Origin: a virus
Virus record (IMG/VR): IMGVR_UViG_3300009157_000026
Location: 1-44,835 of that record
Length of the DNA: 44,835 nucleotides
Reading direction: 5' to 3' (one strand)
Part shown: positions 1 to 44,835 of the stretch, in pieces
How positions within the stretch are numbered: the stretch's first letter is position 1
Layout: each line of letters opens with the position of its first letter
The notes under the pieces: generated by a model
Databases searched by the model: none
Told to the model about the DNA's origin: nothing
Seen by the model: only the letters and a program-made list of their open reading frames with translations
Program-made: the position numbers and the translations under genes

Positions 1-103
1 GCGCGCCAAGGAGGAGCTGGCCAACTGCGTGTGGCGCGGGGCGGAGACGCCCTTCGCCGACAATCACTGAAACTGACTGAAACTGACTGAAACTGACTGA
101 AAC
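1..103. repeat. terminal direct repeat, left copy
   Basis: Bases 1-103 are identical to 44733-44835. The repeat covers the last 22 codons of a small gene and part of a 10-bp tandem repeat, and it breaks off inside that repeat. This is what a circular contig with a 103-bp overlap looks like. A genuine direct terminal repeat of a linear podovirus genome cannot be excluded. Unit length without the second copy is 44,732 bp. Confidence 0.95.
2..70 (+). CDS. 3' end of the small Cys-rich protein that starts at 44575
   Basis: This is the C-terminal 22 residues plus TGA stop (68-70) of the gene starting at 44575 at the other end of the window. The sequence is identical to 44734-44802. On the circular molecule this is a single 75-residue gene, and nothing suggests a second functional copy. 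Confidence 0.85.
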   Translation, partial: RAKEELANCVWRGAETPFADNH

Positions 104-113
104 TGACTGAAAC
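66..113. repeat. 10-bp tandem repeat (GAAACTGACT)n
   Basis: The unit GAAACTGACT is repeated four full times (69-108), followed by GAAAC (109-113), and is preceded by a partial unit ACT. The first unit starts inside the TGA stop of the upstream gene. The array lies between that stop and the ribosome-binding leader of the gene at 135. A shorter stretch is present at 44798-44835 because the contig ends inside the array. It could be an iteron array, a regulator site or a recombination-prone spacer. The sequence alone does not decide. Confidence 0.9.
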
Positions 114-115
114 CC

Positions 116-134
116 CAACCAACGGAGAACCGAA
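116..134 (+). promoter_or_regulatory. conserved ribosome-binding leader CAACCAACGGAGAACC
   Basis: The 16-mer at 116-131 recurs exactly on the minus strand in front of the gene starting at 41717 (41721-41736). Fifteen of its bases recur at 3557-3571. GGAG lies 7 nt from the ATG at 135. Related leaders (ACCCGGAGAACC, AACCGGAGAACC) precede 1038, 1936 and 43521. The shared spacing supports the chosen starts. Confidence 0.8.
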
Positions 135-404
135 ATGCAGATCCAGACCAACAACCCGATCGACGCGCTCGGCGCCATCAAGGCGCAGATCGCCGCGCTC
201 GAAGAGCGCGAGAAGGAGCTGCGCGACGAGGTCGCCGCCATGGGCGCCGGCAGCCACGAGGGCGAGCTGTTCAAGGTGACCGTCATCATGACCGAGCGTG
301 AGACGCTCGACATGAAGGCGGTACGCGCCAAGCTCTCGCCGCAATTCATCACGGCGCACACCCGCGTGACGCCGGTCACCACCGTGAAGGTGGCCGCGCG
401 ATGA
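135..404 (+). CDS. small coiled-coil early protein, unknown function
   Basis: An 89-residue protein. Residues 10-40 are a charged heptad-like helix (IKAQIAALEEREKELRDEV), followed by a compact C-terminal part with the motif ETLDMKAVRAKLSPQFI and TRVTPVTTVKV. Similar short proteins of this pattern are common in phages of Proteobacteria and have no settled function. The start is fixed by the GGAG leader 7 nt upstream. It heads a tightly packed set of four genes (135-962) that all overlap by ATGA, so they are very probably co-translated. It may be a DNA-metabolism accessory protein, but that is inference from its position beside the helicase gene. Confidence 0.8.
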   Translation: MQIQTNNPIDALGAIKAQIAALEEREKELRDEVAAMGAGSHEGELFKVTVIMTERETLDMKAVRAKLSPQFITAHTRVTPVTTVKVAAR

Positions 405-526
405 ACGGTGGCTTCAGCTTCCTCTGCTACACCGTCGCGCTGGCGATCCTTGTGCCGCTCATCATCATGGGGCTCGGCAGCGTGATCGTTGTTGCGATCA
501 TGCTGATCCAGCAGGTGTTCTCATGA
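401..526 (+). CDS. 41-residue single-pass membrane protein
   Basis: The ATG overlaps the previous stop (ATGA at 401-404) and the stop overlaps the next start. The 41-residue product is almost one hydrophobic segment (residues 5-38, with LAILVPLIIMG and VIVVAIMLI), which makes it an inner-membrane peptide. It is too short for a classical holin with two or three helices. Function is unknown. It is accepted as a gene because of its translational coupling on both sides. Confidence 0.65.
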   Translation: MNGGFSFLCYTVALAILVPLIIMGLGSVIVVAIMLIQQVFS

Positions 527-699
527 ACAAACGCACACCGAAACTCACAGCGCGCGACCTTGCTGCAATCAACTCCGCACTGAGCGAGAAGCTTGCCGGG
601 GAGCTGTATCCTGGCGAGCGGCGCGAGCACATCGAGGCCGCGCAGGAGAAGGTGCAGACACTGCTGCTCGATATCCTGAGCAGGAAGGAGCAACGATGA
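523..699 (+). CDS. 58-residue hydrophilic helical protein
   Basis: The gene overlaps the neighbours by ATGA at both ends (523-526 and 696-699). The product is mostly charged and helical, with segments LTARDLAAINSALSEKL and RREHIEAAQEKVQTLLLDIL, and has no recognisable motif. The coupling makes it a credible member of the 135-962 operon. I do not recognise a family. Confidence 0.65.
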   Translation: MNKRTPKLTARDLAAINSALSEKLAGELYPGERREHIEAAQEKVQTLLLDILSRKEQR

Positions 700-962
700 A
701 CAAGCTCCAAGCCAAGCGCGCGGCGGCACTCGCCGCGCAGTATGGGCGCCTCGTCGAGCAGCGCGACGACACGATCGACAAGCTCACCCGCATCGCGCTC
801 AAGCTCAAGGCGATCGAGAAGCAGCTCTCGCGCTACGAGCGGATCAAGTCCGGTGGCAGCAAGCGCAAGGCGGGGAGCTTCTCGCTCACCGGCTTCATGC
901 TGCCCCCGGGCGAAGCGAGCAGTGTGTTGCCCGAGAACGGCGACGACGTGGACGACATCTGA
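696..962 (+). CDS. 88-residue coiled-coil protein, unknown function
   Basis: The N-terminal 55 residues are a basic helix (LQAKRAAALAAQYGRLVEQ, LTRIALKLKAIEKQLSRYERI). The C-terminus is loose and acidic (ENGDDVDDI). This charge split would suit a nucleic-acid or protein-binding adaptor. It is the last gene of the ATGA-coupled set that begins at 135 and is followed by a 75-bp regulatory gap. No family was recognised. Confidence 0.7.
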   Translation: MNKLQAKRAAALAAQYGRLVEQRDDTIDKLTRIALKLKAIEKQLSRYERIKSGGSKRKAGSFSLTGFMLPPGEASSVLPENGDDVDDI

Positions 963-963
963 A

Positions 964-1037
964 AAAAGGCCTTGCCTTTTGCTGGCCAGCTGTGAGAGAA
1001 GAGCTGGCCAGCTTCTGGCGCAACCCGGAGAACCAAC
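964..1037 (+). promoter_or_regulatory. duplicated leader element, copy A
   Basis: This gap is homologous to 1861-1935. Both copies run, in order: AAAGGCCTTGCCTTT, a TGAGA(G/C)AAGAGCTGGCCAGC block, CTGGCGCAACC, then CGGAGAACC and the ATG. Copy A has an additional GCTGGCCAGC at 981-990. I see no good sigma-70 -10 box, so a role as 5' UTR or protein-binding site is as likely as a promoter. Confidence 0.75.
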
Positions 1038-1733
1038 ATGAGCAACTTCAAATTCGTCATCATCGAGCGCAGCAATACGCGCGGCTGGCCGCGCGCCCTG
1101 CCCAAGCTGGCATTCGAAACCGAACAGGCCGCCAAGGACTACATCGCCGCGACGTATCGTCCGCTGTACCAGAAGCAGCTGCACGTCGAGCGCCGCGAGC
1201 TGAAGGCCGACGACACCAACGAGCGCATGCACTGCCAGTGCTGCGGGCGGGCGATCCTCGCCAAGGGCGGGCTGATCGCGCACCACGGCTATGAGCGCCC
1301 GGGCGCCGGCTGGCAGACGTCGAGCTGTCCTGGCGCGCGCAAGGACCCTTGGGAGGTGTCGCGCGATGCGCTCGGCCGCATGATCGAAGGCCTGCGCAAC
1401 AGCATCAACGCGATGCAGAAGGCGCGCGACGCGGTCAGGGCCGAGCGGCAGCCGGTCACGCACACATACGTCACATATGGCTTCGGCGGCTCACGCGAGA
1501 CGAAGAACCTCACCTTCACGCGCGAGACGTTCGAGGCCGAGATCCGCAACTCCGACTACCGCATGGGCTACTACGGTGCTGACGCCACCTTCGACGGCTT
1601 CAAGAAGCGCGACATCCAGAACCGCAACGGCAGGATCCGCATACAGGTCGAGTTCCTCGCCGAGTGCGAGGTGCGCTACGCGGGCTGGACCCAGACGCAC
1701 AAGCGCGATGGCGACCTCTGGGTGAGGCTCTAA
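1038..1733 (+). CDS. conserved phage protein with a zinc-finger-like CxxC-HH motif
   Basis: A 231-residue protein. A probable zinc site lies in the middle: MHCQCCGRAILA, then IAHHGYERPGAGWQTSSCPGAR. This supplies two Cys, a His pair and a third Cys. This motif block is familiar from hypothetical proteins of many phages of Proteobacteria. The flanking parts are helical (residues about 105-135) and beta-rich (C-terminus ending in DGDLWVRL). It has its own leader (copy A) with GGAG 7 nt before the ATG. Function is unknown, and nucleic-acid binding is a reasonable guess. Confidence 0.8.
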   Translation: MSNFKFVIIERSNTRGWPRALPKLAFETEQAAKDYIAATYRPLYQKQLHVERRELKADDTNERMHCQCCGRAILAKGGLIAHHGYERPGAGWQTSSCPGARKDPWEVSRDALGRMIEGLRNSINAMQKARDAVRAERQPVTHTYVTYGFGGSRETKNLTFTRETFEAEIRNSDYRMGYYGADATFDGFKKRDIQNRNGRIRIQVEFLAECEVRYAGWTQTHKRDGDLWVRL

Positions 1734-1764
1734 AGGCCTTGCCAATGCGCTGAGGAGGCCGCCC

Positions 1765-1839
1765 ATGCGTTATTCCGGGGTGCCCGCTAGGTGGGTGCCC
1801 CGGAAAAAACAGCGCACCAGCGCCCTTCCCAGAAGCTAA
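1765..1839 (+). CDS. possible 24-residue basic peptide
   Basis: An ATG with a strong Shine-Dalgarno (GAGGAGG at 1752-1758, 6 nt spacer) opens a 24-codon frame rich in Arg and Lys (ending TSALPRS). The frame spans the hairpin at 1773-1805, so ribosomes on it would disrupt the hairpin. It could be a small peptide or a leader that controls the helicase gene. Coding status is uncertain because of the short length. Confidence 0.35.
   Translation: MRYSGVPARWVPRKKQRTSALPRS
1773..1805. other. RNA hairpin without U-tract
   Basis: TTCCGGGG (1773-1780) pairs with CCCCGGAA (1798-1805). The stem extends inward through TGCCC/GGGTG with two wobble pairs, leaving a loop of 7 nt. It is followed by A residues rather than T on the plus strand, so it is not a standard terminator. 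It may be a processing, stability or attenuation element. Confidence 0.6.
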
Positions 1840-1860
1840 AAAAGGCCTTTCCAACTCGAT

Positions 1861-1935
1861 CAAAGGCCTTGCCTTTATCCTCAGGGCATGAGACAAGAGC
1901 TGGCCAGCAGGTGCTGGCGCAACCGGAGAACCGTC
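1861..1935 (+). promoter_or_regulatory. duplicated leader element, copy B
   Basis: This is the counterpart of 964-1037 in front of the helicase gene. It contains AAAGGCCTTGCCTTT, TGAGACAAGAGCTGGCCAGC, CTGGCGCAACC and GGAGAACCGTC before the ATG at 1936. A further AAGGCCTT lies just upstream at 1842-1849. Confidence 0.75.
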
Positions 1936-3483
1936 ATGAACGCACCCACCATCCAGCAGCAGGCCTTCATCGCCGCCGTCGCGGCCTGCACCGGCAACCT
2001 CGCGCTGCTCGCGCGCGCCGGAACGGGCAAGACCACCACCATCCTGCACGCCGTCGATGCGGTGCGCGCCGCGCGCCCTGACCTGTCGGTCACGGTGTGC
2101 GCCTACAACAAGGCGATCGCCGATGAGGTTGGCGCCAAGCTGAAGCGCAACGGGCATGACGACTGGAAGCAGGTTGGCGCCGCGACAGCGCACGCGATGG
2201 GTTGGGGCCTTGTGCGCTTCGCCTTCCGCAACCCGAAGGTCGATGCCAACAAGGTGCGCGACATCGTGCGCACGATCGTCGATGGCTGCGACGCGGATGG
2301 CCGCCCCTCGCCGTACGGCGACGCGATCCCGACGTGGGTGCTGCGCCAGTACGGCGCGCAGGTGATGCAGCTGGTGTCGCTCGGCAAGCAGGCCGGCGTT
2401 GGCTTCTTCGACGACATGCCGATCGGCTCGGTGCAGGTGTGGTCCGATCTGGCCGACCACTATGACGTCAACGGTCTGGAGGAGACTGACGCCATGGAGG
2501 CGGTGATCTCCGCCGCGCAGGTGCTCTACAAGATCTCGCTCCAGCTCACCAGCATCGTCGATTTCGACGACATGGTGCTGTTCCCGCTGGTGAAGAACCT
2601 GCGCGTGAAGTTCACGCGCGACGTGATCTTCGTTGACGAGGCGCAGGACATCTCGCGCGCGCGCTTCGCGCTGGTGCGCAAGTTCGTCTCGCCGGGCGGC
2701 TTCCTGCACATCATCGGCGACGACCGGCAGGCGATCTATGGCTTCAGCGGCGCCGACACAAACGCGATGCCGAACATGATCGAGGCGCTCGGCGCCGAGG
2801 AATTCCCGCTCACCGTCACGTTCCGCTGCCCCAAGGCGGTCGTGGCGCTGGCGCAGACGATCGTGCCCGACTACGAGGCCGCGCCCGAGGCGCCGGAGGG
2901 CGAGGTGCTGCGCGTCGAGGACTTCCCGGCTGACCTCGCGCCGGGCGACGCGATCCTCTGCCGCAACACGGCGCCGCTGGTTTCGACCGCCTACGCGCTG
3001 ATCCGCGCCGGCAAGGCGTGCAAGGTCGAGGGGCGCTCGATCGGCATCGGTCTTGCCAAGCTGGCGCGGCGCTGGAAGGTCGAGCTGGTCGAGGACCTGC
3101 TGGTGCGGCTCGAAGACTACGAGGCGCGCGAGACGCAGAAGGCGCTGGCCAAGGGCAGCGAGCAGAAGGCGCAGGAGATCACCGACAAGTGCGCCACGCT
3201 GCGCGAGATCTGCACCGCCGTGCAGATGCAAGGCAAGCAGACGGTCGAGGACGTGGTGGCATTCATCGAGAACCTGTTCGGCGACGATGTCGGCACCAAC
3301 GTGATCGTGCTGGCCACCTATCACCGCTCGAAAGGGCGCGAGTGGCAGCGCGTGCTGCTGCTGGAGCATGCGGCGCGCTGCCCGTCCAAGTCAGCCCGGC
3401 TGCCGTGGCAGCAGCTGCAAGAACGCAACCTCGCCTACGTGGCCATCACGCGCGCGATGAGCACGCTGGTGTTCGTTCGCTGA
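1936..3483 (+). CDS. UvrD/Rep-type superfamily 1 DNA helicase
   Basis: A 515-residue protein with the SF1A helicase signature in order: Walker A ARAGTGKTTT (Lys32), motif Ia-like VCAYNKAIA, Walker B VDEAQD (233-238), motif III IIGDDRQAIYGF, motif IV-like VTFRCP, motif V YHRSKGREW and motif VI LAYVAITRA near the C-terminus. UvrD-family enzymes unwind DNA 3' to 5' with ATP hydrolysis in replication, repair or recombination. The protein is shorter than cellular UvrD (about 720) because the accessory subdomains are reduced. An upstream in-frame ATG at 1888 exists, but 1936 has the conserved GGAG leader 7 nt away. The gene stands alone between leader copy B and a hairpin at 3488-3522. Its place in the early block suggests a role in replication start or recombination. 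Confidence 0.93.
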   Translation: MNAPTIQQQAFIAAVAACTGNLALLARAGTGKTTTILHAVDAVRAARPDLSVTVCAYNKAIADEVGAKLKRNGHDDWKQVGAATAHAMGWGLVRFAFRNPKVDANKVRDIVRTIVDGCDADGRPSPYGDAIPTWVLRQYGAQVMQLVSLGKQAGVGFFDDMPIGSVQVWSDLADHYDVNGLEETDAMEAVISAAQVLYKISLQLTSIVDFDDMVLFPLVKNLRVKFTRDVIFVDEAQDISRARFALVRKFVSPGGFLHIIGDDRQAIYGFSGADTNAMPNMIEALGAEEFPLTVTFRCPKAVVALAQTIVPDYEAAPEAPEGEVLRVEDFPADLAPGDAILCRNTAPLVSTAYALIRAGKACKVEGRSIGIGLAKLARRWKVELVEDLLVRLEDYEARETQKALAKGSEQKAQEITDKCATLREICTAVQMQGKQTVEDVVAFIENLFGDDVGTNVIVLATYHRSKGREWQRVLLLEHAARCPSKSARLPWQQLQERNLAYVAITRAMSTLVFVR

Positions 3484-3487
3484 GCCC

Positions 3488-3522
3488 GGACAGGGGGAGG
3501 CGCCAGCGTCTCCCCTCTGTCC
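3488..3522. terminator. strong hairpin after the helicase gene, no U-tract
   Basis: GGACAGGGGGAG pairs with CTCCCCTCTGTCC through a 12-bp stem with one bulge and a loop of about 10 nt. It begins 5 bp after the helicase stop. It is followed by AGAAAATGG rather than T residues, so it may be a transcript end-protection or processing site instead of a terminator. Confidence 0.5.
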
Positions 3523-3574
3523 AGAAAATGGATAATCGCGCAGTCAACAAATCAGGAACCAACGGAGAACCATG

Positions 3575-4201
3575 ATGAAAACCGCATTTGTCAAGGCCAA
3601 GGGCATGTACAAGGCTGGCCAGCTCACGCGTGAGCAGTGGCTGAACAGGTTTATCCATGCGGCGCGCGCCGCGTTCGCCTTCAATGGCAAGCCCTTGCCG
3701 CCGAACGTGCGCGCCGCGATCTGCCCGCCGCACCGCAAGATGCAGGCGATTGGCCTGTGCTGGACGGGCAACGTGACCGAGGACAAGGGGCGCGAGATCT
3801 GGATCACGTCAGCCGAGACGGACCCGGTGCGCGTCGCTGGCATCCTGGTGCATGAGCTTTGTCATGCCGCGCTGCCGCACGAGGTGAAGCACGGCAAGGA
3901 GTTCCGCGCGCTGGCGACCGCGCTCGGGCTCGAAGGCAAGATGACGGCCACCACCGAGGGCGAGCGCTTCCGCACCATCTGGCAGGAGCTGATCGAGAAG
4001 CTCGGTCCCCTCCCGACCGGGCGCTATGTGCATGGCCACGCGGTGGATTTCCGTGTGCAGAAGACACCGAGGATGACCAACATGGCGTGCCCGCAGTGCG
4101 GCTTCGTGGCGAAGGTGCGGATCGACCAGATGGACGCCGGTCGCCTGCGCTGTCCCAAGCATGGCGTGGAGCTGCTGCGACCGCAGGAGAGGGAGGGGTG
4201 A
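3575..4201 (+). CDS. SprT-like zinc metalloprotein
   Basis: A 208-residue protein. The catalytic zinc motif HELCH lies at about 93-97 in ILVHELCHAALPHEVKHGKEF, with a later His as likely third ligand. A C-terminal zinc ribbon follows (CPQCG near 160 and CPKHG near 185). This matches the SprT/Spartan family, metallopeptidase-like proteins linked in cells to DNA-protein crosslink repair. The phage versions are little studied. Two ATGs are adjacent (3572 and 3575). I chose 3575 because the GGAG-to-ATG spacing is then 7 nt, as in the other leaders of this genome. It is the last gene before the regulatory gap 4202-4451. Confidence 0.85.
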   Translation: MKTAFVKAKGMYKAGQLTREQWLNRFIHAARAAFAFNGKPLPPNVRAAICPPHRKMQAIGLCWTGNVTEDKGREIWITSAETDPVRVAGILVHELCHAALPHEVKHGKEFRALATALGLEGKMTATTEGERFRTIWQELIEKLGPLPTGRYVHGHAVDFRVQKTPRMTNMACPQCGFVAKVRIDQMDAGRLRCPKHGVELLRPQEREG

Positions 4202-4225
4202 CGTAACAGGACCTACTCATGCGAG

Positions 4226-4354
4226 CAAAGTCAAAAGTCAGCACTTCTGACCAAAAACCACCGCTGCCAAATAAATTGGTGGGGGGGGGGTTAAGAGAGA
4301 GAGAGAAAAAGCGTACCGGGGGTTTTTCGTCACGTGACCTGACTTTAGACTTTT
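4226..4354. repeat. 38-bp imperfect inverted repeat around a G10 tract
   Basis: Left arm 4226-4263 and right arm 4317-4354 are inverted copies. The outer 16 bases match at 14 of 16 (CAAAGTCAAAAGTCAG against the reverse complement of CTGACTTTAGACTTTT), and the inner 16 match at 14 of 16. The 6 bases between them are unlike. The 53-bp centre holds GGT followed by ten G (4281-4290) and a GA-repeat (4295-4305). The zone is AT-richer than the genome and lies between early and late genes. It could be a replication origin, a protein-binding operator or an RNA structure. Confidence 0.8.
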
Positions 4355-4387
4355 CCCTTCGTTGAATTTCCAGCGTTTTTCCAGTTC

Positions 4388-4426
4388 CCCCACCTTCCCC
4401 TGAGCCGGAAGGTGGGGTAGTTTTTT
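4388..4426 (+). terminator. intrinsic terminator
   Basis: CCCCACCTTCC (4388-4398) pairs perfectly with GGAAGGTGGGG (4407-4417), an 11-bp GC-rich stem with an 8-nt loop. It is followed by TAGTTTTTT (4418-4426). This is a classical Rho-independent terminator for plus-strand transcripts. It separates the early block from the late genes that start at 4452. Confidence 0.9.
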
Positions 4427-4451
4427 CGTGCGTTAAATTTGGAGGATCAAA

Positions 4452-5102
4452 ATGAGGACTGAACGAAACCTTGCCACCTACGTGTTCGGACACCTGTTGG
4501 AGAGCGAGCTTCCCGCGAAAAACCTGAAATCGGCCGCATCTCGAAGGCGCTGGGTGTCGAAGATCGAGCCCTCGCTGGGCTCGACGCATGGCGCGGCTGA
4601 CGCGCTCGCCATGAACCGCTTCACCCGGGAGACGATCGCGGTCGAGTTCAAGATGGCGAAGCTGATCTCCCTCAATGGGTCAAACGCGCGCAAGTATGTG
4701 GCGCGTCCGGACCTGTCATCCGGCGAAGACGTGCCCGTCTATCAGCTGTCAACGGAAGGCCGCGTGCTGCGCCCGTCGCGCATTCGCCCGTCGCAAATTG
4801 CTTGGCACGATGAGTTGCAACGCGCTGGTGGCAAGTCGCGCATGATCTTCGGTGTGCGTGATGATGATGGCCGCGCGCAGTGGGAGGTCTGGTTCACCGA
4901 TGACTGCTCGGCTGAATTCCTGCGCCACTGGTCGAGTGGCTTCGAGCTGAGCGATCTCACACGGATCGCGACTGCTGGCATCTTCAGCCTGACGATGTGG
5001 GACACTGGCGCATTCGGCCCGAGCTTGGTAAGCGTGCCAGATCAGAAACGGCATGAGCACGCACGTGGGCAAAGCGAACCGCACGTCGTTCAAGAAGGGT
5101 GA
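4452..5102 (+). CDS. unknown protein, possible PD-(D/E)xK nuclease, upstream of terminase
   Basis: A 216-residue protein with a clear Shine-Dalgarno (GGAGG, 4441-4445). The segment GAADALAMN followed by ETIAVEFKMAK, and then KYV and PVYQLST, has the spacing of a PD-(D/E)xK nuclease core (acidic residue, a strand with ExK, later Gln). This is a pattern reading, not a confident family assignment. First gene after the terminator at 4388-4426, it probably opens the late operon. Its last 50 bp overlap the next gene in another frame. Nucleases near terminase genes often assist packaging, so a nuclease would fit the context. Confidence 0.7.
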   Translation: MRTERNLATYVFGHLLESELPAKNLKSAASRRRWVSKIEPSLGSTHGAADALAMNRFTRETIAVEFKMAKLISLNGSNARKYVARPDLSSGEDVPVYQLSTEGRVLRPSRIRPSQIAWHDELQRAGGKSRMIFGVRDDDGRAQWEVWFTDDCSAEFLRHWSSGFELSDLTRIATAGIFSLTMWDTGAFGPSLVSVPDQKRHEHARGQSEPHVVQEG

Positions 5103-5418
5103 GGTCCGCAATCCAAAGGGCAGGCCACCGGGACCTACTGCGCCGACGTTGTTGCTGAAGGAAGCGTTCCTGCGCGCTGCGAACAGCGCAGGTGGTGGAG
5201 GCGATAACGGCCTGCATAATTATTTACAGGCCGTTGCTCTTTCACATCCGCAGGTGTTCGTGCCTGCGCTCGCGAAGATCATTCCGCTGCAAGTCGATGT
5301 GAACGCGGCCGACAAGAAGATCGTTGTCGAAGTGATCCGCCGCTTCGAGCCGCTGCCGTTGACGATCGAGCATAAAGGCCTTGCCAATGGCAACGGCAAG
5401 GACAATGGGCATGGTTGA
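5053..5418 (+). CDS. DUF5681-like DNA-binding protein, candidate terminase small subunit
   Basis: A 121-residue protein. The N-terminus KANRTSFKKGEVRNPKGR followed by PPG is the basic signature of DUF5681 phage proteins (typically F-KGxSGNPxGRPxG), often encoded just before the large terminase. The middle is helical and the C-terminus is Gly/Asn/Lys-rich. Small terminase subunits recognise phage DNA and load the packaging motor, which fits its place two genes ahead of TerL. The gene starts inside the end of the preceding gene. Its assignment as the small subunit is inference from position and motif. Confidence 0.75.
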   Translation: MSTHVGKANRTSFKKGEVRNPKGRPPGPTAPTLLLKEAFLRAANSAGGGGDNGLHNYLQAVALSHPQVFVPALAKIIPLQVDVNAADKKIVVEVIRRFEPLPLTIEHKGLANGNGKDNGHG

Positions 5419-5648
5419 TGCGCATTTGGCCGGTCACCAACAAGATGATCGAGGAGGAAGAGCGCGGTCCTCACATCGTCATGTTCGGTGACCCTTGGCA
5501 CGGTTTTCACTTCTATGGTCCATTCGCCAATCGCCGCGATGCGCTCAGGTGGTCCGAGCGCGTCTTCGATGGCGCGCCTGATCACTGGCACCTGATCCCA
5601 CTGGAGCCGCCAAATGTCGAGCGACCCGACAGGGCGGCTGCCGAATAA
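5418..5648 (+). CDS. 76-residue protein between the terminase genes
   Basis: The ATG at 5418 overlaps the previous stop (TGATG). An in-frame TTG lies one codon earlier. The product has many aromatic residues (HIVMFGDPWHGFHFYGPF, DALRWSERVF, DHWHLIPLEPP) and looks like a compact alpha/beta fold. Its end overlaps the terminase start by 35 bp. No family function is known to me. Confidence 0.7.
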   Translation: MRIWPVTNKMIEEEERGPHIVMFGDPWHGFHFYGPFANRRDALRWSERVFDGAPDHWHLIPLEPPNVERPDRAAAE

Positions 5649-6993
5649 CTGGCGCCCGCGCTCGTATCAGGAGCCGCTGTTCTATCATCTCATCGATGGC
5701 GGCAAGCGCGCGATGGCGATCTGGCATCGTCGCGCAGGCAAGGACGATGTTGCGCTCCACTTCGCCGCGTGCGCGGCGCATGAGCGCATCGGAAATTATT
5801 GGCACTGCCTTCCGGAATACGAGCAAGGTCGCAAGGCGATCTGGACCGCAGTCAACGCGCACACTGGCGTGCGCCGCATCGACGAGGCGTTCCCGAAGTA
5901 TCTGCGCGCCAACACCAACGACAATGAGATGTTCATTCGCTTCCACAATGGCTCGACGTGGCAGGTCGTTGGCAGCGATCGATATGACAGCACTGTCGGC
6001 TCGGCTGTCGCCGGCATCACGTACAGTGAGTGGGCGCTCTCGCATCCCGGTGCATGGGGCTATCACCGCCCGATCCTCGAAGAGAACAACGGCTACGCGC
6101 TCTTCATCACGACGCCACGCGGACGTAACCATGCGAAGACGATGTACGACATGGCGATCCAGAACCCGCGCTGGTTCGTCTCGCTGCTCACCGCGCACGA
6201 CACTGGTGCGCTCTCGCAGGAGCAGCTTGACGAGACGCTCACGGAGTACACATCGCTGTTCGGACGCGACGTCGGCAAGGCGCAGTTCGAGCAGGAATAC
6301 GAATGCAACTTCAACGCCGCGATCCTTGGCGCCTACTTCGCGCTTGAGATGATGGACGTGCGCCGCCAGCGCCGCATCATCGATGAGGAGGCCGATCCCG
6401 ATCTCCCGGTGCATCGTGCGTGGGACATCGGCGTGCGTGACGACACCGCGATCTGGTTCTTCCAGATGCGCGGTGCGCAGATCCTCTACCTCGATGTCTA
6501 CGGTGCGAGCACGGTTGGCGTCGAGCACTATGCCGGCGTGATCGAGCAGAAGCGCGCACTGCATGGCTGGCAGGACGGCAACGACTACGTGCCGCACGAC
6601 GCCAAGGTGAAGGAGTGGGGCTCGGGCCGGACGCGCGTCGAGAGCATGAAAGACAACGGGCTCAACCCGATCCTCGTGCCCAACCTGAGCAAGCTCGACG
6701 GCATCGAGGCGGCGCGGCGCACACTGCCGCTCGCCATCTTCCACCCGCGCTGCGAGGAGATCGGCGTCGCCGCGCTCGAACAGTATTGCCGCGAGTGGGA
6801 CGCCGAGCTGAAGGCCTTCAAGCAGGAGGAAAAGCGTGACTGGACGACGCACTATGCCGATGCCTTCCGCTACAGTGCTCTGGCGTGGAAGATGCTCCCG
6901 GTGATAAAGGTGCAGCAGCGACTGCCATCCGGCTGGATCATCCCGCCGCCCGACGAGGCGCTGGTCCGCAGGCCGGGGAGGATACAGCTATGA
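5614..6993 (+). CDS. terL: terminase large subunit
   Basis: A 459-residue DNA-packaging motor. The N-terminal ATPase shows Walker A HRRAGKDD (38-45, Lys43), Walker B GITYSEW (134-140, with Ser-Glu in place of Asp-Glu) and coupling motif ALFITTPRG (about 162-170). The C-terminal RNase H-like nuclease shows AWDIGVRDDTA (first Asp about 271), VPHDAK (about 326) and HYADAFRY (Asp about 416). TerL translocates DNA into the procapsid through the portal and cuts the concatemer. Length and motif order are normal. The start overlaps the preceding gene by 35 bp, and the stop overlaps the next ATG (ATGA). Confidence 0.96.
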   Translation: MSSDPTGRLPNNWRPRSYQEPLFYHLIDGGKRAMAIWHRRAGKDDVALHFAACAAHERIGNYWHCLPEYEQGRKAIWTAVNAHTGVRRIDEAFPKYLRANTNDNEMFIRFHNGSTWQVVGSDRYDSTVGSAVAGITYSEWALSHPGAWGYHRPILEENNGYALFITTPRGRNHAKTMYDMAIQNPRWFVSLLTAHDTGALSQEQLDETLTEYTSLFGRDVGKAQFEQEYECNFNAAILGAYFALEMMDVRRQRRIIDEEADPDLPVHRAWDIGVRDDTAIWFFQMRGAQILYLDVYGASTVGVEHYAGVIEQKRALHGWQDGNDYVPHDAKVKEWGSGRTRVESMKDNGLNPILVPNLSKLDGIEAARRTLPLAIFHPRCEEIGVAALEQYCREWDAELKAFKQEEKRDWTTHYADAFRYSALAWKMLPVIKVQQRLPSGWIIPPPDEALVRRPGRIQL

Positions 6994-7244
6994 GCGACAG
7001 CAATCCTTCCTTTGCGTTCGTGGCCAACGGCATCCACCATATGCTGCACGGCATGTTCAAGGATGCGCCGTTCGAATTCCTGCTCGTGATCGCGCAGCCG
7101 GGCGACGACGACACTGTCCAGCTCAACACCATCACCGGCATCAAGAGCGCGGACAACCTGCGCACGATCGCGATGCATCTGATCGCGATGGCGGAGGGCA
7201 TGAAGACTCCGCTCGACGACGACAACATAGAGGGGCACGCATGA
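6990..7244 (+). CDS. 84-residue protein, unknown
   Basis: The ATG overlaps the terminase stop (ATGA). The product begins MSDSNPSFAFVANGIHHML and continues with LLVIAQPGDDDTVQLNTITGI and a helix NLRTIAMHLIAMAEGM. It reads as a small alpha/beta protein and is acidic at the C-terminus. Its end overlaps the next gene by ATGA. It is the first gene of a cassette of five small genes between terminase and portal that includes an anti-defence candidate. Confidence 0.75.
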   Translation: MSDSNPSFAFVANGIHHMLHGMFKDAPFEFLLVIAQPGDDDTVQLNTITGIKSADNLRTIAMHLIAMAEGMKTPLDDDNIEGHA

Positions 7245-7489
7245 CGCAGTTGCATGAGAGCACGTTCGAGTATCTCAAGCCGAACGACGACCAGACCACC
7301 AACATGCAGATCTGCCGCGAGTCTGCCGCCGAGTATGCGCGCGTTCTGTCCGAGATCGTGCCGGATGGCGCCGACAAGACCTATGCGTTGCGCAAGCTGC
7401 GCGAGCTTGCGATGTGGGTGAACGTTGCGATCACGCGCAATGCGGATGGGAGCCCGCGCAATGGCGAAGGAGAAGACGAGCCCTCATAG
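7241..7489 (+). CDS. Acb2/Tad1-type hook protein, candidate anti-CBASS/anti-Thoeris sponge
   Basis: An 82-residue protein matching the pattern I know for the Acb2/Tad1 hook family: an N-terminal F-x-Y-x-x-P segment (FEYLKPNDDQ, 9-18), a helix with R and E, a PDGADKTYAL turn (41-50) and the closing helix RKLRELAMWVNVAITRN (51-67), comparable to the family's L-E-E-A-x-M-W-A-N-A-x-I-A-R. Characterised members bind and sequester cyclic nucleotide signals of host CBASS or Thoeris immunity. The call rests on motif memory only, and ligand specificity cannot be predicted. The gene is ATGA-coupled to its upstream neighbour and lies in the terminase-portal cassette. Confidence 0.7.
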   Translation: MTQLHESTFEYLKPNDDQTTNMQICRESAAEYARVLSEIVPDGADKTYALRKLRELAMWVNVAITRNADGSPRNGEGEDEPS

Positions 7490-7619
7490 GCCCGATCGAT
7501 CGACCGACAAGACGATCGTCATCACCATCACGGTGCCGTCGAACGCCGTGATCGCGATCAGCACTGACAAGGTATCAGCCGAGTGCGCCGCCAACATCAA
7601 GCTCGGGGAGGAGTTTTGA
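7461..7619 (+). CDS. 52-residue protein, unknown
   Basis: It starts at ATG 7461 inside the end of the preceding gene and ends at TGA overlapping the next ATG. The core KTIVITITVPSNAVIAIST is a beta-strand pair, with a short helical end (SAECAANIKLG). A longer in-frame start at 7425 would overlap the upstream gene more and has no better ribosome site. Translational overlap on both sides supports it. Function is unknown. Confidence 0.6.
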   Translation: MAKEKTSPHRPDRSTDKTIVITITVPSNAVIAISTDKVSAECAANIKLGEEF

Positions 7620-7918
7620 TGGTGCTCACCCCGCAGCTGATGCGCGCACGCGACAGGCTTGCATCATCGCGCTCGCAGCGGCGCAACATCGGCTGGAGCG
7701 AGGCGCTCGGCGAGCACAGCCAAGCGGTCAATTCGAGCGCGATCAGCCGCGTCGGCTACAACGAGCAGGACCAGACGCTGATGGTCACGTTCCTGCAAAG
7801 CGGGCGCACCTACACCTACTACGATGTGCCGATCTCGATCTACCATGCGCTCGCGCGCGCGGGCTCGCCCGGGCGCTACTTCAATTACAACGTCAAGGGT
7901 CGCTACAGCTACAGCTGA
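7619..7918 (+). CDS. KTSC-domain protein
   Basis: A 99-residue protein. Residues 37-98 match the KTSC domain: VNSSAISRVGYNEQDQTLMV, then FLQSGRTYTYYDVP, IYHALARAGSPGRYFN and VKGRYSY. This small domain is common in phage and bacterial genomes, sometimes fused to lysyl-tRNA synthetase. Its role in phages is not established. The start overlaps the preceding stop (TGATG). It belongs to the small-gene cassette between terminase and portal. Confidence 0.88.
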   Translation: MVLTPQLMRARDRLASSRSQRRNIGWSEALGEHSQAVNSSAISRVGYNEQDQTLMVTFLQSGRTYTYYDVPISIYHALARAGSPGRYFNYNVKGRYSYS

Positions 7919-7928
7919 GGAGGATGCC

Positions 7929-8105
7929 ATGTCGATCGGCTTGATCTTCTGGATCTTGATGCTGTTCTGGCTTGTCTTCGGGATGTGGACCAACTGGGCC
8001 AGCATCCACAGTGGCGACTATCGTCCGTTCGGCAACAACTTGCTGCTGTTCATCCTGTTGTTACTGCTCGGGTGGGCCGCGTTTGGAGCGCCGGTAAGAG
8101 GGTGA
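7929..8105 (+). CDS. 58-residue two-helix membrane protein
   Basis: The start has a good Shine-Dalgarno (GAGGAGG, 7918-7924). Two hydrophobic helices (LIFWILMLFWLVFGMW and LLLFILLLLLGWAAFG) flank a short polar hairpin with HSGDYRPFGN. Proteins of this exact layout are frequent next to phage portal genes. Two-helix proteins include some holins, but this one is far from the endolysin, so a holin role is not assumed. Confidence 0.8.
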   Translation: MSIGLIFWILMLFWLVFGMWTNWASIHSGDYRPFGNNLLLFILLLLLGWAAFGAPVRG

Positions 8106-8106
8106 C

Positions 8107-10473
8107 ATGAAAGTTTCCGATCCGCGCAGCAAGACCAGCGACGAGGTCAACGTCTTCACCGAGCCGAAGAACGCCGAGACGTGGCTGGAGCTGCTGCGCG
8201 AGAGCGAGAAGGCGTTCGAGGCGTGGAACGAGGCGTGCGACAACATCGACAAGCAGTATGCCAACCTCGATCGGTTGCGCACCGAGACGCGCGATAGCCA
8301 GTTTCAGATGTTCTGGTCGAACATTCAGGTGCTCGGCCCGGTGATCTACGCGCGACCGCCGATCCCGGTGGTGGTGCCGAAGTTCAAGGATCGCCGGCCG
8401 GTCCCGCAGGCCGCAAGCGAGATGGCGGAGCGCTGCGCCAACGTGGCGTTCGATCTTTCCTACATCCATCCTGCGCTCAAGCTGGTGCGCGATGGCGTCT
8501 CGCTGCACGGTCGCGGCGTGCTCTGGTGCCGTCACGAGCGCGCCAAGAACAATCGCCCCGAGAAGGTCTGCATCGAGCACAAGGACCGGCGCGACTTCCT
8601 GCATTCGATCTGCCGCAACTGGAGCGAGGTCGAGTGGGTGGCAGCTGCGAGCTATCTGACGCGGCGCGAGGCGAAGAAGCGCTTCAAGAAGTATTCCAAG
8701 GACGCTTACGACCGGCTCGAATACAAGGTGCAGCGTGACGAGCGCGACGTCGGCGGCATGGACGATCGCGAGCGCGCCAAAATCTGGGAGATGTGGCACC
8801 GCACGCTCGGACTCGTGGTCTGGGTGAGCGAGGGATCGGAGGTGCTGCTCGACTACGCCGAGCCGCATCTCGATCTGCAAGGCTACTTTCCCTGCCCGCA
8901 GCCCGCCTACTCGACGGTGCAGCCGGGCTCGCTCATCCCGGTACCCGACGTCGAGTATTACCGCGATCAGCTGGAGGAGCTGAACTCGCTCACCGGGCGC
9001 ATTCATGCGCTTGCCGAGGCGATCGAGGTGAAAGGCTTCTATCCTTCCGGTGGCCATGAGATCGCGGATGCGATCGAGAAGGCCATCAAGATGAAATCGT
9101 CGAGCCGCATCCTTGTGCCGGTCAACAATTGGGCGGCATTCGGCGGCAGCAAGGAGGTGATCATCTGGCTGCCGATCGAGGAAATCGCCAACACCGTGCT
9201 CTCGCTCGTCACGATCCGCAAGCAGGTGATCGACGACATCTATCAGATCGTCGGCCTCTCCGACATCATGCGCGGCTCGACCGATCCGGACGAGACGCTC
9301 GGCGCGCAGAAGATGAAGATGCAGTCCGGCGCCGTACGCATTCGCGACAAGCAAGGCGAGATGGCGCGCATCGCCAAGGACTGCGTGCAGATCGCGATCG
9401 AGATCATCACCGAGAAGTTCGAGGACGAGACGATCCTCGCGATGTCGCAGATGCAGCTGCCGCGCAAGTTCGAGATCCAGCAGCAGATCCAGATCATCAC
9501 GCAGAACGCGCAGCGCCAGTTGATGCAGCTGCAGTCCAATCCGCAGATGATGCAGCAGGTGCAGCAGAACCCGCAGGCGCAGCAACAGGCGCAGCAGATG
9601 GTTCAGCAGGTGCAGGGCGAGATCAAGAAGCTCACCGAGAAGGCGACGGTCGAGGACGTGCTGGCGTTCCTGCGCGACAACCGCGCACGCTCGTTCACGC
9701 TCGACATTGAGACTGACAGCACGATCATGATCGATGAGCAGCAGGAGAAGGAGCAGCGCGGCGAGTTCGTTGCCGTGCTGTCCGGCCTGATCCAGCAGAT
9801 CGGCGTGATGGTCACCACCATGCCGCCGACCGCGAAGTTCGGTGGCGATGTGCTCAAGTTCGCGATCGCGCCTTATCGCGCGGGCCGCGCGCTCGACAGC
9901 TCGATCGACGAGATGGTTGACCAGCTCAACCAGCTCGCCGCGTCCGGCCAGCTGCCGCAGGGTGGACAGCAGCAGACCGGCGAAGACCCGCAGGTGAAGC
10001 TGCAAGTCGAGCAGATGAAGTTGCAGCACGCCTCGCAGGAGAACGACAAGGACCGTCAGCTGCAAATGGCCGAGCTGATGGCGAAGGCGCGCAGCGAGCA
10101 GGAGAAGATCCGCAACGAGCGCGAGGTCGCAATGCTCGAATTCCAAGGCGCCGAGCGCGAGCGCGAGGCCAAGATCATCCAGATCCGCGCGCAGATGCAG
10201 CGCGACCGCGAGAAGGCCGCGCAGGACGCGCAGAAGAGCCAGCAGGATCTCGTGCTCAACACGCAGAAGGCGCAGATCCAGCAGCGCGGACAGATGGAGA
10301 AGAACGCCGCCGTGCGTCAGGGCATGAACATGAAGGCGCAGGACAGCGCGCTCAATCGCCAGCAGAAGCAGGCGCAGTTCAACCAGTCATCGCGCCAGAA
10401 GGACCAGCAGTTCGCGCAGTCCACGCAGCTGAAGGAAAAGCAGATGACGATGCCGCGACCGGGTGCGAGGTGA
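8107..10473 (+). CDS. portal protein
   Basis: A 788-residue protein. The N-terminal 450 residues have the features of podovirus portals: ETRDSQFQMFWSNIQVLGP and VIYARPPIPVVVPKF near the start, a long wing and stem region, and DEVNVF at the beginning. The last 330 residues are a Gln-rich coiled coil (QQQIQIITQNAQRQLMQLQ onward) that would form the barrel projecting into the capsid. Twelve copies form the vertex through which DNA is packaged and ejected. The gene directly follows the small membrane protein and is 3 bp before the tail lysozyme gene. Size agrees with P22-like and rhizobial podophage portals. Confidence 0.9.
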   Translation: MKVSDPRSKTSDEVNVFTEPKNAETWLELLRESEKAFEAWNEACDNIDKQYANLDRLRTETRDSQFQMFWSNIQVLGPVIYARPPIPVVVPKFKDRRPVPQAASEMAERCANVAFDLSYIHPALKLVRDGVSLHGRGVLWCRHERAKNNRPEKVCIEHKDRRDFLHSICRNWSEVEWVAAASYLTRREAKKRFKKYSKDAYDRLEYKVQRDERDVGGMDDRERAKIWEMWHRTLGLVVWVSEGSEVLLDYAEPHLDLQGYFPCPQPAYSTVQPGSLIPVPDVEYYRDQLEELNSLTGRIHALAEAIEVKGFYPSGGHEIADAIEKAIKMKSSSRILVPVNNWAAFGGSKEVIIWLPIEEIANTVLSLVTIRKQVIDDIYQIVGLSDIMRGSTDPDETLGAQKMKMQSGAVRIRDKQGEMARIAKDCVQIAIEIITEKFEDETILAMSQMQLPRKFEIQQQIQIITQNAQRQLMQLQSNPQMMQQVQQNPQAQQQAQQMVQQVQGEIKKLTEKATVEDVLAFLRDNRARSFTLDIETDSTIMIDEQQEKEQRGEFVAVLSGLIQQIGVMVTTMPPTAKFGGDVLKFAIAPYRAGRALDSSIDEMVDQLNQLAASGQLPQGGQQQTGEDPQVKLQVEQMKLQHASQENDKDRQLQMAELMAKARSEQEKIRNEREVAMLEFQGAEREREAKIIQIRAQMQRDREKAAQDAQKSQQDLVLNTQKAQIQQRGQMEKNAAVRQGMNMKAQDSALNRQQKQAQFNQSSRQKDQQFAQSTQLKEKQMTMPRPGAR

Positions 10474-10476
10474 GCC

Positions 10477-11295
10477 ATGCCGGTCGATGCCAGCTTCCTG
10501 ATGGACCGGCTGATACGTGGTGGCATGCCGCGCATGCAGGCCGCAGCCGTCGTTGGCAACCTGCAACGCGAGAGCAGTCTCAACCCGGCGGCTTACAACG
10601 AGAAGGAAGGCGCCTATGGGCTGATGCAGTGGCGTGGTCCGCGCTGGCAGGCGTTGCAGCAGTTCGCCGCTGCGCAGGGCAAGCCGTGGACCGATCCCGG
10701 CGTGCAGGCCGATTTCATTGGGCACGAGCTGCGCACCACCGAGCGCGGCAACGCGCAGGACTTCTACAAGGCGCCGACCATCGACGCCGCGTCCGAGGCG
10801 TTCGGCAAGCGCGTCGTACGCTTCGGCGACAAGTCGCTCGGTGAGCGGCAGGCGCACGCACGCGCGCTCTATGGCGGAGATGCTGGCCAGCCCGTCTCCG
10901 AGCAGGCAGTCCCGTCCGACGTTTCACGTGAAACCTCCGCTCGCACGACGCGCGACGACCTTGCGCGGACCATCAGCCTTCAGCGCCCGCGTGGCATCAG
11001 GGGCGGTCTTCAATCGCTTGGCCAAAGCCTTGCCTTGGCCATTCCTCCTCGTTCCTCCGGGGCCTCCCCAGCGCCAACCGGAGGTGGGGCGGTTGCGGCG
11101 GACGGCTCGCAAGCCTTATCTCCGCCGCAGCCGCCGCAATTTCCGGGCGGAGCTGTCCCCATTCCCACTGCCCGTCCGGCGACGGCGCCGGGTCCGCTGA
11201 CCACGGGCCCGGACGCTGCCTCCTTGCTGCCGGGCGCCAAGATGGGAGCGCTCGCCGACCTTTCCGCCTACGAGGACGGGGACTGGTATGGGTGA
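10477..11295 (+). CDS. virion-associated lysozyme (phage tail lysozyme domain)
   Basis: A 272-residue protein. Residues 5-130 match the phage tail lysozyme domain: a helix leading to AAAVVGNLQRESSLNPAAYN with candidate catalytic Glu32, then GAYGLMQW (45-52) and a later helix ASEAFGKRVVRF. Such domains cut peptidoglycan so the tail or ejected proteins can cross the wall. The rest (about 130-272) is disordered, rich in Pro, Gly and Ala, ending YEDGDWYG. The gene lies right after the portal and overlaps the next large gene by 8 bp, so it probably acts in the virion rather than in lysis. Confidence 0.85.
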   Translation: MPVDASFLMDRLIRGGMPRMQAAAVVGNLQRESSLNPAAYNEKEGAYGLMQWRGPRWQALQQFAAAQGKPWTDPGVQADFIGHELRTTERGNAQDFYKAPTIDAASEAFGKRVVRFGDKSLGERQAHARALYGGDAGQPVSEQAVPSDVSRETSARTTRDDLARTISLQRPRGIRGGLQSLGQSLALAIPPRSSGASPAPTGGGAVAADGSQALSPPQPPQFPGGAVPIPTARPATAPGPLTTGPDAASLLPGAKMGALADLSAYEDGDWYG

Positions 11296-14200
11296 CCCGC
11301 GCGACGAGCTGACCGAGCTGGAGCTGATGCAGCGCGGCGTTCCGCGCATCACGGTGCGCCCGCTGGAGATCCCGGCGCCGGCGCCGGATGACACCGGATG
11401 GGGCCGCCCCGGCGCCGGCGGGCGCCCGTCAGGGCGCCTGTTCGAGCCGGATCAGTCGCCAGCCCCCGCCATGGGCTCGGTCGCCGCTCCTGCGAGCATC
11501 GATCCGAACTTCACCAACCGCTACATGACGACGGTGCAGGAGCCGGGGCAGCCCGATCGTGAGCGCTTCGAACTCCCGGCAGCGCGCGCGGCGCGCGACG
11601 CCTACGCGACGCGCTACACCCTTGGCGGGCTCGCCGCTGGTGACAATTACCGTCCCGAGCCGACCAAGCCATGGGACCCGGACAGGCCGCGCCCGGGCCT
11701 CGCCTCGACACAACCACCGGCAGAGACGCCGCTCGAGTATGCCACGAGGCCGATCACGGCACCGCTGCGCGCGGCTGGCCAGCTTATCAAGGGAATGACC
11801 ACGCCGCCGCAGGCACCGCTGCGTCCGGTCACCGGAGGTCTGGGACCGACCGAGACGTCGGCGGCCGAGGATGTTGAGTTTGCCAAGGCGCAGCAGAAGT
11901 TCGCTGGTGACACTGCGCTCAACCTGCTCGGTGCCGGTGCTCCTGCCGGGTATGTGCGCCCCGGCGTCAGCGCTGGCATGTTCGGTTCGCGCCAGTCGCC
12001 GAAGGCCGATCAGCTGGCCTTCGATCTTGCCGAGGGCATGGCGGCGAAAGGAATGTCCGATCAGCAGATCTTCGATGCCACCAAGCTGCGCCGCTTTCCC
12101 GATGGCAAGTTCTATTTCGAGGTGTCGGACCAGAATGCGCGCTTCAAAGGCATCCCCGACGACTACGACATCGACAAGGTCACGCAGCAGATCTTTCGCG
12201 AGAACAATCCCGAGCAGGGGCTCGACCTGTTCGGCAAGAAGACCGGCATCACGGCACCGCGTGAAGGCAGCGCGCGCTACCGCACCGAGATGCTGAAGGC
12301 GCGTCAGGCAGCGACCGAGCGCATCCAGAAGAAAGGACCGCTGACGTGGAGCGATCTCTACGATCACCCGGAAGCGCTCGAAGCGTTCCCCTATCTGCGC
12401 GACATGCCGGTCTACATCGACAACGAAGGCTCATGGCGCGCCGCCTACTATCCGCCAGTGACGAAGCACGAGCGCCCGTTCATGGCGATCAATCCGCAGC
12501 AGAACAAGGAGGCAAGCGGCGCTCTCGCTCCACGCGGCAAGATGCTGGAAGTGGGCTTGCATGAGCCGCAGCACGCGATCGATTTCGTCGAGGGTGGCGC
12601 GCGCGGCGCGAACGTGTCAACCAACTTTCCTCCCGGCTCGCCTGCCGAGGGGATCTACAAGAAGATCTTGGAGGAGTTCGCGCCAGACATGGCGAAGATG
12701 GGACCGGCGCAGCGCCAGATCATGGAGCAGTATGCGCGCAATCAGGCCGCGCTTGCGAACTACAATCTCAGTGCCGGGGAGAACAGGGCGAACCTCAATT
12801 ATTTGCGCAGGGATCTCACTCAGGCCGAGCGTGACGCGATCGATCCGATCAAGCAGATGAAGATCCCGTCCTCGCAGCAGATCGTTGAGTTCAATGAGCC
12901 GTTTGCCGAGATGGGTGGTGTGCTCAATCCCGTGCCGCGCGACATGCGCATGCAGGCGAAGACCGCAGCCACCGGCTCCAAGTCTCCGTTCGAGAACGTC
13001 GATGTGACTTGGAACGGCAAGCAGATGCGTGAGTGGTCGCCGGAAGATTGGCGTGACGTGGGCAATTACTACGGCATCAAGAACCTTGGCCCGCTCACCG
13101 AGCCGAAGCCGTATTTCGTGAAGGACGCGCAAGGCAAACCGTATGAATTCACCTTGCCCGGCGGGATCGATGGTGAGTGGACCTACTACGACCTGCTGCA
13201 CATGAAGGCCAACCCGATCGATCCTTCGCGCATCCCGCGCGATCTGCACATCGAGATGCAGAAGAAGCTCGGGCGCACCATGACCGAGAACGGCAAGGAG
13301 GCTTCGCCGCAGAAGATCTGGGATGGCCTGATGCTTGGCATTACTTCGCCGAGCAATCCGCTGTTCCCGAACCAGCTCACTGCGTCGCGCATGCGTCTGC
13401 GTGGCGACCTGCACAATTCGGAGACGATCAATGCGCTGGCCGACAGCATCCCTTGGGAAGCGGGCTCGAAGGTCACGCGCGACGGCCGACCTGTGACCAA
13501 GGAGATGATCGACGAATACAATCACAGCATCGGCCGGATGTTCGATCTGCAATCCGGCAAGGCAGATCCTCCCGGTCTGGGGACGCGCGGCAGCGCCAAC
13601 TACACCTACATCGCCGAGCTGGCGCAGATGTTCAGGAAGAACCCGGACTGGTTCCGCAAGACCGCGAACGAGACATGGCCCGAGTTCACCGAGCGGCTTG
13701 CCACGCAGACAAAAGGCCTTTCCATGAAGACCGGATCGTTCAGCGGCGTGTGGCAGGACCCATACAACGCTGCGATCAGCGCGATCGACCGGCATATGGC
13801 ACGCGAGTTCGAGAAACGTGGCGGCTTGTTCCCTACTCCTGCCGATGAGAAGGCGTGGCAGCAGAAGCTGATCAAGGACTGGAATAAGGAACGCGACAAG
13901 GTTGCGGCGGCAGCATCGAAGAAAACCGGACAGCAGGTCGAGGCGACCAACAAGATTGAAACCTTCGATCAGCTCAGGTCGATGAAAGGCTCGGACAGCT
14001 TCTTGGGCGAGAAGCTGCTCGATTATGTTGGCGCGCACAGCGAGCCCGGCATGCGGACCAAGACGGGCGCGCTGAACCCCGACATTCCTGCGCATCTGCG
14101 GCAACAGGGTTTCTATGAACCGCAGAACGCGCTGATCATGGGCGAGGCCTACAAGCGTGCGCTTGCGATCAACCAGAAGGCCGCCAACGAGTCTGGTTTG

Positions 14201-14509
14201 AACCTGTTCATGAGCCAGTGGCTCGAATGGGACCGCATCCGCAAGCGCTTCGAGCCGCATGAAAGCCAGTTCCCCGGACTGGGCAAGATGCCCGCACCGT
14301 CGAAGCAGCAGCTGGAAAGAGCGCTTGCGGCGCACGTTCAGACGGGACATTGGGACGTCAGCAAGAAGCCCGGAGCGGCGCCCGAGATGAAGCCGACGCG
14401 ACCGTGGCTCGGCAATCCATCCGAATTGGGATATCTGGGTGTAGGTGGCGTGGCAGTCGGGGCTGGCGCCATGGGCGGCTTGGCTGATCCACGAGGGTAT
14501 CAGCAATGA
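11288..14509 (+). CDS. 1073-residue candidate internal virion protein with HExxH motif
   Basis: A very large protein with a Pro/Gly-rich, disordered first 230 residues and mixed alpha/beta domains after that. At residues 425-429 the sequence EVGLHEPQHAIDFVEGGARG has an HExxH zinc-protease motif. The block NLSAGENRANLNYLRRDLTQ follows about 75 residues later. The pairing resembles the LHExQH plus GExxAR layout of large polyvalent phage proteins (LPD23-like). That likeness is from memory. A hydrophobic stretch near the C-terminus (LGVGGVAVGAGAMGGLADP) could be a membrane anchor. Size and position after the portal and tail lysozyme suggest a protein carried in the capsid and ejected with the DNA. 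Confidence 0.75.
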   Translation: MGDPRDELTELELMQRGVPRITVRPLEIPAPAPDDTGWGRPGAGGRPSGRLFEPDQSPAPAMGSVAAPASIDPNFTNRYMTTVQEPGQPDRERFELPAARAARDAYATRYTLGGLAAGDNYRPEPTKPWDPDRPRPGLASTQPPAETPLEYATRPITAPLRAAGQLIKGMTTPPQAPLRPVTGGLGPTETSAAEDVEFAKAQQKFAGDTALNLLGAGAPAGYVRPGVSAGMFGSRQSPKADQLAFDLAEGMAAKGMSDQQIFDATKLRRFPDGKFYFEVSDQNARFKGIPDDYDIDKVTQQIFRENNPEQGLDLFGKKTGITAPREGSARYRTEMLKARQAATERIQKKGPLTWSDLYDHPEALEAFPYLRDMPVYIDNEGSWRAAYYPPVTKHERPFMAINPQQNKEASGALAPRGKMLEVGLHEPQHAIDFVEGGARGANVSTNFPPGSPAEGIYKKILEEFAPDMAKMGPAQRQIMEQYARNQAALANYNLSAGENRANLNYLRRDLTQAERDAIDPIKQMKIPSSQQIVEFNEPFAEMGGVLNPVPRDMRMQAKTAATGSKSPFENVDVTWNGKQMREWSPEDWRDVGNYYGIKNLGPLTEPKPYFVKDAQGKPYEFTLPGGIDGEWTYYDLLHMKANPIDPSRIPRDLHIEMQKKLGRTMTENGKEASPQKIWDGLMLGITSPSNPLFPNQLTASRMRLRGDLHNSETINALADSIPWEAGSKVTRDGRPVTKEMIDEYNHSIGRMFDLQSGKADPPGLGTRGSANYTYIAELAQMFRKNPDWFRKTANETWPEFTERLATQTKGLSMKTGSFSGVWQDPYNAAISAIDRHMAREFEKRGGLFPTPADEKAWQQKLIKDWNKERDKVAAAASKKTGQQVEATNKIETFDQLRSMKGSDSFLGEKLLDYVGAHSEPGMRTKTGALNPDIPAHLRQQGFYEPQNALIMGEAYKRALAINQKAANESGLNLFMSQWLEWDRIRKRFEPHESQFPGLGKMPAPSKQQLERALAAHVQTGHWDVSKKPGAAPEMKPTRPWLGNPSELGYLGVGGVAVGAGAMGGLADPRGYQQ

Positions 14510-14519
14510 GGAGGCCAGC

Positions 14520-15071
14520 ATGACGAAGAAGGTGAAGAAGGCGGAGCGGACCACCAAGTCGGGTGATGAAGTCTACGACGACACCGACGAGCAGGAAGAG
14601 GACTGGGCCGAGGACGACAGTCAGCAGGCCAAGGAGAACCCGCAGGCCGCAGAGCACGAGCGTGCAGCCTCCGTGCAGCAGACCGAGGCGCAGTTGACCG
14701 AGCCGCCTCCGCCCGAGATCGCCGACGTGATGCCGACGCAAGTCTACAACGCCAACCTCAATCGGCAGCTTGGCGAGCGCGGCAACGAAACCGAGGTCGA
14801 TGCCGAGCAGCTCGCCGAGCAGGACCGCAAGGCCGATGCCGAGCGCACCGAGCAGCTCGCCAAGGAAGCGGAGCAGCCGGGTCCGGCAACGGAGCAGCCT
14901 GTTGCCGAGCGCGAGGCGCTCCCCTCGAACGAGGAGCTGCACGGCATGCGGCGCAGTGAACTGGATGAACTCGCCGAAGCGCGTGGTGTCGATGTCAGTG
15001 GCGCCAGCAACAAGGAAGACGTCATCGACCTGCTTCGCAAGGATGCGCGCAAGCGCAAAAGGGAGGATTGA
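14520..15071 (+). CDS. acidic protein with C-terminal SAP/HeH-like domain
   Basis: A 183-residue protein. It has a Lys-rich tip, then about 120 acidic, Gln-rich disordered residues. At 137-173 is a helix-extension-helix segment (LPSNEELHGMRRSELDELAE, with GVDVSGASNKEDVIDLL) resembling SAP/HeH/LEM-type DNA-binding folds, and a basic end (RKDARKRKRED). The start at 14520 has GAGGAGG just upstream and begins 10 bp after the preceding gene. A structural or decoration role is likely from position. A second protein with a similar terminal motif is encoded at 20049. Confidence 0.8.
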   Translation: MTKKVKKAERTTKSGDEVYDDTDEQEEDWAEDDSQQAKENPQAAEHERAASVQQTEAQLTEPPPPEIADVMPTQVYNANLNRQLGERGNETEVDAEQLAEQDRKADAERTEQLAKEAEQPGPATEQPVAEREALPSNEELHGMRRSELDELAEARGVDVSGASNKEDVIDLLRKDARKRKRED

Positions 15072-15073
15072 CC

Positions 15074-15652
15074 ATGGCCGCGCCGACCACTGCGCTTGAT
15101 CGCACCACCACCACGACGCCTGCCAATCCGACGCCGCCGACCAACGTTGCCGCCGCTTGGCAGGGCACGCCGCCGACGCCAGCAGGCAAGGTGCCGGTTG
15201 GCGCGATCGCGGCGGACGAGGCGAGCAAGGGCGTCTTTCTGACGCCGCTCGATGCCGCGCTCGCCGCCGGGCGCGCCGAAGGGTCCGGCACCGAGGTGCA
15301 TGACACCACCAACGCGCGTGCCATCATGCACAGCACCAACGGCGCCTACACCGAGTTTCCGAACAAGCTGCATCCCTCGTCGATGTCGCCTGCGACTGCA
15401 CCAGCACTTGCCTCGATCTCGCCGACGACCGACACGGTTGGTACTGGCGCGACTGCCGTGACGCTGACCGGGACCAACTTCACGCCGCAGACGCGGGTCA
15501 CGGTGGACGGCGTTGTGATCAGTTCGACCTTCGTGTCGGCGACCTCGATCACCGCCAACGTGCCGAAGCGCACGCTGGCTGGAGCGCGCAACGTCGGCAT
15601 CAGCCTTGCCGACATGCCGATGGGCGCAGCGCAGACGCTGACCTACTCGTAG
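15074..15652 (+). CDS. virion surface protein with IPT/TIG Ig-like domain
   Basis: A 192-residue protein. Residues 1-105 are homologous to the start of the next gene product (MAAPTT-LDR-TT, ANPTPPTNVA, QGTPPTPAG, VPVGA, TEFP-HPSS). Residues 111-191 form an IPT/TIG immunoglobulin-like domain (SISPTTDTVGTGATAVTLTG, then TNFTPQTRVTVDG). Such domains decorate capsids or tails and often bind weakly to cell surfaces. ATG 15074 is preferred over a TTG two codons earlier. Together with the next two genes it forms an adhesin-like cluster. Confidence 0.8.
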   Translation: MAAPTTALDRTTTTTPANPTPPTNVAAAWQGTPPTPAGKVPVGAIAADEASKGVFLTPLDAALAAGRAEGSGTEVHDTTNARAIMHSTNGAYTEFPNKLHPSSMSPATAPALASISPTTDTVGTGATAVTLTGTNFTPQTRVTVDGVVISSTFVSATSITANVPKRTLAGARNVGISLADMPMGAAQTLTYS

Positions 15653-15661
15653 GAGAGCACG

Positions 15662-16351
15662 ATGGCGGCGCCGACGACCAATCTCGATCGCAGCACGACC
15701 GTCACGCTGGCCAACCCAACGCCGCCAACCAACGTTGCGGTGGACTATCAGGGAACGCCTCCGACACCGGCAGGGCTTGTTCCTGTCGGTGCCGGGGCGC
15801 CAGCTGCGACCGGCGCGTTCGCTGATCCGCTCGAAGGGACCGGCAAGGCGGAAGCTGACGGCACCGAGGTGAGCGTGACGACGCCGGACGGGCGTGTGAC
15901 CACGACCAGCACGCTCGGCGACTACACTGAATTCCCGCAGCGCGACCATCCGAGCAGCTCGGGGGAAACGGGCGGAGGAGGAGAAGCGGTCGAGCTGGTC
16001 GTGAGTGGAGACTTCGCCAGCGCCACCGGGTGGACCTTGTCAACATCCGCTTCCATCGCTGATGGCGTTCTCGTGTTCGATGGCAGCGACGTTGGTCAAG
16101 GCTCCCGTGACGATCCGGTGGAGCCGATCACGGCGGGGAATTATCTGTTCGAGTTCGACATCATTGCCACGGACAGTATGGCCAACGTCGTAGTTGGTGT
16201 TGGTGGAGCTTCATTGACTGTGCCCGGGACCAGCAACACGGGACACTTTAGCGGGACGATCACGACTGCCGCTGTCAGTCAGATCCTGCTGCTGCGCGCC
16301 GTGGAAAGTGCAGCCCAGCTTGACAACTTCAGTGTGAAGCGCGCGCCATGA
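15662..16351 (+). CDS. paralogous surface protein with carbohydrate-binding-like C-terminus
   Basis: A 229-residue protein. The N-terminal 105 residues are a paralogue of the protein encoded at 15074. The C-terminal part, after a Gly-rich linker (SGETGGGGEAVE), is a beta sandwich of the CBM/galactose-binding type (LVVSGDFASATGWTLS, GNYLFEFDIIAT, AQLDNFSVKRAP). A common anchor with a different outer domain suggests modular virion decoration. The stop overlaps the next start by ATGA. Confidence 0.8.
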   Translation: MAAPTTNLDRSTTVTLANPTPPTNVAVDYQGTPPTPAGLVPVGAGAPAATGAFADPLEGTGKAEADGTEVSVTTPDGRVTTTSTLGDYTEFPQRDHPSSSGETGGGGEAVELVVSGDFASATGWTLSTSASIADGVLVFDGSDVGQGSRDDPVEPITAGNYLFEFDIIATDSMANVVVGVGGASLTVPGTSNTGHFSGTITTAAVSQILLLRAVESAAQLDNFSVKRAP

Positions 16352-17382
16352 GCCTGCCGGTCGTCACCGTCGCTTCGGGTGGCATCGCGGTCGTCGATGT
16401 CACCGCCACGGCACCCAAGCTCGGGTTGCCAGTGATCGAGGCGACGCAAGGCCTTGCCGTCACCAAGGTGGCGGCGCTCGGCCTGCCTGTCACGTTCGAG
16501 ACAAGCGGGCCAGTTGCCCCGACAACGATCTCGGCGCGGTTCTGGAGGATGACCATCAACAGCTTCACCGGGGCTGCGGAGGCGGGGATAAAGCACATTG
16601 AGTTTGCCAAGCTGGGCGAGACTGCGTCGGCACCTGTCAGTGCGACGGCATCGACATCGAACGGCAGCTTCCCGGCGGCGAACGCCATCGACGGCAATGC
16701 CAGCACCTTGTGGGTTGCTTCATCGGGAGCCGTGCCACAGACGATGACCTTGGACTATGGCGCTCCGATCGACGTCAACGTCGTGCGCCTGCTGCCGCGC
16801 AGTGATCTCAGCTACATCACGGCGTTTTCCATTTCGCATTCCAGCGATGGCACGACCTTCACGCCCGTGGCCGGGTGGTCGCCATCCGGCATCAATCGCT
16901 TGAACTACGACACCAGCACCATCGCGCAGGCGCAGGCCTTTCCCAACCCGGCGGCAACGGCTGGCGGCAAGCCGCTGTGGCGATTGAACGTGACTGCGGT
17001 GGATAGCAATTCGCAGCTGGCGCTGAATGAGATCGAGTTTCGCGGCACGGCGGGCGGCGCCGACCTCACCGGATCAGGAAAGGGGCGGGCGTGGCACCGC
17101 AGCACCGGCTTCTCGCTCCCTGCCCCCAATGCGTTCGACGACAACAACACCACGACCTATCACGAGACGGTGACTGATCAGACCGGCATCCTTGGATGGG
17201 AGTTCAAGGACAGCAAGCAGGTTGCGCAGATCTCGATCCTGCCGCGCTCCAGCAATCCTGCACAGTCGCCAGAGAATTTCACGTTGCAGTATTCGGCGGA
17301 TGGCGTGGCGTGGACAACGGCGCTGACTGTGACGGCGCAGACAGGTTGGACGACGGCTGCAAGGGTGTTCGCGGTGCCATGA
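16348..17382 (+). CDS. surface protein with two F5/8 type C (discoidin-like) domains
   Basis: A 344-residue protein. Residues 64-175 and 209-343 are two discoidin/F5/8C-like beta sandwiches. Each has the sequence of an aromatic first strand (FWRMTI, LWRLNV), the A-NAIDGN-T-LW type motif (AANAIDGNASTLW, PNAFDDNNTTTYH), a strand with VRLLPR or ISILPR and a terminal SADG-type turn. This fold usually binds carbohydrate. The first 60 residues are a separate beta-rich part (VVTVASGGIAVVDVTATAPK). It is probably a receptor-contact or capsid decoration protein. It overlaps both neighbours by ATGA. Confidence 0.82.
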   Translation: MSLPVVTVASGGIAVVDVTATAPKLGLPVIEATQGLAVTKVAALGLPVTFETSGPVAPTTISARFWRMTINSFTGAAEAGIKHIEFAKLGETASAPVSATASTSNGSFPAANAIDGNASTLWVASSGAVPQTMTLDYGAPIDVNVVRLLPRSDLSYITAFSISHSSDGTTFTPVAGWSPSGINRLNYDTSTIAQAQAFPNPAATAGGKPLWRLNVTAVDSNSQLALNEIEFRGTAGGADLTGSGKGRAWHRSTGFSLPAPNAFDDNNTTTYHETVTDQTGILGWEFKDSKQVAQISILPRSSNPAQSPENFTLQYSADGVAWTTALTVTAQTGWTTAARVFAVP

Positions 17383-17762
17383 GCGAGCTGGTCGAGATCG
17401 CGCCGAACCGCTGGCGCTTCGTGCGCGAGCAGACGCCACCTGCGCGCTCGACGCTGCCGATGCCGTATGTGATCTCGGACGTGATGGAGCCGACCGAGCA
17501 GGTCGATGGAAAATTCTACACCTCGAAGCGACAATTCCGGGCTGTTGGTCGTGCGCTCGGGCTGACTGAAGTCGGCAATGAAAAACCACGACTGAAATCG
17601 CGCTCGTTGACCACGCGCGAGCAGCGCAGCGCGCGCCAGCGTGTGATCAAGGACGCGATCGAAAAGGTCAAGGCAGGCCACTATGAACGATACTACCATC
17701 CAGACGGCAGACGTCGGCAGCCCTTCGCCGCCGAACGTCCAGACCGAAGTAACGATACCTGA
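17379..17762 (+). CDS. conserved phage protein upstream of scaffold
   Basis: A 127-residue protein beginning at the ATG that overlaps the previous stop. The core LPMPYVISDVMEPTEQVDGK and FYTSKRQFRAVGRALGLTEV is familiar from hypothetical proteins next to phage capsid genes. The C-terminus is basic. The last 80 bp overlap the scaffold gene in a different frame, an unusually long overlap. A role in head assembly is inferred from location only. Confidence 0.78.
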   Translation: MSELVEIAPNRWRFVREQTPPARSTLPMPYVISDVMEPTEQVDGKFYTSKRQFRAVGRALGLTEVGNEKPRLKSRSLTTREQRSARQRVIKDAIEKVKAGHYERYYHPDGRRRQPFAAERPDRSNDT

Positions 17763-18939
17763 GCAGTCGCCCGACGCGCAGCATGGCAGCACGGGCGTTC
17801 AGGCGCCGGACAAGTCGCCCGAGCGGATCGCGCACGAGCGCGCCATGGGGCGGCGCGAGGCGATCGAGCGCGCCTTCGCCAAGTCGCGTGCCGCGCAGGA
17901 GGCCAAGGGTGCCGCCGAGGAGGGGAAAACTCCCGGTGAAGATCGGGGAAAACCTCAAGCCAAGGCTCAGGAAAAGCCTGAAACCAAGGAGCCGCAGCCG
18001 CGCGACAAGGGCAGGTTCGTGGCGCGCGCGCCCGAGGGCGAGGAGGGCGTCAAGCCGGGTGAGCAGAAGCCGGTCAGGCATGAGCCGCTCGCGGACGATG
18101 CCCCCTATCGCGATCCCCCTCCCCGGTTCAGCGAGGCTGCCAAGGCGGATTGGAACGGCGTTCCCGAGAGCGTGCGCGGCGCCGTCTATCAGGCGCACCA
18201 GCAGATGGAGCGCGGCATCCAGCAGTATCGCGGCGCCGCAGAGGCGTTCAACGAGCTGCGCGAATTCCACGACATGGCGCAGAGGACCGGCACGACGCTC
18301 AAGGATGCGCTCAGCAACTACACCGGCATCGAGAAGCAGCTGCGCTCGGATCTGTTCGGCGGCATTGACCTGATCATCAACAACATGGGGCTGCCCGGCC
18401 GCAATGGCGGGCGCTACAACGTCTATGACTTTGCCCGTGATGTGCTGCGGCTGACGCCCGAGCAGCATCGGCTGGTGCAGCACCAGAACCATGCGCAGGC
18501 GCAGCAGCATCAGCTTGGGCGGCTCTATCAGCAGGTTGAGCGTCTTGCCACCGGCTTTCACGAGATGCAATATCGGCAGGAGTTCAAGAACACGCGCTCG
18601 GAGATCGACAAGTTCGCCGAGGCAAATCCCGGCTTTGATGAGCGTCTTGACATCATCAAGGACGAGATGGACCGTGGATGGCCGCTCAAAGCTGCGTATG
18701 AGCGTGCCATGAAACTTCGTCCCGACAGAGGGACGGCACGACGATCCAATGGATCAACACAGGCGGCTCAGACCCGCGACACGACGGCTCAGACCCGATC
18801 AGACGAAGAGGTCGATCGCTCGATCTCCGGTGCCCCGAACGGAGGCACGCCTTCATCGCAGCCGCGCGACCCCAAGAAGAGGGTGTCGAACCGCGAAGCG
18901 CTCACCAATGCAATGCGAAGGGTCAGATCAGGAGCTTAG
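17683..18939 (+). CDS. capsid scaffolding protein
   Basis: A 418-residue protein. The first 140 residues are disordered, charged and Pro-rich. A helical core begins at PPRFSEAAKADWNGVPESVR and continues with MERGIQQYRGAAEAFNELRE, TLKDALSNYTGIEKQLRSDL and YQQVERLATGFHEM, the pattern of podovirus scaffolds. The C-terminus is basic (KKRVSNREALTNAMRRVRSG), as expected for coat binding. Scaffold guides procapsid assembly and leaves before or during packaging. It ends 3 bp before the capsid gene. Confidence 0.85.
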   Translation: MNDTTIQTADVGSPSPPNVQTEVTIPEQSPDAQHGSTGVQAPDKSPERIAHERAMGRREAIERAFAKSRAAQEAKGAAEEGKTPGEDRGKPQAKAQEKPETKEPQPRDKGRFVARAPEGEEGVKPGEQKPVRHEPLADDAPYRDPPPRFSEAAKADWNGVPESVRGAVYQAHQQMERGIQQYRGAAEAFNELREFHDMAQRTGTTLKDALSNYTGIEKQLRSDLFGGIDLIINNMGLPGRNGGRYNVYDFARDVLRLTPEQHRLVQHQNHAQAQQHQLGRLYQQVERLATGFHEMQYRQEFKNTRSEIDKFAEANPGFDERLDIIKDEMDRGWPLKAAYERAMKLRPDRGTARRSNGSTQAAQTRDTTAQTRSDEEVDRSISGAPNGGTPSSQPRDPKKRVSNREALTNAMRRVRSGA

Positions 18940-18942
18940 CCG

Positions 18943-19983
18943 ATGCCCAACATCAATACCGAAGTCGCCTATCAGCAGGTGCTCTCGATGGCGCTCGAGG
19001 ATCGCTCGGCGGATTACGAGGATCTCGTCTCCAACAACAACGCCCTGCTCGCGCTGATGCGCAAGAAGGGACTGTGGCGGACCTACTCAGGCCCGCGCAT
19101 TCGCCAGACGTTGCAGATCGGCAAGGCCGATGCGCAGTGGTACAGTGGCTATGATCAGCTGCTCAATCCAGCGATCGACATCTTCAACGACGCCTTCTTC
19201 TCCCCGAAGATGGTGGTTGTGCCGATCATCCTGTCCATGCAGGAAATCCTCAACAACGAGGGTGAAGCGCAGATCATGGACACGCTGGAAAGCTACATGG
19301 ACGCGGCCGAGCGTTCGCTCGAAGACTCCATGGACGTTGCCATGTACAGCGCGGGGACTGCGAACGGCGGCAAGCAGCTGACCGGGCTCGCGACCGCAGT
19401 GCCGGTGCTGCCGAACACCGGGGTCTATGGCGGCATCAGCCGCGTGGACAATGCGATCTGGCGCACCAAAACTTATGATCCGAGCGGTGGAGCCGGTTCC
19501 GAGACGTGGCCTGCCGGGCTCACCACGCAGGTCACCTCGACCACGATCCGCCCGCAACTCAACTACATCATGACCAAGCAGTCGCGCGGGCGGCAGTATG
19601 CTGACCTGTTGCTGATGTCGTCGCAGCACTACGCGGCCTACGATGCGGCGACGATCGCGATCCAGCGGCAGACCAACGAGAGTTCGCTCGGCAAGCTTGG
19701 TTTCTCGACGCTGGAGTACATTGGCGGCGGCAAGCGCGCGGAGATCGTGCTCGACGGCGGCATCGGCTCGAACATGCCGGACGACACCACCTTCGGGCTC
19801 AACACCAGCACCTTCCGGCTGCGCTACAACGCCAGCCGGAACTTCGACAAGCTGTTCAAGGGTGATGGTCAGATGCCCATCGACAAGGATGCAATTGCAC
19901 AGTTTATCGGATGGATGGGCGAGCTTACTCAAGTAAATCCGATGTTTAACTGGCGCTTCTTCGACAGCAACGCAGCGGCGTAA
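18943..19983 (+). CDS. major capsid protein
   Basis: A 346-residue protein, normal for an HK97-fold coat. Visible elements are the N-arm (MPNINTEVAYQQVLSMALED), a beta and spine-helix region (VVVPIILSMQEILNNEGEAQ, ESYMDAAERSLEDSMDVAMY), a Gly-rich insertion (LPNTGVYGGISRVDNAIWRT), and a C-terminal part ending NPMFNWRFFDSNAAA. It directly follows the scaffold and is followed by a perfect hairpin at 20003-20029, which suggests high expression with transcript-level control. Confidence 0.9.
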   Translation: MPNINTEVAYQQVLSMALEDRSADYEDLVSNNNALLALMRKKGLWRTYSGPRIRQTLQIGKADAQWYSGYDQLLNPAIDIFNDAFFSPKMVVVPIILSMQEILNNEGEAQIMDTLESYMDAAERSLEDSMDVAMYSAGTANGGKQLTGLATAVPVLPNTGVYGGISRVDNAIWRTKTYDPSGGAGSETWPAGLTTQVTSTTIRPQLNYIMTKQSRGRQYADLLLMSSQHYAAYDAATIAIQRQTNESSLGKLGFSTLEYIGGGKRAEIVLDGGIGSNMPDDTTFGLNTSTFRLRYNASRNFDKLFKGDGQMPIDKDAIAQFIGWMGELTQVNPMFNWRFFDSNAAA

Positions 19984-20002
19984 CCTTCGGAATACTGAAC
20001 GG

Positions 20003-20029
20003 GAGGCTGGCCACGTACTGGCCAGCCTC
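20003..20029. terminator. perfect 11-bp hairpin after the capsid gene
   Basis: GAGGCTGGCCA (20003-20013) and TGGCCAGCCTC (20019-20029) form a perfect stem with a 5-nt loop CGTAC. No T-run follows (AGAATTCAAGG). It is more likely a partial terminator or an mRNA-protecting hairpin that sets the ratio of capsid to downstream products. Both arms contain the TGGCCA palindrome that recurs in this genome. Confidence 0.65.
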
Positions 20030-20048
20030 AGAATTCAAGGAGAATGGC

Positions 20049-20834
20049 ATGGCCAGACAGGCTGCGGTCATCACGCCGCTGTTCAAGACCATCGCGATGA
20101 AGAACCCGAGCAAGACCACGGCTGCTGGCCGACCGATCTTCGACGATGTCGAGGTGGTGGAGATCCGCTTCGCCGGATCGCGCGACGTCTACGTCTTCCA
20201 TTCGACCGAATTCTCGCACTTCGAGGACGACGAGGAGACGGGCGAGCGGGTCAAGGTCAGCTACGCGGAGCGCTGGCCCAAGCAGTATCAGCAGTTCAAG
20301 GCGAAGCTGGCGCAGACCAAGGAAGGCACGCCGCTCGACTACCTGCCGTTCCTCACCGAGGGCAAGCGCGCCGAGCTGCGTGCGCTCTCGATCTACACCG
20401 CCGAGGCGCTCGCCGAGCTGGAAGGCCAGCCGCTGAAGAACCTTGGCATGGGCGGGCGCGACCTGAAGAACCTCGCCACCGATTATCTTGCGTCGAGCGA
20501 CCACAACGCGGTGGTCATTCGCATGCAGCAGCAGATCGAAGCGCTCACCGCGCAGATCGGCGTGATGAAGGAGGAGCGCCAGTATCTGGCCAGCCCGCCA
20601 AAGCCCGAGCCGGAAACGCCAATCCCGCCCGAGCCGCCTGATGAGGACGAGGACGAGGACGAGGACGAGGATGATGATCCCAAGGTCGCCGCTGCGCCGA
20701 ACGTCAGCGCCGAGTTCGTCGGCATGAACAGCGACCAGCTGCGCGCCTTCCCCACCGAGACGACCGGCAAGCGGCCGATCGGCAATCCCCCGCTCAAGAC
20801 GCTGCTGCGCATGGCAGAGGACGCGAGGACTTGA
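20049..20834 (+). CDS. acidic head-associated protein, unknown
   Basis: A 261-residue protein located directly after the capsid gene. The N-terminal half is folded (VEVVEIRFAGSRDVYVFHST, YPKQ-type aromatic segment and a coiled region around 155-185). A pure Asp/Glu tract lies near residue 200 (DEDEDEDEDEDDD). The C-terminus (FVGMNSDQLRAFPTETTGKR and LKTLLRMAED) resembles a small helix-extension-helix motif. Conserved proteins of this layout occur next to the coat gene in related podophages. Function is unknown, with decoration or assembly possible. Confidence 0.8.
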   Translation: MARQAAVITPLFKTIAMKNPSKTTAAGRPIFDDVEVVEIRFAGSRDVYVFHSTEFSHFEDDEETGERVKVSYAERWPKQYQQFKAKLAQTKEGTPLDYLPFLTEGKRAELRALSIYTAEALAELEGQPLKNLGMGGRDLKNLATDYLASSDHNAVVIRMQQQIEALTAQIGVMKEERQYLASPPKPEPETPIPPEPPDEDEDEDEDEDDDPKVAAAPNVSAEFVGMNSDQLRAFPTETTGKRPIGNPPLKTLLRMAEDART

Positions 20835-20837
20835 TCC

Positions 20838-21590
20838 ATGACGGTTCAGTCGGTGGTGAAGGAGGTCTGCGCCTTCGTCGGCGTCAAGCCACCGGCCAGC
20901 TCGATCTTTGTGCTGCCGACAGAGGATCGTACCGCGTGGGAGATGGTGCAGCTCGCCAACGAGATGGCGCAGCGCATCGCCTACAACACGCGCGAATGGC
21001 AGTTGTTCCGCAAGCTCGCCACGCTCAATGGTGATGGCGTCACGCTTGCGTTCGACCTGCCGCCGGATTGGCAGCGCATGCTCAAGACGTCGGAGATCTA
21101 TTCGAGTGCGCAGCCGACGTTGCCGCTGACCTTCATCTCCGATCCGGACGAATGGCTGGTCAGGGAGCTGAACGGCTTCAATGATCCGGCTGGATCGTGG
21201 ATCATCTATGGCAACCAGATCCACGTGCGCCCGGCACCGCCAGTCGGCGTGCAGCTGAAATTCTGGTACCTGCACAAGTATTGCATCACGCTTGGCACCA
21301 GCGTCGGCGGCGGGCCGAGCGACGTCTTCCTCTCCGACACCGACGTCTTCCGTCTTCCCGAGCGGATCTTGAAGCTCGGGATGATCTGGCAGTGGAAGGC
21401 CTACAAGGGTGGTGCTTATGCGGAAGACATCGCGAACTACGAAGACGCGCTGTCAACGCTCTCGGGCTCCGACAAGCCTGCGCCGATCATCGTTGGCAGG
21501 CAGACGGTGAGCGCTGCGATGAACCGCAGCTATCCATATCCGACACCGAGCGCGCCTGAGACGCCATACCCCGGACCAATTCCGCCATGA
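20838..21590 (+). CDS. head-to-tail adaptor / tail tubular protein A-like
   Basis: A 250-residue protein. The helical N-terminus (VVKEVCAFVGV, WEMVQLANEMAQRIAYNTR) is followed by a beta domain with LPPDWQRM, ISDPDEWLVRELNGF, WIIYGNQIHVRP and LKFWYLHKY. This arrangement is seen in podovirus connector proteins that ring the portal and join it to the tail nozzle. The end is Pro-rich. It overlaps the next gene by ATGA, and the partner encoded next is nozzle-like, which strengthens the call. Confidence 0.82.
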   Translation: MTVQSVVKEVCAFVGVKPPASSIFVLPTEDRTAWEMVQLANEMAQRIAYNTREWQLFRKLATLNGDGVTLAFDLPPDWQRMLKTSEIYSSAQPTLPLTFISDPDEWLVRELNGFNDPAGSWIIYGNQIHVRPAPPVGVQLKFWYLHKYCITLGTSVGGGPSDVFLSDTDVFRLPERILKLGMIWQWKAYKGGAYAEDIANYEDALSTLSGSDKPAPIIVGRQTVSAAMNRSYPYPTPSAPETPYPGPIPP

Positions 21591-23362
21591 GCAACCGCTC
21601 GCTCCCGCACTACCGCGCGTTCCGGCGCTTCGCGGCGCCGGGACAGGTGCAGATGCAGGTCATCCCGAAGACCCTGCCTGCTCCGTTGCGCGGCCTGATC
21701 CTGAACGAGAACCCAGCCTTCATGCGGCCGGGTGCTGCGCTCCTGCTCGACAATTGGTTCCCGACCGACAACACGATCAGGCTGCGTGGCGGATCACAGA
21801 AGTGGACGCGGCTCGGTGTCACTGGCACGCCGGACAACCGTTCGATCGTTTCGATGTTCAATTACATCGCGGGCTCCAACAAGAGGATGTTCGCCGCCAA
21901 TGCGACGTCGCTGCACGAGGTGACTGCGGGTGGGGACTTTGGCACGCCGGTTGCACCGGCAGCGCCGAACGACATCACGCTCGCCAATGGCAACTTCTCG
22001 ACCGCGACGCTGGCGACTATCGATGGCACGACGTACCTGATCGCGGTCAACGACGCAGGCGACTATGCGCTGCGCTTCAACGGCACGGCATGGCAGCAGT
22101 TGCGTCCGGGCGCCACGACGCCGCCGACGCTGATCACCGGGCCGGTTGACACGCCGGTCGTCGAAGGGCTTGGGCTGACGCAGGTCTGGAAGTATCGCAA
22201 TCGCCTGTTCTTCATTCAGGGCGGCTCGATGAATGCATGGTGTCTCGGCGTCAACAATGTCGGCGGCGAGCTGTTGCAGATCCCGCTCTCGGGCGCGTTC
22301 ACGCTTGGAGGATCGCTGCTGTTCGGCTGTGCGTGGTCCGTGTCGGCGGGTGACGGCATCGACGACAAGTGCGCCTTCGTCACGACCGAGGGCGAGATCG
22401 CGATCTTCACCGGCACCAATCCGGCCGACGCCACCAACTGGCGGCAGGAAGGGCGCTACCAGATCACACGACCGTTGGGGAAGAACTCATGGACCAGAGT
22501 GGGCGGCGACGTCCTGATCGCAACGGCGGATGGCATCGTCCCAATAAGTCAGGCGTTGATGAAGGACACCGGCCAGCTCGAGTTCTCCGCCATCACGGTA
22601 AACATCCACCCGATGTGGATGAAGGAGATGATCGCAAAGGGCAACCTGCCGTGGACGATGTGCAAGTGGGACGAGTTCGGCGGGCTTGGCGCGCTGTTCG
22701 TGACTTGGCCCGGCGGTGCTTCGGGTGACTGGCGCTGCGGCGTCGTCAACACCAACACCGGAGCATGGTGCCGCATCACCGGATGGGATGCGATGTGCTT
22801 CACCACGCTGAACCGCACGATGTTCTTCGGCACGCAAAAAGGCCGCATCATGCAGGCCGACATCGGTGGCTACGACACCATCACGGATGTTGATGACGTC
22901 GATCAGCGCATGCCGTACATCGCGAGCTACGTTGGCGGATGGGAAGTGTTCGGCTCGCCGCCGAACCAGTTCACCGTGCGGCAGGCGCGTTGCTCGTTCA
23001 ACACGCGCGCGATCGAGCCGTTCGTCCCGCAGGTCACCTGCGCGGTGAACTACGTCTATGAGCTGCCTCCTCCGCCGCCGATCGGTGGAGATCCGCAGCT
23101 TGGGGAAGTGTGGGATCAAGGCCTTTGGGGCGACGATCACGCGCTGCCGTTCCCGATCCCGGGTGATCCGGCGGATGGCGTGCGCTTCGACCGGCCCGCG
23201 CCACCGATGCCGAACACGCGATCGACCTATTGGGTGTCGATCGGCGAAACAGGCTATTCACACGCACCGATCGTGCAGGTGCAGATCAACCAAGCCGCCA
23301 AGCCTGACGTCGAGGTGCTTGGCGTTTCATTCATCGCAGAGCAGATCGCTGTCGCTGTCTAA
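21587..23362 (+). CDS. tail nozzle (tubular protein B-like / P22 gp10-like)
   Basis: A 591-residue beta-rich protein. The N-terminus carries PLRGLILNENPAFMRPGAAL, LLDNWFPTDNTIRLRGG and a series of propeller-like repeats (TLATIDGTTYLIAVNDAG, KYRNRLFFIQGGSMNAW, WSVSAGDGIDDKCAFVTTEG, GGDVLIATADGIVPIS), typical of podovirus nozzle proteins. The C-terminal part is Pro-rich then beta. The nozzle closes the short tail and receives fibres. It follows the adaptor directly. Confidence 0.85.
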   Translation: MSNRSLPHYRAFRRFAAPGQVQMQVIPKTLPAPLRGLILNENPAFMRPGAALLLDNWFPTDNTIRLRGGSQKWTRLGVTGTPDNRSIVSMFNYIAGSNKRMFAANATSLHEVTAGGDFGTPVAPAAPNDITLANGNFSTATLATIDGTTYLIAVNDAGDYALRFNGTAWQQLRPGATTPPTLITGPVDTPVVEGLGLTQVWKYRNRLFFIQGGSMNAWCLGVNNVGGELLQIPLSGAFTLGGSLLFGCAWSVSAGDGIDDKCAFVTTEGEIAIFTGTNPADATNWRQEGRYQITRPLGKNSWTRVGGDVLIATADGIVPISQALMKDTGQLEFSAITVNIHPMWMKEMIAKGNLPWTMCKWDEFGGLGALFVTWPGGASGDWRCGVVNTNTGAWCRITGWDAMCFTTLNRTMFFGTQKGRIMQADIGGYDTITDVDDVDQRMPYIASYVGGWEVFGSPPNQFTVRQARCSFNTRAIEPFVPQVTCAVNYVYELPPPPPIGGDPQLGEVWDQGLWGDDHALPFPIPGDPADGVRFDRPAPPMPNTRSTYWVSIGETGYSHAPIVQVQINQAAKPDVEVLGVSFIAEQIAVAV

Positions 23363-23374
23363 AGGAGACGCAAG

Positions 23375-24415
23375 ATGATCCGCGCAGAGGACGACACGAG
23401 GACGCTCGAAGGGTGGGACCCCAGCTTCGGGCCAAGCGGCGGCTATCGTCCGGGATCGTTTCAAGGCGGTCCCGACATGAATGCCGGGCGCGATGCAATC
23501 GCGCAGGCGATGCTGGCGCAGCAGGGCATGCAGCCTCCACAGCAGCAGGTATCCTTCGAAGGGCCACGAGGATCGGGTGATCCACGCTTGGGCGGCTACA
23601 TCCCGCCACAAGGATCAGGCGGAGGCGGAGGCGGAGGCGGAGCCTATCCGCTCGGTTCGTTCCAAGGCGGTCCCGACATGAACGATCCGGCCAACGCTCA
23701 TCTCGCGGCTGGCAACTTCACCTATGGACAGCTCAATCCTTTTGTCGGCAGCAGCCTGTCGGGCGGCATGGCTCCGGGCACGTCAGCGTTTGGCGGCATG
23801 GGGCCGGGCAACGCCAGTTTCGGCGCTGCGGCAGCTGCTGCGGCAAACAGCGGCTCAGGCATGTTCGGCGCTGGCAACGCAACGCAAGGTGGCTTCAATA
23901 CGGGCGAGACTGGGCGCGGCGCTGCCTTTTCAGGCACTCCCGGTTCAGTAACTTCGCCATCGATCGGCAACTTCGGTGCAAGCTTCTCTGGCCCGAATTC
24001 ATTTGCCACTGCCAACAACACGCCGGGTGCAACGATCACGGCGCCGAACGAAAGTTTCGCTGGACGCTGGGGCGACATGCCGTCGAACACGCTGCCCGAT
24101 CCGAACGATCCGGCGATCCATGGCATGCCTGCCCAGACGGCAAGATCCGCTCCGACCGCACCTCCGGGCAGCTGGCCGAGCGGGAGATCCTTCCAGCAAG
24201 GACCAGACGTGACCGATCCGGGTGATCAGGCCGCCATGGCTGCGTCGGCGCAAGGCTTCGAAGGTGGAGTTGGCGGCTATGCCTTCGGCTCGGGCTTCAA
24301 CGCTCCCGGCGGCTTCAGCGGTGGCGGCGGATGGGGCGGCTTCGATCCGGGCACCGGCTTCAGCGGTCATGGTGGCTTCGAAAGCGGAGGCTTCGGGGCT
24401 GAAGGGGTTGGCTGA
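23375..24415 (+). CDS. Gly-rich repetitive protein
   Basis: A 346-residue low-complexity protein rich in Gly, Ser, Phe, Asn and Pro. A short motif recurs: GSFQGGPDMN twice (near residues 27 and 94) and RSFQQGPDV near 270. There is also a Gly8 tract and many FGG/GFG units. No catalytic motif is visible. It sits between the nozzle and internal protein genes with a good Shine-Dalgarno (AAAGGAGA). A minor virion role such as tail tip or internal protein is inferred. The composition also invites slipped-strand length change. Confidence 0.75.
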   Translation: MIRAEDDTRTLEGWDPSFGPSGGYRPGSFQGGPDMNAGRDAIAQAMLAQQGMQPPQQQVSFEGPRGSGDPRLGGYIPPQGSGGGGGGGGAYPLGSFQGGPDMNDPANAHLAAGNFTYGQLNPFVGSSLSGGMAPGTSAFGGMGPGNASFGAAAAAAANSGSGMFGAGNATQGGFNTGETGRGAAFSGTPGSVTSPSIGNFGASFSGPNSFATANNTPGATITAPNESFAGRWGDMPSNTLPDPNDPAIHGMPAQTARSAPTAPPGSWPSGRSFQQGPDVTDPGDQAAMAASAQGFEGGVGGYAFGSGFNAPGGFSGGGGWGGFDPGTGFSGHGGFESGGFGAEGVG

Positions 24416-24870
24416 TGATCCGGTTCGTCTACGACAATGATGATGTCGTCAGCACGATCGTGGCCAATCTCCAAGGTGAGGAGAAGGGCTACCGAAACTG
24501 CAAGACCATCGCTGTCGTCGATGAGCACAACAACTTCCTCGCTGGCGTCGTGTTCTACAACTGGGACCCGCACAGCGGCAGGATCGAGATGACCGCTTCC
24601 GCCGTCAGCCGTGCTTGGCTGTCGCGCCGCACGCTCAATCGCATCGGTGATTTCGTCTTTCGGGAGTGCGGCTGCCAGCTGCTGCTGATCCACGTGCGCA
24701 AGCGCGATGAGCGCGTGCTGCGCATCCTGGCGGCAGTCGGTTTCACCTTCACGCTCGTGCCGCGCCTGTTTGGGCGCGACCTCGATGGTGTGATCTGCAC
24801 CTTGACCGATGATGACTGGTACGGCAGCAGGATCAGTCATGGCCGGTCACTCACAGAGGAGGCAGCCTGA
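24415..24870 (+). CDS. GNAT-like acetyltransferase-fold protein
   Basis: A 151-residue protein with a GNAT-like order of elements: helix then AVVDEHNNFLAGVVFYNW strand pair, the segment SRAWLSRRTLNRIGDFVFRE, strand LLLIHVRKRDERVLRILAAV, then GFTFTLVPRLFG. The usual acetyl-CoA P-loop (Q/RxxGxG/A) is not clearly present, so activity is doubtful. Such proteins are frequent in podovirus structural clusters near internal protein genes. The end overlaps the next ATG by one base. Confidence 0.75.
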   Translation: MIRFVYDNDDVVSTIVANLQGEEKGYRNCKTIAVVDEHNNFLAGVVFYNWDPHSGRIEMTASAVSRAWLSRRTLNRIGDFVFRECGCQLLLIHVRKRDERVLRILAAVGFTFTLVPRLFGRDLDGVICTLTDDDWYGSRISHGRSLTEEAA

Positions 24871-26522
24871 TGGCTTACAGTGGCCTTGCCCCGGACCCGC
24901 CGACGCCTCCGAACCCGATGCAGACGGCTGCCGCGCAGACCGGCACCAACGTCTCGACCGCGATCGCCAACTCCTATCTGGGCAACGTCAACCAGCAGAC
25001 GCCGCAGGGAAACCTGAACTACAACGTCACCGGCAATTATAACTACACCGATCCGACGACGGGGCAGTCGTTCAACATCCCGCGCTGGACGGCAGAGCAG
25101 ACGCTCACGCCGCAAGGACAGGAAGCGCTCAGCAATCAGCAGGGCGCGCAGGTCAACCTTGCGCAACTGAGCAATCAGCAAAGCGGCGCGCTGAAGAATT
25201 TGCTCGGGACATCGTTCAATCCGCAGCTCGGCAACCTCGACATCAACGCCTACCTGTCGCGCTATCCCGATCTGTGGCCAGCGGCGCGGCAGGCGCAGGC
25301 GCAGTGGGGCCAGTTGCCCGCCGACTTTGCCGCGCAACACTGGCAGCAGTTCGGGCAGGCCGAAGGGCGCATGCCGGGAACGACTGCCGCGCCGCAGATG
25401 GGTGACATGAGCATGTTCGACGCTGCGGGCAACCCGGTGTCGAGCTTCGCCCAGCAGCCTGCGACGCAGTATGGCTACGGCTCGGGCGGCGACGTCACGC
25501 GCGACTATGATCCGGGTTGGGACATCACGCGCAGCTATGGTCCGCAGGACAACTTCAGCGCCGATCGCGCGCGCGTCGAAGAGGGCATGTTCCAGCGGCT
25601 CAATCCGCAGCTCGCGGTCGAGGAAGACCGGATCAACCAGCGCCTCGCGGACCAAGGCATCCGCCCGGGCTCGCCCGCCTACAAGGCCGCCTATGATGTC
25701 TATGCGCGGCAGGCCAACGACGCGCGCCTTGGCGTGATCGAGCGCGGCGGAGCCGAGCAGCAGCGCCTGAGCGAGATGGCGCGCCAGCAAGCCACGTTCG
25801 AGAACATGGCACAGGCGCAGGGCTACTCGCAGGAGCAGGCGCGCGCCATGTTCAAGAACACCGCGCAAGAGCAGGCCGAGCGTCAGGCCGCAGCGCGTGG
25901 CGCGTTCTTCAATTCCGCGCAGGCGCAGGAATTCCAGCAGGCCGCAGCGCGCGGGACCTTCTTCAATCAGGCGCAGCAGCAGGCGCTCAATCGCGCCAAC
26001 ACGATGTTCGGCGCGCAGAATTCGCTGCGCAACCAGTGGCTGGCCGAGCAGTACCAGCAGCGCACGCAGCCGATCAACGAGATCACTGCACTGCTCTCGG
26101 GCTCGCAGGTGCAGCAGCCGAGCTGGGTCAACGCGCAGCGCACCCAGATCCCCACCACCGACGTTGCCGGGCTGATCAATCAGGGCTTCGCGCAGCAGAA
26201 CGACATCTACAAGACCGGGCTGTCGAGCTGGAACGACCTCATGGGTGGCCTGCTCGGCGCGGGCGGCAGTCTTGGCAGCGCCGCCATCCGTTCCGACCGC
26301 AACGTGAAGGAGAACATTGTGCCGATGGGCAAGGTGTTCTCGAACAAGGGTGCGTTGCCCATCTACCAATACAGCTACAAGGACGATCCGGAAGATCGCC
26401 GCCATGTCGGGCCGATGGCGCAGGACGTCGAGAAGATCGAGCCGTCAGCCGTCAGGAAGATCGGCGGTGTGAAGCACATCGACCTGAACCGCATGGGAGC
26501 GGTGTTCGGGAGGGCTGCATAG
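24870..26522 (+). CDS. internal virion protein candidate with C-terminal S74-like chaperone domain
   Basis: A 550-residue protein. The N-terminus is Gln/Asn/Tyr-rich with beta character (NLNYNVTGNYNYTDPTTG). Near 130-170 there is a short YLSRYPDLWPAA to HWQQFGQAEGR unit. Residues about 225-400 are a long Gln/Ala helix with repeated QAAARGxFFNxAQ units. From 475 (SDRNVKENIVPMGK, then YQYSYKDDPEDRRHVGPMAQ and DVEKIEPSAV) it matches the peptidase S74 / intramolecular chaperone domain. Those domains help trimerise fibres and may be cleaved off. The long helix suits an ejected internal protein. The domain combination makes a fibre-related role possible too. Confidence 0.78.
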   Translation: MAYSGLAPDPPTPPNPMQTAAAQTGTNVSTAIANSYLGNVNQQTPQGNLNYNVTGNYNYTDPTTGQSFNIPRWTAEQTLTPQGQEALSNQQGAQVNLAQLSNQQSGALKNLLGTSFNPQLGNLDINAYLSRYPDLWPAARQAQAQWGQLPADFAAQHWQQFGQAEGRMPGTTAAPQMGDMSMFDAAGNPVSSFAQQPATQYGYGSGGDVTRDYDPGWDITRSYGPQDNFSADRARVEEGMFQRLNPQLAVEEDRINQRLADQGIRPGSPAYKAAYDVYARQANDARLGVIERGGAEQQRLSEMARQQATFENMAQAQGYSQEQARAMFKNTAQEQAERQAAARGAFFNSAQAQEFQQAAARGTFFNQAQQQALNRANTMFGAQNSLRNQWLAEQYQQRTQPINEITALLSGSQVQQPSWVNAQRTQIPTTDVAGLINQGFAQQNDIYKTGLSSWNDLMGGLLGAGGSLGSAAIRSDRNVKENIVPMGKVFSNKGALPIYQYSYKDDPEDRRHVGPMAQDVEKIEPSAVRKIGGVKHIDLNRMGAVFGRAA

Positions 26523-28274
26523 ATGGCAACGCCGGAAGATCCCGCAGTCGTTCCGACCGATCTGATCTCGTCGATTTTCTGGCCCACCGGATCCAAGGAG
26601 GGCATGAGTTACGAGCAGCTGAAGCAGCGCCGTGCCGTCGCGGCCGCGCTTGCCTCGCGCGCCCGTCCCTACCCGAAGACGTTCGGCGAAGGCCTGTCAT
26701 CGGCAGCCGAGAAGCTCAGTGAAGGCCTGTATCTGCGCCAGACCGACGCGGCCGAGCGCGAGAAGAATGCGCTCGATCGCGCCGCGCGCAGGTCCGCCGC
26801 CGAGGAGCCGACCATTGCGCCGCCAACCGCAGCCCCCGCGCCGGGCTCGGCCGAGCTGGCCCCCGAGCTGGCTCCCGTGCCGGGCTCGCTCACCGCCGAG
26901 CTGCCGCCCGAGATCGACGCCGGGCGCTCGGCGATCGCCCAGACTGCCACTGCCAACCCGCGCTTGTTGCAGATGGCCGCGCTCGACACCGGGACCGTGT
27001 CAGATGCTGGCCAGCCAGGATTGACCTATGGCGGGCCGCAGGCCGCAGGTCCGGGCGCCTCGCTCGCCGAGCGCCCCGACACCGAGCCGCCCGCCTCGAT
27101 CGCCGCCGGGCGCGACAGTCTGGTGCCGACCATGCTGGCTCAGGCTGGTGCTGGAAGGCCTCCCGGCGCAGCAGCGGCGCCCGCTGGTGCGCCAAAACCC
27201 GCCTATGGCGCTCCGGTCGCCCCTCCCACGGGAGGCGCTCCCGGGACGCTCCCAGCGCCGGGGACCTCCTTCATCAACGAACCTGCCCCGCTCGGTCCCG
27301 AGCCACCACGCCCGAAGACCGGGGTGGACACGCCGCGCATCCAGCAGCTCAAGCGCACCTTGAACGATAAGCGCTTCGACTTGATGTCCACGCCGCAGCG
27401 CGAGGCCTTCAATGAGGATCTCAAGCGGGCCAAGGAGGCACGCGACAAGCAGGACGCCGACGCCATGACTGAGTGGAACCGGGAGCATGGCGACTGGCTG
27501 GCGCGCAGGAAGGAGCGGCAGGAAATCGAGCGCAAGCTGCCCGAGGAACAGCGCAAGCAGACCGAGGAGCTGCGCAAGGAGAACATCGGGCGGGCCTATG
27601 GTGACCCGGAGACGCACAAGTCGCTGGTCGCGGCGGCCAGCAAGCGTGCCGAGGTCGCGCGGGAGATCGCGCAGAACCTGCCCGCGCTCTACGAGGCGGA
27701 GAAGATGCTCAAGGAGCGCAAGCTCATTGCCGGGCTGTGGGCCGACAAGGGGCCGGGCATCCCCATCCCGGGGACGGGCGGGCAGCTCGGCTTTCCGAGC
27801 ATCATGGATTTCAGGAAGGGCGTGTCCGGCATGTTCCCGGGCGCCAAGCATCCATGGCGCGACGATCCAACGTGGAAGCAGCAGATCATTGATACCGAGG
27901 AATTCCGCGCCAAGATGCGTCCGATGGTTGGCGCGATGGCGAAGAAGATCTCGCCGACCGGCTCGATCTCGAACGTCGAGCTTGAGCAGGCCATGGAGGC
28001 GATGGGCATCAAGGGCAACCTCGAACAGGAGAGCATGCTCAAGATCGTGCAGAACCTGCGCAAGGAGGCCTACCAGACCATCGCGAACAACAATGCGGAG
28101 CTGAAAAAGCTCGATCCGGCGATCGATGCAAGGACCATCGAGAGCAACCGGGTAGAGATCATCCCGGACCCGGACGACATCAAGAGCTTGCGGGCTGCTC
28201 CTTCCCCGGAGGCTGCGGCAAAATTCGACGCCCTCTATGGACCGGGCAGTGCGCGCAGAATTCTCGGGAGATGA
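26523..28274 (+). CDS. candidate internal virion / ejection protein
   Basis: A 583-residue protein directly abutting the preceding gene. The first 90 residues are helical, the next 190 are Pro/Ala-rich and disordered, and residues from about 280 onward are charged helices (RIQQLKRTLNDKRFDLM-type, AREARDKQDADAMTEW, KRAEVAREIAQNLPALYEAE) with a conserved-looking block near 475-520. No enzyme motif was found. Its position between the S74 protein and the tail fibre, and its mix of disorder and helix, fit an ejection protein. This is inference. Confidence 0.7.
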   Translation: MATPEDPAVVPTDLISSIFWPTGSKEGMSYEQLKQRRAVAAALASRARPYPKTFGEGLSSAAEKLSEGLYLRQTDAAEREKNALDRAARRSAAEEPTIAPPTAAPAPGSAELAPELAPVPGSLTAELPPEIDAGRSAIAQTATANPRLLQMAALDTGTVSDAGQPGLTYGGPQAAGPGASLAERPDTEPPASIAAGRDSLVPTMLAQAGAGRPPGAAAAPAGAPKPAYGAPVAPPTGGAPGTLPAPGTSFINEPAPLGPEPPRPKTGVDTPRIQQLKRTLNDKRFDLMSTPQREAFNEDLKRAKEARDKQDADAMTEWNREHGDWLARRKERQEIERKLPEEQRKQTEELRKENIGRAYGDPETHKSLVAAASKRAEVAREIAQNLPALYEAEKMLKERKLIAGLWADKGPGIPIPGTGGQLGFPSIMDFRKGVSGMFPGAKHPWRDDPTWKQQIIDTEEFRAKMRPMVGAMAKKISPTGSISNVELEQAMEAMGIKGNLEQESMLKIVQNLRKEAYQTIANNNAELKKLDPAIDARTIESNRVEIIPDPDDIKSLRAAPSPEAAAKFDALYGPGSARRILGR

Positions 28275-28277
28275 TCG

Positions 28278-29900
28278 ATGGGACGGCAACCGGACGGCAA
28301 CTACGTCATCCCTGACGGCACGTATGGCCAACCCGACCAGACGGTCTACAGCGCGCGCTACAACAACTGGGTCAACGACGTCGCTGCGACGTTCAACGCG
28401 GTGCTGCCGGTCAACAAGGGCGGCACGGGCGCCAGCACGGCGCCGGACGCGCTGACTGCGCTTGGCGCGGTCGCCAAGGCTGGCGACACGATGACCGGCG
28501 ATCTCACCATCAGCAAGGTGTCACCTTCGCTGCTGCTGAAGAAGAGCGCCGCCGACCAGCATGTCGGGATCGGAACGTACACCATCGACAAGCCGCGCTG
28601 GTTCCTGTCGCTGGGAACCGCCTTGCCCGAGGGTGGCGCCAATGCGGGATCGGATGTGACGTTCTATCGCTATGACGATGCTGGGGCGCTCATCGGTCCC
28701 GCGCTCGACATTGCTCGCGCGGATGCGACTGCGTTGTTCTACGGAAAGCTTCAGGCCAATGGTGGAATTTATACCATCACTTCGGCAAATTCCGGGGCCG
28801 TTCATTTTGGCAATTCTGGCACTAAATATCTCCTGTTCGACGGCACCAATTACACTCTCACTGGCGGGCAATTGCTCGTCCATAACAACATCATGGTTGG
28901 TGCGAACTCAGACACTGGGACACTTTTCTTAAACCAGACCGCGACCAAGTATCTTCAGTATGACGGGGCCAATTTTAATCTCGTCGGTGGCGGCCTCATA
29001 ATGGCTGGTGGCATTCAGGCCGGGGGTCTTAATACATCTGGCAATATCATCACAACCGGCAGCGTCATTGCAAGCGGCAGCGTTCAAGGTGGTCCTCTGA
29101 TTACGTATACCAATGCGACGAGCGGTGCGCTCTACTTCGGCGCACAAACAAACAACAAATATCTCTATTACGATGGCAGCAATTACGTCTTGTCTGGTGG
29201 CCCGCTTTTTTGCGCGCAGGTTGCCGCAAACGGCACTATCACTGCAACCAGCACCATCAGCGCAACTGGCAGGGTTCAGGTCGATGGTGCTGGTGCCGCC
29301 CTCGTGCTCAACAGTGGCGCAAATCCGTCATGGGCAATGGTGGCTTCGTCGGACGGTGTCTGGCGCTTCGGAACGAACAACGGTGCTGGTGGCATTGGCA
29401 CGTCGCATTTCGAGCTGCACGTTGATACCCAGTGGTGGCTCACCACCGTCGCAACGATTGCCTACAAGGTTGGCGGCGGGCCATGGGCCGATAGCTCTGA
29501 TGCACGCATCAAGAGCGTGACTGGCAACTACGACAATGGCCTCGACGCGATCCTGACGTTGCAGCCGGTGAAGTTCACCTACAAGGGCAACGACACGCGC
29601 GCCGCACCGTCCAACAAGTCGGTTCCCGATCCCGAGGAGCGAGAAGACAAGTCGGCCGTGACGGTGCCTTACGCCAACAGCCCCCACTATCATGTTGCGC
29701 TGGACGGCAAGGAGTTCATCGGGCTGGTGGCGCAGGACTGCGAGCAGGCGATGCCCGAGATCATCACCAAGCGGGCAGGCTATATCGATGGTGTCGCGGT
29801 GGCGGACGTTCGCGATCTCGACACCGGGCCATTGCTGTTCGCGCTGATCAATGCGGTGAAGACGCTGGCGGCGCGCGTGGAGGAGCTGGAGGCGCGATAG
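28278..29900 (+). CDS. tail fibre with C-terminal S74 intramolecular chaperone
   Basis: A 540-residue protein. The N-terminus (VIPDGTYGQPDQTVYSARYN, VLPVNKGGTGASTAPDALTA) carries the KGGTG motif common in phage fibres. The shaft contains three repeats of the form KYL-DG-NY-L-GG (residues about 183, 224 and 294). The C-terminal domain from about 406 (SSDARIKSVTGNYDNGLDAI, FIGLVAQDCEQAMPEI, LLFALINAVKTLAARVEEL) is the S74 intramolecular chaperone, which trimerises the fibre and is often autocleaved. DNA from about 28750 to 29270 is visibly lower in GC than the flanks, as expected for a swapped receptor-binding module. Confidence 0.88.
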   Translation: MGRQPDGNYVIPDGTYGQPDQTVYSARYNNWVNDVAATFNAVLPVNKGGTGASTAPDALTALGAVAKAGDTMTGDLTISKVSPSLLLKKSAADQHVGIGTYTIDKPRWFLSLGTALPEGGANAGSDVTFYRYDDAGALIGPALDIARADATALFYGKLQANGGIYTITSANSGAVHFGNSGTKYLLFDGTNYTLTGGQLLVHNNIMVGANSDTGTLFLNQTATKYLQYDGANFNLVGGGLIMAGGIQAGGLNTSGNIITTGSVIASGSVQGGPLITYTNATSGALYFGAQTNNKYLYYDGSNYVLSGGPLFCAQVAANGTITATSTISATGRVQVDGAGAALVLNSGANPSWAMVASSDGVWRFGTNNGAGGIGTSHFELHVDTQWWLTTVATIAYKVGGGPWADSSDARIKSVTGNYDNGLDAILTLQPVKFTYKGNDTRAAPSNKSVPDPEEREDKSAVTVPYANSPHYHVALDGKEFIGLVAQDCEQAMPEIITKRAGYIDGVAVADVRDLDTGPLLFALINAVKTLAARVEELEAR

Positions 29901-29906
29901 CGTGTC

Positions 29907-30233
29907 ATGGAAACGATCCAGCCGCTGCTGTTGCTGCTGGTCACGCTCGGCCTGCTGCTGATCGGCGGCAGTCTCGTCTGGCCCGCGCCGAAGATGACCG
30001 ACTATGCGCATTACGTGCAGTGCATGTCGCCCGAGACGCGCGAGGATCTGCGCACCGTCATGCGCGAGGGCGTCAACAATGCGATGCGGAACCATACCGG
30101 GCGCATGTTCGATAACTGGATGCGTGACGCGACCGACCAGCCGGGGCGCGCCGTCACCGGCATGCACAACGCCGTGAAGGCGTATGTTGGCTCGCTCAAG
30201 GTGCTGAACGACTGGAACCCGCCGCAATGCTGA
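29907..30233 (+). CDS. small membrane-anchored protein, holin or lysis-accessory candidate
   Basis: A 108-residue protein. A single N-terminal membrane helix ([19 protein letters not shown], about 7-25) is followed by a soluble helical domain with two Cys ([12 protein letters not shown] near the start, PPQC at the end). It overlaps the endolysin start by 7 bp. Position directly before the endolysin is typical for a holin or signal-anchor lysis protein, but one helix plus a long soluble domain also suits an accessory factor. The specific role is inference. Confidence 0.7.
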
Positions 30234-31114
30234 AATTCGACCGCGAGATCTATTTCGACAACGTGCGCAAGACGCTGTTTGGCGGGAAGCTCACGCAGCA
30301 GCAGGTCGATGGACAGAACGCGATCCTCGACGAGTGGGAACGGCACGCGATGTCCGACGACCTGCGTCACCTCGCCTATCCGCTCGCCACCACCAAGCAC
30401 GAGACGGCAAGCACGATGTGGCCGATCGAGGAATATGGCAAGGGCGAGGGATCTTCATATGGCATCCCCGATACCGAGACTGAGCAGACCTATTACGGTC
30501 GCGGCTACGTGCAGCTGACGTGGCGTGACAACTACGCCAAGGCGACCAGCAAGCTCGCGCTCACCGGGGACGATGATCTCGAATGGCATGCCGGGCGTGC
30601 GCTCGATCCGCAGATCGCCGCCGATGTGATGTTTCGCGGCATGGCCGAGGGATGGTTTCGCACCGCCAGTGACGGCACGCCGCAGACACTGGTGAAGTAT
30701 TTCAACGAGACGCGCGACGATCCGTATCAGGCGCGCGAGATCATCAACGGCGACAAGCACATCGTGCCGGAATGGTCAGACGGCGTGTCGATCGGCAATC
30801 TGGTGGCGGAGTATCACGAGGATTTCCTCGCCGCCCTCGTTGCGTCGATCGTCCGGCAGCCAGATCCAGCACCGGAGCCACAGCCGGTGAAACCGATCAT
30901 CATCCGGCTCGCGGTGCCGGAAGGTGTCGAGGTCGAGGTCATGACCATGCCGCGAGGGAGAATTGACATGCCGCCAGTGAGTGAAGCACAGCGCAAGGCG
31001 ATGCACGCAGCCGCCAAGGGCAAATCGACGATCGGCATCCCGAAGAAAGTCGGCAAGGAGTTCGCTAAGGCGGACAAGAGCGGCAAGCTGCCGAAGCGCA
31101 AAGGCAAGCGCTAG
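30227..31114 (+). CDS. endolysin, chitinase/GH19-like, with basic C-terminal extension
   Basis: A 295-residue protein. The catalytic domain (1-190) has the GH19-like signature [17 protein letters not shown] (Glu59 a likely catalytic residue) and [11 protein letters not shown] (89-99), as in many phage endolysins that cut the peptidoglycan glycan chain. No signal peptide is visible, so release depends on a holin. A Pro-rich linker ([11 protein letters not shown]) leads to a basic end ([18 protein letters not shown] and [20 protein letters not shown]). That tail looks like an independent small phage protein and has its own start signals at 30968. The stop forms a convergent overlap with the minus-strand gene at 31111. 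Confidence 0.88.
30968..31114 (+). CDS. possible internal-start product of the endolysin gene (48 residues)
   Basis: ATG 30968 is in frame with the endolysin. It has a good Shine-Dalgarno (GAGGGAGA, 7 nt spacer) inside the endolysin coding sequence. The 48-residue product (from [19 protein letters not shown] to the stop) is basic and resembles stand-alone small phage proteins beginning MP-VSEAQ. It may be made separately as well as being the endolysin C-terminus. This is an inference from start signals. Confidence 0.4.
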
Positions 31115-31551
31115 ATCCACTTCGCTGTGGCGGCATATGGCCAGCGATAGCCGCACATCGGACATTCCAGCTCGGCGCTCTTTCCCGGCTTGCGATGCAC
31201 GGACTTCTGCGCGCGGCTGCCGCAGTTCGGACAGGCGCGCGTATTCTGCCTGCGCTCGGGCGGCTTCGGCGGGGGACCGGGATCGGTCCAGTAAGGCGAC
31301 GGCGTGCGATCGATCGTGAAGTTTGCCGGTGGTGGCGGGATCGGTTCAAGGATCTCCATCGGCACGGGCGGCGGCTTGAGCTGCTCCAGCGCGCTCGCCG
31401 CCTGAACCAGCAGGCTGCGCGCGTCGATGATCGCTTCCATCTGCTGATCGATGAGGATCTCGCTGATCTCGATGGTGTTGAGGAACGTTGCGCAGGTGAG
31501 CATGCGCGCCATCAGCTCGTTGACCTTCTCGCGATCGACCGGGTCAGTCAT
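31111..31551 (-). CDS. zinc-ribbon protein, last gene of the minus-strand block
   Basis: A 146-residue protein. It has a helical N-terminal half ([40 protein letters not shown]), a Pro-rich linker ([21 protein letters not shown]) and a C-terminal zinc ribbon CPNCG and CPMCG about 25 residues apart. The start overlaps the upstream stop by ATGA. The stop overlaps the endolysin stop in the palindrome CTAG, so the two operons converge without a visible terminator. Function is unknown, with nucleic-acid binding plausible. Confidence 0.75.
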
Positions 31552-31838
31552 GGTATCAAGCCATCGTTCGGGCCGGGCTCGGGCGTGGAGCCGTCCTTCT
31601 TGTCTGTCAGCCGTTGCAGCTCGCGCAGCAGCATCGACGAGAACGACGCTGCTGCGAGCAGCCCGTAGAGCCGGTCCTGCGCCAAGGTTTCGGCCTTGTC
31701 CTTCTGCTCCATTGCAATGCGCATCGCGGCTACGGCTGATCGGCAATTTTCCTCAGCCGTATCGACGCGCCTTTTCATCTCATTCAAGCGTGCCTCGTGC
31801 TCGGCATCGGTCATTGCGAGCGTCTCGGCGGGGATCAT
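31548..31838 (-). CDS. 96-residue coiled-coil protein
   Basis: The start used is ATG 31838 (MIPAETLAMTDAEHE). An alternative ATG lies 8 codons in. Almost the whole length is a helix with heptad character (ARLNEMKRRVDTAEENCRSA, ASFSSMLLRELQRLTDKK). The end is Pro/Gly-rich. It couples by ATGA to the next gene and lies 8 nt from the end of the upstream one. Family is not recognised. Confidence 0.7.
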   Translation of the reverse strand: MIPAETLAMTDAEHEARLNEMKRRVDTAEENCRSAVAAMRIAMEQKDKAETLAQDRLYGLLAAASFSSMLLRELQRLTDKKDGSTPEPGPNDGLIP

Positions 31839-31846
31839 CACCACGA

Positions 31847-32077
31847 TCAATTCGCCTTGTCGGGCTTGATGTCGAAGATCTCCCGGCCCATGGCGGCGAT
31901 GTGCTCGGCACGGTTCTGGATCTGCTCCGCGCTCATGCCGCTGATCAGTGCCAGCTCGTCGCGCAGCGCCGCCAGCGCGCCTTGCAGCCGGTGCCTGCTT
32001 GTGCTGTAGAGCGGCAGATGCATCAGCGACTGGTAGGCGACGAGGATGATGCGCCGTTCGTTGATGTCGCCGCTCAT
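31847..32077 (-). CDS. 76-residue helical protein
   Basis: The protein begins MSGDINERRIILVAYQSL and continues with LQGALAALRDELALISGMSA and IQNRAEHIAAMGREIFDI, two amphipathic helices. The start overlaps the preceding stop by ATGA. The set of overlapping starts and stops makes the gene credible. I do not recognise a function. Confidence 0.7.
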   Translation of the reverse strand: MSGDINERRIILVAYQSLMHLPLYSTSRHRLQGALAALRDELALISGMSAEQIQNRAEHIAAMGREIFDIKPDKAN

Positions 32078-32511
32078 GTCTTTTCACCCTTGGCCAGCGC
32101 CTGATCGACGATCGCCTTGAGCTTGCCGAGATGCTCGCTCAGGGCTCGCAGCCGCTTCTTGTCCTTGCCGCCTTCAGTGAGATCCTCGCAGATCTCGACG
32201 TCCCATTTGACCAGCTCGGTAAGCGACCATTCCCAGCGCGGGCTGTCATCTTCGTTCGCGCCGATCGGGATCTCGACCTCGACCGTATCGACGTCCTTGC
32301 CGTCGAGCCATGCCCAGCATCTGTATTCGGTGGACGCGACTTCAAGGCCTTCGACGATCATGTCGGTGACCATGCTCTGGACCAGCTCGCCGACCTTGTC
32401 CCTGAAAGCCTCGACCGCCTCCATGTTCTCCCAGTTGTCGAACCCCATGCGATGCGTCTTCCGCCGCTTCTTGCCCTTGACGCCCTTGGCCTTCACCTTC
32501 TGCAACGCCAT
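32074..32511 (-). CDS. 145-residue acidic protein with basic N-terminus
   Basis: The protein starts MALQKVKAKGVKGKKRRKTH (very basic) and then becomes acidic and folded (AFRDKVGELVQSMVTDMIVE, VEIPIGANEDDSPRWEW, ELVKWDVEICEDLTEGGKD). The Shine-Dalgarno GGAGG lies 7 nt before this ATG, which excludes longer upstream starts. It overlaps the upstream gene by 19 bp and the downstream one by ATGA. Charge separation suggests nucleic-acid contact. No family was recognised. Confidence 0.75.
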   Translation of the reverse strand: MALQKVKAKGVKGKKRRKTHRMGFDNWENMEAVEAFRDKVGELVQSMVTDMIVEGLEVASTEYRCWAWLDGKDVDTVEVEIPIGANEDDSPRWEWSLTELVKWDVEICEDLTEGGKDKKRLRALSEHLGKLKAIVDQALAKGEKT

Positions 32512-32894
32512 GACTTGCCTCCGCGCGTGATCTGCTTGGTCATGCCGTGGCGGCGGCACACGTCCATCGGCCGGAAGATGACCTTGGGCTTGATCGCAGG
32601 GCGCGGTCTTGGCATCGGCTCGGCTGTGGCGACCTGCTCGGCAGGCTCGATGTAGACCGCAGGCTCGGCGCGGATCGGGATGGTCCGCACCGGGATCACG
32701 CGCGGTGGCAGCTCGTTCATCCGGATCATCGGCGGCAGCTGGCGCACCGGCTCCCAGCGCTCCTCGAACGTCAGTTCACGCTCGACCGGCTGCCGGGGGA
32801 CAGCCGGTCGAGGTTCCGGCATCGGAGAACTGGCCAGTGTGGCCAGCAGCGCCGCTGCAAGCGAGATCCCGATGATGGCGGGCAGCTTGTTCAT
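32493..32894 (-). CDS. signal-peptide or membrane-anchored Pro-rich protein
   Basis: A 133-residue protein. The N-terminus MNKLPAIIGISLAAALLATLA is a signal peptide or membrane anchor. A Pro/Arg/Glu-rich middle follows (MPEPRPAVPRQPVERE, LPPRVIPVRTIPIRAEP), then an end with two Cys (VCRRHGMTKQITRGGKSWRC). It should face the periplasm. It is unusual to find an exported protein inside a replication-strand operon. It may act on the envelope or in superinfection exclusion, which is speculation. Confidence 0.75.
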   Translation of the reverse strand: MNKLPAIIGISLAAALLATLASSPMPEPRPAVPRQPVERELTFEERWEPVRQLPPMIRMNELPPRVIPVRTIPIRAEPAVYIEPAEQVATAEPMPRPRPAIKPKVIFRPMDVCRRHGMTKQITRGGKSWRCRR

Positions 32895-33310
32895 GTCCCG
32901 GGCGCCTTGCTGCCGTTGACCACGATCTCGGCGATCTGGCGGATCGTTGCTTCGAGTGCTTGTCGCACCACGTGCTCGGTGTCGAGCTGGTGCTTCAGGA
33001 GAAGACACTCCTTTTCAAGGCGCTCGTTCGACCTGTTCGCATCTTCGAGCTGATGGCGCAGCGCAGTCTCGTTCTGCATGATGTGATTGATCGCATCATG
33101 CGTCCGTTGCAGCGGGGCGAGCGGGGGAATGCCGGGCTCCATGGTGCCGTCCGATCGTCCGCCAACGATGCCGCCAACCCGGCGAATTCCAATGTTCTGT
33201 CCTGCGGTATTACCCGCATGCTGCTCGTTTGCCGAGTTTCTTGCGCGCTCGGCATCGAGCTTGCTGAGCAAGTCGATCCGCACCTGCGCCTCCCTGTTGT
33301 TTTCATCCAT
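32891..33310 (-). CDS. 139-residue coiled-coil protein
   Basis: The protein has an N-terminal helix (NREAQVRIDLLSKLDAERAR), a Gly-rich middle (NIGIRRVGGIVGGRSDGTME) and a long C-terminal coiled coil (NHIMQNETALRHQLEDANRS, ERLEKECLLLKHQLDTEHVV). It overlaps the next gene by ATGA and follows the winged-helix gene by 1 nt. No homologous function is recognised. Confidence 0.7.
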   Translation of the reverse strand: MDENNREAQVRIDLLSKLDAERARNSANEQHAGNTAGQNIGIRRVGGIVGGRSDGTMEPGIPPLAPLQRTHDAINHIMQNETALRHQLEDANRSNERLEKECLLLKHQLDTEHVVRQALEATIRQIAEIVVNGSKAPGT

Positions 33311-33311
33311 G

Positions 33312-33572
33312 TCAGAACCTTTTCTTCATGCTGTACGCGGCCTTGTTGCTGGCGCCGCGTCCGCCATCGACCATCGAGATGATCCAGCCCTCCTGGCACG
33401 CCTTTGCGGTGAGGTACTTCATCATGCCGACGAGACTGTGCGTCGCGCGCTTGGCGCTGAGCGGCAGGCCCGCTTCCGCCAGCCGCTGAAGGATGTCGTC
33501 GATCGGGACCTGCTTGCGCCGTTTCAGCACGTTGAAGATCACCCGCTCGCGGTCGCTCAATTCCTCTTTCAT
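33312..33572 (-). CDS. 86-residue winged-helix-like DNA-binding protein
   Basis: The sequence LSDRERVIFNVLKRRKQVPI, DDILQRLAEAGLPLSAKRAT and GWIISMVDG has helix, helix, recognition helix and wing as in winged helix-turn-helix proteins. The C-terminus is basic. It overlaps the end of the SNF2-type helicase gene by 4 bp. It may regulate transcription of the minus-strand block or join the replication machinery. A second winged-helix-like protein lies at 44214. Confidence 0.75.
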   Translation of the reverse strand: MKEELSDRERVIFNVLKRRKQVPIDDILQRLAEAGLPLSAKRATHSLVGMMKYLTAKACQEGWIISMVDGGRGASNKAAYSMKKRF

Positions 33573-35224
33573 TCTTTTCCCTCGATGATGCGTCGCATGT
33601 CGTCCAGCACGAGCGACGACAGGTCCTTCTTGTTGCGCAGGTTGCGCAGGATCGCCTTGTCGGGCGAGCCGCGCGCGATCAGGTCGAAGTAGGAAGCGGT
33701 CCCCTTCTGCCCGATGCGGTGAATGCGGTCCTCCGACTGCCAGCGCAGGATCGCGTTGTAGGAGTTGGAATAGTAGATCGCGGTCGAGCACACGGTCTGC
33801 AAGCCATCCATGCCCTTGCCTGCGGTGTCCGGCGTCGCGACCAGATATTTGACGTTGCGATCGTTGATGAAGACGCTCTTCGCGGCGGCGCGGTCGCCGG
33901 GAGAGGTGGCGCCATAGATGCCCACGGCATGGTTCGGCAGCGTCTTGCAGATCACCTCGATGTCGTGCCGGAAGCGGCACCAGATGAGCACCTTGCGCTC
34001 GCCGAGCTGGTTGAGCAGGTCAGTGAGCACGTCGAGGCGCGGGTTCTTCAGCGCTTGTATGCTCTCGCCGGAAACGACCGCGAAGCCGCACGAGATCTGG
34101 TGGATGCGCAGCAGCGCAGTCGCGGCGGTGCTGGCCAGCACGCGACGGTCCTGCTCGCTGTCGAGCACGGCGATGCAGGCCTCGCGCATCTCGCGGATCA
34201 GCTTGAGCTGCTCGTCGGTCAGCTCGAACTGGACCGTGTCGTAGACCTTCTCGGGCAGGTGGAGCTGCTCCTTGGTGGCGCGGAAGATGAACGGCGCCGT
34301 GATCTGCTTGAACTGCTCGACGTTGCGGTGTCCGACCACGTTGCGGTTCTCGAAGCCGCCCATGATGCAGAATTGCGACTGGAAGCTGGTCTTGTATTTG
34401 TGCCCGATGATGCGCGGATCGAGGAAATAAAACTGCGCCCACTCGTCGGTCAGGTCCTTGGCGATCGGCGTCCCGGTCATGATCATGCGCTGCCTGACGC
34501 CGTGCTTGTGCGCCAGTTCGCGCAGCTTCTTCGAGCGCTTGGCGCTCCAATTCTTGATGCTGTCGCTCTCGTCCACGATGATCAGCAGCTTGTCGCGGTG
34601 CGCGGACATGAACATTTCGAGCGTCACGCACGCTCGCTCGCTCACCAACATCTCGATGTTGCCCGAGAAGATGCGCAGCTCGTCCCCCGGCGCCGCATAG
34701 GCGAGCCACTTCGGCACCTTGCTGCTGCTGCCGCGCCACCACCAAGCCTGCAACGGCACGTTCTCCCACATATGCAGCGGGATCTGCTCCTCCACCCACT
34801 GCGCATGCACGCCCTTGGGCGAGGAGAAGACCAGCACGCCCGTGATCATGCGCGCGTGCCAGCGATGCGACACGATGTCGAGCGCGGTCTTGGTCTTGCC
34901 AGTGCCCGGATCGGAGAAGATGGCGCAGACCGGCGCGTCCTTGAAGCGATCGAAGTTTTCCAGCTGATAGTCGTGCGGCGTCATGCGGAAGAGCGGATCA
35001 ACCCACGACTGGTGAAGCGCGGTCTTGCTATGGTTCTCTGGCGTGATCCCAAGCTCGGGGAAGGCTGCCTTCACGACGCGCAGATTATGCGCTGTCGGCT
35101 CGAACGTGAGCCTGCCCTCCGTGTGGTGCCTGCGGCCTTCCAGTGCCTGAACGAAGGTAAGGCCACGCTCGGCAAAAGGCCCGGACAGAATGGCCTTGTC
35201 GGTGGCGATGACGATGTTGATCAT
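33569..35224 (-). CDS. SNF2/DEAD-like superfamily 2 helicase
   Basis: A 551-residue protein with SF2 motifs in order: Q-like MTPHDYQLENFDRF (81-94), Walker A DPGTGKTKT (105-113), motif Ia VFSSPKGVHAQW, Walker B IIVDESD (215-221), motif III MTGTPIAKDL, and C-terminal motifs VLIWCRFRHDIEV, TPDTAGKGMDGLQT and DRIHRIGQKG. The last, QxxxRxxRxGQ-like, is the hallmark of SNF2-type proteins. Such phage proteins remodel DNA or unwind it during replication and repair. The start at 35224 has no strong Shine-Dalgarno and lies 10 bp after the primase stop, with AAGGCCTT in between. Confidence 0.92.
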   Translation of the reverse strand: MINIVIATDKAILSGPFAERGLTFVQALEGRRHHTEGRLTFEPTAHNLRVVKAAFPELGITPENHSKTALHQSWVDPLFRMTPHDYQLENFDRFKDAPVCAIFSDPGTGKTKTALDIVSHRWHARMITGVLVFSSPKGVHAQWVEEQIPLHMWENVPLQAWWWRGSSSKVPKWLAYAAPGDELRIFSGNIEMLVSERACVTLEMFMSAHRDKLLIIVDESDSIKNWSAKRSKKLRELAHKHGVRQRMIMTGTPIAKDLTDEWAQFYFLDPRIIGHKYKTSFQSQFCIMGGFENRNVVGHRNVEQFKQITAPFIFRATKEQLHLPEKVYDTVQFELTDEQLKLIREMREACIAVLDSEQDRRVLASTAATALLRIHQISCGFAVVSGESIQALKNPRLDVLTDLLNQLGERKVLIWCRFRHDIEVICKTLPNHAVGIYGATSPGDRAAAKSVFINDRNVKYLVATPDTAGKGMDGLQTVCSTAIYYSNSYNAILRWQSEDRIHRIGQKGTASYFDLIARGSPDKAILRNLRNKKDLSSLVLDDMRRIIEGKE

Positions 35225-35234
35225 TGAAAAGGCC

Positions 35235-37466
35235 TTACAGCATTGCCTGCTTGCTGTCCACTGGCAGCTTGATCGTCGAGCGGACGAATTTGCGCTGTGC
35301 CGCAATGTCATTCGATATGCTGGCCAGCTCTTTCACGACCAGCGGGGACATGATGACCCACTGCTTCAGCCCGTCGATCGTCAGCCGCTCCTCGAACGTC
35401 ACCCATCCGAGATCCTTCATGAGGTTGCGCATCTCGGTGCTGCTCTCGTAGACCTTGCGCTCGGCCGTCGTGCGTTCGAGATAATCGCGCAGCGCCTTCT
35501 CGGTGACCGCGATCGGGATCTCCTCGTTTCCCTCGCACCAGCTGCGCAGCTGCTGCATCGCCTCGCTCTCGCTCTCGCGTTGCATCTCGCGCTTGCGCTC
35601 GGTCATCGGTGCGTGCTCGCCGTTCTTGACGTAGTCGCCGAATTGCTCGGCCCAGTGCCTGATGATGCGCAGCCCGTCGCCCTCGATCCACTCGTTGAAG
35701 CGCACCCACTTCTCGTGTGGCCACGGGATCTCGATCAGCTTTGGCACGAACCAGCGGCGATCGGTGTTGTCGAGCTTGAGCGCGCGCAGCGAGTTGCTGC
35801 ACGCCATGACGTGTATCCAGTTCTCCGTGGTGTAGCCCTTGACGTATTTCTCGTTCACTTCGGTCTGGCGATCGGTGATGTGGCTCTTCAGCGTGTTGGT
35901 CGCCTTCCACGATCGTCCGCTGTAGATCTCGGCGATGAAGGCGAAGCGCTTGTTGACCAGCCACGAGTTGAACTGGCTTTCGACGACGTGGCGCTCGTTC
36001 GGGAACGAGCAGTTGTGCATGCCGACCAGCGGCGCGAGGATCTTCTCGCCGAGCGTGTTCTTGCCGATGCCCTGTGTCTCGCTCACCATCAGTGTCGCAT
36101 AGCCCATGCGCAGATCGGTGCGCGCGATCAGCGTCGCGCACCAGCGCATCAGCTCGTGGCGCTCGCGCGGGTCCGGCACCAGATAGTTCATGAACTCGAT
36201 CCACGGCGTGGCGTCGCCAGCCAGCGCCGTGATGTTGGAATGCGAGAACAGGTTGATGGTGGCGGCCTCGCCGAAGTGCCCGATGACGAACTCCGACCTG
36301 TCCGGGCGGTACGCGATCTTGCCATAGCGGCAGACCATCTCCTGCCGCAGCAGCTGCGCCAGCTTGACGTTGGGATGGCTGAACGCCGCCATGTAACCTT
36401 CGAACACCTTGTCGGAGTAGCGCATCGTCGGCCGTTGCAGGCAGATGTAGAGATCGACCTCCGACACCCAACCCCACGTCTTCTTGAACTCGTCGCGCAG
36501 CTTGGGGACCTTCTTCTTGCCGACCGTGATCATGTCGGTCGCCCACGTTGCCGGGCAGAGCTGGTCGTCGAACGATGGTCCGCGATAGATGCCACCCTTG
36601 TAAAAATTTTCCGGCCAATCATCCGCCATGTCGAACGATGGCGGGAATTCGTCGTTGAAGCGGATCAGGAACACCGTGATGCCTTGCAGGTTGCGCGCGA
36701 TCAGCGGCACCGCAGTGAGGCCGGGCGTGTCGTTATCGGCGACGATGAAGGCCTGCTTGACGCCGCAGCGTGACAGCTCGGCCCAATCCGTGCGCAGCGG
36801 GTTGAGCGCGCCGCCGATCCATCCGAGGTGCGCGGCGTTGGTCAGTTCCTTGCCCCACGGATGCGCAGCGAGCCTGTGGCGCTCTTCCTCGTTCGTCGGG
36901 TTGGTGAGCCGGTGCATCGCGCGCGCCGCCTTGGCGCCCTCATGAATGAACACGGTGGTGTTCTCGCCGAGATGGTCCATGCCCCATATCGGCAACGGAC
37001 CATCCGGCTCGCACATTCGCCACAGATAGTCGTCGAACGGCGTCCACGGGCGATACTTGCCGCGATCCTGCTCTTCGGTGCGTTGTTGCAGCATGACGAG
37101 CTGGCCAGCACGGTTGCGGAATTCGAACAGGTTCTCGGGATCGACCTTCTTCAGTTGTGACGGCAGCTCGTAGACCTTGCCCAAGAGCTTCGACGCGGGC
37201 CACTCATAGAGGTCGAGATCCTTGATGATCGCTTCCAGCTCACTGTCGGTTGGTGCCAGACCTTCCACGTCTGCCGGGACAATGACCGGGTTGGTTTTGT
37301 CGGCCGGACTGAAGCGGACGACATGCAGGTCCTTCCAATAGCGCCCATGCACCTCTTCGACGACCGCCGAGCGGATCGAGCGTGGCACCGCGCCAATGCG
37401 TGATAGGTAGGCCGCGATCGAAGGGACGTCATTGAGCGTCGCGATCTTGATCGTCTTTTTTGCCAT
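35235..37466 (-). CDS. primase-helicase (TOPRIM plus D5/DUF5906-like ATPase)
   Basis: A 743-residue protein. A TOPRIM-like domain is centred on TTVFIHEGAKAA (173-181, acidic residue in HEG) and FIVADNDTPG (240-249), which supplies the DxD-type metal site. A superfamily 3-type ATPase follows with Walker A SETQGIGKNTLG (462-473) and a conserved region around 495-570 (FNSWLVNKRFAFIAEIYSGR, VMACSNSLRALKLDN). This is the common phage primase-helicase layout. It makes primers and unwinds the fork. The zinc-binding N-terminal domain of some primases is not visible. It overlaps the polymerase gene by 38 bp, which suggests tight co-expression. Confidence 0.9.
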   Translation of the reverse strand: MAKKTIKIATLNDVPSIAAYLSRIGAVPRSIRSAVVEEVHGRYWKDLHVVRFSPADKTNPVIVPADVEGLAPTDSELEAIIKDLDLYEWPASKLLGKVYELPSQLKKVDPENLFEFRNRAGQLVMLQQRTEEQDRGKYRPWTPFDDYLWRMCEPDGPLPIWGMDHLGENTTVFIHEGAKAARAMHRLTNPTNEEERHRLAAHPWGKELTNAAHLGWIGGALNPLRTDWAELSRCGVKQAFIVADNDTPGLTAVPLIARNLQGITVFLIRFNDEFPPSFDMADDWPENFYKGGIYRGPSFDDQLCPATWATDMITVGKKKVPKLRDEFKKTWGWVSEVDLYICLQRPTMRYSDKVFEGYMAAFSHPNVKLAQLLRQEMVCRYGKIAYRPDRSEFVIGHFGEAATINLFSHSNITALAGDATPWIEFMNYLVPDPRERHELMRWCATLIARTDLRMGYATLMVSETQGIGKNTLGEKILAPLVGMHNCSFPNERHVVESQFNSWLVNKRFAFIAEIYSGRSWKATNTLKSHITDRQTEVNEKYVKGYTTENWIHVMACSNSLRALKLDNTDRRWFVPKLIEIPWPHEKWVRFNEWIEGDGLRIIRHWAEQFGDYVKNGEHAPMTERKREMQRESESEAMQQLRSWCEGNEEIPIAVTEKALRDYLERTTAERKVYESSTEMRNLMKDLGWVTFEERLTIDGLKQWVIMSPLVVKELASISNDIAAQRKFVRSTIKLPVDSKQAML

Positions 37467-40224
37467 GACCTTTTCCGATGAAACGATAACCCTCGATCCA
37501 GATCATGCGAAAGTCGGATGGCACCGTGCCCTTGATGGCGTAGTAGCCGGCACCGTGCCGCATGATTTCACGCCCGAGAAAATCAAAGTCATAACGCGAT
37601 ACCTTGGCGAACACTCTGTCGCTGTCATCCTCGATCCACAGGTTCAGTGAGCTGACATCGTTGACGATCTTTTCCCGAAGCTCCTCGACGCGCCCGAACA
37701 CCATCACAACGTGCTTTTCTCCGTTGGCCTGCACCTTCGAAATCTCGATCGGCTGCGACGTGATGTTCAATGCCTTCGGGTCCGGCATCAGTCGGCGGAT
37801 CTCGGTGCGGATTGGATACAGGTTGTCGATCTTGGTGCGCGGATTGGCGAGCAGCTTGCCGATGCTGTCGGGCAGCCGTTCCCTTGGCCGCGCACGCGCC
37901 GATAATATCGTGGCCTGCTTCTTCGGGCCAACACCGATGATGTTCGACAGCGGACCAACCAGCATCCTGCGTCCATCCACGTTCCCCACTGTCCACTTGT
38001 CGATGCTGACGTTCTTGTCGGCGGGCACATAGCTGATGCCTTCGCGTTCCAGCTCGCGCAGCAGCTTGATCTGTGTATCCTCGCCGGCATGGGTCAGTGT
38101 TGCGGCCGCAAACTCGAGCGGGTAGTGCGCCTTCAGCCAGCAGCACCAGTAGGAGATGATCGCGTAGGCAACCGCGTGGCTCTTGTTGAACGAGTAGGCG
38201 CCCGACGCGCGCAGCACGTCCCAAAGATGCAGGAAGGTTTTCTTGTCGATGCCGTTGTTGATGCAGCCAAGCTCGAATGCAGCCTCGTATTTGTCCAGTT
38301 CGAGCGCGCCAGCGGACTTGCTGATCAGTCGGCGCACTGCCGACACTTCCTCCCAACTCATGCCGACCGCGCGACAGATCTGCATGACCTGCTCCTGATA
38401 GATCACGACGCCGAGTGTCGGCTTCAGGATCGGCTCGAACAGCGGATGAATGGTGCTCGGTGCCTCCTTGTTGAGCCTGATGCGCACCCAGCGTTGCGCC
38501 TCGCCGCTGTCGAGCGGGCCGGGGCGCGCCAGCGCGGTCAGTGCCACGATGTCGTCGATCGACGTGATGGTGATCTGGTTGGCGAGATTTTGCAGCGCCT
38601 GCCCGTTGAACTGGAAAATGCCCGCATACCTGCGGCTGTTGATGACGTGCAGGGCTTTCTGGTCGTTGTACGGGCTCAGCAGGCCGAGCGCGTTGGACGC
38701 GAGGTTGGCGAGCTTGAGCGCATCCTCGAACACCGACAGCTGGGTGAGCCCGAGCATGTCGATCTTGAGCAGGTTGAGCGTCTCGGCGTCGCGGTAGTCG
38801 CACATCGTAGCGCCGCTGCGCCGGTCGAGCGCCACGATGTCACTGACCGCGCCCGCCGTGATCACGATGCCAGCCGGGTGCTGGCCAGCATGGCTCGGGT
38901 GGCCTTCGAGCTTGGCGGCGAGCGCCAGCTCGGGATACTGGCGCAGCAGCAGGTTGCCCTTGAGCGCCTGCTCGATGCCGACCAGCTCTGCCTGATCGGC
39001 GAGCGACGCGGTCGCCCATGGCGGGATGTCGAGCGCCATCCCGGCAGCCCTGAGCGCGGAGCGCGCCTGATACAGGTTGACGGTGCCAAGCCGCGCCACG
39101 CGATGCGCGCCATATTTGTCGCGCACATAGCGGAAGATGATGTCGCGGTGCTGCTCGGAAAAGTCGATGTCGATGTCGGGCAAGTCGGCGCGATTGATGT
39201 CGATGAAGCGCTCGAACAGCAGGCCGAACGGGATCGGATCGACCGACGTGATGCCGAGCAGGTAGCACACCAGCGAGCCACACGAGGAGCCGCGCGCAGG
39301 CCCGACCATCATGCTCGATCGCGCGCGCATGACGATGTCGGAAACCATGTAGAAATAATCCTCGAAGCGCTTGGCGACGATCAGCTCCAGTTCGCGACAC
39401 AGCCTGTCAAAATAGGGCTGGTGGCCAAGATCGACGCCGAGCCGCTCCGCACCGATCTGACACATCTCCATCAGCGTGTAGGGCCGATCCGGATGCGCCA
39501 TCTCGGCGCGCTGCAAGGTCGCGGTGGACGCTTCGAGGATCTCGTCACGGTTGGCGAGCGCGATCTCGACAAGGGCGTTGCCGCTGAATTCTTCGAGATG
39601 GTTTGCGACGTTGGTGCGCCATTCGCTGTCGCTCATGATCCATTGCGGATAGCTCTGCGTGTCGCTGCGCTTGCCACACGCCATCTCGTAGAGCGCACGA
39701 TCGCCTTGGCCGGGAAAGCGGTTGTCGCTGACGGCAACGAAGCGGTGCCCGCTCTTGATCACGCGCCGCATCTGTCCAATGCCCACCGCAGGACCGATGC
39801 CGAACCAGAGATGCGGCCGGGGCTCGATGTCCCCGACCGCACTCCGATGACCCATGACGACATTAAGGTGATCAGATGCAGAGACTGCTTGATCCCATGT
39901 CAACAGAGGCTCATAGCGGAATTGCTCGGTTGCTACGCCGATGATCTCGTGCAATGGCCGCAGATCATCTCGCGCGAGGAACGTCCAGTAGTCAACAACC
40001 GGACGCTTCGCCTTGATGTCGGAAGACACCGCCAGCTCGACGCCGAAGCATGGCTTCATGCCGGCGGCACGCACGGTCTTGTCCCACAGCACCCATCCGT
40101 AGGTCGATGCCGTGTCGGTGATCGGCGCATGCGTGCGCCCCTGCTCCTTGAGCGTGGCGGCAACGGTGGCGAGGTGGCCTGCCGCCTTGCGAAATGAATA
40201 GCCGGTGCGAATGCGCGCGCTCAT
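37429..40224 (-). CDS. dnaE: C-family DNA polymerase, DNA polymerase III alpha (DnaE)-like
   Basis: A 931-residue phage-encoded replicase related to bacterial DnaE. Catalytic residues are present: GPARGSSCGSL (308-318), LPDIDIDF (348-355, Asp352/354 equivalent to the E. coli pair) and LLKIDMLGL (485-493, Asp489). Fingers (YNDQKALHVINSRRYAGIFQ) and the C-terminal OB region (VVMVFGRVEELREK near 835) are visible. The N-terminal PHP-like region (1-110) lacks the usual HxH metal motif and is probably not an active phosphoesterase. It is shorter than cellular DnaE (about 1160) and lacks the beta-clamp and tau-binding tail. Proofreading could come from the exonuclease at 40894. Confidence 0.93.
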   Translation of the reverse strand: MSARIRTGYSFRKAAGHLATVAATLKEQGRTHAPITDTASTYGWVLWDKTVRAAGMKPCFGVELAVSSDIKAKRPVVDYWTFLARDDLRPLHEIIGVATEQFRYEPLLTWDQAVSASDHLNVVMGHRSAVGDIEPRPHLWFGIGPAVGIGQMRRVIKSGHRFVAVSDNRFPGQGDRALYEMACGKRSDTQSYPQWIMSDSEWRTNVANHLEEFSGNALVEIALANRDEILEASTATLQRAEMAHPDRPYTLMEMCQIGAERLGVDLGHQPYFDRLCRELELIVAKRFEDYFYMVSDIVMRARSSMMVGPARGSSCGSLVCYLLGITSVDPIPFGLLFERFIDINRADLPDIDIDFSEQHRDIIFRYVRDKYGAHRVARLGTVNLYQARSALRAAGMALDIPPWATASLADQAELVGIEQALKGNLLLRQYPELALAAKLEGHPSHAGQHPAGIVITAGAVSDIVALDRRSGATMCDYRDAETLNLLKIDMLGLTQLSVFEDALKLANLASNALGLLSPYNDQKALHVINSRRYAGIFQFNGQALQNLANQITITSIDDIVALTALARPGPLDSGEAQRWVRIRLNKEAPSTIHPLFEPILKPTLGVVIYQEQVMQICRAVGMSWEEVSAVRRLISKSAGALELDKYEAAFELGCINNGIDKKTFLHLWDVLRASGAYSFNKSHAVAYAIISYWCCWLKAHYPLEFAAATLTHAGEDTQIKLLRELEREGISYVPADKNVSIDKWTVGNVDGRRMLVGPLSNIIGVGPKKQATILSARARPRERLPDSIGKLLANPRTKIDNLYPIRTEIRRLMPDPKALNITSQPIEISKVQANGEKHVVMVFGRVEELREKIVNDVSSLNLWIEDDSDRVFAKVSRYDFDFLGREIMRHGAGYYAIKGTVPSDFRMIWIEGYRFIGKGHGKKDDQDRDAQ

Positions 40225-40436
40225 TGCTCGAACTCGTCATCGTCGAGACGGGAGGCCGCCGAACGATCCTTCCTCAGAAGGGGAAACTCGAATGCCGTGC
40301 GTGCGGCCTGCACCGCCTCGTTGATGCGGGCTTGGTTCACCTCCATGATCGAGGCGAGCACATCTTGCGGCACGTTGCGGCACAGGTGTGCATAAGCCGC
40401 GATCAGCTTTTGCTTCGGTTCAAGTGCGGTTGCCAT
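40221..40436 (-). CDS. 71-residue helix-turn-helix-like protein
   Basis: The core LCRNVPQDVLASIMEVNQAR followed by INEAVQAAR reads as helix-turn-helix (VNQARINEA resembles the recognition-helix pattern of small rhizobial phage proteins). The C-terminus is acidic and disordered. It overlaps the polymerase start by ATGA. It may be a DNA-binding accessory or regulator for the replication block. Confidence 0.72.
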   Translation of the reverse strand: MATALEPKQKLIAAYAHLCRNVPQDVLASIMEVNQARINEAVQAARTAFEFPLLRKDRSAASRLDDDEFEQ

Positions 40437-40448
40437 GCTTGTCCTCCA

Positions 40449-40637
40449 TCATGTCGGCGCGCAGCGCGGCTTCTCGCAGCCGTGCAGCCACTCGTTGGCG
40501 ATCTTGCGCACGCGCCAGCCATCACGCTTGGCGGCTGACCACACAACGGCGAACTCCTCGTGTGGCTCGCCGCGAAACTCCTCGCCGCACGTGTCACACA
40601 CGATCGTGACGGTGTTCCCGCTGCGCTCGATGCTCAT
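40449..40637 (-). CDS. 62-residue zinc-finger-like protein
   Basis: The motifs are VTIVCDTCGEEFRGE, then a conserved middle (EEFAVVWSAAKRDGWRVRKI) and LHGCEKPRC. They give CxxC, HxC and a terminal Cys as ligands. Small proteins of this type are common in phage replication operons. The stop lies 12 bp before the helix-turn-helix gene, and its start overlaps the previous stop by 4 bp. Function is unknown. Confidence 0.75.
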   Translation of the reverse strand: MSIERSGNTVTIVCDTCGEEFRGEPHEEFAVVWSAAKRDGWRVRKIANEWLHGCEKPRCAPT

Positions 40638-40897
40638 GCAGATCCTCCTCTTTCGCTCTCGGGGGCGGTGTGCGTGATCCAGCCTTCAGGTTCCACGCCA
40701 GTCGTCTCCTTGATGCCTGCCGCCATCACCTGCTTCATCAGTGCGATGAAAGCTATCTTGATGGCGGGATGCTTCTGCACCGATCCCATTGCGATCGAGC
40801 CGAGCAGGAACGCACCTTCCATCGTGTCGCTGGCCGCCGCATAAGCGTTGTAGAAGTTGCCCTTCTGCCGAAGGGCGACGCGGAGTTTCATCTTCAT
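40634..40897 (-). CDS. 87-residue protein, unknown
   Basis: The protein starts MKMKLRVALRQKGNFYNAY and has a hydrophobic helix (IKIAFIALMKQVMAAGIKE). It is short and has no recognisable motif. It overlaps the exonuclease stop and the next gene start by ATGA. It may be an interaction partner of the proofreading exonuclease by position. Confidence 0.72.
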   Translation of the reverse strand: MKMKLRVALRQKGNFYNAYAAASDTMEGAFLLGSIAMGSVQKHPAIKIAFIALMKQVMAAGIKETTGVEPEGWITHTAPESERGGSA

Positions 40898-41427
40898 AGT
40901 TCACCTCGCTTGATCAGCTCGCGGTAGCAGCGCAGCGTTGCGCGCACGTCCACCATGGCGCGGTGTGCGCCATGGAAGTCCTCTGCGAACAGGAAACGGT
41001 GCAGCTCGGCGAGCTTCATGCGCCGCCCGAGCAGGTGCTCGGTGCTCTCAATCGTGCAAATCCCCTTCGGCCATTTGACGTCGGCGGTGTTGGCGCGAAT
41101 GAACTCACAGGACACGATGTGCCTGTCGAAGTGCAGATTGTGCGCCACCACCACGTCGGCGAGCACGAGCAGCGTGCGGATCATGGACGCCTTGTCGGAG
41201 AAGGACGGCTTGTCCTTCACCATGTCGTCGGTGATGCGCGTCTTCTCCGACGCCTTTGGCTTGATCGGGACGCCCGGATTGAACATCCATTCGAATTCCT
41301 GCTCGTCGTTGAGATCGTCGTCCCACAGGATGGCGGCGAACTCGACCACGCGCGGCTTGCGCTCGATCGCCATCGAGGAGCTGGCCAGCAGGTCTGTCGT
41401 CTCGGTGTCGAAGATGAGATGCTTCAT
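40894..41427 (-). CDS. DnaQ/RNase T-like 3'-5' exonuclease
   Basis: A 177-residue DEDDh exonuclease. Exo I is LIFDTETTDL (Asp7, Glu9), Exo II is VVAHNLHFDRHI, and Exo III is the HRAMVDVRATLR segment with His and Asp. The middle insertion (FNPGVPIKPKASEKTRITDD) is like DnaQ proteins. It is a likely proofreading partner of the separate C-family polymerase at 37429, which has no exonuclease domain of its own. This is the same division of labour as in bacterial polymerase III core. The inference rests on co-location. Confidence 0.9.
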   Translation of the reverse strand: MKHLIFDTETTDLLASSSMAIERKPRVVEFAAILWDDDLNDEQEFEWMFNPGVPIKPKASEKTRITDDMVKDKPSFSDKASMIRTLLVLADVVVAHNLHFDRHIVSCEFIRANTADVKWPKGICTIESTEHLLGRRMKLAELHRFLFAEDFHGAHRAMVDVRATLRCYRELIKRGEL

Positions 41428-41435
41428 GGGTCACC

Positions 41436-41717
41436 TCAGCAGTCGTTGATCTGCAGCGTGATGCCTTGCATCTTCTCGATGAAGGTTTCCTCATAGTGCT
41501 CGGCGATCGGTCGATGACCGCAGCCGACGATGATCTCGGCGCCGCAGCCTTGGCACTTCCACTGATCGCCCATCCAGACCTTGTAGGGTTTCCAATCATG
41601 CGGCGCGGACGTGCCGGGGACGGCACCGGGCCTGATTGGCATGCCCTCGATGAAGTGCCGACCATTGCGCTGCGGGCGATAGAAGCGCTGACAGGGGACG
41701 CAGATAGGTTTAAGCAT
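41436..41717 (-). CDS. 93-residue protein with two Cys-rich sites
   Basis: The motifs are ICVPCQRFYRP, then DQWKCQGCGAEIIVGCGHRP and a C-terminal Cys. This gives at least one CxxC zinc site and a possible second one. It has the conserved leader CAACCAACGGAGAACC on the minus strand with GGAG 7 nt before ATG 41717, so translation begins here strongly. It follows a 213-bp gap with possible regulatory signals. Confidence 0.78.
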   Translation of the reverse strand: MLKPICVPCQRFYRPQRNGRHFIEGMPIRPGAVPGTSAPHDWKPYKVWMGDQWKCQGCGAEIIVGCGHRPIAEHYEETFIEKMQGITLQINDC

Positions 41718-41930
41718 AAAGGTTCTCCGTTGGTTGAGGTTTAAGGGTGCCGGGATAATCCGATTTGTCAGGTATGAGGCACTCCACCATGGCGGGGGCC
41801 TGACTTTTAACGCTCACCGGGATCTATTTACACGTCGTGCCATCCCGGCTTCGCGCATCGAACCGTTATTTTGGGCTGCCTTGCCCGGCGCTGGTCCAGC
41901 CACGCGGAGAACCTGTCCCCGCCATGGTAA
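41718..41930 (-). promoter_or_regulatory. 213-bp gap in the minus block with a probable regulatory signal
   Basis: No convincing gene is visible. The gap holds the leader at 41721-41736, a 7-bp inverted repeat CCGGGAT (41817-41823) / ATCCCGG (41842-41848), and CCTGACTTTT (41799-41808), which shares CCTGACTTT with the right arm of the inverted repeat at 4226-4354. A promoter for the replication genes may lie here, but I see no clear -35/-10 pair. Confidence 0.45.
41721..41736 (-). promoter_or_regulatory. conserved ribosome-binding leader (minus strand)
   Basis: This is the exact reverse-complement copy of the 16-mer at 116-131. GGAG is 7 nt from the start of the gene that ends at 41436. The same leader on both strands suggests it belongs to a class of early genes. 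Confidence 0.8.
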
Positions 41931-42488
41931 TCATTCGGCTGGCGTGATCTTGGCGCGCCTGCCGACGAAGATGCCGAGCTTCTCCCATGGGAGCTGCTCG
42001 CCGCCACGCAGCTTCTCGCGCACGAACGCCTGCAAGGTCGAGGCATGCACGTCCTGCGTCAGCGAGACGGCGAGGCCACGGTCTTGCAGCTCGCGTGCGA
42101 GACTGATCGCGCGGTTGTGCTCCTTCTTCTCGAATGGCACCACGACCTGATTGCGGATCAGCGCGGCACCGTCGTGTGCTTCGAGCACGATGACTGCGGC
42201 AGCGCGCGCCGCCGCATCCTTCGGCAGCGAGCCCTGCACGTAGTCCTCGACCTTCACCTTCGAGCCGTCCTTCAAGGCGAACGACGTCAGGCCAGCTTCG
42301 GCCATGGCGTCGGGGATCTGGCTGAACTTCAGATCGTTCAGCTCCTTGCGCAGGACGTTCAGCTCCTCCTCGCGATCGGCGATGCGCCGTTCGAGATGGA
42401 CCGCTCGCTCCGCCTTGGCGACGATCTCGGCAAGGACCTCCTTGCCGGATGTCGGCTCGACGTCGAACGCCTCGACGATGCCGCTCAC
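41931..42488 (-). CDS. conserved phage protein, unknown, in ssDNA-handling gene pair
   Basis: A 185-residue protein starting with GTG 42488, which overlaps the upstream stop (GTGA). The first 60 residues are a coiled coil (VLAEIVAKAERAVHLERRIA, REEELNVLRKELNDLKF). The rest is globular: IPDAMAEAGLTSFALKDGSK, VQGSLPKDAAARAAAVIVLE, and DVHASTLQAFVREKL near the end. I know this pattern from hypothetical proteins of related podophages paired with a putative ssDNA-binding gene. The pairing with 42485 supports a role in replication or recombination. Confidence 0.75.
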   Translation of the reverse strand: MSGIVEAFDVEPTSGKEVLAEIVAKAERAVHLERRIADREEELNVLRKELNDLKFSQIPDAMAEAGLTSFALKDGSKVKVEDYVQGSLPKDAAARAAAVIVLEAHDGAALIRNQVVVPFEKKEHNRAISLARELQDRGLAVSLTQDVHASTLQAFVREKLRGGEQLPWEKLGIFVGRRAKITPAE

Positions 42489-43330
42489 AGCGGCGCCCCT
42501 TGGGCGTTGCGCTCGCGCTGCGCGGGATGCTCGCCCTCGACGTCGCGCATGTCGCCCTTCACCCTACCGATCGCGAGCGAGTTGCGGAACGACACCGCCA
42601 TCTCGCGGATGCGCTCCCAGTCAGGCAGCTCGTGCAGCGCGACGTCACGCTCGATCTTCCATCCAACCCACGATCCTTCGGAGTTGCTCTCGGGAACGGT
42701 GCCAAGCCGGTAAGTGCGATAGTAGATCGGCGGCACGAACGTGGTGCCGTTCGGGCGCACGACCTCCTCGCTGGTCGCCAGTGTGAGCAGGCGCTTTGCC
42801 TTCTTCATCTGCGTGCTCGACATTGGGATAAACGAGCGGCGCATCCGGGCATCAAGGTTGAAACCGAAGAATTGCGCGGTGTCGACGATGTAGTTGCCGT
42901 TCTTCAGCGCCTGCCGTCCGTTCTGGTCCTCCGTGGTCTGTTCGAGGATCTCGCTCGTCTCGTGCATCCTGATGAGCCCCTTGCCACTCGATCGCGGCGC
43001 CCATTCGAGCCAGACCTTGGTGTAGTAGACCGGCAGGAAGTGCAGCTCGTCGCCGAAATTCTCCTGCAAGCCAACGTCATAGATGTTGCCGACGCGGGCA
43101 TTCTCGTCGAATTCAGGCTTGCCCTTGGTGACCTGCGGCGAAAGGCCTTGCAGGATGGTCAGGCGCGGGATCAGCAGATCGGACGCACCGACGTTCTCGA
43201 AGCCGGTGTCGGCAACGTCGAATGCGGTGATCGCGCTGGCGGGGAGGCTGGTCTTCTTGGGCTCGGGGAGCGTCTCGCCCTTCTTCTCGGGCTCGCGCGC
43301 AGTGACCTTCTTGGCAGCTGACTTGGCCAT
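42485..43330 (-). CDS. putative ssDNA-binding or replication protein
   Basis: A 281-residue protein starting at ATG 43330 with AAGGAGG close upstream. Longer in-frame starts are less likely. The N-terminus is Lys-rich (AKSAAKKVTAREPEKKGETL). The core begins GASDLLIPRLTILQGLSPQV and continues FGDELHFLPVYYTKVWLEWA. It is the kind of conserved protein often found first in phage replication operons. I cannot prove ssDNA binding from sequence. The C-terminus is acidic and basic mixed (MRDVEGEHPAQRERNAQG). It is the first gene of the minus-strand block. Confidence 0.7.
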   Translation of the reverse strand: MAKSAAKKVTAREPEKKGETLPEPKKTSLPASAITAFDVADTGFENVGASDLLIPRLTILQGLSPQVTKGKPEFDENARVGNIYDVGLQENFGDELHFLPVYYTKVWLEWAPRSSGKGLIRMHETSEILEQTTEDQNGRQALKNGNYIVDTAQFFGFNLDARMRRSFIPMSSTQMKKAKRLLTLATSEEVVRPNGTTFVPPIYYRTYRLGTVPESNSEGSWVGWKIERDVALHELPDWERIREMAVSFRNSLAIGRVKGDMRDVEGEHPAQRERNAQGAPL

Positions 43331-43520
43331 GGTGCCCTCCTTGGGCTGTTGACCGGCGCCACACATGCTTGAGTGGACGACCGGAACGCACAGGCTGCCC
43401 CCGGCGAAAGCAAATTGCAAGCGGAAATTTCAAAGGCCTTGTGCAAAGGCCTTGCAAGTCCGATTAAAACGTGTTTTAACCCTTGACACCGGCAACGCCC
43501 GGCAACCGGAGAACCGTCTC
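43331..43520. promoter_or_regulatory. divergent control region between early and replication genes
   Basis: This 190-bp gap separates the minus-strand block (starts at 43330) from the plus-strand early genes (start at 43521). It contains two AAGGCCTT motifs (43433-43440 and 43446-43453), the palindrome TTAAAAC-GT-GTTTTAA (43464-43479) and the plus promoter-like element. I see no coding sequence. Confidence 0.75.
43452..43480 (+). promoter_or_regulatory. putative early promoter P1 with overlapping palindrome
   Basis: TTGCAA (43452-43457) and TTTAAC (43475-43480) have a 17-bp spacer, which is sigma-70-like but with a weak -10. A 7-bp palindrome TTAAAAC/GTTTTAA (43464-43470, 43473-43479) overlaps the -10 and could be an operator. 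The same arrangement recurs at 44509-44537, which supports function. Confidence 0.6.
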
Positions 43521-43775
43521 ATGACCGACAAGATCACCATCGAGCTGACCGTCGAGCAGGCCGAGGACCTGTTCGATTGCATCAATGTCGCCTCGCTGCA
43601 CTACGCCGACAAGGCGGAAGTCGCGAAGCGCGAGCTGGGCGCCTACGACTGGCGCCTGTCGAGCGCCGACAAGCTCCAAGCCTACGAGAACCGGCGTGAC
43701 CTGTTCACCAAGCGCTGGGTGGAGTTCTACCAGATCGTCAAGGTGATCCGCACCGGGAAAGGGGGTGAGGCATGA
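43521..43775 (+). CDS. 84-residue acidic helical protein
   Basis: The start ATG 43521 has GGAG with a 9-nt spacer in the leader AACCGGAGAACCGTCTC. The protein begins MTDKITIELTVEQAEDLFDC and has helices (EVAKRELGAYDWRLSSADKL, RRDLFTKRWVEFYQIVKVI). It is the first gene after promoter candidate P1 and overlaps the next by ATGA. I recognise no family. Confidence 0.75.
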   Translation: MTDKITIELTVEQAEDLFDCINVASLHYADKAEVAKRELGAYDWRLSSADKLQAYENRRDLFTKRWVEFYQIVKVIRTGKGGEA

Positions 43776-43993
43776 GCTGGAAACCCGAAGTCATCGCCGA
43801 CAGCAGTGGCAAGTGGTACGGCAACGCCCTGCGCTTCGCCACCAAGCGCGAGGCTGAACTCAGCGCCATGGACCTGTCGATGCGCTGGACCTCCGTGCGA
43901 GACTGGCGCGCGACCGAGTGTGATGACCCGGTCAGGCACCACTACAGCGAGGAAGGCAAGCTGACGCACGTCACGCCATCGGGTGACGCATGA
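43772..43993 (+). CDS. 73-residue conserved phage protein
   Basis: The sequence WKPEVIADSSGKWYGNALRF, then ATKREAELSAMDLSMRW and VRDWRATECDDPVRHHYSEE is a recurring small protein of phages of Proteobacteria, of unknown function. It is small and beta-alpha, and compact. The ATG overlaps the previous stop, and the stop overlaps the next start (ATGA). It is part of the early operon that wraps around the window end. Confidence 0.78.
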   Translation: MSWKPEVIADSSGKWYGNALRFATKREAELSAMDLSMRWTSVRDWRATECDDPVRHHYSEEGKLTHVTPSGDA

Positions 43994-44217
43994 AGCGCGG
44001 CATCAGGCCTGTCCACATCGAGGCAATCGAGCACGCGATCGACACCGGCAATGTCACGCAGGTGCTCACCGCGATCCGCGACATCTGCAACGGCAAGGCG
44101 GAGCACGTCGCCACCAACTGGCGTGACAGCGTGCTGGCGCGTCACTGGGCCGATCTGGCGACGATCGCCGACAAGGCCGCCGACAAGGCATGGACGAAAG
44201 AGAAGGTGCTGAAATGA
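43990..44217 (+). CDS. 75-residue helical protein
   Basis: The protein is mainly helix (HIEAIEHAIDTGNVTQVLTA, DSVLARHWADLATIADKAAD). It is coupled by ATGA to both neighbours. No motif was recognised. Its presence in an overlapping early operon supports it. Confidence 0.72.
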   Translation: MKRGIRPVHIEAIEHAIDTGNVTQVLTAIRDICNGKAEHVATNWRDSVLARHWADLATIADKAADKAWTKEKVLK

Positions 44218-44531
44218 CCACGCTGACATACTGCCGCTTCTGCGGCCAGAGATTGCCGCACAAGAAATCCGGCGTCGAGCTGCCGCCGCTCAAGGCGCGC
44301 ATCTTCGACATGCTCAAGAGCGCTGGCCCCGAGGGCGTGCCCAATGATCACCTGATCGTATTGTGCAAGATTGGCGGCTTGCCCGAGCGCCGGCTGCGAA
44401 CGCTCAACGTTCACGTCAACCAGATGAACGCCATGCTGGCGCCGGCAGGGTGGGCGATCGTCGGGAAGGACTGGCGCAAGTATCTGGTCAAGCGGAAAAA
44501 GAAAGGCCTTGCCAAGCGAGTTAAAAGCTGA
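44214..44531 (+). CDS. zinc-finger plus winged-helix-like protein
   Basis: A 105-residue protein. An N-terminal CxxC knuckle (TYCRFCGQRL) is followed by a winged-helix-like domain: LPPLKARIFDMLKSAGPEGV, then PNDHLIVLCKIGGLPERRLR, LNVHVNQMNAML and GWAIVGKDWRKYLVKR. The C-terminus is very basic (KRKKKGLAKRVKS). It is a candidate early transcription regulator. The last codons overlap the -35 of the promoter candidate at 44509. Confidence 0.8.
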   Translation: MTTLTYCRFCGQRLPHKKSGVELPPLKARIFDMLKSAGPEGVPNDHLIVLCKIGGLPERRLRTLNVHVNQMNAMLAPAGWAIVGKDWRKYLVKRKKKGLAKRVKS

Positions 44532-44537
44532 TTTAAC
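44509..44537 (+). promoter_or_regulatory. putative early promoter P2 with overlapping palindrome
   Basis: TTGCCA (44509-44514), a 17-bp spacer and TTTAAC (44532-44537) match the arrangement of P1. An 8-bp perfect palindrome GAGTTAAA (44518-44525) / TTTAACTC (44532-44539) overlaps the -10. The -35 lies within AAGGCCTTGCC (44503-44513). It would drive the gene at 44575. Confidence 0.6.
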
Positions 44538-44574
44538 TCTGGGACCGGCTGAGGCCGGAAACCGGAGGCCTGCC

Positions 44575-44802
44575 ATGATCACCCGCTACCACACCCTCTC
44601 CTGCCCCGACTGCAAGCGCCAGAAGCTGGTCGCCATCCCGTCGCAGACGCACTTCTCCTGCTGCAACAGCTGGGAGGTCGAGGTCGAGCTGGTGCGCGAC
44701 GGCATGCTCGTCAACGTCGGCGAGACGTGGACGCGCGCCAAGGAGGAGCTGGCCAACTGCGTGTGGCGCGGGGCGGAGACGCCCTTCGCCGACAATCACT
44801 GA
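44575..44802 (+). CDS. 75-residue Cys-rich early protein (continues at 1-70)
   Basis: The protein starts MITRYHTLSCPDCKRQKLVA and continues PSQTHFSCCNSWEVEVELVR. CxxC and HxxCC give a plausible zinc site. The leader here is ACCGGAGG, slightly different from the others. The last 22 codons are inside the terminal repeat, so the coding sequence at 2-70 is the same gene. Function is unknown. Confidence 0.8.
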   Translation: MITRYHTLSCPDCKRQKLVAIPSQTHFSCCNSWEVEVELVRDGMLVNVGETWTRAKEELANCVWRGAETPFADNH

Positions 44803-44835
44803 AACTGACTGAAACTGACTGAAACTGACTGAAAC
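44733..44835. repeat. terminal direct repeat, right copy
   Basis: This is identical to bases 1-103. It ends inside the 10-bp tandem array at GAAAC. Only three full repeat units fit before the contig ends, against four full units in the left copy. Confidence 0.95.

Follow-up and report, generated by a model that had tools for sequence, protein, structure and literature searches.

Inverted iterons around a microsatellite spacer form a probable SF3-helicase-type replication origin in a tailed-phage genome

Genomic setting

The window, that is, the whole 44,835-nucleotide stretch of IMG/VR virus record IMGVR_UViG_3300009157_000026 analysed here, encodes a terminase, portal, major head protein, tail proteins and an endolysin, together with polymerase III alpha, an exonuclease, a Toprim/SF3 primase-helicase (DUF5906), and SNF2- and UvrD-type helicases. 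The first ~31 kb carry plus-strand genes, and the replication genes, between about 31 and 43.4 kb, are encoded on the minus strand. The contig looks complete, as its ends overlap exactly by 103 bp (1-113 and 44733-44835), which probably reflects a circularised assembly broken in a repeat. This overlap takes in tandem copies of the decamer ACTGAAACTG, 4.8 of them at 66-113.

A 250-bp gap separates the stop codon of a SprT-like gene (4201) from the start of a nuclease-like gene (4452), which is followed by DUF5681, terminase and portal genes. The gap contains a large inverted repeat and, after it, an intrinsic terminator (Table 1). The latter had been proposed from the letters of the sequence and was recovered as a terminator-like hairpin plus T-run; it is a feature separate from the origin element discussed below. 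A similar hairpin with a T-run is present in L003, the nearest non-identical relative, and none was seen in another relative, L004. Between the right arm and the terminator, the block TTCGTTGAATTTYCAGCGTTTTTCCA (4357-4382) is near-identical in L003 from about position 2676. A 48-codon frame (4219-4365) noted earlier does exist, and was rejected as a coding sequence as it is not conserved in relatives; the first ATG of the corresponding region in L003 is followed by a stop after 11 codons. A search for tRNA and tmRNA genes found none, and Rfam covariance models gave no match in the window at gathering scores.

Table 1. Coordinates of the inverted element, its neighbours and the presumed initiator in the window.
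Feature	Position	Strand	Basis
SprT-like protein gene, directly upstream	3572..4201	+	phrog_6361; PF10263 just under cut-off
Left arm of inverted repeat	4227..4263	+	sequence comparison of arms
Left iteron pair AAAGTCA AAAGTCA, two tandem 7-mers	4227..4240	+	sequence
Spacer, 53 bp, 49% GC (window 63%), probable unwinding region	4264..4316	.	composition
Right arm of inverted repeat	4317..4353	-	sequence comparison of arms
Right iteron pair TGACTTT AGACTTT, left pair inverted, one mismatch	4340..4353	-	sequence
Intrinsic terminator, 11-bp stem, 8-nt loop, T-run	4388..4425 (hairpin 4388-4417)	+	stem-loop followed by T-run
216-aa protein, probable VRR-NUC-like nuclease	4452..5102	+	L004 homologue weakly matches PF08774, below cut-off
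Presumed origin-binding initiator, Toprim-like primase + SF3 helicase (DUF5906) + C-terminal winged-helix-like domain, 743 aa	35235..37466	-	

Anatomy of the inverted repeat and its spacer

The two arms pair at 29 of 37 positions, and the outer and inner 16-bp blocks of the arms match at 14/16 positions each, which reproduces the 28 of 32 matches reported by the sequence-only reading. Among inverted repeats with spacers of 25-120 bp in the 44.8-kb genome, this one has the highest score (34, followed by 26), and none of 60 first-order Markov genomes reached that score (maxima with a mean of 25.6 and a top value of 32). The large inverted repeat is thus non-random and the best of the whole window. 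Tandem heptamers, two per arm, sit at the outer end of each arm, forming two short iteron sets in opposite orientation, and the period-7 tandem repeat inside the arm is unexpected relative to shuffled arms (p = 0.013). The number of clear iterons, only two per arm, counts against reading the element as an origin.

The iteron sets enclose a low-GC spacer, in which the ten-G tract and the GA-run described earlier are present: G10 at 4281-4290 and a 19-nt homopurine AG/GA run at 4293-4311 that includes (AG)6 at 4294-4305. In the window, G10 is the only mononucleotide run of at least 8, and (AG)6 is the sole non-CG perfect dinucleotide run of at least 10. The suggestion that the zone is AT-rich also holds, since the lowest-GC 150-bp segment of the genome is at 4323 and the 250-bp segment at 4204 is the second lowest (48% vs ~63%).

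Conservation in relatives

Loci of relatives were gathered via the SprT-like protein and the terminase; a search of genome contigs with a SprT-alignment profile yielded no relative. An inverted repeat is again located behind the SprT-like gene in seven of them, whose SprT-like proteins share 86% (L003), 76% (L004), 75% (L005), 67-68% (L015, L016, and L017) and 65% (G019, locus L245) identity with that of the window. The arms vary in sequence while the inverse match is kept (GAAAAGGTCAAAAG, AAAGGTCAG repeats, GGTTCAGAGTTCAGAG, AAGGTCAAGGGTCA, and GGCTCAAAGCTCAAAGG), extend to ~65 bp in G019, and are built of tandem units mostly of 7-9 bp with a TCA core. Most spacers carry a purine microsatellite, the type of which switches from G10 and GA in the window to GGA in L003, ATG and GA in L004, GA/GGA in L015, about twenty GA in L016, and A9 plus purines in G019. 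This switch of repeat type is the only form in which the suggested variation of the G-run was seen. In the gap of L011, which is closely related and has an initiator of the same type, no clear inverted repeat was seen, though an A15/GA7 tract is kept, and the gap of L010, L012, and L018 has only a 12-15-bp pair of other sequence; these four loci speak against the origin reading. A lack of conservation in relatives had been named as an outcome that would speak against a role for the element; the architecture is kept, and the sequence is not.

In more distant members of the group, the element lies directly behind a gene for an SF3 helicase of the DUF5906 or VapE kind, and its distance from the stop codon is ~13 bp in L090 and L106, 2 bp in L129, and ~90 bp in L095. 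The related phages L090 (511-653) and L106 (703-845) share an element, one arm of which is closer to its partner in L106, possibly through template-switch correction between arms.

The pairing with a helicase gene also bears on the earlier suggestion of a late-operon switch, in which a phage or host regulator would bind the repeats as an operator or late-promoter control site and switch the terminase/structural operon. The position of the element ahead of the nuclease-terminase operon, with a terminator following, agrees with such a role. Nevertheless, a promoter scan found no sigma-70-like promoter in the region, the element accompanies the helicase gene and not the terminase operon in L090, L106, L095, L129, and the VapE loci, and an operator has no need of a structure-prone spacer of 26-107 bp. 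We therefore regard a control site as quite improbable.

Association with SF3 helicase genes

Scanning with an alignment of VapE yielded 80 loci, of which 60 remained after 90% clustering and 55 had enough 3' sequence. The centre of the top inverted repeat (25-120 bp spacer) lay 0-450 bp past the helicase stop in 30 of these 55 loci, where about 3 were expected (fraction 0.055; p = 1.7e-23). Among the 30 loci with a top repeat score of at least 30, the number was 24. In the control of distant SprT-like loci, the top repeat occupied the same position in 1/47 (3.1 expected). The element thus follows the SF3 helicase and not SprT, and association with SprT as a cause was rejected.

Tandem units, mostly of 7-9 bp, were found in 36 of 41 arms, and they distinguish adjacent elements (27/30 with tandem units in an arm) from non-adjacent top repeats (5/25). 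Of the five tandem-bearing non-adjacent repeats, four are located 2.0-3.5 kb downstream (L155, L195, L203, and L229) and have the appearance of displaced origins, like the window element, and one, L230, is at +520.

These counts weigh on a further proposal of the sequence-only reading, a structured RNA. A long RNA hairpin between the SprT-like and nuclease genes could act as an RNase III processing site, an mRNA stabiliser or a translational decoupler, and its location between co-directional genes, its pairing over 37 nt and its position 3' of a gene in relatives as well would suit this. We consider it unlikely, given that the predicted fold of the gap is unremarkable (z = -1.19, with 27 of 200 shuffles at least as good), that spacers of 26-107 nt and tandem units in the arms are odd for a processing hairpin, that the element tracks the helicase gene, and that pRN1 elements of similar build act as origins (PMC4234260).

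Isolated phages with the element behind an SF3 gene include Marinobacter PS3, Staphylococcus phi2958PVL, Paenibacillus Lena, and Bordetella BPP-1. The BPP-1 arms (TTGCCTCGTTTGCCTCGTTTCT) are a perfect inverse (22/22) around a 60-bp AT-rich spacer. This region (L248, 1108-1211), downstream of bbp29, has 22-bp arms of two tandem TTGCCTCGT units each and is a specific candidate origin for BPP-1. Corynebacterium Dina gives a less convincing example, with repeated GTTGTCCC/GGGACAA units and a best pair of 12 bp, and the SF3 phages BV57P1 (Bacteroides-type), Roseobacter RDJL3, Edwardsiella MSW-3, and Klebsiella 1611E-K2-1 showed short or ordinary hairpins only.

A functionless quasi-palindrome with microsatellites could also be remade again and again by template switches and slippage in a fragile region. 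Fast sequence change with symmetry retained, the microsatellites in the spacers, and the difference between L106 and L090 in one arm, toward the sequence of the other arm, are what this would produce, and such processes may well describe the sequence evolution of the element without denying it a function. As a full explanation, a mutational by-product is very hard to credit for an element that is tied to one gene type over unrelated phages with hosts in several phyla, and whose counterparts in pRN1 and PICIs are experimentally required.

The presumed initiator

No SF3 protein other than the 743-aa DUF5906 protein was found in the window. The DUF5906 protein matches PF19263 (1.5e-21, over the cut-off), and residues 439-641 match the structures 6k9c/6k9e/6lrb (3.9e-9), which we take to be the NrS-1 phage primase-helicase (entry text: Primase). 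The N-terminal half has a Toprim-like pattern, FIHEGAK...VADND, recognised by eye, and Pfam gave no archaeo-eukaryotic primase (AEP) match in the protein. The C-terminal 135 residues were modelled as winged-helix-like (pLDDT 77) with the order H-H-E-H-H-EEE; the best Foldseek matches to this model were winged helices and NrS-1-like helicases, weak and not significant, and no origin-binding domain entry was prominent among the PDB matches. AlphaFold was also run on the complete initiator with three sequences as input; that model had low confidence (pLDDT 41) and was not used. The gene lies ~11.5 kb from the element on the circular map, which, like the non-significant winged-helix matches, counts against the origin reading, and there is no gap behind the gene that could hold an origin immediately 3' of the initiator.

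A probable replication origin

The sequence-only reading had left a replication origin, a late-operon switch and a structured RNA side by side. Comparison strongly favours the first and neither of the others, since the inverted-iteron layout is located behind SF3 helicase genes in many phages. On these sequence grounds, the region 4227-4353 is most probably a double-stranded phage origin of the SF3-helicase type, with iterons that would be bound by the phage's own DUF5906 primase-helicase. By analogy with known systems, the AAAGTCA iterons in opposite orientations would be bound by this Toprim-like primase/SF3 helicase/putative winged-helix protein through its C-terminal domain, and the inverted sites would place two hexamers on the DNA in opposite orientations. 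The hexamers would then melt the 53-bp low-GC, purine-rich spacer lying between them, the Toprim domain would prime in both directions, so that initiation would be bidirectional, and the phage-encoded polymerase III alpha would elongate. A special part for the G10/GA tract in opening is speculative.

The cumulative GC skew of the whole window, which had been proposed as a check, has its minimum at 2083 and not at 4.2 kb, and its maximum at 31590. The skew was left out as evidence because it is confounded with gene direction and hence uninformative. The decamer array at the contig ends might be a second regulatory or replication site. As a rival origin (66-113 / 44798-44835) it was rejected, as it consists of direct repeats only and an inverted set was not found; a role as an accessory site is conceivable.

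Comparison with known origins

The pRN1 origin is a stem-loop of ~100 bp, with a 21-nt stem and a 58-nt loop, located downstream of a primase-SF3-winged-helix gene. Replication depends on this structure, which still functions at another place on the plasmid and whose shape, unlike its sequence, is conserved; the same kind of origin, a stem-loop without iterons, was predicted for phages such as BIP-1, a relative of BPP-1 (PMC4234260). The window element resembles the pRN1 origin and that proposed for BIP-1/BPP-1 in the size and shape of the inverted repeat, in its mode of evolution, with a conserved shape and variable sequence, and in the link to a primase-SF3 protein with a winged-helix domain (putative in the window), whereas it differs in the primase, which is archaeo-eukaryotic there and Toprim-like in the window. 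Moreover, no iterons were seen in PMC4234260, whereas the arms found in the present comparison, with those near BPP-1 bbp29 among them, consist of tandem iterons. The distance between initiator and element is unusual, but the pRN1 origin tolerates being moved and displaced candidates are found in other loci.

In phage P4, the repeats are in two separate regions, whereas the window has one compact inverted element. The P4 alpha protein with ori/crr, to the extent that PMC4234260 describes it, is alike in combining a Toprim primase, an SF3 helicase, and a C-terminal winged-helix domain (putative in the window) acting on iterons.

The origins of PICIs and SaPIs have two iteron sets around an AT-rich region immediately 3' of the initiator rep, and the rep-ori segment of an E. 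coli PICI supported plasmid replication (PMC6092414). SaPI origins are described as a mirror of the SV40 origin, in that their oppositely oriented repeats load a pair of SF3 hexamers facing each other head to head (PMC9894130). As far as these origins are set out in PMC6092414, with the SaPIbov1 ori as cited in PMC9894130, the window element shares with them the opposed iteron sets, the probable AT-rich melting region, and a presumed cognate self-loading SF3 helicase. Unlike these islands, the window is a full tailed-phage genome with terminase, portal, major head protein (capsid), and tail genes, its element is not 3' of the initiator, and the spacer is marked by G10 and GA tracts. Since a position next to the initiator and a satellite context were both tested and neither was found, we do not class the element as a PICI origin. 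The SV40 origin with large T antigen, where two SF3 hexamers are believed to assemble head to head on inverted sites (PMC9894130), offers an analogy of mechanism only, not of sequence. New here are the setting in a full phage genome, the distance from the presumed initiator, and the microsatellite spacer.

This layout was thought to be special to small phage satellites; given its presence on many full-size phages, a common origin type for the two is probable, with implications for PICI descent and for origin-based interference. In addition, the origins of environmental phages are mostly unmapped, and candidates for a large phage group could be located by a simple rule, namely to take the inverted iteron pair that scores highest among those with spacers of 25-120 bp, which in most cases follows the SF3 helicase gene.

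Microsatellite spacers across SF3-helicase phages

Homopurine runs of at least 15 were found in 10 of 41 spacers (3.1 kb) vs three in 13.5 kb of other non-ORF DNA from the same loci, and alternating runs of at least 16 in six of the 41 spacers vs none in that other DNA. A tentative and rather doubtful extension of the origin reading is that SF3-helicase phage origins form one large hidden class, including initiator-detached origins, with spacers selected for structure-prone microsatellites. The spacers of such a class would be homopurine (GA, GGA, G10) or alternating purine-pyrimidine (CG/CA/TG) and not simply AT-rich, and triplex or Z-DNA in them would perhaps help opening. Slippage at an often-unwound site could alternatively be the source of the numerically strong enrichment in homopurine and alternating tracts. 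Either way, the microsatellite spacers pose the concrete question of how two SF3 helicases open DNA.

VapE-type spacers (L158, L181, L182, L199, L212, L221, and others) contain long GA, CA/TG, or CG alternating tracts, and the words TATAGG/CCTTAT recur close to these. There is also a recurrent gene order in the unrelated phages of L146, L148, and L149 (Staphylococcus, Corynebacterium, and Paenibacillus), in which an SF3 helicase gene is followed by a gap of ~300 bp, a small endonuclease, which is a VRR-Nuc in L149, and a helicase. The window retains the gap, the nuclease-like gene and the terminase, and its SF3 gene is located elsewhere.

Follow-up and report, generated by a model that had tools for sequence, protein, structure and literature searches.

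The window, that is, the whole stretch of viral DNA analysed here (44,835 nucleotides), carries on its + strand a packaging region in which the genes of the terminase large subunit (5614-6993; phrog_2, 5.5e-23) and of the portal protein (8107-10473; phrog_12082, 1.2e-172) form the upstream and downstream borders of a cassette site. Between them lies, at 7241-7489 of the same strand, the gene of a candidate immune-signal sponge (hereafter the sponge), an Acb2-type hairpin protein recognised by its match to the Pfam family PF24729, by the hairpin predicted with AlphaFold2, and by 7uq2 as top PDB match. The product has exactly 82 residues, starts with MTQLHESTFEYLKP and contains MWVNVAITRN; the reading frame, this motif, and the placement given in the preliminary description were all seen in the sequence. 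The gene is under purifying selection, with dN/dS of about 0.22 and about 0.39 against two of its nearest distinct relatives. Taken together with the PF24729 match and the relatives present in IMG/VR, this indicates that the reading frame did not arise by chance.

The ATG of the sponge gene lies within an ATGA overlap with the preceding gene (6990-7244, + strand, 84 aa), whose own start lies likewise within an ATGA overlap with the terminase gene. This 84-residue gene is conserved in the nearest relatives, two of which lack the sponge. It gave no match in Pfam or PHROG, and its model (alpha-beta-beta-alpha) was of low confidence (pLDDT 69) and found no convincing fold match. At the other end, an ORF of 52 aa (7461-7619, + strand) overlaps the 3′ end of the sponge gene by 29 bases; it has clear relatives only in L001 and L006 and no Pfam or PHROG family match. 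The preliminary description had taken both neighbours for overlapping genes of no assigned family, as indeed they are, and for possible further anti-defence factors, a role that is unproven and to which the persistence of the 6990 gene in relatives without the sponge lends no support.

The site is completed on the + strand by the genes of a KTSC-domain protein of 99 aa (7619-7918; PF13619, 74 bits) and of a hydrophobic protein of 58 aa (7929-8105), probably a membrane protein as judged from its sequence. KTSC genes recur, in varied order, beside sponges of the type found in the window (window-type) in several lineages (L072-L074, L092, L093, and L098). The 58-aa hydrophobic protein, seen also in L166-L200, adjoins window-type sponges in unrelated phages (L056/L057 and L071) and is mostly found where there is no sponge, as a small membrane gene that is separately mobile. 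A fixed module of sponge, KTSC protein, and membrane protein was considered and rejected, since the membrane gene mostly occurs without the sponge and the order of the KTSC gene is shuffled. A first clustering of the neighbouring ORFs was not used, since most of what it grouped were shadow frames.

The packaging operon is preceded by a strong terminator-like hairpin (4388-4417, + strand; an 11-pair stem followed by TAGTTTTTTC), assigned by consensus match only. From the end of this hairpin to position 8428, scans of the + strand for promoters and terminators, which are weak scans, gave no match; this points to co-transcription, and the sponge and terminase genes are probably in one transcription unit.

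Family membership, predicted fold, and putative pocket

In the preliminary description the protein was assigned to the Acb2/Tad1 hook family from its sequence pattern. The profile search bears this out: PF24729 (Acb2/Tad1 hairpin) matched with 33.5 bits and E = 5e-8, over residues 11-66 and profile positions 2-58, the curated Pfam cut-off being 27 bits. Vs.4 of phage T4, which is the T4 Acb2, was used as control and scored 71.4 bits, and 0 of 14 control genomes were positive in the search for the sponge family. All 56 distinct rows of the subfamily alignment match PF24729 with E of 0.001 or better. The closest PHROG by score is phrog_1454 (function unknown; 6.3e-13), to which T4 Vs.4 also has a weak match. 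In sequence, the similarity to the Acb2 proteins of T4 and PaMx33 is very low. Neither phmmer with the single protein nor a search with a 14-member profile found an Acb2 among the PDB chains, so that the link to Acb2 rests on the Pfam family, the fold, and the positions of individual residues.

The single-chain AlphaFold2 model, built on the 56-row alignment, predicts two helices (residues 16-39 and 44-65) with pLDDT 91 and no strand of three residues or more; the two antiparallel helices come after an N-terminal segment, which is the layout of Acb2. The short N-terminal helix described for Acb2 is absent from the model. An N-terminal antiparallel β-sheet of the Tad1 type is absent too, with just about 15 residues before helix 1, and for this reason Acb2 appears, on the model, to be a better label than Tad1. 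By comparison with solved structures in Foldseek, the top PDB match was 7uq2, T4 Vs.4 with cGAMP (probability 0.75, E 1.1), and the PaMx33 Acb2 (8h2x) was also among the matches, further down; these E-values are weak, as expected for a hairpin of 60 residues. Among the BFVD predictions every one of the top 13 matches bears the name Acb2/Tad1 hairpin protein (best E 1e-3, probability 1.0), the nearest being those of Lactococcus phage 1706 and Mycobacterium phage Phabba. The two-helix hook that had been anticipated is thus what is predicted, with T4 Acb2 as the best solved match. With a hit to the hook family and a fold that contains the hook both in hand, the proposed Acb2/Tad1-like identity is supported.

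Residues were matched through Pfam profile coordinates; a MAFFT alignment of the subfamily with PaMx33 and T4 was set aside, the second helix of PaMx33 being misplaced in it. The tyrosine with which Acb2 binds its ligand is Y8 in T4 and Y11 in PaMx33. Y11 of the window protein and Y8 of T4 Acb2 share profile position 2, and this Y11 is conserved in 53 of the 56 rows. Fifteen residues after this aromatic stands R26 (R in 54/56 rows), and the same spacing leads to K23 in T4 and to K26 in PaMx33, basic residues in all three; K26 of PaMx33 we take to have a role in the ligand pocket. The T4 Acb2 mutant Y8A lost its function and is described as binding-deficient, and T68 and F82 are also reported to affect binding (PMC12657218, PMC12657230). 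The last two have no like counterparts in the 82-aa protein, where T68 aligns with R51 and F82 with T65. Considering that PaMx33 Acb2 has A88 at the position of F82, this residue is not conserved even within Acb2. From the differences at F82 and T68 it follows that the putative pocket is not the same throughout as that of T4. Residues invariant in 56 of 56 rows are G43, D45, K46, R51, R54, A57, M58, W59, and G70, and strong conservation across these diverse rows extends, among polar and basic residues, over R51, R54, R66, D69, G70, P72, and R73. The helices are shorter than those of T4, so the protein may not share its ligand or its oligomer. In the sponge ORFs of L029, L032, L056, L062, and L072 the hairpin is followed by a conserved C-terminal extension of the YPxDHPxxGDLGSVPL type.

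These residues bear on two alternatives to an Acb2-type sponge. The better of them, which we regard as unlikely though worth keeping in mind, is a sponge of the same fold for another signal (the ADP-ribose signal of Thoeris, an oligoadenylate of type III CRISPR, or some other nucleotide), so that "anti-CBASS" would be a misnomer; it overlaps with our preferred explanation, and the ligand is the only difference. The pocket may indeed differ, as the aromatic and the basic residue are all in which the invariant core resembles T4 and PaMx33, and PF24729 also covers Tad1, with members that bind gcADPR as well as cyclic nucleotides (PMC12043709). Against it, the extra N-terminal β-sheet of Tad1 is missing from the 82-aa protein, and the occupant of the cassette site in L096/L097 is close to PaMx33 Acb2. 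We give distinctly less credit to the second alternative, a family member by descent that has lost the binding of immune signals or that acts, for another purpose, on a nucleotide messenger of the host, c-di-GMP or c-di-AMP for example. It would account for the fact that only the aromatic and the basic residue of the pocket are matched, T4 F82 and T68 being without like counterparts, but the conserved polar and basic residues of the 56 rows and the purifying selection suggest that a function has been kept.

Relatives and the terminase-portal slot

In IMG/VR, 17 relatives of the sponge were found by single-sequence search and at least 86 by the alignment-based search; one of them, L001/L087, is an almost identical contig from the same virus and does not count as independent evidence. 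Short exact patterns, applied to 84,980 genomes of bacteria and archaea, gave no relatives of the sponge and none of the terminase, an absence that does no more than hint at a non-temperate life style. Among isolate phages the relatives were only distant (<60% identity), and the best well-covered match had at most about 44% identity. The isolates closest in the packaging region infect Rhizobium and Bradyrhizobium, which suggests an alphaproteobacterial host.

The terminase-portal position is also taken by window-type sponges outside this group, in an unrelated phage lineage (L010, L012, L013, L015, and L017) in which the two flanking genes are assigned to different PHROG families (phrog_38 and phrog_156). 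At about 28 of 80 sponge loci a terminase or portal/head-tail adaptor gene is located on the same strand at a distance of 1.8 kb or less; DNA-replication genes on the same strand are found within 1.8 kb at about 12 of the 80, and some relatives of the protein adjoin the genes of a Sak4 annealing protein or a DNA polymerase. Window-type sponges are thus repeatedly, though not universally, at home in a late location, and homes in early regions occur too. The late location had been singled out beforehand as notable, which is right with regard to the Acb2 genes of T4 and PaMx33, yet within the subfamily such a home is common.

We measured 74 junctions in which both genes were present, one of them the near-duplicate of the window itself. 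The gap between terminase and portal varies between zero and about 1.6 kb, and a sponge is missing from 62 of the 74. In Rhizobium phage RHph_I3_18 the next large gene begins ten bases after the terminase, and its size and alignment suggest that it is the portal. The small ORFs in the gaps (6993-8107 in the window; L087-L165) fall into more than 50 clusters, the majority without a Pfam match, and are candidates for counter-defence or accessory genes. The Pfam names that did appear in the slot (sigma-70 region 4, HNH endonuclease, and Arc-like) were discarded as leads, not being known anti-defence families.

When PF24729 was run against the 78 records from which the other relatives come, 15 matches exceeded the cut-off, 11 of which are in the terminase-portal junction and fall into three kinds: window-type (L089-L093 and L098), PaMx33-like (L096/L097, 49.7 bits), and a third kind (L136-L138, 51.2 bits). 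A further window-type copy, in L088, where the contig end cuts it, was found with the subfamily profile. Between the three kinds blastp detects little or nothing. The PaMx33-like Acb2 at L096:6885-7196 has 103 aa and occupies the slot in a sister lineage. That sister lineages place other PF24729 proteins in this slot supports the reading of the window protein as a sponge. In the terminase tree the window-type clade is close to L096/L097, from which it is separated by the sponge-less L094/L095, and the third kind is far from it. Of all bases in the surveyed records, 2.3% belong to the junction; counting about three of six or seven independent gains as having fallen there, the chance is of the order of 3e-4, a figure that is only indicative, calculated after the fact and on contigs chosen by their terminase.

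The swapping of sponge cassettes at this site is directly evident from two contigs with closely similar flanks and unrelated inserts. L127 and L136 share 98.7% identity over 1302 bases, ending at the stop codon of the terminase; there follow 362 bases in L127 against 524 unrelated bases in L136, the latter with the third-kind sponge, and downstream of the differing cassettes the identity is again 88.9% over 2.2 kb. The switch of cassette at the stop codon of nearly identical terminases can be followed in L127:6335-6914 and L136:5738-6475. In the literature searched we found no published description of a swap site between terminase and portal.

A small accessory protein of packaging or assembly with a merely similar helical hairpin, which the position between terminase and portal, the translational coupling, and the simplicity of such a fold might recommend, is very improbable, given that related phages package without the sponge (62 of 74 junctions, and RHph_I3_18, whose terminase adjoins the next large gene), that other relatives of the protein adjoin Sak4 annealing protein or DNA polymerase genes, and that the match exceeds the cut-off of one specific family and is more than a likeness to hairpins in general.

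Proposed mechanism and comparison with known systems

Taking these results together, we consider it likely that the gene at 7241-7489, carried in an exchangeable cassette of the packaging operon, codes for a sponge of the Acb2 type that takes up nucleotide immune signals. Each protomer, an N-terminal strap followed by the two-helix hairpin, would assemble into an oligomer and, by analogy with Acb2, whose oligomers hold cyclic nucleotides without degradation (PMC12043709), this oligomer would retain the immune signals without cutting them. Cyclic di- or trinucleotides from CBASS-like systems would be the most likely ligands, and the host effector would stay off until the phage cycle is complete. 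The coupled starts would allow the sponge to be translated with the packaging operon, and exchange of the accessory cassette among related phages may fit the sponge to the hosts of each lineage, to the benefit of the phage.

With this analysis the Acb2-type sponges come to include a large and conserved subfamily from soil phages that are uncultured and probably alphaproteobacterial. The location is the new part, and the swap site is more interesting than the addition of one more family member. The stretch between terminase and portal is marked as a precise place of swapping, so that reading the other occupants of the slot offers a practical way to search for new counter-defence genes; it also raises the question of what a phage gains by producing a signal sponge along with its packaging proteins. 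We suggest, tentatively and at somewhat less than even odds, that the terminase-portal junction of this soil phage group is an exchange site for counter-defence genes and that the roughly 50 other small and mostly unnamed gene families in the slot include undiscovered counter-defence proteins. If so, unrelated hairpin sponges would replace one another at the junction, and phages would regularly express their sponges late, in step with packaging.

Acb2 (anti-CBASS 2) is a hexamer with separate pockets for dinucleotides and trinucleotides, and by binding cyclic nucleotides it shields phages from CBASS. The T4 protein (Vs.4, 7uq2) resembles the 82-aa protein in belonging to PF24729, in its all-helical hairpin, in the correspondence of Y8 with Y11, and in an MW motif in helix 2; it differs in being longer, by about 20 residues, between the matched ends, and its gene is in the vs/regB cluster, whereas that of the window is between terminase and portal. 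The Acb2 of Pseudomonas phage PaMx33 (ORF24, 8h2x) has the spacing Y11/K26, the same as Y11/R26 here, and the same fold class in Foldseek, but its sequence identity is very low, and its gene and the structural genes are on opposite strands. Tad1 (Thoeris anti-defence 1) has in common with the window protein the C-terminal helical hairpin domain named in PF24729; it also carries an N-terminal antiparallel β-sheet (PMC12043709), unlike the window protein, in which none is predicted. The proteins of phrog_1454, Lactococcus phage 1706, and Mycobacterium phage Phabba are similar but occur in a different genomic setting.
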